Source of the DNA: a virus
IMG/VR virus record: IMGVR_UViG_3300023176_002508
Span: 1-35,304 of that record
Strand: one strand, 5' to 3'
Length of the DNA stretch: 35,304 nt
Below, piece after piece: positions 1-35,304 of this stretch. The first letter of the stretch is position 1, and each line of letters opens with the position of its first letter. Both the position numbers and the translations under genes were made by a program. The notes beneath the pieces were generated by a model, which saw nothing but the letters and a program-made list of their open reading frames with translations, made no database searches and was not told where the DNA came from.

Positions 1-1
1 C

Positions 2-3000
2 CCACCGATAAACATAACTGGTGTTTCCGGAACCGCTCCAGTAGCAACAGCGGCAACTGCTGCATCTCCTGTATTTAAACCATACAAGGGTATGCCAGCG
101 CCTCCTGTTGTGACTCCCGACGCAAGAGATACTTTTAAAGCTGAAAGAGATCGAATTAAAGCGGTTTCTAAGCGTTTAGCGATAACTGAAGCAGAGGCTG
201 CTAAATATAGAGTAGATCAGGCAACAGGTCAAGTTAGAAAGAATGGACGATTTGTAAGCGCATTTGAAGCAAATGTTCTAAAGCAGGAAGAGGCAAAAAG
301 ATCTGCTAGAGAACGAATGGCTTTTGTGAATAGAAAAAAGCAAGCAGAAGATTTTTACAATCAAACCATTAAGCAAAAGGTTGATCAACAGAATGCTGCA
401 ATTAGACAGCAAAATGCAGCAACTGCTAAAGCGGCTGCTGCCGCTGATGCGCGTGCTAAGAAGGCTGCAACGAAACAGGCCGATGTTGCAAGGCGTGCTG
501 CTGGTGCTAAGCAAAGGGAGTTAAAAGCGGAGCAGGCTGCGTTTAGGCAGGCAAGAAGGCAGGCGCTTGATTTTAATAAGAATCAGGCTCAAATTTTTGA
601 AGCAAGAAAGAATTTGACTGCTAAAGCTGTTGTTGAAAACAATAAACTTGTTAAGCAGTTTGCCTTTAAGGGCAGAGAGATTACTGAGGCTCAGGCTCAA
701 TCTATTGGTGCTGGTGGTCTGGGTGGTATGCGTACTCGAGCCGGTCTTGCTGCTGGTCGTGCTAAGTCTGCTGTTGTTGGTAAGGCTGGTGCTGCTGCTG
801 GCGCTGTAAAGGGTGCTGCTGCTGCGCCATTTATTGCTGCTAAGAAAGCAATTACTGATGCAACTGCTGCTTCTGTTGCTTTTGGCACTACTGCCCCTGG
901 CATGTTTAGTAAGGCTGGTCTTGGTATGAAGGGCTTTGTCGGCTCAATCCTTAGAGGTGTTAAGGCCATGAAGCTTCTTAAGATTGCATTGATTTCTAGC
1001 GGTATCGGAGCAATTTTTGTTGGTATTGGTGTTGTTGTTGCTCTTGTGATGAAGAATATGGATAATTTGAGGTCGAAGGGCGCTAGTTTGATGTCTTCTC
1101 TTAAGAAGGCTTTTGCAACTATTAAAGATGCTTTGATGGCTTTGATTAGTCCTATTCTTGATCTTATTGTGACTATTGCTGGTGTGGGTAATAGTGGTGA
1201 GGATGCTGGTTCTAAGATGGGTGCTGCTTTGGCTAATATTGGTACTGCTATTGAGGCTATTGCTGATGGATTTAAGTGGTTGATTGAGACTGTTGTTGTT
1301 CCTGTTGTAAAGATCTGGGCTGATCTGTTTTATCAGGTGTTTAGTTTTATAACTGGTATTGTTAAGGGATTTATTAAAATATTTAAGGGTGATTGGAAGG
1401 AAGGTTTGAAGGCTATTGGTAGTGCTTTCCTTAATCTTGGTAAGGCTTTGTTGAGAATTGCTGCTCCTATTCTTGAAAAAATTAGCAATGGTTTCTTTAC
1501 TGCTGTTAAGTTTATTGTTGATGTTTTCGCTTGGATGTTAACAAGTGTGATTGAAATTTGGTACAAACTTGTGATGTTTAATTTGCTTGTTGGGCGAAAG
1601 ATCATGAATATTATTGCAAAACTTGTGAGCTTTATTGTTCAGGCATTTGGTCATGGTATTAAACTTGTTGGCGATGTTTTAGCTACATTGGTTGATGCGT
1701 TTGCTCTTGTTGCTGACAATGTTAGCGGCATAATGAGCTTCCTTAGCGGTGGTCTTATTCCTGAAACTGATTTTGCAGGTGTTGCTGATGGGGTCAGAGG
1801 GTTCTTTGATGGTGTTGGTGATTCTGTCATCGGTTTCAGTGACACTATGCAAGATAGTGTTAATGCTGTTTTCGATTTGATTGAATACGGTATTACTGTT
1901 GGTAAGGATGCCGCTGTCGGGTTTATTGATGGCATTTCGGGCAGTATTGAAAGTGCTAAAGACGTTGTTGGTGATTTCTTTAAAGAGATGGCTAAGGGTG
2001 ATAGTGGTATTGCTGAGGGTTCTGGTAAGGAGTTTATTAACGAGTTCTTTGAGGGTGCTGAGGAAGAGAATCCTTATGAGATGATGGATGAGTTGCTTGA
2101 GCCTACTTTGGACTTGAGCGAAGATGCTGGTGGTGCTGCTGGTGAGGCATTTGCTGATAAGTTCAAGGAGGCTTTGCAGGAGATCCGTCAGACTTTTGTT
2201 GATCTTGTTGGTGAGTATTTGACTGATGAGATTAAGAGTGTGACTGATGATTTGACTAGTGCCTTGGAAGATCAGAGGGATGCGGCTCTTGCTGTGTTTG
2301 AAGATCAACTTGAGGTGATTGATAAGCTGGGGAAAGCTGAAGAGTCTTTGACTAAAGAGAAGCAGTATCAGGCTGATTTGCGTGCTGCTCAGGATGAGCG
2401 TGAACTGAACCGCCAGAATTATGTACGTAATCGTGCGCTGGCTATTTACGAGGGTCGTATTGATGATGCTCGCATGTTGGATCGTGAAGAGCAGAAGAGC
2501 AAACTGGATTCTGCTGCAAGTATTTCAAATCTTGAGCAGAAGCGTAATGATGATTTGCGTAAGGAGAATCTTGCTTTCCTTAAGGACTCTATTAAGGATG
2601 CTAAGAAGCAGGCTGACGATTTCTTTAAAGAGCAGATTGCCGCTTTCAAGGAGGCTTCTAAGGATATAACGAAGTTTGCCCCTCAGACAATTGAGGATTA
2701 TGAGTCTCAGTTGAATGAGTTGACCGCTCTGGCTACTCAGTTTAGTGAAGATAATGCTATTGAATTTGCTAAGACGTTTGATGAGATGCAAACAAAAATT
2801 GTTAATGAGATGCCTAATAAAACTGTGGGTGTGTTCAGTAGCAATCTTGATGATCTGATTACCACCGCTAAAGCTAAGTTCGGTTTGAATGATGAAGAGG
2901 ACAGCATTGTTGGTGCGACTGTTGGAATGCTTGCTGCTATGGGCAACGCTTTTGACCCTGAGAGTGAAGAGGGTCAGAAGATTACGACAAACTTTGATTC

Positions 3001-4015
3001 CATTCTTGTTGGATTGAAGGATCAGATTAAAGACACCGGTGATACTGGTATTGCGAAGACTATTGAAAATCATGGACCTCAGGCGGTTTTGGAGGCCGCA
3101 ATTGAACATGCTAATGAAAGCATTCTTAATAAGTGGAGAGGAACTATTGATCATATTATTTCTGAGGTTGATGATCTTGCTGACTTGATGGACCCGATGA
3201 TTGCAAACGTTCTTGAGGCTCAGATGGCTTTTGAGGCTATGGAAGAGGCTGCCAAGAGTGCTGGCTCTGCTGCTGCTGGTGCTGGCTCTGGCGGAGGCGG
3301 TGGAGGCGGCGGTGGAGGCGGCGGTGGAGGCGGCTCTGGCTCTGGTGGCTCTGGTGGTGAAATTATTAGATACAACCAGAGCGGTATGGGTGCTGATGCT
3401 CTCGCCAGAAAAACTGCTGGTTTGAATGTGAAAGCATTTGTTGATGATTATGCAAAAAATAATTGGTCAGGTCTTAGATATGACACTTTGAAACTGTATA
3501 AAGACAAACTTAGTAAAGTCCTTGAAGTGATGTCTACTGAACTTGTTCTCAATAATACAAGCAAGCATCAGCAGATTTACAATGAAGCTCTTGCGAAGGA
3601 AGGTCCAGCCATTGACAGAGGTGTTAAGGCTTATGCTGGTTTGAAGTTCCCGAATACGATTACGAGACAGTATGGTGGGTATGTTCCTGGATTCAGGTCT
3701 GCTGGTGTTCCATCAATGCTGCACGGTGGTGAGTTTGTAATTAATTCTAAGGCTGTAAGCAATATTGGTATGGCTGCTCTTCAGGCTTTGAATAATATGA
3801 GGTTTGCTACGCCGGGTCGATTTGGTGGTGGTCAGAATGTCACCACTATTAATAAGTCTGAGACTGTGAATATTTATGTTGAGAACTTTATTGGTGAAGA
3901 TGAGTGGTTTAACAATATGGTTTCTCAGTATGATATGAAGATTCGCCCTATTAATGATAAGAAGTTTAATATGGAAGATCGTTTCTATACGACTTATAAG
4001 GGAGCGAGTTATTAA
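2..4015 (+). CDS. Tail tape measure protein (5' partial)
   Basis: The tape measure protein sets tail length and is threaded inside the tail tube. The frame is open to the left window edge and the ATG at 92 lacks a properly spaced ribosome site, so the true start is probably upstream. Numbering from that ATG: an Ala/Lys/Gln-rich coiled-coil N-terminus (about 1-230); a Gly/Ala-rich stretch; a clear membrane-type segment near 297-320; more hydrophobic stretches to about 560; a charged coiled coil around 720-860; a 15-Gly linker (1067-1081); and a C-terminal segment with GGYVPGF and LHGGEFVIN. The last motif is typical of tape measure C-termini. The length (over 1300 residues) and the position just before minor tail genes agree. 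Family assignment is secure; exact start is unknown. Confidence 0.93.
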   Translation, partial: PPINITGVSGTAPVATAATAASPVFKPYKGMPAPPVVTPDARDTFKAERDRIKAVSKRLAITEAEAAKYRVDQATGQVRKNGRFVSAFEANVLKQEEAKRSARERMAFVNRKKQAEDFYNQTIKQKVDQQNAAIRQQNAATAKAAAAADARAKKAATKQADVARRAAGAKQRELKAEQAAFRQARRQALDFNKNQAQIFEARKNLTAKAVVENNKLVKQFAFKGREITEAQAQSIGAGGLGGMRTRAGLAAGRAKSAVVGKAGAAAGAVKGAAAAPFIAAKKAITDATAASVAFGTTAPGMFSKAGLGMKGFVGSILRGVKAMKLLKIALISSGIGAIFVGIGVVVALVMKNMDNLRSKGASLMSSLKKAFATIKDALMALISPILDLIVTIAGVGNSGEDAGSKMGAALANIGTAIEAIADGFKWLIETVVVPVVKIWADLFYQVFSFITGIVKGFIKIFKGDWKEGLKAIGSAFLNLGKALLRIAAPILEKISNGFFTAVKFIVDVFAWMLTSVIEIWYKLVMFNLLVGRKIMNIIAKLVSFIVQAFGHGIKLVGDVLATLVDAFALVADNVSGIMSFLSGGLIPETDFAGVADGVRGFFDGVGDSVIGFSDTMQDSVNAVFDLIEYGITVGKDAAVGFIDGISGSIESAKDVVGDFFKEMAKGDSGIAEGSGKEFINEFFEGAEEENPYEMMDELLEPTLDLSEDAGGAAGEAFADKFKEALQEIRQTFVDLVGEYLTDEIKSVTDDLTSALEDQRDAALAVFEDQLEVIDKLGKAEESLTKEKQYQADLRAAQDERELNRQNYVRNRALAIYEGRIDDARMLDREEQKSKLDSAASISNLEQKRNDDLRKENLAFLKDSIKDAKKQADDFFKEQIAAFKEASKDITKFAPQTIEDYESQLNELTALATQFSEDNAIEFAKTFDEMQTKIVNEMPNKTVGVFSSNLDDLITTAKAKFGLNDEEDSIVGATVGMLAAMGNAFDPESEEGQKITTNFDSILVGLKDQIKDTGDTGIAKTIENHGPQAVLEAAIEHANESILNKWRGTIDHIISEVDDLADLMDPMIANVLEAQMAFEAMEEAAKSAGSAAAGAGSGGGGGGGGGGGGGGGSGSGGSGGEIIRYNQSGMGADALARKTAGLNVKAFVDDYAKNNWSGLRYDTLKLYKDKLSKVLEVMSTELVLNNTSKHQQIYNEALAKEGPAIDRGVKAYAGLKFPNTITRQYGGYVPGFRSAGVPSMLHGGEFVINSKAVSNIGMAALQALNNMRFATPGRFGGGQNVTTINKSETVNIYVENFIGEDEWFNNMVSQYDMKIRPINDKKFNMEDRFYTTYKGASY
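3290..3334 (+). repeat. Poly-glycine coding repeat in tape measure gene
   Basis: Fifteen consecutive Gly codons built mostly from a repeated 12-base unit (GGA GGC GGC GGT), followed by Ser-Gly pairs. It encodes a flexible linker between the coiled-coil body and the C-terminal domain. The dense GG runs on the + strand could form a two-tier G-quadruplex and are prone to replication slippage. The surrounding gene is otherwise A/T-rich. Confidence 0.85.
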
Positions 4016-4017
4016 CT

Positions 4018-4437
4018 ATGGCGGTGATTAGTAATCAGCAAACTGATCTGGTTAAGTATTTGTCTTTGAACGGCAGCGAGTTGACTGTTGGGTCTGCTAA
4101 GCACTCCGGTTCAGAGCAGTTGAATGTTTCTGATGTTGAAACTGCTGGGGGTCGTATTAAGAGGTATCACAAGAAAAATAAAAGATCTTTGAGTGTTTCT
4201 TATGAATATATCCCTTCAAATTCAGATAAAACTGTTGATGGCCGTAAGGGACGGGACTTTATCTACAATCTTGCTGTCAGTGCTCCTCAAGTAACAATTT
4301 CTTATAAAGATGAACCAAACGGTTCCGTGGTTTCCTATACAGGTTTTATTGATAGTTACTCAGAGAGTATAATTAGAAGAGATCCTGTAGGGCAGTGTGT
4401 CTACTATCAGATCAATTTTGAACTTGTGGAGGCATAA
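4018..4437 (+). CDS. Minor tail protein, paralogue of the next gene's C-terminus
   Basis: A 139-residue protein starting two bases after the tape measure stop. No catalytic motif is visible. It aligns over most of its length with the C-terminal roughly 145 residues of the downstream 451-residue protein. Shared elements in order are an aromatic/basic 'YxxxxxRxxxxS' stretch, 'TVDxRxGRDxIxxxA', 'SYSExxxRRD' near the C-terminus and a final acidic beta strand. The position directly after the tape measure suggests a tail-tip or distal-tail component; that role is inferred from gene order, not from a recognised family. Confidence 0.7.
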   Translation: MAVISNQQTDLVKYLSLNGSELTVGSAKHSGSEQLNVSDVETAGGRIKRYHKKNKRSLSVSYEYIPSNSDKTVDGRKGRDFIYNLAVSAPQVTISYKDEPNGSVVSYTGFIDSYSESIIRRDPVGQCVYYQINFELVEA

Positions 4438-5792
4438 TGGGTAGCGGTAATTATAGCAAATATTCTTTTTCTTCTTCTGCTGGCAATGTAGATTTTTATG
4501 GCAATGATCCTTTATATCCAAAGATTTTAACGACTTCCGAGTCGTCTTTAACGGTTGAAGGCACAAAGATTTCTTATGCGTCTGCTTCTTTGTCTGCGTC
4601 TGCTACGTCGTCTGTGACGGCCTTTGAGATTCAACTGGCTAGCCCTAATTTTGATGGCGACGTTGCAACAGTAACTATTGCTCTTGAAATATTAAAAGGT
4701 CAGATATTTTTAGATGGCGATACAACCCTTGCTGTTTCTGGAACGAAAGAGGCTTATGCGTCTTCGGCTCTGTCAGTTAGTGGAACTTTAACTTCTACTG
4801 CTCTTGAGATTCTTATACCAGGTGTTGATTCTGCTAGCGGCGATGTTGATGTTGTGGTTGCTGGTACGAAAATTGCCACCGCCTCAGCGTCTGTGTCTAT
4901 TACATCAGATTTAACATCTGATGCTATTAGAATTCCGGGTATCAATATCGCCATGTCTGGTTCAGCAAGTTTGACTGCTGTTTCTTTAAAAGAGGCTTAC
5001 TCTGCTGTTCAAATATCTGATGGTGATGGTCAACTTAATGCTGAGGCATTTAAGTTTGCTTATTCTTCTTCTGGTTTGTCAATTAGTAATGATTTAACTG
5101 CAACATCATTGAAGCAAGCCTATAGTTCTACATCGACATCAGGTTCTGGTTCCGCAAGCGCAACTGCTCTTGAAATTCTTTTTACTGGTTCTGTAACTTC
5201 TGGTGCGGCTGTTTCTTTTATAACTGCTAAAGAGATAGTTTTTGGGCGAGCTGCATTGTCAGGAACAGTCAGTTCTCCACTATCTAATGTCATTCCTGGT
5301 GTTGTTATTCTTTCTGCTGAGACAAGAATGGTTGCCGGTGCGACTAAATTTAGCCCAAGTATTGCCGAAGATGTCCAGACGATTAGGACTCTAGTTTCTA
5401 TTGATGGCAAGCCTTTAAGCGAGCATAATCGCAAGTTCCAATCATCTATTATTCAGTCTTTTGTGGAAAACAGAAACTGGGCGGCCAGTAGAAGCAGGTA
5501 TTATAAAGCCTCTAGTGGAAGAAAGACTTTTTCTATTAGTTGGACTATGCTTCCTAGTGAGCGACATCAAACAGTAGATAATCGATTCGGTAGAGATAGG
5601 ATTCATTCTATTGCTTCAGACCCAGATGTGCATACTTTAAAGATGTTGAATCTTGATTCAAACGGAACTACTCCTTATACTGAAACAGAGTATAATGTAT
5701 TAGTGAAGTCTTACAGTGAAAATTTAGTTCGTCGGGATATCAATAATGATATGTATTTGTGGGATTGCTCTATTGAACTGGAGGAAGTGTAA
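4437..5792 (+). CDS. Minor tail protein with repetitive beta region and tail-tip domain
   Basis: A 451-residue protein that overlaps the upstream stop by one base (TAATG) and has GGAGG just upstream. Residues from about 30 to 305 are low-complexity Ser/Ala/Thr-rich repeats, roughly a dozen degenerate units of about 20 residues built on a 'LSxSG..T..ALEI' / 'TKxAYAS' theme, suggesting a repeated beta-strand fibre or stalk. The last roughly 145 residues form a globular domain homologous to the whole preceding protein ('TVDNRFGRD', 'SYSENLVRRD'). The gene therefore looks like a duplicated tail-tip domain that gained a repetitive N-terminal extension. No family name could be assigned. Confidence 0.7.
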   Translation: MGSGNYSKYSFSSSAGNVDFYGNDPLYPKILTTSESSLTVEGTKISYASASLSASATSSVTAFEIQLASPNFDGDVATVTIALEILKGQIFLDGDTTLAVSGTKEAYASSALSVSGTLTSTALEILIPGVDSASGDVDVVVAGTKIATASASVSITSDLTSDAIRIPGINIAMSGSASLTAVSLKEAYSAVQISDGDGQLNAEAFKFAYSSSGLSISNDLTATSLKQAYSSTSTSGSGSASATALEILFTGSVTSGAAVSFITAKEIVFGRAALSGTVSSPLSNVIPGVVILSAETRMVAGATKFSPSIAEDVQTIRTLVSIDGKPLSEHNRKFQSSIIQSFVENRNWAASRSRYYKASSGRKTFSISWTMLPSERHQTVDNRFGRDRIHSIASDPDVHTLKMLNLDSNGTTPYTETEYNVLVKSYSENLVRRDINNDMYLWDCSIELEEV

Positions 5793-8700
5793 ATGATTAC
5801 TTCCGACATTTACGGTAATACTTTAACAAGCACGTTTAATTCTAAGACGACTTCGGCTTCCCAGAGGTTGAAGCCTAAAGTTCTTGTTGATTGGTTGACT
5901 AGCAGAAACTGTACAACTTTGTCGGTTTCTGTTGATTCAAACAATCAACATAGTTCAAATGCTCAGGGGGATTTAGGGTATTTCTTTGCTCCCGAGCAGG
6001 CTATGAATGGTTACGATAGACAGTCTTTCACTTGGGCTGTCGCTGATGCAAAAGATGTTGATGGGAATGTTATTAAAGCAGATGGCAACTGGTTTGCTAT
6101 GCCAGCAGATTTGAGCGACGATTATGAATTTGGATGGTGGTCTGGATCGACATCAACAGCAAACACTGAAGCAACCTACGGCGGATATGAGTTTGTTGAT
6201 AACCCCACTGCTATTTTCACTTTTGATAGCAGGAAGTGTAATCTGATTAAGGTTGTAACTTCAGAATATTATGGTCAAGTTCACACTTACAGGTTGACGG
6301 TGAGAAGTTCTGATGCTGGACTTCCTGATCCAATGTATAGTGAAGTAATTACTATTCCTGAAGATTCATATTATTATGAGCACTATTTACCAGTTTCTTT
6401 AGGTCATTCTACTATTGATACAGTTGAAGTTGAAATAATCTCAACAAGAAATCCTCAGGATTATGGAAGAATTCAAGAAGTTAATCCTGTGTACCAGGTC
6501 GATGTCGCTGATGACATCACAAGTCTTAGTATTGAAAACACAAGAGACTTGCATGTTACTGAGATTCCAATTGCTGGTTCCGGCTCTGGCTCTGTTTCAA
6601 TCGGTTTAGATAATACTAGCAAAGATTATAATGTTTTTAACAGTTCATCTGCTTATGGTTCTTATATGAAAAAGAACATAAAACTGCAATCAACTATTGG
6701 ATGGCAAGTTCAAAAGCATGACTCCCTTTTTGTTGAAAAAGAGATTCGGGCAAATATTAGTGCTAGCGCAACAACTATAACTCTTGATAATACAAACGAT
6801 CTTCCTGAAGGCGGCTCGGGCGAAGAGTACGTCATGATCATTGATCCAGATAACTATACAAGGGAATATGTTCTTGTATCTGCAAAGACAGATACTTATA
6901 CATTGTCAATTTCTCAACGGGGCTTTAACAACTCTATTGCTCGCAACCACGCTGTAGGGACGAAGGTTGTTTTTGAAACGTATGAGTACCCAGAGTACAT
7001 GCCGACTTATGTGAATGACTGGTCAGCACAGAGCGATAATATGTCGTCCGGAGCGTCAAGTTCTGATTGGTCAAGGTTTGCTTCTGAAAAAATTATTACC
7101 AATGGCTTCTTCTTAGAAAAGGTCACTGTTGCAGATGCTGTTAAAAATTTGTTGATGAGAACAAATTATCCTCAAGCAGATTACTCCAGTCTAAATACAT
7201 TTAGCAGGTCGGCTTTGAGCAAGAATGCTATTTTGCACATGAACTTTTCTGAGCGTGCAATTGACAGAAGCGGTACGAGCATTCCTGTTAAAAATGGTCT
7301 TAGAGCAAGATTCTTTGCTATGCCTGAGGGTCGCTTTAATAAGGTTAAAGACATTATTGCTGATGCTCTAGATAAGCAGCTGTCTCAACTCGAAAAAGCT
7401 TTGGGTGACAAGGCTTTTACCGTTCCTGACTACACTGTAAATACTGTTGATATTAATTACGATATTAATAATGCTTTAGACTTGGTTGATTTTTCATTTA
7501 CTGATGCTGGTGGTGAGACCATAGATGAGTACTACAATATGGTTTTTGATGGGTATTACACTCCTCCTGATTCTGGAGATCAAGTTCTCGCCGTAGGGAT
7601 TGCTCACGGCGGGGTTCGTATTTATTTGGAAGATACTTTAATTCTAGATGACTACCGTATTCACCCAGTAGAAACTGCTACGTATACAGATATTGAGTCT
7701 GAGGTTGTCAACCTAGTGGCGGGTAAGCCATACAAAATCAGAATTGAATGTTTTCATATCATTTCAACAAATGATATTGATGGTAGTTTAAATGTTCAAG
7801 ACTCAGATCAATTTAGTATCTACTTGCAGTATGCAATTGGGTCTGATCCCCTTTCAATTGTACCTATTGAAAATGTTTATACTATGGCTGCAATTGACCG
7901 TATTGGTTCTGTTGATGCTCCTTACACTTCTGGTTCGACTGATCGAAACAAGACTAGAAACAACGGTGTCTATTTGGGCGAAGCAAATGTGGGTTCCGAT
8001 GGCGGTCTAGTTTCTGATCCCGAGAATTATTCTGTAAGATTTACTTCAGATACGTACATGAGGCTGCCTTATGATTTGTCTTGGGATTTGAATAGTTCTG
8101 GTAGCGAAAACCACACTGGCGCTTGGTCTATTGAGTTGTATGTAAAACCTACTAGTTCTGGATTTGGTGGTGACTATGCTTACATTAGTAGTTTTGATGG
8201 TGCTTCTCCGACTGGTGGTTTTGAGTTCTTTAATAGTAGTGCTTCTAATGGATTTAGTATTGAAACATCTTCTGGTATAGAGCAGGTTTCTGCAACAGAT
8301 CCGTTGACTTCTTGGGAATGGTCTCATGTTGTTGTAACTTATGATGGAACTTATATTAAGTATTATTTAAACGGAGATCTACAGGATACGCTAGAGGTTG
8401 CAGGAACAATTTCTTCTTGGAACAATTTGGATATTGGTTTTGGTGGTCGCAATGCTTACTATCTTGTTGGTACAGGCGAAGTTTCTCCTTCTAATCTGAA
8501 AGACTTTTTCTGTGACCAGTTCTTGATTTACAACAAGTCGCTCTCCACTTCAGAAGTCGCTGATCGCTACACAGAGGCTGTGATGCAGCCGCTGACAGTG
8601 TATCCGTTCCTGTACGGCAACGAGGCATCGGCAAAAGACATTATTGAAGAAATTACTCTTGCAGATTTAGGGCGTTTTTACATTGACGAAACAGGTAAAG

Positions 8701-9713
8701 CAAAGTATGAGCATTTTTACGCATTCTTTGAACCGACTATTGATAAACATGCTAATACGCAAATTAGTATAAATGATGACACAAATATTATTTCTGCTAA
8801 TTACAATGTAAATTTGCAGGCAAATAAGATTGTTGTAAAAATTGCTGGTCTGTCTTCTAATCTTGTTGGTGTTCAGCCTTTATGGAGAGCAGATGACCCA
8901 ACAACTCTTGCGGTAGTTAATCTAGAGTCTGCTTTGACAAACAGCGCAACGACTATGACTGTTTCGAGTACTGAAGAGCCGCCTTTTGATAAGGCTGGCT
9001 ATCTGGCTATTGATGATGAAATTATTAAGTATTCATCCAAGTCTGAGAATGAGTTTGCCGGTCTAGAAAGAGGCGTTTTGGGAACAACTGCTGCTGCTCA
9101 CACTCAAGACTCTGCTGTCAGAGAGGTTCGGTATTGGGATCTTAAGTATGACAAAGCTCCTGCTTATGAGGTTAGAGATCCTTTTATTACCGGTATTCGT
9201 TTTGAGGAGCCGGATGAGATTGATGTTCTTGTTTGGAATGCAGAAAATTATGGTGCAGAACTGGCTATCGCTGCTAATGCAAATATTGACAAGGGGACAT
9301 TTGTGTTTGCTGAAGGCACCGATCCTCTGACAGAGAAGGTGGCTTTTACTGCTGTTGCTGGGACACCTGTGTTGCTTACGGAGCAGAAGTCGCAAATTAA
9401 AGAGCAAAGTGCTAATTTAAGTGAAAACATCAGGCTTTACGGTCTGAAAGAGGTTGTGATTGAAAATCCATTTATTACTGATTTTGATCACGGTCAAAAA
9501 ATCGCAGACTTTATTATTTCAAAAATGAGCGACCCTGTTCCTGTTATCAATTTAAATACTTTATTGACACCTAAAGCAACGGTTGGTGATCGGGTAAGGA
9601 TTACAGAACTGGATGCTTTTGATATAATTAATGGTGACTACTGGATTGTTTCTAAGAATATTTCTTACGGCGATTCACCTAGTCAGACGTTGATGTTAAG
9701 GAAGGTGGTGTAA
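5793..9713 (+). CDS. Large tail-tip/hub protein with PA14-like and LamG-like modules
   Basis: A 1306-residue minor tail protein. The N-terminal ~300 residues are a hub-like beta domain. Residues about 320-395 and 1040-1110 are two related modules with the pattern 'Ixxx-RG-xx-T/Nxxx-H', often seen in phage tail-tip proteins. Residues about 590-705 resemble a PA14 domain: 'GGVRIYLEDTLILDDY' followed by 'VNLVAGKPYKIRIE'. Residues about 745-925 look like a LamG/concanavalin-type jelly roll: 'AWSIELYVKP', 'WSHVVVTYDG', 'IKYYLNGDL', 'FLIYNKSLS'. PA14 and LamG folds commonly bind carbohydrate, so receptor or surface-glycan binding is the likely role. The C-terminus (about 1200-1306) returns to a hub-like beta domain ('TVGDRVRI'). 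It starts immediately after the previous stop and overlaps the fibre gene by one base. Confidence 0.82.
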   Translation: MITSDIYGNTLTSTFNSKTTSASQRLKPKVLVDWLTSRNCTTLSVSVDSNNQHSSNAQGDLGYFFAPEQAMNGYDRQSFTWAVADAKDVDGNVIKADGNWFAMPADLSDDYEFGWWSGSTSTANTEATYGGYEFVDNPTAIFTFDSRKCNLIKVVTSEYYGQVHTYRLTVRSSDAGLPDPMYSEVITIPEDSYYYEHYLPVSLGHSTIDTVEVEIISTRNPQDYGRIQEVNPVYQVDVADDITSLSIENTRDLHVTEIPIAGSGSGSVSIGLDNTSKDYNVFNSSSAYGSYMKKNIKLQSTIGWQVQKHDSLFVEKEIRANISASATTITLDNTNDLPEGGSGEEYVMIIDPDNYTREYVLVSAKTDTYTLSISQRGFNNSIARNHAVGTKVVFETYEYPEYMPTYVNDWSAQSDNMSSGASSSDWSRFASEKIITNGFFLEKVTVADAVKNLLMRTNYPQADYSSLNTFSRSALSKNAILHMNFSERAIDRSGTSIPVKNGLRARFFAMPEGRFNKVKDIIADALDKQLSQLEKALGDKAFTVPDYTVNTVDINYDINNALDLVDFSFTDAGGETIDEYYNMVFDGYYTPPDSGDQVLAVGIAHGGVRIYLEDTLILDDYRIHPVETATYTDIESEVVNLVAGKPYKIRIECFHIISTNDIDGSLNVQDSDQFSIYLQYAIGSDPLSIVPIENVYTMAAIDRIGSVDAPYTSGSTDRNKTRNNGVYLGEANVGSDGGLVSDPENYSVRFTSDTYMRLPYDLSWDLNSSGSENHTGAWSIELYVKPTSSGFGGDYAYISSFDGASPTGGFEFFNSSASNGFSIETSSGIEQVSATDPLTSWEWSHVVVTYDGTYIKYYLNGDLQDTLEVAGTISSWNNLDIGFGGRNAYYLVGTGEVSPSNLKDFFCDQFLIYNKSLSTSEVADRYTEAVMQPLTVYPFLYGNEASAKDIIEEITLADLGRFYIDETGKAKYEHFYAFFEPTIDKHANTQISINDDTNIISANYNVNLQANKIVVKIAGLSSNLVGVQPLWRADDPTTLAVVNLESALTNSATTMTVSSTEEPPFDKAGYLAIDDEIIKYSSKSENEFAGLERGVLGTTAAAHTQDSAVREVRYWDLKYDKAPAYEVRDPFITGIRFEEPDEIDVLVWNAENYGAELAIAANANIDKGTFVFAEGTDPLTEKVAFTAVAGTPVLLTEQKSQIKEQSANLSENIRLYGLKEVVIENPFITDFDHGQKIADFIISKMSDPVPVINLNTLLTPKATVGDRVRITELDAFDIINGDYWIVSKNISYGDSPSQTLMLRKVV

Positions 9714-11767
9714 TGCCAAGGTATAGGCCAGGGTACAGCAGATCTACTGTTAGTTCTAGAACTGGAGCGGTTTCAGAGACTTCTATTGTTTTTTCTAGTT
9801 CTGGTGGCCATAGTCATGACGGGCTGAATTCTAGCCTGATTGATACAACAAAATATAGCGTGTGGGATTTTCCTGTAAACACGGTGTATTCAACGACTCC
9901 TAGAGCGTCTAGGCAGAACGCTCATATTGATCAGTTTAGAAATTTTATTACTAGTCATGTTGCTGACAATGTGCTTGGTCCTGCCGGTGTTACTTTGCGT
10001 GACAATATTATTAGTGCTAATAATATTATTGCTGGTTCTATAAATTCAAATCTTATTGCTGCTAATACGATTGTTGCTGGTAACATTGCTGCTAATACTA
10101 TTACAACAGATCTGCTTGCTACTGACGCTATAACTTCTTTAAATTATTCGTATACTAGTGGTGATTATTCTGACGCTGGTACTTTTTTTAATTTAAGCGA
10201 TGGTTCTATCACTTCCGCTCAGTTTGCTATTGATTCTAGCGGGAACGCTTCTTTTGCTGGTGATATTTCTGGTGCTTCTGGTACTTTTACTGGCGATCTG
10301 AGTGGTTCTAATATTTCTGGTGGAACTATTGATATTGGTGGTTCCGATTCAACATCTTTTCATGTTGATTCTAGCGGTAATATGTGGTTGGGTGCTTCTA
10401 CTTATGCGGGAGCGGCTAGCAAGTTTAGAGTTTCAAGTGCTGGTGTGCTTACTGCTTCAAGTGCAACTATTACCGGGACTATAAATGCCACAGGTGGTTA
10501 CATTGGTAACAATACCTATGGTTTCAGATTTCAGAACGTAAGCGGCAGCTATTCTAGGCTTTATTCTCTAGATAATACTGGGTCTGCTGCATCGAGGGGA
10601 AACATTGATATCAGAAGTTATGGTGATGTTTTTATTTATTCAACACCGACTTCGGGCGGCCATGCTAATCAGAGTTGGAAAACTTCATTAGTTGGTGAGT
10701 GGGTTCATGTTGAGAGGACAGATGGAACTACCTATAGGCACACCGCACTACTTGGTCAATGGTATGGCGGTAATGCCGGTCCATCAATGGAGCTTAGGTA
10801 TAATAACTCTACAAAAGTTTTGGCTTCAGCACAGTCAACTCATGGAACTTTAGAGTTGTGGAATTCCTCCGCGACAAGGACAATAAACATCAGCGGAAGT
10901 GGGGGTACCATTGAGGCTAGTGGATCTATTTCTGCAACTAGTGTAACGACTAGTAGTGGTGTCACTTCGTATGGTAGATCAATTTTTAGATATGTCAACG
11001 ATGTTAGTCTTTCTGGTGTTAGTGGTTCTATTATTATTGGTGGTGACGGTAGTGGTAATCATATTGCTATTGATAATAATGAAATTATGGCTAAAGCTAA
11101 TGGGACAACTGCTGCGACCCTGAATTTAAACGTTGATGGCGGTGATGTTGTTCTTGGAGGTAGACTTAAGGCTCAAGAGTCTACTGGTTACAGTACGAGT
11201 TGGAGTACTCAACAAATACAATCTATTGGTAGTGGCAATGCTGGTATTGCAATTCGTGCTGGGACTAATACAGGTACTGTTCAGCTTAGAGTGGGCTATA
11301 ATTACCCAGTTTTATATGTAAGAAATCATGATGATTCGGCTAATGCACCTATTCAGGCTGGTAATATTAATGTAGAACAAATTACTAGCACAACTACTTA
11401 TAATACTCCCAACGGAACAAGTGGTCGAAATGTTTTTGTGCTCTCAAGTGGGGTTTTTGGATACTATTCATCTTCAATAAAAACAAAAAAGAATATTGAA
11501 CCAATTCATTATGGATTGTCTGATGTTATGGCAATTAATCCAGTTTCATTTGAATATATTAAGAATGAAGGGGAGCGTCATATTGGTATGATTGAGGAAG
11601 AATTGAGAGAAATTGTCCCTGAGGCTTGCGTCTACGACGAGGATGACCCAGATTTTATTTCATCAATTAATTATTCTCACTTGACTTCTGTGTTAATTAA
11701 AGCAATTCAAGATCTTAAGAATGAAGTTGATGAGTTAAGAAGTGAAATTTCTAACTTTTCTAATTAA
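9713..11767 (+). CDS. Tail fibre with C-terminal S74 intramolecular chaperone
   Basis: A 684-residue fibre. After a short N-terminal attachment region come repeating 'I-A-x-N-I-A' strands (about 100-145, for example 'NIIAGSINSNLIAANTIVAG') typical of trimeric beta-helical shafts, then long Ser/Gly/Thr-rich beta repeats. The last ~100 residues are a peptidase S74 (endosialidase-type) chaperone. It contains 'SSIKTKKNI' with Ser587 and Lys592 in the spacing of the known Ser/Lys self-cleavage pair, then 'GMIEEEL' and a terminal coiled coil. Such domains drive fibre trimerisation and are cut off afterwards. Cleavage just before Ser587 is predicted. The start overlaps the previous stop by one base (TAATG). 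Confidence 0.88.
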   Translation: MPRYRPGYSRSTVSSRTGAVSETSIVFSSSGGHSHDGLNSSLIDTTKYSVWDFPVNTVYSTTPRASRQNAHIDQFRNFITSHVADNVLGPAGVTLRDNIISANNIIAGSINSNLIAANTIVAGNIAANTITTDLLATDAITSLNYSYTSGDYSDAGTFFNLSDGSITSAQFAIDSSGNASFAGDISGASGTFTGDLSGSNISGGTIDIGGSDSTSFHVDSSGNMWLGASTYAGAASKFRVSSAGVLTASSATITGTINATGGYIGNNTYGFRFQNVSGSYSRLYSLDNTGSAASRGNIDIRSYGDVFIYSTPTSGGHANQSWKTSLVGEWVHVERTDGTTYRHTALLGQWYGGNAGPSMELRYNNSTKVLASAQSTHGTLELWNSSATRTINISGSGGTIEASGSISATSVTTSSGVTSYGRSIFRYVNDVSLSGVSGSIIIGGDGSGNHIAIDNNEIMAKANGTTAATLNLNVDGGDVVLGGRLKAQESTGYSTSWSTQQIQSIGSGNAGIAIRAGTNTGTVQLRVGYNYPVLYVRNHDDSANAPIQAGNINVEQITSTTTYNTPNGTSGRNVFVLSSGVFGYYSSSIKTKKNIEPIHYGLSDVMAINPVSFEYIKNEGERHIGMIEEELREIVPEACVYDEDDPDFISSINYSHLTSVLIKAIQDLKNEVDELRSEISNFSN

Positions 11768-11778
11768 CTTTTATCATA

Positions 11779-11784
11779 TAAAAT
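11779..11784 (+). promoter_or_regulatory. -10 promoter element for leaderless gene at 11791
   Basis: TAAAAT lies 12 bases before the ATG at 11791, so transcription would begin at or next to the start codon. No Shine-Dalgarno sequence lies before this ATG. No convincing -35 box is seen. Confidence 0.5.
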
Positions 11785-11790
11785 AGTTAT

Positions 11791-12036
11791 ATGAATAAGC
11801 TTAAGTCTATAATCACCCGCATAATTGCTGTTTTTGCTGCGTCTGCTTTGAGCGTTATTGGTGCTGGCGCTATTGCTGGGATTGAGTTGTGGAAGGCGGC
11901 TATGATGGCTGGTATTGGTGGTATGGCTACTGTGGTTGAGGCACTGGCCAGAGCCTATATGGATGATGGTGTTTTGGATGAAGATGAAATAAATGCTGCT
12001 TTCCATAAGGTTGATAAAAAAGCGGCTTCTGAATAA
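11791..12036 (+). CDS. Small membrane protein, candidate holin
   Basis: An 81-residue protein with two closely spaced hydrophobic segments (about 8-29 and 33-52, Ala/Gly/Ile-rich) and a charged acidic/basic tail that includes 'DDGVLDEDEINAAF'. A basic N-terminus, two membrane segments and a charged C-terminus fit a holin-type membrane protein, and the position just after the tail fibre fits a lysis gene. No endolysin is recognisable beside it, so the lysis role is inference. It appears to be transcribed as a leaderless message from its own -10 element. Confidence 0.5.
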   Translation: MNKLKSIITRIIAVFAASALSVIGAGAIAGIELWKAAMMAGIGGMATVVEALARAYMDDGVLDEDEINAAFHKVDKKAASE

Positions 12037-12045
12037 TTCCTAGTG

Positions 12046-12051
12046 TATAAT
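12046..12051 (+). promoter_or_regulatory. -10 promoter element for gene at 12062
   Basis: A perfect TATAAT in the 25-base gap between genes. The expected start of transcription falls only a few bases before the ATG at 12062, and no ribosome-binding site is present between them, so the message is probably leaderless or nearly so. Confidence 0.55.
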
Positions 12052-12061
12052 AGTAGATAGT

Positions 12062-12730
12062 ATGGCTTACGAAAACTATAGGTTTATTTCTTGGGCAAGC
12101 GGAACACCCATCACTGGTGCTCGCCTAGCTCAAATGTCCACTAATATTGAGCAAGTTAAACTTGCTACGGATGATCGCCCTCAGGGTATTATTAAGTATT
12201 CAAAACTGGCTTCTGCTGGGTCTTATTCTGCTGGCGACGTTGCTAGAAATACTCTTGTCAATCTTCGTGATGACACACCTTCTGGTCAGGACAATCGTGT
12301 AAGTGCAGATGCTAATCGGTATGTTCGCTTGATGGTCACTTTCCCTGGTATCAAGATTAGTGCTAGGGGTGCTGAGGACACAAGGTATGAATTGAGCATT
12401 TATGAAGGGCTTGATACTGACCCCTCTCCTACAGAAGTTGCTAAGTATTACCTTAACCCTCATTTGTATGCTTTTTATGATGTTGCCACGAATGGTGCAT
12501 CAACAACCACTATTGATGTTAGAAGCGGTGGTAATGATGTTTATTTTGGTGCAGGCAGCTATTCTACTGTTATGGATACAAGCACAACTGGTTGGACTAA
12601 TAAAAACTTTTTTGCAAGCATTAAGCGTATCGCTAATTCTGACATGACTAACTCGCCAGGTTATACTGTAATGTCTTCTTCTGGTTCGCCTTTGGAGTTT
12701 TATGCTGAGGATATTGGAGGCACCTCTTAA
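12062..12730 (+). CDS. Phage structural protein (putative fibre/appendage)
   Basis: A 222-residue protein. It opens with 'YENYRFISWASGTPITGARL', a pattern familiar from small phage virion proteins found downstream of tail genes ('RF.SW..GTPIT...L.QM..N'). The rest is a beta-rich, Ser/Thr/Gly/Asp-rich sequence without membrane segments or catalytic motifs. A virion appendage or fibre-like protein is most likely, from that N-terminal pattern and from position. The start is supported by the upstream TATAAT with almost no leader. Confidence 0.6.
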   Translation: MAYENYRFISWASGTPITGARLAQMSTNIEQVKLATDDRPQGIIKYSKLASAGSYSAGDVARNTLVNLRDDTPSGQDNRVSADANRYVRLMVTFPGIKISARGAEDTRYELSIYEGLDTDPSPTEVAKYYLNPHLYAFYDVATNGASTTTIDVRSGGNDVYFGAGSYSTVMDTSTTGWTNKNFFASIKRIANSDMTNSPGYTVMSSSGSPLEFYAEDIGGTS

Positions 12731-12732
12731 TA

Positions 12733-13155
12733 GTGAGCCTCGCTTCTCAGCGTAAAGACATTGATTGGGTTGCTGCAAACAACTCTGGTAAGGATAACCA
12801 TAATTACTCTGGTGGTAAGTACATAGATAATAAAGGTTACGTTAAAGTGTTAAACCCTTCTCATCCAAAAAACATTAAGGGTTATGTGTATGAGCATAGG
12901 GTTGTTCTTGAAAACTATCTTGGTCGCTTCCTAGAGAATTGGGAGACTGTTCATCACATTAATGAAATCAAGACGGATAATCGAGTCGAGAATCTTTTCT
13001 TGTGTACAGTTAAAGAACACAGCGCTATTCACAGAGAGGGTAAGCGTATTTCTATTGATCAGAAGAATAAGGCAAGGGAGGTTGTCAGGAAGACAAAGCC
13101 CCACTTGCATAAGCGTCAGAAGTCCTTGAGAGCACCTCGGGAAAAATTTTCCTAA
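12733..13155 (+). CDS. HNH endonuclease
   Basis: A 140-residue protein starting with GTG two bases after the previous stop. The HNH core is clear: 'EHRVVLENYLGR' (His55), 'VHHINEIKTDNRVENL' (His74, His75, Asn77, Asn83, Asn87) and a downstream 'KEHSAIH'. This is the HNH_3-type arrangement found in free-standing homing endonucleases of phages. A DNA nicking or cutting function is expected; the target is unknown. The C-terminus is basic, consistent with DNA binding. No intron is evident around it, so it is probably a selfish or intergenic homing nuclease inserted between the structural and replication modules. Confidence 0.85.
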   Translation: MSLASQRKDIDWVAANNSGKDNHNYSGGKYIDNKGYVKVLNPSHPKNIKGYVYEHRVVLENYLGRFLENWETVHHINEIKTDNRVENLFLCTVKEHSAIHREGKRISIDQKNKAREVVRKTKPHLHKRQKSLRAPREKFS

Positions 13156-13191
13156 TCAGACACATCGCCTCTGCTGTTCTGGTAGCATTGC

Positions 13192-13197
13192 TATAAT
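13192..13197 (+). promoter_or_regulatory. Extended -10 promoter for metallophosphoesterase operon
   Basis: TATAAT preceded by TGC gives an extended -10 (TGnTATAAT) with no clear -35. It lies in the 63-base gap after the HNH gene. The short leader contains GAGG at 13211-13214, just before the ATG at 13219. It would drive the metallophosphoesterase and possibly the next gene. Confidence 0.55.
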
Positions 13198-13218
13198 CCC
13201 ATTAACCAGTGAGGTTTT

Positions 13219-14388
13219 ATGAAAGTATGTGGAGCAGAAGGGTGTAACCTTGAGTTCACTCCTAACTCGTCTAACCAGAAATATGCAGATTCGACTTGTC
13301 GCAAGACTTTAGATAGTCTTGGGGTTTGTAGATATCGTAAAGAGAATGGATTGGTAGAAATGCCTGTAGATATTACATCTGGTGAAACTCCAGATTCAGA
13401 TGCAGAATTACGCATCGCTTACGCTAGACTCCAGAAGGAGTACGATAAAGTTAAGAACAAAAAAGATGATCTTGTTGATGCTGTGTATCGTGCTACTTTG
13501 GAACTTGACACAACTGTCAAGGCACCAAAGGTAAAGGTTCCCCCTAAGGATAAGCGTAAAGGTAAGACTGAAGAGGTTGCAGTTGCTGTTATTGCTGACT
13601 GGCAACTTGCTAAGGTTACTCCTGATTACAACTCAGAGGTCTGTGAGCAGCGTATTGAGCAGTATGCTCAGAAGATTATTGATTTGACTGAGATTCAGCG
13701 TGCAGATCATCCTGTAAAGAAGCTGCATGTGTGGGCTTTGGGTGATATTGTTGAAGGTGAGTTAATCTTTCCAGGTCAGTCGTTTTTGATTGATGGAGGT
13801 TTGTATCGTCAGGTTACTGTTGATGGCCCTCGTATTCTTAAGAATTTTTTAACTAAGATGCTTGAGAATTTTGATGAGGTTCATTTTACCGGTGTTATTG
13901 GTAATCATGGGGCTATTGGTGGCAGGGGTCGTAGAGATCATGATCCTGAGACCAATGCTGACAGAATGCTGTATCGTGTAGTACAATGGATGTTTGAGAA
14001 GGAAAAACGTATAACTTTTGATATTCCTGATGGCAGGGGTGAAAAGCACTGGTTTGCTGTGCCTCAAATCGGTAATTACAAGAGTTTGCTTTGCCACGGT
14101 GATCAATTCAATGGTTTATCTTCATTCTATTCGTTCCAGAAAAAGGTGTATGGATGGAAGGTTGGTGCTCTTGGAGAAGACTTTGATGATGTCTATCTTG
14201 GTCACTGGCACACTCCAACAAAGATGACGTTTAATACAATTCAGGTTAGAGTGTCAGGCAGTCCTGAATCTACAAACACTTATGCTATGGAAAGTCTTGC
14301 TGCTATTGGGCGACCTTCTCAGCCTTTGATGTTTGTTCACCCTGACAAGGGTATAGTCACAGCGGAATATAACTGCTGGTTAGACTAA
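13219..14388 (+). CDS. Calcineurin-like metallophosphoesterase
   Basis: A 389-residue protein. The N-terminus (1-40) has four Cys in a small zinc-binding pattern ('CGAEGC', 'STC', 'GVC'). A coiled linker follows. From about 118 the metallophosphoesterase signature runs in order: 'ADWQ' (Asp127, Gln129), 'GDIVEGE' (Gly175-Asp176), 'GNHG' (Asn229-His230), 'HGD' (His293) and 'GHWH' (His329, His331). These coordinate a two-metal centre. Gln129 replaces the usual His of the first DxH motif, a substitution seen in many phage members. The enzyme likely cleaves phosphodiester bonds, perhaps in nucleic acid, but the substrate cannot be read from sequence. Its own promoter lies at 13192. Confidence 0.85.
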   Translation: MKVCGAEGCNLEFTPNSSNQKYADSTCRKTLDSLGVCRYRKENGLVEMPVDITSGETPDSDAELRIAYARLQKEYDKVKNKKDDLVDAVYRATLELDTTVKAPKVKVPPKDKRKGKTEEVAVAVIADWQLAKVTPDYNSEVCEQRIEQYAQKIIDLTEIQRADHPVKKLHVWALGDIVEGELIFPGQSFLIDGGLYRQVTVDGPRILKNFLTKMLENFDEVHFTGVIGNHGAIGGRGRRDHDPETNADRMLYRVVQWMFEKEKRITFDIPDGRGEKHWFAVPQIGNYKSLLCHGDQFNGLSSFYSFQKKVYGWKVGALGEDFDDVYLGHWHTPTKMTFNTIQVRVSGSPESTNTYAMESLAAIGRPSQPLMFVHPDKGIVTAEYNCWLD

Positions 14389-14398
14389 GGAGGAAATA

Positions 14399-14596
14399 AT
14401 GATTACATTATCAGATGCAAACAAGAAGATGATCGCATCTTATGGGCGTAGCGTTATCGGCGCTGCTCTCGCTACTTACACGGCTACTAATGACTGGAAG
14501 ATGGCTCTCAACTCGCTTTGGGCGGCTCTTATTCCTGTTGCTATGCGCTTTCTTAATCCCGGAGACAATGCCTTCGGTAAGAATGCTGATGCCTGA
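14399..14596 (+). CDS. Small membrane protein, holin-like
   Basis: A 65-residue protein with an excellent ribosome site (AAGGAGG at 14389-14395). It has two hydrophobic stretches ('SVIGAALATYTA' and 'LWAALIPVAMRFL') separated by a short polar turn, and ends in 'NPGDNAFG'. The form 'YGRS..GA..A.Y......W..AL...WAA..P...R.LNP.D.AFG' is familiar from small phage membrane proteins often labelled holin. The lysis role is inference; a membrane location is likely. It follows the metallophosphoesterase by ten bases, so the two are probably cotranscribed. Confidence 0.55.
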   Translation: MITLSDANKKMIASYGRSVIGAALATYTATNDWKMALNSLWAALIPVAMRFLNPGDNAFGKNADA

Positions 14597-14637
14597 TAGG
14601 TAAAAATTCAATACTACGCCCCTTCACACAGAAAGAA

Positions 14638-14646
14638 TGATAAAAT
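14638..14646 (+). promoter_or_regulatory. Extended -10 promoter for leaderless gene at 14653
   Basis: TGA followed by TAAAAT (14641-14646), an extended -10 form. The TAAAAT begins exactly 12 bases before the ATG at 14653, the same spacing as at 11779. No ribosome site lies between, so the message should start at the ATG. It would drive the zinc-ribbon, MerR, WhiB and replication operon. Confidence 0.55.
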
Positions 14647-14652
14647 ATTCAT

Positions 14653-14847
14653 ATGGATATTAAAAGCAAAGTCCGTTTGAACTGCGTCAAGTGTGGAGGG
14701 GCTAAGTATTCTGATGATCCGTACCTCCTCAACGGTGTTATGCACACAGATGTGATATGTCTTATGTGTGGTGACTTGAAAAGCATTGAACTTGATCGCT
14801 TTAATAAGATGGTAGTTCAGTTAAATAAAGGTTTGGGTCGCAAGTAG
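14653..14847 (+). CDS. Small zinc-ribbon protein
   Basis: A 64-residue protein with two CxxC knuckles ('CVKCGG' near residue 11 and 'CLMCGD' near residue 37) about 25 residues apart, a classic zinc-ribbon layout. The C-terminus is basic. Zinc-ribbon proteins of this size in phages often bind nucleic acid or act as small regulators, but no specific family is recognised. It is the first gene of the likely early operon and has a leaderless promoter. It overlaps the next gene by one base. Confidence 0.65.
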   Translation: MDIKSKVRLNCVKCGGAKYSDDPYLLNGVMHTDVICLMCGDLKSIELDRFNKMVVQLNKGLGRK

Positions 14848-15311
14848 TGCTTTCAGATAAGATTATTCAAAACAAAATTTATTTGTACAAAAACGAATAC
14901 TATAAGGTGAAAAAGATTCTTCGTCAGAAGCAGTATGTCGTAATTCAGAGCATGAAAGATGGCGAGGAGATTGAGATGCCTCTTGTCGGCTCAGAAATTT
15001 TGCTGTCTAGAGCATATACGATTGGTGAAGTTGCTAAGATCGTTGAGCGCAGACCTGATACAATTAGAAAGTACGAGAGGGATGGTTTGATTCCTAAGCC
15101 TCATCCGATAGGCGCAGAGTACCCATCTTATTCAAATTGGAGAATCTACAAAAGTTCTGACATATATGAGATCGTTGAGTTTTTCTCAAACAGGACGCCA
15201 GGTCGTCCAGTTAAGCAAGCCGCAGGAAATAAACTTGTGGAAAACAAGGTAAAGCAATTAAACCAAAAGGTAAAATTAGTAAGTAGAGGTAATGCAAGTG
15301 CAAGAAGTTGA
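14847..15311 (+). CDS. MerR-type helix-turn-helix protein
   Basis: A 154-residue protein with GTG start overlapping the previous TAG by one base. The N-terminal ~50 residues are a small basic beta domain. Residues about 55-110 form a MerR winged-helix domain: 'AYTIGEVAKIVERRPDTIRK', then 'YERDGLIPKP', then 'WRIYKSSDIYEI'. The C-terminal tail is basic and Lys/Asn-rich, without the effector-binding domain of full MerR regulators. Binding DNA as a transcription regulator or as an architectural or replication protein is plausible. It sits among other small regulators ahead of the replication genes. Confidence 0.78.
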   Translation: MLSDKIIQNKIYLYKNEYYKVKKILRQKQYVVIQSMKDGEEIEMPLVGSEILLSRAYTIGEVAKIVERRPDTIRKYERDGLIPKPHPIGAEYPSYSNWRIYKSSDIYEIVEFFSNRTPGRPVKQAAGNKLVENKVKQLNQKVKLVSRGNASARS

Positions 15312-15495
15312 AATTTGGGCATCAATTGGTATCACAAAGAATCTTGGTAATTATGAGTCTTTGAGACTTGATGCTGGTGCAAGAGTAAAGGCTTCGTCTG
15401 AAAATGACGAGCAGGCTTGGGCTGAACTGTGGAAGGCTGTTGATGAACAGATTGAGTCTAAGCTTCGGGAGCTAGATAGCGAGAATGAAGGCTGA
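15292..15495 (+). CDS. Conserved small phage protein, function unknown
   Basis: A 67-residue acidic protein that overlaps the MerR-like gene by 20 bases. The stretch 'SIGITKNLGNYESLRLDAGA' followed by an amphipathic acidic helix ('AWAELWKAVDEQIESKLREL') resembles small proteins encoded in many phage replication modules, in which a beta hairpin precedes a helix. No catalytic residues, cysteines or membrane segments are present. Translational coupling with both neighbours is suggested by the overlaps. Function is not known. Confidence 0.6.
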   Translation: MQVQEVEIWASIGITKNLGNYESLRLDAGARVKASSENDEQAWAELWKAVDEQIESKLRELDSENEG

Positions 15496-15781
15496 ATGGC
15501 AATCCCTAGCAAAATGCAAAAGGGACGATCATCCATCTAGATGGTTGTCCTCTAATATAGACCATATTAATTATGCAAAAGATGTTTGTAGGTCGTGTCA
15601 GGTCAGAATTGAATGTCTGTACTCAGCGATTTACGACAAGGAAGAATTTGTAGGTGTAAATGGTGGAATGTCAGAGATTGAGTATCTGCTTAGAACTTGG
15701 GAGCCGGTAGGAGATAATGAAGAAACTAACTGGAGAAAGTCTGATAAACTTATTCAAGACCTATTCAGAGAAATCGCATAA
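15485..15781 (+). CDS. WhiB-like Fe-S transcription regulator
   Basis: A 98-residue protein with the WhiB cysteine set: Cys11, then Cys35-x2-Cys38-x5-Cys44, which hold a 4Fe-4S cluster, followed by the 'GVNGGM' turn (usually GVWGG or GIWGG) and a 'SEIEY' helix. WhiB proteins work with the principal sigma factor in Actinobacteria and are also encoded by mycobacteriophages. The turn has Asn in place of the usual Trp, a notable change because that Trp contacts sigma in studied homologues. The C-terminal ~25 residues lack the Arg/Lys-rich DNA-binding tail of host WhiB proteins. This gene is the best indicator of an actinobacterial host. It overlaps the previous gene by 11 bases. Confidence 0.85.
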   Translation: MKAEWQSLAKCKRDDHPSRWLSSNIDHINYAKDVCRSCQVRIECLYSAIYDKEEFVGVNGGMSEIEYLLRTWEPVGDNEETNWRKSDKLIQDLFREIA

Positions 15782-16025
15782 ACTTTTTATTCCAGATTCC
15801 CCACGACAAGAGCAAGTTGCTGATAGTCTTGCTAAGCATTACGACGGGGAACTCTTAGAAAAGGCGGTTAAGTGGTACATTGAGAATAGGACAGGTCCAT
15901 TTCTTGTATTCGAGTTTGCAGTTGAATCTAGAGAGATGGTCGAAAAGGTTAAGTATGAGAACGAGGCTAAGTCTCGCTTTCAGGATATCGTAGAAGAAAC
16001 ACGCAAGAGAATGGAAAATTCTTGA
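15717..16025 (+). CDS. Small protein upstream of helicase, possible helicase loader
   Basis: A 102-residue, mostly helical, charged protein. It overlaps the WhiB gene by 65 bases and the helicase start by four (TTGA), so it is strongly coupled to the helicase. AGGAG lies close before its ATG. The pattern '...LLEKAVKWYIENRTGPFLVFEF' is similar to small phage proteins encoded directly before replicative helicases, which is why a helicase-loading or accessory role is suggested. No ATPase motif is present, so it is not a DnaC-type AAA+ loader. Function is inferred from position only. Confidence 0.5.
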   Translation: MKKLTGESLINLFKTYSEKSHKLFIPDSPRQEQVADSLAKHYDGELLEKAVKWYIENRTGPFLVFEFAVESREMVEKVKYENEAKSRFQDIVEETRKRMENS

Positions 16026-17242
16026 ACTACGAAATAAAGTTGCTCAATTCAATTATTGAGACAAACGATTATGTTGACGCTGTAAATAGCGGTGTTGAGA
16101 ATGTATTTATTGAGTACAGAGATGTATGGAATTTTGTTGTCGCTCACTATGACGATCATGGCAAGGTTCCATCTAAGGATACTGTAAAGTCTCACTTCTC
16201 TGACTTTGAGTTCTTCAACACCCCCGAACCTCTTGCTTACTATGTTGATGAAGCGAAGAAAGAATCTCTTTCTTTTCAGACTCGTCAGATAGTGGCAAAG
16301 GCTCACTCTCTTATCGGAGAGGTAGGGCCGAAAGATGCTTTGTCATATTTGATGGAGCAGACAAGCAAACTCTATAAGTACTCTAGTTCACTCAAAGATA
16401 CCGATTTGGTATCAGAATGGCGTGATCGTTACGAGGATCTTAAAGAGCGTTCACTGAACCCTGACAAGCACACTGTTGGTATCCCTAGCGGTGTTGATGT
16501 CATTGATAAGACGTTTGGTGGATGGCAGGCCGGAGACTTTATTGTCTTGCTGGGCTGGACTGGTGTTGGTAAGTCATTCATTGCACGACTGTTTGCAGTC
16601 AATGCTTGGAAGGCTGGCTATCGACCTATGATTATCTCTCTTGAGATGAATAAGAAGCAGGAGGGGCAAAGGCTTGATACTCTTCTTAATAACGGTGAAG
16701 GCCATTTTACCAACACAGACTTGATCAAAGCTAATCCTGACATTGTTGATGGATATGAATCTTGGGCTGAGGGTACGTTCGAAGGTAAGCAACCAATCTA
16801 TTTGATCACATCAGAAGGTTTGGAGACTGCTGACCAGAACATGGTTCAGGCTAAGATTGATCAGTACCAGCCTGACATGGTTATTCTTGACTATCATGGT
16901 TTGTTCGATGACGCTACTGGCGCTCGTAATGAAACCGAGAAGGCTAAGAACTTGTCAAAGGCTTTTAAAAGAATTGCTGTGAAGAACAATGTGCCTATTA
17001 TTGACGTAGCAGCAGTGACTATGGCGGAAGGTCATGGGGATAGACCACCTGAACTTGAAGAAGTTGCATGGTCGAAGCAGTTAGCATATGACGCTGACTT
17101 GGTTCTTGCTATTCATCGTGAGTTCAACTCTGATCTCTTCCAAGTGGTTTCTAGGAAGGTTCGTAGAGCAACTCATTTTGGGTTCTATTTAAGGTGGAAT
17201 TTGGAAACAGGAAAGTGGGCAGAGGAATGGGACGTAGGGTAA
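16022..17242 (+). CDS. DnaB-like replicative DNA helicase
   Basis: A 406-residue RecA-fold hexameric helicase that unwinds DNA at the phage fork. It starts with TTG in a TTGA overlap. The N-terminal ~130 residues are helical. 'GIPSGVDVIDKTFGGWQAGD' leads into Walker A 'GWTGVGKS' (178-185). Next come 'SLEMNKKQ' (H1a-like Glu), Walker B 'MVILDYHGL', the H3-like loop with 'DVAAVTMAEG', and an 'LAIHREFN' strand near the C-terminus. The order matches DnaB/SF4 helicases. The gene is followed at a one-base overlap by a small protein and then by the primase, a normal helicase-primase arrangement. Confidence 0.9.
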   Translation: MNYEIKLLNSIIETNDYVDAVNSGVENVFIEYRDVWNFVVAHYDDHGKVPSKDTVKSHFSDFEFFNTPEPLAYYVDEAKKESLSFQTRQIVAKAHSLIGEVGPKDALSYLMEQTSKLYKYSSSLKDTDLVSEWRDRYEDLKERSLNPDKHTVGIPSGVDVIDKTFGGWQAGDFIVLLGWTGVGKSFIARLFAVNAWKAGYRPMIISLEMNKKQEGQRLDTLLNNGEGHFTNTDLIKANPDIVDGYESWAEGTFEGKQPIYLITSEGLETADQNMVQAKIDQYQPDMVILDYHGLFDDATGARNETEKAKNLSKAFKRIAVKNNVPIIDVAAVTMAEGHGDRPPELEEVAWSKQLAYDADLVLAIHREFNSDLFQVVSRKVRRATHFGFYLRWNLETGKWAEEWDVG

Positions 17243-17424
17243 TGGATAAGCCCTTCTACACATTGGACGGTGCTGCTGCTGATATTGAAACTATCATCAG
17301 ACTTCGTTCATGGATGGAAGATGAGGTGAAGAAGAAGCAAGGTGGGTTTAAGTCCACCTCTTTGATTACTGATTACGACGAAGAGACTGAAACTTTTGAA
17401 TTCAAACTTCACTTCCACAGGTAA
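17242..17424 (+). CDS. Small conserved protein between helicase and primase
   Basis: A 60-residue protein. The ATG at 17242 overlaps the helicase stop by one base (TAATG) and was preferred to an upstream ATG at 17194 lying inside the helicase. It has an N-terminal helix ('DIETIIRLRSWMEDEVKKKQ') and a C-terminal beta hairpin rich in Glu, Thr and Phe. No motif is recognised. It overlaps the primase start by 29 bases. Translational coupling suggests a link to the helicase-primase module. Confidence 0.55.
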   Translation: MDKPFYTLDGAAADIETIIRLRSWMEDEVKKKQGGFKSTSLITDYDEETETFEFKLHFHR

Positions 17425-17863
17425 CATACAAAAAGCGGTTCTTGAACTTTTAGATAGTCAAGGTGTAGAGGTACATACTCAGTCTGGTACTGAGGTTGCA
17501 ATCTACTGTCCGTTTCACGACAATGTTCACAGCCCTGCCTGTTACATAAATACTAAGACAGGCTTGTGGCAGTGTTTTAATCCTTCATGTGGTAAGAAGG
17601 GCAACTTCAGACAGTTGTACAAACACATGACTGGTAAAACATATGGTCGTGAGTGGATACTTGATCCTGTTAATTTGCAGAGAGAACTTGATCTAGCTCT
17701 TGTCATAAAAGATGGTACTGAAGAGTTGTCTACTGATTCGGTCCAGGTTGATTACGAATCTGGTGAGGTTGATAACGTTCAGACTCTTGTCGATAGGGGG
17801 TACGATTTAGATATCCTTGAGTATTTTGAGATTGGTATTCAAAAGTTAAAGACCGTGTTGTAA
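17396..17863 (+). CDS. DNA primase, N-terminal zinc-binding part
   Basis: A 155-residue reading frame holding the CHC2-type zinc-binding domain of a DnaG-family primase: Cys38, His41, Cys60 and Cys65 within 'YCPFHD' and 'WQCFNPSCGKKG'. A linker follows, and the start of the catalytic core ('YDLDILEYFEIGIQ'). The frame then ends a few codons after 'GIQKL'. The expected continuation (KDRVVIPVRD) is present in the -1 frame, and the TOPRIM domain follows in that frame, so this is the front half of a single primase. It synthesises RNA primers for the phage fork. The TTG start at 17396 overlaps the previous gene. Confidence 0.8.
   Translation: MNSNFTSTGNIQKAVLELLDSQGVEVHTQSGTEVAIYCPFHDNVHSPACYINTKTGLWQCFNPSCGKKGNFRQLYKHMTGKTYGREWILDPVNLQRELDLALVIKDGTEELSTDSVQVDYESGEVDNVQTLVDRGYDLDILEYFEIGIQKLKTVL
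17843..17851 (+). other. Apparent -1 frameshift site in primase
   Basis: The two primase frames overlap in 17830-17860. Re-reading one A after the Leu codon TTA (17846-17848) changes TTA AAG into TTA AAA GAC and restores homology. The A AAG tetranucleotide can slip by -1, but no full X XXY YYZ heptamer is present. A lost A in a run of four would give the same result. Confidence 0.6.
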
Positions 17864-18321
17864 TTCCTGTCCGTGACCCCCAGTATAAACTGGTTGGTTT
17901 GATTGGTCGTGCTATACATGACTGGCAAGAACCTAGATATCTATATAATAAAGGTTTCAAGCGGGCAGACGTTCTATTCAACATCCAAAACGCTAAGCAA
18001 TATGATAGCGTAATTATATGTGAAGGCAGTTTGGATGCTATCAAGGTTGCTCAGGCTGGCTTCAGGAATGTTGTGGCTACTCTGGGTGCTAAGGTGTCTC
18101 CGAATCAGGTCAGAATGATCAAAAAATATTTTGATGCGATCACGGTATTTTCTGACAATGATGACGCTGGTGCGGAGATGAGGCGTGCTATAATTGACGA
18201 GTGTCGTGGTAAGGAGATTTATACCGTTGCTATACCTGACGGTCTTAAAGATCCCGGCGACATGACAGACATACAAATTAAGCAAGCCATTACAAGCAAG
18301 CAATTAAACATAGGAGATTAA
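17848..18321 (+). CDS. DNA primase, C-terminal TOPRIM part (-1 frame)
   Basis: This frame, joined at about 17848, supplies the rest of the DnaG-like core: 'KDRVVIPVRDPQYKLVGLIG' (the 'iPi.d..g..vgf.gR' region), then TOPRIM motifs 'VIICEGSLDAIKV' (catalytic Glu) and 'TVFSDNDDAG' (DxD metal site). The first start codon inside it is a TTG at 17899 with no ribosome site before it, and starting there would cut the core domain. A fused product by frameshifting, or a sequencing deletion, is therefore more likely than an independent gene. The length of the joined protein (about 307 residues) fits small phage primases that lack a helicase-binding domain. Confidence 0.78.
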   Translation, partial: KDRVVIPVRDPQYKLVGLIGRAIHDWQEPRYLYNKGFKRADVLFNIQNAKQYDSVIICEGSLDAIKVAQAGFRNVVATLGAKVSPNQVRMIKKYFDAITVFSDNDDAGAEMRRAIIDECRGKEIYTVAIPDGLKDPGDMTDIQIKQAITSKQLNIGD

Positions 18322-18326
18322 ATTAC

Positions 18327-18971
18327 ATGTCATTTTCAAGCATTAAAACACTAAAAGATATTGAGAACAGTATTCCGCAGAAGTCAGGCGGTTCTGGAGG
18401 TGCGAAGAAGTTTTTCAACCTTCAGTCAGGCGATACTTACAAGGTTCGTTTCCGTCAAGAACTTACTGAGGATTCTAAGCATTACGAAGAAGAAGTGGGA
18501 ACCGGCATTATTGTTCCGGTTGTGACTTCACCCATTAACTGGAAGTGGCGCTGTGCATCTACAGCGTCAATGGCGGAGCATGGCTACCGCTGTTGGGCGA
18601 CTGAGCAGGTTGCTCAGGATGGGCGTTGGAAGCCGAAGCCTCACCTTCTCATTAATATTGCGGTTGAGATTGATGGTACATGGGAACCTCGTATCCTTGA
18701 TACCACTTTCAACCAGCGTCACATCGGTCTTATGCTGATGGAGTACGCTAAAGAGTTTGGTTCGATTATGGATCAGACATTTAAGTACAGCCGTACTGGT
18801 TCAGGTGCTCAGGACACTAATTATAGCCTGATTCCTCTTGGAACTAGTGAGGCTGATGCTTCCATTGCTGGTCTTACTATGCACCAGTTGGACAACGTGT
18901 ACATGGTACTCGGATACGATAAGCAGAAGCAGTATCTGACTACTGGTGAATTGACTAACGACGGTTGGTGA
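18327..18971 (+). CDS. Probable single-stranded DNA-binding protein
   Basis: A 214-residue protein with AGGAG at 18312-18316. The pattern 'GDTYKVRFRQEL', then a two-Cys segment ('WRCASTA' and 'YRCWATEQ'), then 'LLINIAVEIDGTWEPRIL' and 'FKYSRTGSGAQDTNYSLIPL' follows the layout of phage OB-fold proteins usually called ssDNA-binding or replication accessory proteins. It lies between primase and polymerase genes, where such a protein is expected. It would coat single-stranded DNA at the fork. It is not a bacterial Ssb: the acidic tail of that family is missing. Confidence 0.6.
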   Translation: MSFSSIKTLKDIENSIPQKSGGSGGAKKFFNLQSGDTYKVRFRQELTEDSKHYEEEVGTGIIVPVVTSPINWKWRCASTASMAEHGYRCWATEQVAQDGRWKPKPHLLINIAVEIDGTWEPRILDTTFNQRHIGLMLMEYAKEFGSIMDQTFKYSRTGSGAQDTNYSLIPLGTSEADASIAGLTMHQLDNVYMVLGYDKQKQYLTTGELTNDGW

Positions 18972-18987
18972 TTTCGACGGTGCGATT

Positions 18988-19026
18988 GTTGGGCTACGTG
19001 GGGGGAGCAATCCCCCCACACCCAAC
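18988..19026 (+). other. Strong hairpin between ssDNA-binding and nucleotidase genes
   Basis: An 8-bp perfect stem (18998-19005 with 19012-19019, six G:C pairs in a row, 6-base loop) sits inside an outer 6-bp stem (18988-18993 with 19021-19026). No T-run follows, so it is not a classical terminator. It ends just before the GGAAAGG ribosome site of the next gene and could protect the upstream mRNA or modulate translation of the nucleotidase. Confidence 0.6.
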
Positions 19027-19040
19027 GGAAAGGTTGTCTT

Positions 19041-19562
19041 GTGGGTAAGACTATTTGTTTGGATCTTGATGGGGTCGTTGCAGATCTCGTTGGCTCGATC
19101 AATAAAGAACTAGATGTTCGTGGGATGTCTGGGTTTGATTATTCTGATTGGGTTATTTCTCCGTATGAGGATGATTTGACTCGGGAGATTTTTGGTTCTC
19201 GGGTGTTTTGGAGAAATTTGAAGCCTTTTGTTGATTCGTGGTATGCGGTTAATGATTGGTGGGCGTTGGGTCATGATGTATTTTTTGTGACTGCTAGGTA
19301 TTCTGATGCGGCTATTCGTTGGGCGAGGCCGTGGTTGGATATGTGGAATTTTCAGTATTCTGATTTGTTTTTTGCTGAGATGGGCGATAAGTCTGGCTTG
19401 GTGCAGATGTTGAAGGCTGATGTGATGGTTGAGGATAATCCTCATGAGGTTGGGTTGTTGAGGGAGGCTGGTGTTGATGCGTATTTGATGCGGGCTTGGT
19501 ATAATTCGGAGTTTTGGGAGGAGTTCCCTTCTGTGGGTTCTTTGTTGGAGGTGTTAGTGTGA
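19041..19562 (+). CDS. HAD-family 5'(3')-deoxyribonucleotidase-like
   Basis: A 173-residue protein with GTG start and GGAAAGG at 19027-19033. HAD motif I is 'CLDLDGVVAD' (Asp8 nucleophile, Asp10 acid/base), motif II is 'FFVTARYS' and motif IV is 'VMVEDNPHEV'. The insertion and size fit 5'(3')-deoxyribonucleotidases, which dephosphorylate dNMPs. In a phage replication operon this would adjust nucleotide pools, or remove a host or modified nucleotide. Third codon positions are strikingly G/T-rich. It overlaps the methyltransferase by four bases (GTGA). Confidence 0.8.
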   Translation: MGKTICLDLDGVVADLVGSINKELDVRGMSGFDYSDWVISPYEDDLTREIFGSRVFWRNLKPFVDSWYAVNDWWALGHDVFFVTARYSDAAIRWARPWLDMWNFQYSDLFFAEMGDKSGLVQMLKADVMVEDNPHEVGLLREAGVDAYLMRAWYNSEFWEEFPSVGSLLEVLV

Positions 19563-20749
19563 AGTTTGGTTCTTTGTTTGCTGGGGTCGGTGGTTTTGAT
19601 CTTGGTTTTGAGGCTGCTGGTGGTGTGTGTTGCTGGCAGGTTGAGTGGGATAAGCATTGTCAGCAGGTGTTGGGTTTTCGCTGGCCGACTGTGCCAAAGT
19701 TTGAGGATGTGCGTGATGTGTCTGGCTATGATTTGGAGCCGGTTGATGTTATTACGTATGGGTTTCCTTGTCAGGATCTGAGTGTTGCTGGCAAGCAGGC
19801 TGGTTTAGATGGCGACCGGTCTGGTTTGTTTTTTGAAGCCATTCGTATTATTAAGGAGATGAGAGATGCAACAGATGGACAATTTCCAAGAGTCGTTGTG
19901 GCCGAAAACGTCGCCGGACTGCTCAGTGCCGACGGAGGCGATGCAATGGGGAGATGCCTTGACACGCTGGCCGAAGCAGGGGCGTTGGTCAGCGAGTGGT
20001 GTATGTTGGACTCACAGTGGTTCGGAGTTCCCCAGAGAAGAAGGCGCGTGTTCCTTGCCTCTGTCTTCGATTCTTCAGTTGCCGGAAGATGTCCCGACGA
20101 AATTTTCCCTCTCTGCGAAGGCGGCTCAGGGGATTTTGAACAGAGCGTCAAGGAGGGGCAAAGAGTTGCCGGTGGAGTTGAGGATGGCGTTGGAGTCGGT
20201 CGTTCGTTCAGAATGCTAGGTTTTGGTCATTATGCTGATGATGATTCTGCGTCTACGTTGAAGGCTAGGGATTATAAGGATGCTACTGATCTTGTTGTGA
20301 TGCCTATTTCTGGTAAGGTGATTGGTCGTAAGGATTCTAATACGGGTAATGGTCGGGGTTATGGTTTTGATGGTGATCCGATGTTTACTTTGACTACGGT
20401 TGATCATCATGCTGTTGCTGTTGTTCCTTTTGTGAAGTCTAGGAGGGCACAGAATAAGGATGATTTTGAGACTTGGGTTGAGGGTGGTCCTGCGCCTACG
20501 TTGAATCAGTTTGATATGGGTGATATTCGTTCTACTGTGACGGTGTTGTCTGGTGATGCTGGTTCGTTGGGTGTGAGGAGGCTTACTCCGTTGGAGTGTG
20601 AGCGTTTGATGGGGTGGCCTGATGAACATACGTTGTATCGTTCTGATGGTAAGGTGACTTCTGATTCTCAGCGTTTTAAGATGTGTGGTAATGGTGTTGT
20701 GGCTCCTGTTGCTCAGTGGGTTGCTAAACAGATTGGGGCGTTGTTGTGA
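19559..20749 (+). CDS. DNA (cytosine-5) methyltransferase
   Basis: The GTG at 19559 overlaps the previous stop (GTGA), has GGAGG at 19547-19551 and gives 396 residues. It is preferred to an ATG at 19514 inside the upstream gene. Motifs: I 'FAGVGGFDLG' (about 6-15); IV 'GFPCQDLS' with catalytic Cys71; VI 'ENVAGLLS'; VIII 'QRRRRVFL'; a target-recognition region; and X 'GNGVV' near the C-terminus. It would transfer a methyl group from SAM to cytosine C5, probably protecting phage DNA against restriction; the target sequence is unknown and no partner restriction enzyme is seen. Bases 19862-20219 differ sharply in composition from both sides because a second gene lies there in the +1 frame. Confidence 0.93.
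   Translation: MKFGSLFAGVGGFDLGFEAAGGVCCWQVEWDKHCQQVLGFRWPTVPKFEDVRDVSGYDLEPVDVITYGFPCQDLSVAGKQAGLDGDRSGLFFEAIRIIKEMRDATDGQFPRVVVAENVAGLLSADGGDAMGRCLDTLAEAGALVSEWCMLDSQWFGVPQRRRRVFLASVFDSSVAGRCPDEIFPLCEGGSGDFEQSVKEGQRVAGGVEDGVGVGRSFRMLGFGHYADDDSASTLKARDYKDATDLVVMPISGKVIGRKDSNTGNGRGYGFDGDPMFTLTTVDHHAVAVVPFVKSRRAQNKDDFETWVEGGPAPTLNQFDMGDIRSTVTVLSGDAGSLGVRRLTPLECERLMGWPDEHTLYRSDGKVTSDSQRFKMCGNGVVAPVAQWVAKQIGALL
19853..19858 (+). promoter_or_regulatory. Shine-Dalgarno site of embedded gene
   Basis: AAGGAG lies inside the methyltransferase coding sequence seven bases before the ATG at 19866. The strength and spacing are ideal, which argues that the embedded reading frame is translated. Confidence 0.65.
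19866..20219 (+). CDS. Overlapping gene embedded in the cytosine methyltransferase
   Basis: A 117-residue reading frame entirely inside the methyltransferase gene, in the +1 frame. It has its own AAGGAG at ideal spacing. The C-terminal half looks like a real folded domain: 'PLSSILQLPEDVPTKFSLSA' followed by 'KAAQGILNRASRRGKELP' and a final amphipathic helix. I recall similar 'LS.KA..GILRRA.RRGKELP' sequences from small uncharacterised phage proteins. The N-terminal half is Trp/Ser/Pro-rich and looks less constrained. The G/T-biased composition of the surrounding gene switches to C/A/G-rich at about 19862 and back at about 20220, matching the ends of this frame. Function is unknown; a role tied to the methyltransferase is a guess. 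Confidence 0.68.
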   Translation: MQQMDNFQESLWPKTSPDCSVPTEAMQWGDALTRWPKQGRWSASGVCWTHSGSEFPREEGACSLPLSSILQLPEDVPTKFSLSAKAAQGILNRASRRGKELPVELRMALESVVRSEC

Positions 20750-23700
20750 CGGATTTTGTGCATTTGCATTGTCATAGTGAGTATTCACTTCTTGATGGGA
20801 TGTCTCGTCCTGAGGATATTGCTCGTATTGCGTCGTCTAATGGTCAGTTTGCGGCTGCTATTACTGATCATGGGACGATGGGTGGTGTGTTGAAGTTTCA
20901 GGATGCTTGCGATAAGTCTGGTGTTCGACCTTTGTTCGGTATTGAGGCTTATTTTGTTCCTTCTGTTGAGTCTGATTCTGATTCAAAGCATGAGCGTTTT
21001 CATTTGATTCTTTTAGCGAAGAATAATGAGGGTTTGCAAAAGCTTTTTGAGGCTAATCGTGTTGGTTGGAAGGACAATTTTTATTATAAGCCTCGTATGG
21101 ATTTTGATCTTCTCGAGGATCTTGTTGATGATGATGTGATTGCTTTGTCTGGTTGTATGGGTGGGGCGATTTCTAAGGCTTTGGAGCGTGGTGATCAGGC
21201 TGAAGCTGAGATGTTGTCGGAGAGGTTTGTCAAGATTTTTGGTGATGATTTCTATTATGAGGTGCAGGCTTGGAATCCTCAGTCGTTGAATGATGGGTTG
21301 ATTGATTTAGCGTCGTCGTTTAATAAGAAGGTTGTTGCTACTGCTGATTGCCACTTTCCTTCTGCTCATGATGCTCATGATGAAGAGGTTCTTCTTATGG
21401 TGTCGCAGTATCCGTCGTTGAATGCTGGTCAGGTTCGTCATGCTAAGGAGAATCTTGCTGGTGGGGGTAATGTGACGGATAAGATGAATCGTATGTATCC
21501 TGATCGTTTTCTCAGGTTTGATCATATTAATCCTTATGTTGCTCCTGCTGAAGAAGTGTTGTCTTGGTTCGCAGATAAAGGTTATGATGAGCCGTTGTAT
21601 CTTGAAAACACGGTTGAGGTTGCTGAGAAGTGTTCTGCTCGTATTGAGAAACGTAAGAATCTTTTGCCGAAGTATATGAAGGCTTTGGATTCAGATGATT
21701 ATTTGCGTGAGTTGTGTTTGACTGCTTTGTCTGACAAATCGATTGATACTGATGTGTATCGCAATCGTCTTGATGAGGAACTTGCTGTCATTTCTAAACT
21801 TGGTTTCTCAGACTATTTTTTGATGACTTGGGACTTGGTGAAGTGGTGTGATCGTAATGATGTTGGTCGTGGAACTGGTCGTGGTTCTGTCGGTGGGTCT
21901 TTGATTGCGTATTTGCTTGATATTTCTAAGGTTGATCCTATTGAGTATGGTTTGTTGTTTGCTCGTTTCTTGAATCCTGATCGTAATGATTATCCTGATA
22001 TTGATTTGGACTTTGAGGATAAGAAGCGTGAAGAGGTTAAGCAGTATCTTGCTGAGCGTTGGGGTTCTGAGAATGTTGCGGCTATTGCGACGTATGGTGT
22101 GTTTAAACCTAAGTCTGTGATTAAAGATGTCGCTAGGGTTTTTCAGGTTCCGTTTGATGAGACCAATAGTGTGACTCCGTTCTTTGAGACTTTGGAAGAG
22201 TTGCAGGCGACGGACAAGGGCAAGACGTTTATTAAGAAGTATCCTGATGTGTTGCCAGTTGCGAAGAAGTTGGAAGGCAGGATTCGTAATACTGGTATTC
22301 ATGCGGCTGGTATGGTTGTTTCTTCTGTCCCATTGACCGATATTTGCCCCGTAGAGACTCGTAAAGGCACTTCTGGCGAGGGCAGAGCGGCTGTCACTTC
22401 TTTTGATATGGAGGACGCTGAGGCGGTCGGTTTGATCAAGGTTGATATTCTTGGTTTGAAGACTGTTTCTGTTATTAAGGATTGTATTTCTAAGATTAAG
22501 GAGATTCATGGTGTTGACGTTACTGATACGTCGCTTACTTTGGATGATCCTGCTGTGTTCCAAAACTTTAATGAGGGTAATACTGTGGGTGTGTTTCAGG
22601 CTGATGCAGCTGCTTACAGAAACCTTATTGATCGCATGGGTATTGATGATTTTAATGATCTGGTTGTTTCTAATGCGCTAGTTCGTCCAGGTGCGTTGCT
22701 TTCTCAGGGTCAGGCTTATATTGACTGCAAGAAGGGTGAGGCTCAACCTAAGTATCCTCATGAGGTTGTGAAACCTATTTTGGAAGAGACTTACGGTACT
22801 GTCATCTTTCAGGAGCAGTTGATGCAGATGGCTGTGTTGCTTGCTGGTTTTACTTGGTCTGAGGCTGACAAGCTTCGTAAGATTATTGGTAAGAAGCGTG
22901 ATGCGGCTGGTTTTGATGAGTATAAGGAGAAGTTCTGTAGTAACGAGTATTTGACTCGTAAGCAGTCTGAGAAGATTTGGGCTGACTTTGAACTTGCGGC
23001 TTTGTACATGTTTAATAAGTCGCACGCTGTTGCTTATTCTATGTTGTCGTATCAGACGATGTGGTTGAAGATTAATTACCCTAAAGAGTTTGTGTGGTCA
23101 ATGCTGTACAACGAGTCTGAAAAGGGTAAGATCACCGCTTATCTGATGGAGGCTACTCGACTTGGTATTAAGACTCTTCCTCCTGATGTAAATACGTCAG
23201 ATGAGTATTTCACTATTGACTCTGAGGGTATTCGTTTTGGTTTGAGGAACGTTGCTGGCTGTGGTAATAGTGCGATTGATGAGATTACTAAGCATCGTCC
23301 TTACAATTCATACGACGAGTTTATGAACAAGTGTTCTAAGCGTCATGTGAAGGCTCCGCTTAGGGAAAGTTTGGAGAAGGTTGGTGCGTTCGTTTCTTTA
23401 GGTCATAATTCTGGCTATGATCACGAACGCTACTATCTTCCGATTCTAGGCTTTGCGGCTGGTCTTGCTGATAGCGATAACGAGATGGATGAACTTGTGG
23501 AGCCGATTGATGGCTTCCATGAGATTTACTCAGAGTTGCGGATGATTAAGGGTGTGGTTCGTTCTACTAAGAAGACACCGAAGTATCTGCGTGTTGAGAT
23601 TGAGGATCAAACATCGTCTGTCAGCGTGTTCTGTGATCGCAATGCTGAGATTGCTAATCGTGATTTTATGTATTTCTTGATTGGTGACCGCACATTACAT

Positions 23701-24117
23701 ATGTTCTGTGACGCTTATGAGTACGCAGGTACTGACCTTTATGATCTGACTACGATCAGGAAGAAGGGTAAGGAACACGAATATAATTGGTTGTATGACA
23801 CCGGCTTGGGTGACGCTTCGGATGAAAGAAGTTTGCTGTACATTTTTAGCACTAGGACATTTACTACTGCTAAGGGTAAGGATATGTGCAACTTTTATGC
23901 GTGGGATGGTCAGAAGATTATCAAGGTTGTTGTTTTCCCATTCTTGTACGCAAAAATGCGTCATATGTTGGGCAAGACAGGATGGCACGCTGCTAAACTT
24001 AAAGATGTAAAAGACTTAGAGGCAGCTGCTCGTCTGGACTCTTACACTCTGGACAACGAGAACTCCCTAATTACAATAGAAAACTATATTGAAAGAAAGA
24101 GGTTGGTCAAACCGTGA
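20746..24117 (+). CDS. dnaE: DNA polymerase III alpha subunit (C-family)
   Basis: A 1123-residue replicative polymerase, close to the full length of bacterial DnaE. It starts with GTG in a GTGA overlap. The N-terminal PHP domain has 'HLHCHSEYSLLDG' and 'AITDHGTMGG'. The palm has 'GRGTGRGSVGGSLIAYLLDI' and 'YPDIDLDF' with catalytic Asp418 and Asp420, and the third Asp is 567 in 'KVDILGLK'. The fingers contain 'KSHAVAYSMLSYQTMWLK'. The C-terminal part holds a helix-hairpin-helix and OB-type region. Encoding a full C-family polymerase together with helicase, primase and ssDNA-binding protein indicates host-independent fork synthesis. No clamp or clamp loader is seen. Codons are strongly T/G-ending. 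Confidence 0.95.
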   Translation: MTDFVHLHCHSEYSLLDGMSRPEDIARIASSNGQFAAAITDHGTMGGVLKFQDACDKSGVRPLFGIEAYFVPSVESDSDSKHERFHLILLAKNNEGLQKLFEANRVGWKDNFYYKPRMDFDLLEDLVDDDVIALSGCMGGAISKALERGDQAEAEMLSERFVKIFGDDFYYEVQAWNPQSLNDGLIDLASSFNKKVVATADCHFPSAHDAHDEEVLLMVSQYPSLNAGQVRHAKENLAGGGNVTDKMNRMYPDRFLRFDHINPYVAPAEEVLSWFADKGYDEPLYLENTVEVAEKCSARIEKRKNLLPKYMKALDSDDYLRELCLTALSDKSIDTDVYRNRLDEELAVISKLGFSDYFLMTWDLVKWCDRNDVGRGTGRGSVGGSLIAYLLDISKVDPIEYGLLFARFLNPDRNDYPDIDLDFEDKKREEVKQYLAERWGSENVAAIATYGVFKPKSVIKDVARVFQVPFDETNSVTPFFETLEELQATDKGKTFIKKYPDVLPVAKKLEGRIRNTGIHAAGMVVSSVPLTDICPVETRKGTSGEGRAAVTSFDMEDAEAVGLIKVDILGLKTVSVIKDCISKIKEIHGVDVTDTSLTLDDPAVFQNFNEGNTVGVFQADAAAYRNLIDRMGIDDFNDLVVSNALVRPGALLSQGQAYIDCKKGEAQPKYPHEVVKPILEETYGTVIFQEQLMQMAVLLAGFTWSEADKLRKIIGKKRDAAGFDEYKEKFCSNEYLTRKQSEKIWADFELAALYMFNKSHAVAYSMLSYQTMWLKINYPKEFVWSMLYNESEKGKITAYLMEATRLGIKTLPPDVNTSDEYFTIDSEGIRFGLRNVAGCGNSAIDEITKHRPYNSYDEFMNKCSKRHVKAPLRESLEKVGAFVSLGHNSGYDHERYYLPILGFAAGLADSDNEMDELVEPIDGFHEIYSELRMIKGVVRSTKKTPKYLRVEIEDQTSSVSVFCDRNAEIANRDFMYFLIGDRTLHMFCDAYEYAGTDLYDLTTIRKKGKEHEYNWLYDTGLGDASDERSLLYIFSTRTFTTAKGKDMCNFYAWDGQKIIKVVVFPFLYAKMRHMLGKTGWHAAKLKDVKDLEAAARLDSYTLDNENSLITIENYIERKRLVKP

Positions 24118-25052
24118 CATTGGAACAGTATCAAGATATTTGGGTGAATGGTCAAGTCAAACAGCCTGGTATCCGTGATTGTGGATTGAGGTGGGAAATG
24201 ATGAAACCTCAACTGGATAGATGGAAACGTCCGTTTACTGTTTTAGACTTTGGTGCAAATCTTGGTTATTATTCTTTGCGTCTTGTTGAGGAATACGATT
24301 GCACTGTGGTTGCTGTCGAAAGCATTTATACGGAATGGTTGAAGCAGGTTCTGGATGAGAACAAGCAGGACAGGATTATCTTGCTAGATAAGAAGTTTAC
24401 TCTTCAGGATATTCAAGAGTTGTCTGAGGTTGAGCATTTTGACTTGGTGCTTGCTCTGTCAGTGATGCATCATGTTGAGGGTGGCTCATATGAAGAGATT
24501 TTGGAGGCTTTTAAATCTTTAGGTGATGTGATGATCTCTGAAATTGCTTTAGAAGGTCCAGCCTGTGGTCAAAATATTGTTAAGGATACTTATGTCCCGA
24601 AGAATGCAAAGGTGCTCGGCAAACCTAAATCTCATTTAGATGGCTCTGAGCGCATCTTGTTTGTCTCGGAGCATAGCAAGAGAAAAATTGCTAAGTCTTA
24701 TATTGGTACACCTTTGCGTGACACTGCTTTGAATATTCATTCAGATTATTATCATAAAGAGTATGTGAAGTCCGGTAGTGTTAGGCAATGGTATCGTGGT
24801 ATCAATCTGAAGACATGGATGGAGATGGGTGGGGTTCTTCCTTCTCCTGAGAAAATTGTTGAAATGTGTGAGAAGCAGAAACCTGACTTCATGAAAGGTG
24901 ATATGATTCATGGAGACCTCGCCGTACACAATGTAATTTTGCAGGGTGATCAGGTTAAGTTTATTGACAGTCTTGATGTGAGAAGGCATGTTGAGATTGA
25001 CGATGACTGGTTCGAAAAAATGGTTAACGAAATTCTAGATTCTAGGAGGTAA
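24114..25052 (+). CDS. SAM methyltransferase fused to kinase-like domain
   Basis: A 312-residue protein that overlaps the polymerase stop by four bases (GTGA). Residues about 40-150 form a class I SAM methyltransferase: 'VLDFGANLGYYSL' (Asp45, Gly47, Gly51), an acidic 'VAVES' strand 2, and 'DLVLALSVMHHV' at strand 4. From about 225 to the end is a fragment of the aminoglycoside phosphotransferase/choline kinase fold: the catalytic loop 'IHGDLAVHNV' (His266, Asp268, Asn273) and a metal-binding Asp285 in 'KFIDSLD'. The kinase N-lobe is not obvious, so the C-terminal part is a minimal kinase or uses the methyltransferase as a scaffold. The substrate is unknown; a small molecule, nucleotide or carbohydrate is possible. 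Confidence 0.7.
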   Translation: MTLEQYQDIWVNGQVKQPGIRDCGLRWEMMKPQLDRWKRPFTVLDFGANLGYYSLRLVEEYDCTVVAVESIYTEWLKQVLDENKQDRIILLDKKFTLQDIQELSEVEHFDLVLALSVMHHVEGGSYEEILEAFKSLGDVMISEIALEGPACGQNIVKDTYVPKNAKVLGKPKSHLDGSERILFVSEHSKRKIAKSYIGTPLRDTALNIHSDYYHKEYVKSGSVRQWYRGINLKTWMEMGGVLPSPEKIVEMCEKQKPDFMKGDMIHGDLAVHNVILQGDQVKFIDSLDVRRHVEIDDDWFEKMVNEILDSRR

Positions 25053-25053
25053 T

Positions 25054-25971
25054 ATGTTATTTATTGATAAGAGGAAGGGCGATCTTGTCCCTACTCATGA
25101 GATTATTCCTACACCCAGCATCGGTTTGAATCGTGCTTTGGGTGGAGGCTTGTACACAGGTGCTACACATTTGTTTTGGGGTACACCTTCTGTTGGTAAG
25201 ACAACCATGTGCTTTAGGATTCTTGCTGAGGCGCAAAAGATGGGTTATCGACCAATCATTGTTGACTCCGAGTATTCGTACTCAGAAGAGTATGCGGCTA
25301 AGTGCGGTATCAATGTTGATGACGTTGTGCTGATTCAGTCTACTGTTGTTGAGGATATCCTTAGACACCTGATTGGTTATCTGAATCATCCTGATGAGAA
25401 GCACATCTTTTTGTTTGACAGTTTGTCCAATATTGTCAAGGAAGAGTTTTATGACAAGCCTGATGGCGGTAAGGCTATGGGTTTGCAGGCTCGTTCACAA
25501 GGCTACTTCTTGCAGAAGCTTGTCAACCATTTGCATAAGGAGCGGAACATCATGCTCTTTGTAGCACATCAAACGGTCGATCTTAGTGGTATGTACGCTG
25601 TGATGAAAGCAAAGATGGGTAATACGGTTCATCACAACATGCACAATATTATTAAGTTGTTCTTGTCAATGTCTCAAAAGGAGATGGAGCGTGAGGATCG
25701 TACCAATAAGATTATGAGTCAGCGTGCAACGTGGACTATTGAGAAAACAAAGCAGTTGCCTACGATTGGTACGCAAGGCTACTACTACGTTCTTCCGCAA
25801 GAGGGTCGCATTGATGTCAAGCGTGAGTTGATTGAGATGGCTGTTGAGAATGACATCATTCAACGTCGTGGTGCTTGGTATTCTTATGGCGATGAGAAGT
25901 GGAACGGTACTTCTAATATCGAGTTGACTGAAGATCAGGTCAATGAGATTTACAAGGAGTTGGTGAGTTGA
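25054..25971 (+). CDS. RecA-like recombination ATPase
   Basis: A 305-residue protein with a perfect AGGAGG (25044-25049). 'PTPSIGLNRALGGGLYTGAT' leads to Walker A 'GTPSVGKTT' (43-51). 'IIVDSEYSYS' carries the catalytic-Glu region and 'HIFLFDSLSNIV' is Walker B. Then come 'LFVAHQ' and a loop region rich in Met and Lys. This is the RecA/UvsX/Sak4 core. It would promote strand exchange or annealing in phage recombination and repair. The C-terminal ~50 residues are a short winged domain. Its neighbours include probable resolvases and a Cas4-like nuclease, so it belongs to a recombination operon. Confidence 0.85.
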   Translation: MLFIDKRKGDLVPTHEIIPTPSIGLNRALGGGLYTGATHLFWGTPSVGKTTMCFRILAEAQKMGYRPIIVDSEYSYSEEYAAKCGINVDDVVLIQSTVVEDILRHLIGYLNHPDEKHIFLFDSLSNIVKEEFYDKPDGGKAMGLQARSQGYFLQKLVNHLHKERNIMLFVAHQTVDLSGMYAVMKAKMGNTVHHNMHNIIKLFLSMSQKEMEREDRTNKIMSQRATWTIEKTKQLPTIGTQGYYYVLPQEGRIDVKRELIEMAVENDIIQRRGAWYSYGDEKWNGTSNIELTEDQVNEIYKELVS

Positions 25972-26267
25972 AAAGAGATGAAGGTCAAGAAGCGAAAAGA
26001 GACAAGGCAAAGCCAGTTAAGAACTCTGGTAGAGGTTTTAGAAAAGGAGATGCTACTTTTCATCGTTTCCTTCTTGACTATAAGCACAATGGTAGTTCTT
26101 TCACTCTTAGTCGTTCTGCGTGGATAAAGCATCGCAAAGATGCTTGGAGAAGTCAATACAGATATCCTTGCATTTCTGTTGTATTAGGCGAAGATTCTGA
26201 TACTAAAGTTGCTATAATTGATTGGGAAGTATTTAAGGAGTTGATCCGTGACTCAGATTACGAATGA
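25968..26267 (+). CDS. Small basic nuclease-like protein
   Basis: A 99-residue basic protein starting with TTG in a TTGA overlap with the RecA-like gene. After a Lys/Arg-rich N-terminus comes 'GRGFRKGDATFHRFLLDYKH', in which 'GDA' and 'DYK' have the spacing of a small PD-(D/E)XK nuclease core (Asp, then (D/E)xK). A strand with 'PCISVVL' and 'KVAIIDWEVF' follows. The size and location suggest a DNA-binding nuclease or Holliday-junction resolvase of recombination modules. This is a motif-level inference only. Confidence 0.45.
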   Translation: MKRDEGQEAKRDKAKPVKNSGRGFRKGDATFHRFLLDYKHNGSSFTLSRSAWIKHRKDAWRSQYRYPCISVVLGEDSDTKVAIIDWEVFKELIRDSDYE

Positions 26268-26421
26268 GGAACTGTATGAAACGGGTTTTTATTATGTTGT
26301 TGGTGTGCTCAGTATGATGCCATACTACGAGGACATCCCTGAAGAAGAACTTGTATACGGTTTCCTTCAACGTGCTGAGGATATCATCCTTGAACGTCGA
26401 AGTAATTATGAGGAAGATTGA
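26248..26421 (+). CDS. Small acidic protein (57 aa), function unknown
   Basis: A short gene. It starts with GTG, with AAGGAG at 26235-26240 seven bases upstream, an ideal ribosome site. It encodes 57 residues, acidic, with two helices ('NEELYETGFYYVVGVLSMM' and 'LVYGFLQRAEDIILERR'). It overlaps the previous gene by 20 bases and the next by 14, in keeping with the dense packing of the operon. No family is recognised. Confidence 0.6.
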   Translation: MTQITNEELYETGFYYVVGVLSMMPYYEDIPEEELVYGFLQRAEDIILERRSNYEED

Positions 26422-26659
26422 GAAGCACGGTATTTTAGGATGGCTTATGACGGCTCTTGTGGTTATTATATATGACTACTGGGCGCTATCTAGCAAGCAT
26501 CAAACGATGTCTACTGCTTTTAAGAATGGTCTTTTTAGGAAGAGCACCTCTTTTCCCACATTCATCGGGTGGGCTGTGCTAACATGGCATTTGTTCCACC
26601 CCCCGTCACTACGGAAGACAGATTTGTTTTCTATTATCCTAGACAGGAAACATAATTGA
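26408..26659 (+). CDS. Small membrane protein
   Basis: An 83-residue protein if started at the ATG at 26408, chosen over an ATG at 26351 because it avoids a long overlap. It has two membrane segments ('ILGWLMTALVVIIYDYWAL' and 'FPTFIGWAVLTWHLF') separated by a basic loop with 'STAFKNGLFRK', and a basic tail. Similar two-pass phage membrane proteins are common and uncharacterised. It ends in a TTGA overlap with the next gene. Confidence 0.6.
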   Translation: MRKIEKHGILGWLMTALVVIIYDYWALSSKHQTMSTAFKNGLFRKSTSFPTFIGWAVLTWHLFHPPSLRKTDLFSIILDRKHN

Positions 26660-26976
26660 GTAATTTTTATATAGACATAGATACAGTCACCAATATGATG
26701 GGTGACCATGCTGAAGAGTTTATTGAATGCATGAAGATTGTCGAAGACATTATCCAGAGACCTGATCATTATGTTGGTGGTCAGGCTATCCGATACGCTA
26801 ATCAACTTGCTGCTTTTAGAACAATGATGATTGTTAAGTCGCAAATGTTTAAGCGCAAGTCCCAACTTATGGACAATGAAGATAAGTTTGTTAATGATAT
26901 TTGGAAAACAATGTATGAAGCTTTGGGTGAGAACATCAATGTTCTTAAACTGTCGGCTAGGAATGGAGCACAATGA
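26656..26976 (+). CDS. Helical protein in recombination operon, function unknown
   Basis: A 106-residue, all-helical looking protein with TTG start (TTGA overlap) and an ATGA overlap with the Cas4-like nuclease. The sequence is rich in Met, Ile and charged residues, with 'DHAEEFIECMKIVEDIIQRP' and 'KTMYEALGENINVLK'. No motif identifies it. Its tight coupling to the nuclease suggests a partner or accessory subunit, which is inference. Confidence 0.55.
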   Translation: MSNFYIDIDTVTNMMGDHAEEFIECMKIVEDIIQRPDHYVGGQAIRYANQLAAFRTMMIVKSQMFKRKSQLMDNEDKFVNDIWKTMYEALGENINVLKLSARNGAQ

Positions 26977-27737
26977 AATCGTTAAAGGCATTGAAATCGG
27001 AACCTCAGGAGAAAGAGGCTATTGTTGAGAGTGAGCCTTTGACTGGTTCTCAACTTGAGGATATGTTCTGCGAGGCAGTAGATGTTCATATCGCTAAGCG
27101 TAATGAGCCTATCTATAAGAAGGTTGATTACTTTAGACCAAGTTCTACGAATCAGTGTGCTAGGTATTGGTATTACATGTTTGAAGGTGTGACGTATACA
27201 CCTTCTTTCTCACCTCAGACATATCGTATCTTTGATAATGGACATGCTGTGCATGATAGGTTGTATTCTTATCTGCGCGAGATGGGCATTCTTGTTGCAG
27301 AAGAGTTGCCGGTGAGCAACGATGATCCACCTATTCAGGGTACTGCTGATGGAATTATTGATCTTGATGGTCATAAACTTATTGAACTGAAGTCTATTTC
27401 TACGGAGGGGTTTCAGTATAGGCAGTTGTCTCATAAGCCTTCTGATGATCATGTTCGTCAGGCTAATTTGTACATGCATTGTTTGAATTTAGATAGCGGT
27501 TTTGTTATTTATGAGAATAAAAACAATCAACAAATTTTACCTATCTATATCGAGCGTGACGACGTATTTCTTGATAAACTATTTAAGAAGTATCGTAAGA
27601 TCTATAAGGCTGTTGAAGACAACGAAAAACCAAAGCGGCCATATAAGCGTACTTCGAAGCACTGTGCTAGATGCGATCTAGCGGAATTGTGCTGGTCGGA
27701 GAAAGAAAATATTGAAGAGGAGTACGAGCCGTTTTGA
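26973..27737 (+). CDS. Cas4/RecB-type PD-(D/E)XK nuclease with Fe-S cluster motif
   Basis: A 254-residue nuclease. The active site is 'GTADGIIDLDGHKLIELKSI' (Asp126, Glu138, Lys140), followed by 'HVRQANLYMHCL' (QxxxY motif). Four cysteines in the Cas4/AddB arrangement should hold a 4Fe-4S cluster: Cys62 near the N-terminus, then Cys231-x2-Cys234-x5-Cys240 near the C-terminus. It is likely a 5'-3' or ssDNA exonuclease preparing ends for the RecA-like protein. No CRISPR genes or repeats are nearby, so a recombination role is favoured. The start is set by the ATGA overlap. Confidence 0.85.
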   Translation: MKSLKALKSEPQEKEAIVESEPLTGSQLEDMFCEAVDVHIAKRNEPIYKKVDYFRPSSTNQCARYWYYMFEGVTYTPSFSPQTYRIFDNGHAVHDRLYSYLREMGILVAEELPVSNDDPPIQGTADGIIDLDGHKLIELKSISTEGFQYRQLSHKPSDDHVRQANLYMHCLNLDSGFVIYENKNNQQILPIYIERDDVFLDKLFKKYRKIYKAVEDNEKPKRPYKRTSKHCARCDLAELCWSEKENIEEEYEPF

Positions 27738-28035
27738 TCCTATCAGGTGCAAAAATCCGGAATGTAGAGAGGAATTTCTTCCAAAAACGTACAATGCGGT
27801 GTTTTGCTCCCCTGATTGCAGACGAATTGTTACCAACAAGAGGCTGCTTGAAAACTATTACAAGAAAAAGGAGAATAAAAACAAAAAGCGTGTATGCGCT
27901 ACTTCTTCTTGTAGCACCATCCTTTCTTCTTACAATAAAGAAGATATATGTGAAGCTTGTAAAAGAGAGAGATACATAAAAAGGCTTGTGTCTTGGGGCT
28001 GGGATGAAAAGGAGCTTCGAGATGAGTATAAGTAA
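27712..28035 (+). CDS. Small two-zinc-site protein
   Basis: A 107-residue, Lys/Arg-rich protein. The first zinc site is 'CKNPECREEFLPK' with 'FCSPDC'; the second is 'CATSSC' with 'ICEAC'. The pattern resembles small phage zinc-finger proteins likely to bind nucleic acid. The only available start near the nuclease end is TTG at 27712, giving a 26-base overlap; the ribosome site is weak, so the start is uncertain. It overlaps the RuvC-like gene by 14 bases. Confidence 0.6.
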   Translation: MKRSTSRFDPIRCKNPECREEFLPKTYNAVFCSPDCRRIVTNKRLLENYYKKKENKNKKRVCATSSCSTILSSYNKEDICEACKRERYIKRLVSWGWDEKELRDEYK

Positions 28036-28609
28036 ATTAGTGTCTGCTGCTAAGGCAACTAGGCTAATTGCTATAGATCCCTCTTCTCACTCTCTAGCCT
28101 GGTGTGTTGTTGATCTTGATAGGAATAAGTTTAGTGTTGCTGGTACTGGAAAAATTGATTTTAAAGACAGCAAAGAGATTGATAACAAGTTTCGTGCAAT
28201 TAGGAAAGGTATTCAAGATGTATGGGAAGATTACCAGTTTAAGGATGGCGTAATTGAGCAGTCGGTTTATATTCAGAACTTTCAGTCAAGTCGGATTATC
28301 TCTTATATTATTGGATATTCATGGGGAACGCTAGATGAATATTGTTATAGCATGTGCGATTGCAATCCTCTTATCTGGAAGAATCGGATTGGATACAAAA
28401 ATGTATCAAAGGCTGATAAGAAAGCCATTGAGGATAAGTACGGTTCGAAGGGTATTCAGAAAAGACTGACTCAGGAGCGCAAAGATCGTGTTAAGAAAAT
28501 TATTGATAAACAAGTCGGTTTTAGTACGGAAGACGAAGACATAAACGACGCAATCGGTATTGCTCTATGGTATTATATTGATCATGGCTTCGGAACCCTA
28601 CAAAGATAA
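28022..28609 (+). CDS. RuvC-like Holliday junction resolvase
   Basis: A 195-residue protein from the ATG at 28022, chosen because AAGGAG lies seven bases before it; an upstream ATG at 27986 has none. RNase H-fold catalytic residues fit the RuvC pattern: Asp19 in 'LIAIDPSSHSLAW', Glu79 in 'DGVIEQS', and Asp173 and Asp176 in 'DINDAIGIALWYYI'. It would cut four-way junctions before packaging. It is the resolvase of the recombination operon; the small gene at 25968 may be a second nuclease. Confidence 0.82.
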   Translation: MSISKLVSAAKATRLIAIDPSSHSLAWCVVDLDRNKFSVAGTGKIDFKDSKEIDNKFRAIRKGIQDVWEDYQFKDGVIEQSVYIQNFQSSRIISYIIGYSWGTLDEYCYSMCDCNPLIWKNRIGYKNVSKADKKAIEDKYGSKGIQKRLTQERKDRVKKIIDKQVGFSTEDEDINDAIGIALWYYIDHGFGTLQR

Positions 28610-28880
28610 ACAGTGGTTGTACGAGCATTATGTCAAAAAGAGGATGAATCTTAGTGACATTTGTAAAAGGCTGAAGGACGGCTACAACATTGAAGTCACT
28701 CCTCAGGCTGTGTACAACTGGGTTAAGAAGTACGATCTTTTGAAGTACCGAGGCAAGGGTAGAAACCTATCAAGTACTAGTATGCGCAGACCTAAGTCGC
28801 CTATGCAGCAGGCTGTCGAAAGAAAGCGTAGAGAAATGCGTAAAGCTAATAATATGAAAAAGAAAGGAATGGGGCGTTGA
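28584..28880 (+). CDS. Small helix-turn-helix DNA-binding protein
   Basis: A 98-residue basic protein from the ATG at 28584, overlapping the resolvase by 26 bases. 'WLYEHYVKKRMNLSDICKRL' followed by 'VTPQAVYNWVKKY' is a helix-turn-helix of the type found at the N-terminus of phage HNH and resolvase-like proteins. The C-terminal half is very rich in Lys, Arg and Met. No nuclease motif follows, so it is likely a stand-alone DNA-binding protein. An ATG at 28560 is an alternative start. It ends in a TTGA overlap. Confidence 0.62.
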   Translation: MASEPYKDKQWLYEHYVKKRMNLSDICKRLKDGYNIEVTPQAVYNWVKKYDLLKYRGKGRNLSSTSMRRPKSPMQQAVERKRREMRKANNMKKKGMGR

Positions 28881-29635
28881 GAAGATCTGTAACTGGTAAG
28901 GACATTACAACTTTTGCAAAACTGGATATGATTTACAATCAGGTCCGTATGCTAGAGGCTCAACAAAACGAGACAGAGTACAAGTGTCTTGGTTCTGGCA
29001 AGTGTTGTACTATTGGGTTGACTATTCATATGGGTGAGTGTGCAAATATTGCTTTCCGTCTTCGTCAGGAGTATTACCTTTACTTGGAAGATAAGGGTCG
29101 TGAGTTTGCTGATGAGTGGATGGATGGGGTTATTGAGTCCCTCAAGGAAGCAATGTTTGATGAGACATGGCAGATTGGTGGTGAAACCGAAAAGAAGTGC
29201 GCTTTCTGGAAAGGCGGTTGCACTATTTACGGTTATAGACCAATGATTTGTCGAACTGTTGGAACGATTACAACGGTTGATGATTTCTGCCCTAGATTGA
29301 GAAATGCTAATGGTAGCATTGATTACTATACTGGTCCAGCGGTTAAGAAGATTGTTCAGTCCTTTCAGGATCTTCTTAAAGAATATGCGGCTGGCAAAAA
29401 TGAGGGGTATGACATGGTTGTGTACATGCCTCTCGGTGTTCTTTCTTTCCTTTTGACTGTTGAGGAATTGCAAGAACTGGAGCGGGTGACGGATAAGAAG
29501 TTCTGGGCGGCTGTAGATGGTTGGGTTAATTACAGAGTTCAGTACACGAAAGAGCATGGATATAATTATGATGAACTTCATACCCAAGCTGTTTCTATTG
29601 GTAAAAAATTAGTTTTTGATAGAGAAATAATCTAA
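28877..29635 (+). CDS. YkgJ-like cysteine-cluster protein
   Basis: A 252-residue protein starting with TTG in a TTGA overlap. It carries a cysteine cluster: Cys37, the pair Cys43-Cys44, and Cys55, then Cys108, Cys115 and Cys125, and Cys138. The 'CLGSGKCC' and 'CTIYGYRPMICRTVG' segments match the YkgJ (UPF0153) family, whose cysteines chelate zinc or iron. The biochemical role of this family is not settled. Long helices make up the rest. It is the last gene before the gap at 29636 and is unlike the DNA enzymes around it. Confidence 0.7.
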   Translation: MRRSVTGKDITTFAKLDMIYNQVRMLEAQQNETEYKCLGSGKCCTIGLTIHMGECANIAFRLRQEYYLYLEDKGREFADEWMDGVIESLKEAMFDETWQIGGETEKKCAFWKGGCTIYGYRPMICRTVGTITTVDDFCPRLRNANGSIDYYTGPAVKKIVQSFQDLLKEYAAGKNEGYDMVVYMPLGVLSFLLTVEELQELERVTDKKFWAAVDGWVNYRVQYTKEHGYNYDELHTQAVSIGKKLVFDREII

Positions 29636-29726
29636 AGAAAAATTTACAAACTCCTGAAAACGGAGAAAATATCAGATAGGATTTCCATGCTGAACTTTTA
29701 CACCTTCAAGGACAGAAGGGAGGGGG

Positions 29727-29846
29727 ATGAAAATCAAACGTGTTGAGGAGTCTTTGGAAAAGATTTCTGAACTAGGTGAATACACCTTGTATAAGGTTAA
29801 CAATGATGACGAACCGATTGTTTTGGAGAGCACTGTCAAAGAGTAA
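29727..29846 (+). CDS. Short ORF (39 aa) with strong ribosome site
   Basis: ATG at 29727 is preceded by a G/A-rich AGGGAGGGGG run. It encodes 39 charged residues ('KIKRVEESLEKISELGEYTL' then 'YKVNNDDEPIVLEST') and overlaps the glycosyltransferase start by 44 bases. No family is recognised. It may be a true small protein or a translational coupler for the glycosyltransferase. The preceding 91 bases hold no other gene. Confidence 0.45.
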   Translation: MKIKRVEESLEKISELGEYTLYKVNNDDEPIVLESTVKE

Positions 29847-30897
29847 GGCTGACGGATACGGTTACGCATCATATAGGATTTCCTCTGGTCTTAGACACGC
29901 CGGTCTACCTGTGTCTGAGCCAGAGGATTTTCTTATTTCAGACAGAAGCAAAGAGTTTGACATTTTTGTTTCTATGCAGGATGGTTTAGTGCTTGAACCA
30001 AGAATGCCAGTCCAACAGGGTGATGTCCTTGTTAATAACTGCTTGCCCGTAGATTTTAAGCTTGCTGATTGTTACAATGTTGGTTTTTCTTATTGGGAAA
30101 CCACAAAGATGCCGGGGTCTTGGATTCCTAGGTTGAATGAGTGTGATGAGATTTGGACTACTTCGAAGTGGGCTGGTGATGTCTTTAAAGAAAATACCGG
30201 ACATGAGAATGTTCATTCTTTTAAGTTAGGAATTGAATCTGATTTGTTTTGGTCAAACTCTTGGATTCCTGATGAGCCTTTTACGTTTCTTCATGTTGGT
30301 AGTCCGTCAACTAGGAAGAACACCCAGATGGCTGTAGATGCTTTTATGAGGACGTATGGGCATCGGAAGGACTTTCGGTTGATTGTTAAGTCTATGGGGC
30401 CTCCTGATGCCCGCATACGGGATTCTGGAATGAATCACGGTGCGATCACTAATCATGACAGGATTCAGGTTATTGATTGGGAATTGTCTGAGCCTGATCT
30501 TGCTGACTTGTATAGGTCTGCTCATTGTCTTTTGTACCCTACTATGGGGGAGGGTTGGGGGATGATTCCTTTTGATGCTATTGCTTGTGGAACCCCTACT
30601 ATTTGCACTAATGCTACTGCTTGTACCGAGTATGCAGAGTTGTCTGTGCCTTTGGATTTTGAGTGGTCTAATGAAGGAATGAGCGGTATCTACGAGACTG
30701 GTGGTAAATGGGCTAAACCTAGTATGGATGATCTTGTTGACAAGATGCATTACGTTGTTGATAATTATGAAGAAGTTAAGCAACATACATTGGAAGGTGC
30801 TATAATTATTCATAAGGATTATTCTTGGCATAATGTTGTCCAAGAATATAAGGATCGTATATGGAAAATATTGAGAGATCAGTCTCAGGCGGTATAG
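29803..30897 (+). CDS. GT4-family glycosyltransferase
   Basis: A 364-residue protein from the ATG at 29803 (AAGG at 29793-29796). It is a GT-B fold enzyme of family 4: the N-terminal half includes 'ADGYGYASYRISSGLRHAG', the inter-domain strand is 'FTFLHVGSPSTRKNTQMAVD', and the donor site is 'GEGWGMIPFDAIACGTPTIC' (E-x7-type motif, with Asp in the second acidic position). It would transfer a sugar from a nucleotide sugar, either to modified phage DNA or to virion or host surface components. It sits next to the terminase genes, far from the other glycosyltransferase at 34058. An ATG at 29776 is an alternative start. Confidence 0.8.
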   Translation: MMTNRLFWRALSKSKADGYGYASYRISSGLRHAGLPVSEPEDFLISDRSKEFDIFVSMQDGLVLEPRMPVQQGDVLVNNCLPVDFKLADCYNVGFSYWETTKMPGSWIPRLNECDEIWTTSKWAGDVFKENTGHENVHSFKLGIESDLFWSNSWIPDEPFTFLHVGSPSTRKNTQMAVDAFMRTYGHRKDFRLIVKSMGPPDARIRDSGMNHGAITNHDRIQVIDWELSEPDLADLYRSAHCLLYPTMGEGWGMIPFDAIACGTPTICTNATACTEYAELSVPLDFEWSNEGMSGIYETGGKWAKPSMDDLVDKMHYVVDNYEEVKQHTLEGAIIIHKDYSWHNVVQEYKDRIWKILRDQSQAV

Positions 30898-31469
30898 TCG
30901 AAAAAATAAAAGATATTGAAAAAGTTGGAATCCTTCATATCAAAGGTTATTCCAATCATGAGATTGCTTCCCTAATGTCTTTGGGTGTTGGTGAAGTCAA
31001 GTCTTACATTGACGAATACAAGAACGTCATTGCTAAGCAGGCGGACAATGATCCGTACTTCTTGGAAAGAATTCAGTTCAATACCATCAAGGCTTTGAAT
31101 GAGTTCGATGAGTTGACAAAAGAGGCTTGGGAAACTGTGTCTATTGCAACTGATCATGGTATGGTTCAGCACAGAATTGCTGCTTTGAAACTTGCTTCTG
31201 ATTTAGCGACAAAGAAGGCGCAGCTTCATAAGTTGATGACTACGGGATCTTCTGCTGACGGTGAATATATTCAGAGAATGCAGAAAGCTGAAAATGTTAA
31301 TCAGATTCTTTCAAGAATCTTGAGAGATGTTATCTCTAAGCATCCTGAAATTGCCGATGAGGTTAGAAACGAGTTGTCTCTGGCTTTTGAACTTATGGGT
31401 CAAGAAGATGAGTTCCCTGACAGGACAGTCATGGATGCTCAGCCGATTGATGAGGAAACGCGCCCATAA
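30861..31469 (+). CDS. Terminase small subunit (putative)
   Basis: A 202-residue protein overlapping the glycosyltransferase by 37 bases, with AAGGA six bases before its ATG. The N-terminal helix-turn-helix ('GILHIKGYSNHEIASLMSLG' then 'VGEVKSYIDEYK') is followed by long amphipathic helices and an acidic C-terminus. Together with its position just before the large subunit, this fits a small terminase that recognises the packaging site and forms a ring. Family match is by architecture and neighbourhood rather than by a specific motif. The likely DNA target may be the hairpin at 33394-33468 or the repeats at 34959-35141, but this is not shown. Confidence 0.65.
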   Translation: MENIERSVSGGIVEKIKDIEKVGILHIKGYSNHEIASLMSLGVGEVKSYIDEYKNVIAKQADNDPYFLERIQFNTIKALNEFDELTKEAWETVSIATDHGMVQHRIAALKLASDLATKKAQLHKLMTTGSSADGEYIQRMQKAENVNQILSRILRDVISKHPEIADEVRNELSLAFELMGQEDEFPDRTVMDAQPIDEETRP

Positions 31470-31497
31470 AGGTGAATAAAGGCAAAACGGAGAAAGT

Positions 31498-33228
31498 ATG
31501 AGTGATTTCTTTGGTGTAAACCTAAACTTTGAAGATTTTGATAAACTGCTGTCTCAAGAAGAACTTGAGATGGAACCGGTATCTATACAGACGTTCGTGC
31601 AAGACAAGAAGTATTTGGGTTTGCCTCCTCTGTCAGATATTCAGTTGGAAATTGTCCGTCACAGTACACAAATTTTTAAGAAACATACTCTTCAGAAAAT
31701 GATAGGAATGGAAGAGGGTGAAGCGTATTACAATAAGTATACAGACAATGAAGTGATCTGTATGCTTGGAAAGGGTTCAGGAAAGGATCACTGCGCTAGG
31801 ATTTCAATTGCTTATACTGCATACTTAATGCATTGCCTCAGAGATCCTTTAACTTATTTTGGTAAGGCTAATGGTGTTTACATCGACTTGCTGAATCTAG
31901 CTGTGAATGCTCAACAGGCTCAGCGTGTGTTTTTTGAGCCTTTAAAGAATTTGCTTTTGTCTTCGCCGTTCTTTAATGAAGTTGGTTTTGAACCTAGAGT
32001 TTCGGAAATCTTTTTCTTTTCTCGTCCAGTTCGATGCTTCTCTGGTCACTCTGAAAGTGAAGGTTGGGAGGGGTACGAAGTGATGACAGTTATTCTTGAC
32101 GAAATTGCTGCGTTTAAAACCGATGCCGAACTTAAGGGAGAAACTAGGTCAAAAGGCTCTGCTTCTGCTATTTACAATATGAGCAAGTTGTCTGTGATGT
32201 CTCGTTTCCCAGAAGTAGGTAAGGTGATTCTGCTTTCATTCCCTAGATATAAGGGTGACTTTATTGAAACAAGATTTACTGATGCTAATGAAAAAACCGA
32301 GCCTAAGACTTGGACTATCAAAGCTGCTACTTGGGAAGTCAATCCAACAATTGAAAGAGAGCAGTTGGAATCTGAATATATTAGAAATCCTATTGAGGCA
32401 AAGATGCGTTTTGAGTGTGAACCACCAAACATGATTGATGCTTACTTTAGAGATCCTGATTTAGTAAGGAAAGCTTTTCATTATTCAGATGATCCTGTCA
32501 ATGAGGATGACGGTACGTTTAAACCTTGGTTTAACAATAAGGATGGGAAAACCAGGTTCATTCATGTTGACCTTGCATTGAAACGAGACAGAGCGGCTCT
32601 GTGTATGGTCTCTAGTGGTGGGTTCAAAGAAATCCAAACCTCAATGGGTGTTGAGAATCTTCCTGTAGTGAATATGGATTTGATTTATTCTTGGGAGGCA
32701 AGTGTTGGTAATGAAATCAACTTTGCCGCTGTGCGTCAGATGATCGTTGATTTGTGTAGGAAGTTTCAGGTTGGTCTTGTCACATTTGACCGCTGGCAGT
32801 CTGTAGAAATGATTCAGTCTTTGAGAGCACAGGGTATTAATGCTGACTTTCACAGCGTGAAGAAGTCTGATTATGATACACTATTGACTGCGATATACGA
32901 TACAAGAATTCGTGGATACTGGAACGAGCTTTTGGTTGAAGAAGAACTTTTGAAATTGAAGTTGTTTGGAAACAACAAGATCGATCACCCATCTACGGGT
33001 TCAAAAGACTTAGCGGATGCGCTTGCTGGCGCAGTTGCTGGTTGTATAAAAAATATTGGGATGGATCAAGAAATTGATATTGAATTGATGTATCCTAAAG
33101 CAGACTTCGATATCGAAGATGAAGATATGCCAGATTTTGGCAATACACAAGTTCTGTCCAGGGAAACTGGTCAGTTTGAAAATATGAATACAAAGAAAGA
33201 GGAATCATTATGGCTAGAGAATCTGTAA
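31498..33228 (+). CDS. terL: Terminase large subunit
   Basis: A 576-residue packaging motor and nuclease. The ATPase domain has Walker A 'GKGSGKD' (91-97) and Walker B with 'VILDEIAAF' (Asp201, catalytic Glu202). The RNase H-like nuclease follows: Asp358 in 'FIHVDLALKRDRA', Asp431 in 'LVTFDRW', and Asp504/Asp507 in 'KDLADALAGA'. It cuts concatemers and drives DNA into the capsid. GGAG at 31488-31491 precedes the ATG at 31498. The last ~65 residues are acidic and poorly structured. Confidence 0.93.
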   Translation: MSDFFGVNLNFEDFDKLLSQEELEMEPVSIQTFVQDKKYLGLPPLSDIQLEIVRHSTQIFKKHTLQKMIGMEEGEAYYNKYTDNEVICMLGKGSGKDHCARISIAYTAYLMHCLRDPLTYFGKANGVYIDLLNLAVNAQQAQRVFFEPLKNLLLSSPFFNEVGFEPRVSEIFFFSRPVRCFSGHSESEGWEGYEVMTVILDEIAAFKTDAELKGETRSKGSASAIYNMSKLSVMSRFPEVGKVILLSFPRYKGDFIETRFTDANEKTEPKTWTIKAATWEVNPTIEREQLESEYIRNPIEAKMRFECEPPNMIDAYFRDPDLVRKAFHYSDDPVNEDDGTFKPWFNNKDGKTRFIHVDLALKRDRAALCMVSSGGFKEIQTSMGVENLPVVNMDLIYSWEASVGNEINFAAVRQMIVDLCRKFQVGLVTFDRWQSVEMIQSLRAQGINADFHSVKKSDYDTLLTAIYDTRIRGYWNELLVEEELLKLKLFGNNKIDHPSTGSKDLADALAGAVAGCIKNIGMDQEIDIELMYPKADFDIEDEDMPDFGNTQVLSRETGQFENMNTKKEESLWLENL

Positions 33229-33383
33229 ACATTGAGGAATTGACTAGGGTTGATGCGAATCAATTGATTCAGGAATTGACTCAGGAAAATTCTCAGTTGC
33301 GTCTTGAGATGATGGCACAGAAAGGTGTTATTAATAAACTCATCGCTGCTCTTGAAGAATCAGATCAAGAAATCGAAGAGTGA
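33210..33383 (+). CDS. Small coiled-coil protein (57 aa)
   Basis: A short gene: AGAGG at 33198-33202, seven bases before the ATG at 33210, and an overlap with the terminase end of 19 bases. It encodes 57 residues with a single long amphipathic helix ('DANQLIQELTQENSQLRLEM' then 'NKLIAALEESDQEIEE') of heptad character and a Glu-rich tail. A dimeric or trimeric coiled coil coupled to the terminase is suggested. No family is recognised. Confidence 0.6.
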   Translation: MARESVNIEELTRVDANQLIQELTQENSQLRLEMMAQKGVINKLIAALEESDQEIEE

Positions 33384-33613
33384 TCTAACAAAGCGGGAGT
33401 CGGCTTCCTAACAGAGCGATCTAACAAACTTGTGTTAGTTTGCTCCGTTAGGTGGCCTAAACCTCCCGATGAGCCTGATTTTACATTTTGTAAAAAAGTC
33501 TCGTTCGTGACACATCGTGGTCAAAACGGAGATAGTGTTTATTTCGTGGTCGGGACACCGGCCAGATACATAAAGAGTTCACCAATAAGGTGACACAAAA
33601 CTAGGAGCATTAA
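33384..33613 (+). other. 230-base structured intergenic region
   Basis: Besides the long hairpin there are three smaller stem-loops: 33479-33495 (7-bp stem, 3-base loop), 33547-33564 (6 bp including one G-T pair) and 33579-33593 (5 bp). The word GATCTAACAAA occurs at 33382-33392 and 33418-33428, and TCGTGGTC occurs at 33514-33521 and 33544-33551. The ribosome site AGGAG (33604-33608) for the next gene is at its end. No coding frame is evident. Confidence 0.6.
33394..33468 (+). ncRNA. Long multi-part hairpin after terminase
   Basis: Nested arms pair in order: 33394-33399 with 33463-33468 (6 bp), 33402-33404 with 33455-33457, 33407-33412 with 33447-33452 (6 bp), 33414-33417 with 33442-33445, and 33421-33426 with 33433-33438 (6 bp), closed by a 6-base loop. 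Small internal loops separate the arms. The arms contain CTAAC and GTTAG words. It lies in a gene-free 230-base spacer. It could be a structured RNA or a protein-binding DNA site such as a packaging or regulatory site. No known RNA family was recognised. Confidence 0.55.
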
Positions 33614-33970
33614 ATGTTCAGCATTTCAAAGGTAGACCATTTCCCAGAGATTACTCGTCAGGGTAGAACTTCTGAAGAACTTCAAGCAATTATTAATGCG
33701 CTTGAAGATTCCGCTAGCAAGGGCGAGCGTTTCTGCATTGGTGGTATTGATTCAGGTAATGCCTACAATTCGATGCAACAGCGCATTAGAGCACAGGCTA
33801 AGAAATTGAATCTCAAAGTCACTATCCGCTACGACAAAGATCAGGCTAATCTTTACTTCAAGGCTTCTCGTATGGGAGCAGAGAAGGTTTCTACAGAATC
33901 AGTTGAGGAACTTGGTGTGACTGCAAATGAGGCTGGTGCAAAGCCTGCTTCAAAGCGTGCTACTAAGTGA
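33614..33970 (+). CDS. Small basic phage protein, function unknown
   Basis: A 118-residue protein with AGGAG at 33604-33608. 'FSISKVDHFP' starts it; a helical segment ('SEELQAIINALEDSASKGE') and a beta/alpha core with 'RIRAQAKKLNLKVTIRYDK' follow, and the tail is Ala/Lys-rich ('AKPASKRATK'). The basic tail suggests nucleic-acid or phosphate-rich binding. It is followed by a strong terminator, so it ends a transcription unit that may begin in the structured region upstream. No family is assigned. Confidence 0.6.
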   Translation: MFSISKVDHFPEITRQGRTSEELQAIINALEDSASKGERFCIGGIDSGNAYNSMQQRIRAQAKKLNLKVTIRYDKDQANLYFKASRMGAEKVSTESVEELGVTANEAGAKPASKRATK

Positions 33971-34009
33971 TATTCATTTAGTAATCAATAAAAACTAAAT
34001 AAAGTTTTT

Positions 34010-34041
34010 CCCCCGACCTGCAAGGGTCGGGGTTTTTTTTT
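34010..34041 (+). terminator. Strong intrinsic terminator
   Basis: An 8-bp perfect GC-rich stem (34011-34018 with 34025-34032), 6-base loop, followed by nine T (34033-34041). It also has an A-rich stretch upstream. It ends the transcription unit of the terminase region. Confidence 0.92.
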
Positions 34042-34049
34042 GCTATAAT
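34042..34049 (+). promoter_or_regulatory. Promoter right after terminator
   Basis: TGC then TATAAT (34044-34049), an extended -10 beginning next to the terminator T-run. Transcription should begin at 34055-34058, at or very near the GTG/ATG start of the glycosyltransferase, giving a leaderless message. No -35 is visible and the same TGCTATAAT word occurs at 13189-13197. Confidence 0.55.
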
Positions 34050-34057
34050 TTCTTGTG

Positions 34058-34861
34058 ATGGAACGTACTGAACAAAAAGTTGAAATTACTCATGAGCAAA
34101 TTGCTAATTGGTATCCGATGATTGCAACACCTTGCTATGACAAGCAAGTAAGCGAGCCTTACTTTTCTTCAATGATTAAACTGGTTAACGGATTTAATAT
34201 GTTGAATATGAACTTTGCAATCAGCACGGTTTCTGATTCTTTGGTTACAAGAGCTAGAGACAACCTGGTCGCTAAGTTTATGTCGAACCCAGACTTTACT
34301 CACATAATGTTTATTGACGCAGACATCGGATTTGATTACGAAGATATTATTAGAATGCTATGGCATGATAAAGATGTTATTACTGGATCTTATCCGATTA
34401 AGAAGATCAACTGGAATAAAGTTGAAAAGATGGTAAAAGACGGTGTGCCTGTAGAACAACTTATGACTAAGAGTTTAAGATACGTTGTGAATCCAATTCA
34501 AGGTACTAAGGGTGAAGTAGAAGTAGATAATGGTGCTCTAAAAATTCATGATGCGGGTACTGGCTTTATGTTGATTAAGCGTGAAGTCATTGAAAAGATG
34601 ATTGAGGCTTACCCCCAGATGAAGTTTAGAGATGATACCGGTTCTTTGAATGAAGAGGAAAAGAAGTGGACTTATCACTTCTTTGCAGATTATATTGATG
34701 ATGATGGTAGACTTTTGTCTGAGGACTATGGTTTTTGTAGATACTGGCAAAAACTCGGTGGAGATGTTTGGGTTGATGCTTCTGTTGATATGCTTCACTT
34801 AGGTAGAATGGAATTTGAAGGCAAGATGATTGACTTTTTAGAGACAATTATTGTTCCTTAA
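34058..34861 (+). CDS. GT-A (family 2-like) glycosyltransferase
   Basis: A 267-residue protein from ATG at 34058 (268 from GTG at 34055; the leaderless promoter fits either). 'SLVTRARDNLVAKFM' precedes 'HIMFIDADIGFDYEDI', which carries the DxD metal-binding motif (Asp88, Asp90 counted from the GTG), then 'DKDVITGSYPIKK'. Near the C-terminus is 'DYGFCRYWQKLGGDVWVDA'. This is a GT-A fold transferase of the type often found in tailed phages. Acceptor is unknown: DNA, virion protein or cell surface are possible. It has its own transcription unit between a terminator and the repeat region. Confidence 0.82.
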   Translation: MERTEQKVEITHEQIANWYPMIATPCYDKQVSEPYFSSMIKLVNGFNMLNMNFAISTVSDSLVTRARDNLVAKFMSNPDFTHIMFIDADIGFDYEDIIRMLWHDKDVITGSYPIKKINWNKVEKMVKDGVPVEQLMTKSLRYVVNPIQGTKGEVEVDNGALKIHDAGTGFMLIKREVIEKMIEAYPQMKFRDDTGSLNEEEKKWTYHFFADYIDDDGRLLSEDYGFCRYWQKLGGDVWVDASVDMLHLGRMEFEGKMIDFLETIIVP

Positions 34862-34868
34862 AATTGAT

Positions 34869-34886
34869 TACGAATTTCGTATTTTT
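34869..34886 (+). terminator. Weak AT-rich terminator-like hairpin
   Basis: A 5-bp stem (34869-34873 with 34877-34881) with a 3-base loop, then five T. It follows the glycosyltransferase stop by eight bases. The stem is short and AT-rich, so efficiency would be low. A second stem-loop (34891-34895 with 34902-34906) follows directly. Confidence 0.35.
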
Positions 34887-34958
34887 CTGAGAACGCTTTA
34901 CCGTTCAAAAATATATATTAAAATTTTTATGAAATTTAGAGTTAGTTTCGTACCTGTT

Positions 34959-35141
34959 CTAACCTAACGCACCCGCTGGGCCGCTCGCCGCATCTAACCT
35001 AACATCGGTGCCGCGACTAACCTAACTTGCCGCCCTGCGCTTTTAGCCGAACTAACGCTAGCTCATTTCCGCAACTAACAAACCTGGCAATGGCCGAACT
35101 AACAGACCAGGCTTTCGACCACCCTTTCTTACGTCGCTAAC
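34959..35141 (+). repeat. Phased CTAAC direct repeats in a GC-rich spacer
   Basis: The 335-base spacer 34862-35196 has no credible coding frame. In it CTAAC occurs as a tandem pair (CTAACCTAAC) at 34959, 34994 and 35017, and singly at 35052, 35075, 35099 and 35137. Spacings are 35, 23, 35, 23, 24 and 38 bases, the first five near multiples of 11.7. Most copies share a CCG-A/G-type lead-in (for example CCGCATCTAAC, CCGAACTAAC). The opposite orientation (GTTAG) occurs at 34941. The patch is clearly richer in G/C than the AT-rich flanks. It has the layout of iterons or repressor operators. Confidence 0.75.
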
Positions 35142-35196
35142 ATTAAACTTATCCAAAGGTGCACGAAGCTAAATCCAAACTGATAGTGTAAACACC

Positions 35197-35304
35197 ATGA
35201 CCCGGCTATTCTCAAAAATAGTTCACCTAACGCAACTAGAGTTAGGTGCAACTATTCTTCGTGCTTTAGCTGTGTCTATTCTTGTAAGTTTATTATTATC
35301 TTTA
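35197..35304 (+). CDS. Partial ORF at right edge, possible membrane protein
   Basis: ATG at 35197 opens a frame of 36 codons running off the window. The first residues ('MTRLFSKIVHLTQLELGATI') are followed by a hydrophobic stretch ('LRALAVSILVSLLLSL') like a membrane anchor or signal sequence. No ribosome site is present. An inverted repeat lies within its first codons. It may be a real gene start or a chance frame. Confidence 0.4.
   Translation, partial: MTRLFSKIVHLTQLELGATILRALAVSILVSLLLSL
35217..35256 (+). repeat. Inverted repeat containing CTAAC/GTTAG
   Basis: An 8-bp perfect arm (35224-35231 with 35241-35248) with a 9-base loop, extended by a 7-bp arm (35217-35223 with 35250-35256) past a single bulged base. 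The inner arms contain CTAAC and its complement GTTAG, the same word as in the direct repeats upstream and the hairpin after the terminase. It could be a protein-binding operator or an RNA hairpin. Confidence 0.65.

Follow-up and report, generated by a model that had tools for sequence, protein, structure and literature searches.

A gene nested in the +1 frame of phage C5-cytosine methyltransferase genes and its possible role as a second subunit

A 117-codon gene lies within the C5-cytosine DNA methyltransferase gene of a tailed phage, on the same strand and in the +1 frame, and comparison with relatives indicates that this stretch is almost certainly dual coding, with both frames conserved as protein. 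We consider it probable (about 0.7), judging from sequence comparisons, that the nested product is a beta subunit that gives back to the enzyme, in trans, a segment of its small domain that has been displaced from the main frame. Positions refer to the window, the whole stretch of 35,304 nucleotides analysed here (IMG/VR virus record IMGVR_UViG_3300023176_002508), which has PHROGs matches to the tape measure, tail fibre, exonuclease, SSB and large-terminase proteins of tailed phages.

The locus in the window

Motifs I, IV, VI, VIII, IX and X occur in a single frame (frame 0) and identify its product as a C5-cytosine DNA methyltransferase. The features of the locus are as follows.

19559–20749, plus strand: C5-cytosine DNA methyltransferase gene (alpha chain in our proposal), 396 amino acids, GTG start (PF00145, E = 7.6e-59, 200 bits; phrog_116, E = 1.9e-84)
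19853–19858, plus strand: AAGGAG, a Shine–Dalgarno-like sequence spaced 7 nt from the ATG at 19866 (direct reading)
19866–20219, plus strand: nested +1-frame gene, 117 codons and 117 amino acids (beta-like chain); alternative conserved start at 19875
19875–19877, plus strand: ATG common to most close relatives
19904–19912, plus strand: methyltransferase motif VI (ENV), within the overlap (frame 0 reading)
20019–20156, plus strand: residues 52–97 of the nested product, aligned by hhalign to the segment that follows motif VIII in ordinary enzymes
20033–20047, plus strand: methyltransferase motif VIII (QRRRR), within the overlap (frame 0; four of five residues invariant in the alignment)
20058–20216, plus strand: conserved helical C-terminal domain of the nested product, residues 65–117 (AlphaFold2)
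20126–20428, plus strand: methyltransferase residues 190–290, a linker or variable region, poorly conserved and of low predicted confidence
20576–20623, plus strand: methyltransferase motif IX (RRLTPLECERLMGWPD), in the main frame in the window (reading and invariant alignment columns)
20672–20719, plus strand: methyltransferase motif X region (reading and invariant alignment columns)

A sequence-only reading of this DNA had proposed the 117-codon ORF in +1 phase, the AAGGAG seven bases ahead of its ATG and a methyltransferase frame that keeps motifs VI and VIII across the overlap, and all of these are present as described. It had also reported a shift in base composition at the ends of the ORF, and the match to these ends is correct; raw C+A content (0.427) is not the highest in the neighbourhood, which reaches 0.486. 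About 12% of methyltransferase codons upstream end in A or C, as do 56% inside the ORF and 2% downstream (66 of 118 inside versus 15 of 277 outside, or 56% versus 5%; Fisher 5e-28), and it is this codon-position signal, not raw C+A content, that stands out in the window. The length of the ORF proves little, because with the methyltransferase protein held fixed the +1 frame also stays open in 31% of synonymous permutations and in 14% of codon-resampled versions; openness and length in the window are, by themselves, weak evidence of coding.

In most of the close relatives that were aligned, the second ATG (19875) is common and the position of the first often reads AAG; only the first ATG is present in three (L098, L102 and L188). 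The conserved nested start is probably 19875. An in-frame ATG occurs in 147 of 148 nested ORFs, where the first lies a median of 4 codons past the upstream +1 stop, and a Shine–Dalgarno-like stretch, loosely defined, precedes it in 107 of 148. At the start site, the Asn or Asp codon of the methyltransferase ends in T, which makes the ATG, in 39 of 44 distinct sites, against a background of 47.5% in the rest of the same genes (binomial 1e-8, only indicative as the sequences are related), and the nested start codon appears to be under selection.

The methyltransferase belongs to a chain of coupled genes. Its GTG overlaps the stop of the upstream gene (19041–19562, PNK/deoxyribonucleotidase-like by PHROGs) at 19559–19562, and its own stop overlaps, at 20746–20749, the GTG start of the next gene (20746–24117, 1,123 amino acids).

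Conservation in two frames

Searching the nested product against phages, a check suggested by the sequence-only reading, found relatives in the +1 frame of the enzyme. At E ≤ 1, tblastn matched 154 of 50,697 phage records, and 36 of the 60 matches listed fell under a feature named methyltransferase, methylase or dmt. The first 12 loci fetched (from Mycobacterium, Ruminococcus, Faecalibacterium, Roseobacter, Caulobacter, Akkermansia, Streptococcus, Pseudanabaena and Vibrio phages, P1 and two others) all have the match in +1 of a methyltransferase. When these and the window are joined by 80 IMG/VR loci found with the nested product (the best 80 of 563 relatives), the family is in +1 in 93 of 93 loci; in seven of the 93, some stretch of methyltransferase also occurs in the nested frame, as accounted for below. 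The counts of relatives given here and below (563, 587, 213, 462 and 111) include two that are lower bounds, to be read as at least the number given.

To keep the nested product out of the selection, 156 IMG/VR loci were picked by methyltransferase residues 1–98 only, upstream of the overlap (the best 80 from each of two scans, with 587 and 213 relatives), and 147 of the 156 have the family in +1. Every one of the 135 loci with a QRR.R motif VIII and enough sequence matches the family in +1. Frequent stops in the embedded frame of homologues, named beforehand as evidence against dual coding, were looked for in these 135: the embedded frame is open over 80 codons in all of them, and the third frame in one. 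The other 21 loci comprise 12 with the family, 2 that are cut short and 7 with another type of motif VIII and without the family. A profile of the C-terminal segment, built from the 12 first sequences only, recovers the same 147 of 156, all in +1, including 135 of 135 QRR.R homologues and none of the seven. With a larger profile, three of the seven match the N half at 26–36 bits and none matches the C-terminal segment. With the family in 147 of 156 loci and missing from those with another motif VIII, the nested trait, as far as these sequences go, marks one large subgroup of phage C5 methyltransferases. The seven loci (L166, L167, L176, L209, L226, L250 and L251), in most of which motif VIII is PH.R-like, lack the nested C-terminal segment and serve as natural controls.

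The reduction in synonymous variation that the same reading had asked to be looked for is seen. Synonymous codon identity relative to the expectation from codon usage is 1.74 inside the ORF, compared with 1.08 upstream and 1.06 downstream (60 nonredundant genes out of 104 of full length). By block, the ratio is 1.22 just before the ORF, 1.46 from 19865, 2.77 at 20120–20170 and 1.08 after 20221; one later downstream block gives 1.90, from only two sequences. Across 33 disjoint pairs of relatives, there are 0.091 synonymous changes per codon inside the ORF and 0.212 outside it, although amino-acid divergence is much alike in the two parts (0.145 and 0.134). In the C half, change in these 33 pairs is 0.170 in +1 versus 0.298 in frame 0; in the N half it is 0.163 in +1 versus 0.091 in frame 0.

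A 34-codon C-terminal block has an amino-acid identity of 0.637 in +1, 0.292 in frame 0 and 0.269 in the third frame, and its information by methyltransferase codon position (0.47, 1.12 and 1.26 bits) follows the periodicity of +1 coding; both measures come from loci chosen by their +1 product (91 of 93, L048 and L057 being left out as the regex found no motif, then 75 nonredundant). The view that both frames encode conserved protein needs qualifying for the nested N half, which is partly a shadow of motifs VI–VIII read in +1; weak +1 matches to the N half of the family profile (11–19 bits) occur in 5 of 42 methyltransferase loci. Openness, the +1 family and synonymous conservation together support the proposal of a true dual-coding region.

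Distribution and annotation

Loci in bacterial genomes found with the nested segment have it in +1 in 80 of 80 cases (the best 80 of 462), and the titles of these genome-collection loci include Acidobacteria, the planctomycete Zavarzinella, Nitrospirae and many Proteobacteria. Loci like that of Streptococcus phage MM1 have it in +1 in 80 of 80 cases as well (the best 80 of 111). As read from these occurrences, nesting is shown to be ancient and widespread, in phages of several bacterial phyla. Free-standing copies of the nested family were found in none of the loci examined (the sets of 93, 156, 80 from bacterial genomes and 80 MM1-like).

The family is present in 23 annotated records that were opened, including seven selected in part because their annotation was odd; five of the 23 have the nested frame annotated as a CDS: FP_Toutatis (as a fused call), MM1, Thibault, 813R1 and MM1 1998. 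Several loci have unusual arrangements. In FP_Toutatis (L004, 2219–2836), the methyltransferase frame breaks close to where the nested match starts: its upstream part (to motif VI) continues in frame into the nested C terminus, and a different frame holds motif VIII and all that follows; the methyltransferase is frameshifted and the nested domain is kept. In phage Thibault (L335, 817–2618), an annotated HNH endonuclease gene (gp103) interrupts the methyltransferase just before the nested domain (gp104). In phage vB_EcoM-813R1 (L339, 1692–2201), the main frame is interrupted downstream of motif VIII, and the record gives the nested frame as a hypothetical protein.

Coordinates in P1, P7 and SJ46 are as follows.

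L010 (P1), 2255–2728: nested ORF
L094 (P7), 2294–2791: nested ORF
L096 (SJ46), 949–1449: corresponding stretch

The nested frame is common to P1 and P7 as far as the GILRR motif, past which the two phages diverge in both frames, as if variable regions had been exchanged at the end of the nested gene.

Properties of the two proteins

The window product has the domain that defines the family, L..IL..-V..KY.LS..A..GILRRA-RGK-LP in the +1 frame of a C5 methyltransferase. AlphaFold2 (with 120 sequences) predicts a disordered first half (pLDDT 50–57) and a confident C-terminal part (residues 71–117, pLDDT 90–95) with helices at 84–97 and 103–116. A Foldseek search of the PDB gave a best E value of 2.0 and no support for a methyltransferase-like fold, and the VIA fold search (best Z 3.4) assigned no fold; sequence searches of the PDB with the nested family returned nothing useful. 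The best BFVD match is an uncharacterized 81-amino-acid protein of phage Thibault (E = 1.3e-3), the same length as gp104 of that phage. Pfam and NCBIfam hold no family for the window product or for the 12 members fetched first, and among 120 members there is one match to RHH_1 (E = 6.5e-4) and one to DUF1947. At E ≤ 1e-3, 86 of the 120 match phrog_16143 and 8 match phrog_1008 (the window protein matches phrog_16143 at only E = 0.0082), and the label of both, ‘DNA methyltransferase’, says nothing about a second frame. In G001–G003, phrog_1008 matches the nested-type part and a later stretch (252–286) at motif IX. The earlier description of a product of no known function can be sharpened: in every locus examined the family is nested in a methyltransferase, and one member is annotated as ‘C5 methyltransferase beta subunit’.

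For the window methyltransferase, AlphaFold2 is confident over most of the catalytic part (with a dip at 71–90) and over motifs IX–X, and gives 70 or less from about residue 181 to 340. Such low values would be expected of a small domain without its partner, and in this sense the model offers weak support for a missing chain; variable regions often get low AlphaFold2 scores.

Resemblance to a segment of ordinary methyltransferases

Ordinary C5 methyltransferases have, past motif VIII and in their own frame, a segment (such as LADILENDEDVPESYFLSAEI in L506) that the nested pattern S-L-S-x-I-L-E-x-x-V-P-x-K-Y-x-L-S-x-K-A resembles. Against nine ordinary enzymes, hand-picked for resemblance, hhalign gave a probability of 70 (E = 4e-5) for the family and of 88 (E = 3e-6) for the MM1-like products; against unselected sets the probabilities were 2–21, at the same place. 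All six scores exceeded 60 of 60 column shuffles.

Of 212 nested products, 194 are matched by the profile of these nine enzymes at E ≤ 1 and 133 at E ≤ 0.05, as are 53 of 53 MM1-like products (reduced from 59 for the profile comparisons); the 104 frame-0 stretches taken from nested enzymes and the 212 shuffled sequences gave no match. When the profile is built from all 65 ordinary segments, it reaches 2 of 212 nested products at E ≤ 0.05 and 40 at E ≤ 1, and 17 of 53 MM1-like products at E ≤ 0.05; it also matches frame 0 of nested enzymes (4 of 104 at E ≤ 0.05, 7 at E ≤ 1). The 65 ordinary methyltransferases were left after six loci had been removed by hand (four nested, one with a weak match and one duplicate), and include near-duplicates (61 distinct stretches). 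In the reverse direction, the nested segment profile matches 16 of the 65 at E ≤ 1 and 9 at E ≤ 0.05, and all 16 matches fall 29–57 residues past motif VIII; it matched none of the 65 reversed sequences and none of 104 frame-0 proteins of nested enzymes. Two MM1-type products match the PADLOC C5 methyltransferase model at 229–291, in a model whose positions 5–182 are taken by motifs I–VIII; the other six of eight nested products searched, the window's included, had no PADLOC match. A comparison of MM1-like products with Dcm (E = 1e-17) and a parallel one (E = 5e-19) were discarded, as both came from a single frameshifted locus (L407), and were repeated without it.

The nested C terminus is thus shown, at the level of sequence profiles, to resemble a segment that the main profiles do not detect in frame 0 of nested enzymes. 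Matches in both directions suggest that a segment kept in frame by some ordinary enzymes is the one found in the other frame of nested enzymes. The match is short, and strong only against the nine hand-picked enzymes. In nested genes the +1 ‘SLS.ILE’ stands opposite motif VIII itself and in ordinary enzymes it comes some 30 residues further on; a simple frameshift is therefore not enough to explain how the arrangement arose.

Proposed mechanism and alternative readings

We propose that the overlap encodes, in frame 0, the central part of a phage C5-cytosine methyltransferase (alpha) and that the +1 frame, read from an internal start, would give a small second chain (beta), disordered in its N-terminal half and folded at the C terminus into a compact helical domain. 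Beta would bind alpha and restore in trans the entry segment of the small, DNA-recognition domain, and if it does so the active enzyme would be a heterodimer produced from one overlapping locus. In some relatives motif IX is found in the nested chain too, as it is in the small chain of M.EcoHK31I. The window alpha chain might work alone, because frame 0 keeps motifs I–X. For a broader claim we put the odds only slightly above even: that, from mycobacteriophages to P1, a class of phage cytosine methyltransferases are obligate heterodimers made from one two-frame stretch of DNA, in which the entry segment of the recognition domain has moved to an internal +1 gene and is returned in trans, frame 0 being a free linker at that place.

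The nested gene could instead be translated for a function of its own, as a regulator, an anti-restriction factor or a DNA-binding helper, with a methyltransferase that its product does not complete. We regard this as a lesser possibility, roughly one chance in a handful. Motif IX is found by regex in frame 0 of most loci (13 of 13, 55 of 80, 108 of 151 and 56 of 80 in four sets), and alpha therefore looks complete by its motifs; the lack of a fold match for the C-terminal helices and the single RHH_1 match among 120 members point the same way. Set against these are the failure to see the family away from a methyltransferase in any locus examined, the match of its C terminus to a methyltransferase segment that the main profiles do not find in frame 0, and the four loci in which motif IX itself lies within the nested product; these argue for the beta-subunit reading.

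Programmed frameshifting, which would fuse the methyltransferase N terminus to the nested C terminus with no internal start, is improbable: the continuation of the upstream frame into the nested frame in FP_Toutatis speaks for it, but that is the only fusion seen, at a locus with a broken main frame, and almost all nested ORFs have an ATG shortly after the +1 stop, at a start that appears to be selected. Least probable is an artefact, in which the +1 similarity is a shadow of methyltransferase motifs, of codon bias or of a recombined DNA segment. The weak N-half matches in 5 of 42 methyltransferase loci, those at 26–36 bits in three methyltransferases without the C-terminal segment and the unremarkable length of the window ORF speak for this reading. 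The C half, however, is more conserved in +1 than in frame 0, information over its codon positions has the +1 coding pattern, the third frame is open in just one of 135 loci, and recombination would not preserve synonymous sites over 60 divergent genes, so that the comparative data already contradict this reading.

Significance and comparison with known systems

A two-chain C5 methyltransferase with a nested small chain is a kind of enzyme already met before. Our literature search did not find the nested family reported, which is not a claim that it is absent from print; also not found in that search were its breadth, its unannotated presence in P1 and other phages, an alpha chain that keeps motifs I–X, and the assignment of the nested domain to a displaced segment of the same enzyme. 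To our knowledge, small viruses apart, it is rare for a long same-strand overlap to be conserved across phyla. The present overlap sits in well-studied genomes, P1 included, and most of the records opened do not annotate it, probably since gene finders steer clear of overlaps of this sort. Should the nested chain be a subunit, a phage methyltransferase expressed without it might lack activity or have the wrong specificity, and methylome assignments and counter-restriction studies would be affected; the overlap would offer a clean case of a protein that keeps a part of itself in another reading frame.

Phage P1 has the nested ORF in +1 of dmt at about P1 66728–67201, as in the window; the nested CDS is not annotated, and the record calls dmt a bifunctional adenine and perhaps cytosine methyltransferase. 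In Streptococcus phage MM1 1998, ORF13 and ORF14 are annotated as alpha and nested +1 beta subunits of a ‘C5 methyltransferase’. MM1 ORF14, which is identical to that of MM1 1998, scores 103 bits against the family profile (profile positions 4–121); it ends soon after ‘YFLS’ and lacks the GILRRA-RGK-LP helices of the window product, and MM1-like products as a group are without the GILRRA helix.

In M.AquI, two chains make up one enzyme, with motifs I–VIII in alpha and IX–X in beta, and, according to PMC3404938, the halves divide the enzyme in sequence and not by overlap. The window differs in that its alpha chain holds motifs I–X. Four relatives (L033, L048, L049 and L169) have motifs I–VIII and IX–X in separate ORFs, as M.AquI does, and splitting therefore recurs in this group; in these loci the IX–X ORF is in the phase of the nested frame, after a stop.

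M.EcoHK31I (YGGCCR) is a C5 methyltransferase of a large and a small chain, as we propose for the window pair, and its small chain is encoded in another frame within the gene for the large one, the arrangement seen for the nested +1 ORF in the window. PMC3404938 places motifs I–VIII and X, together with the recognition domain, in the large subunit of M.EcoHK31I and motif IX alone in the small subunit. This partition, so described, recurs in four of our loci (L059, L062, L070 and L175), in which the nested ORF continues into motif IX and the main frame has motif X without IX; three of them (L059, L062 and L070) form one lineage, 72–76% alike, in which the motif IX part of the nested ORF corresponds to PF00145 positions 253–298, and L175 is separate. 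The window is not to be filed with the M.EcoHK31I type, because its motif IX is in the main frame and absent from the nested product; at most, and by analogy, its enzyme may work like M.EcoHK31I. If the broader claim is true, the EcoHK31I-like enzymes, whose small chain carries motif IX, would be particular instances of a more general design.
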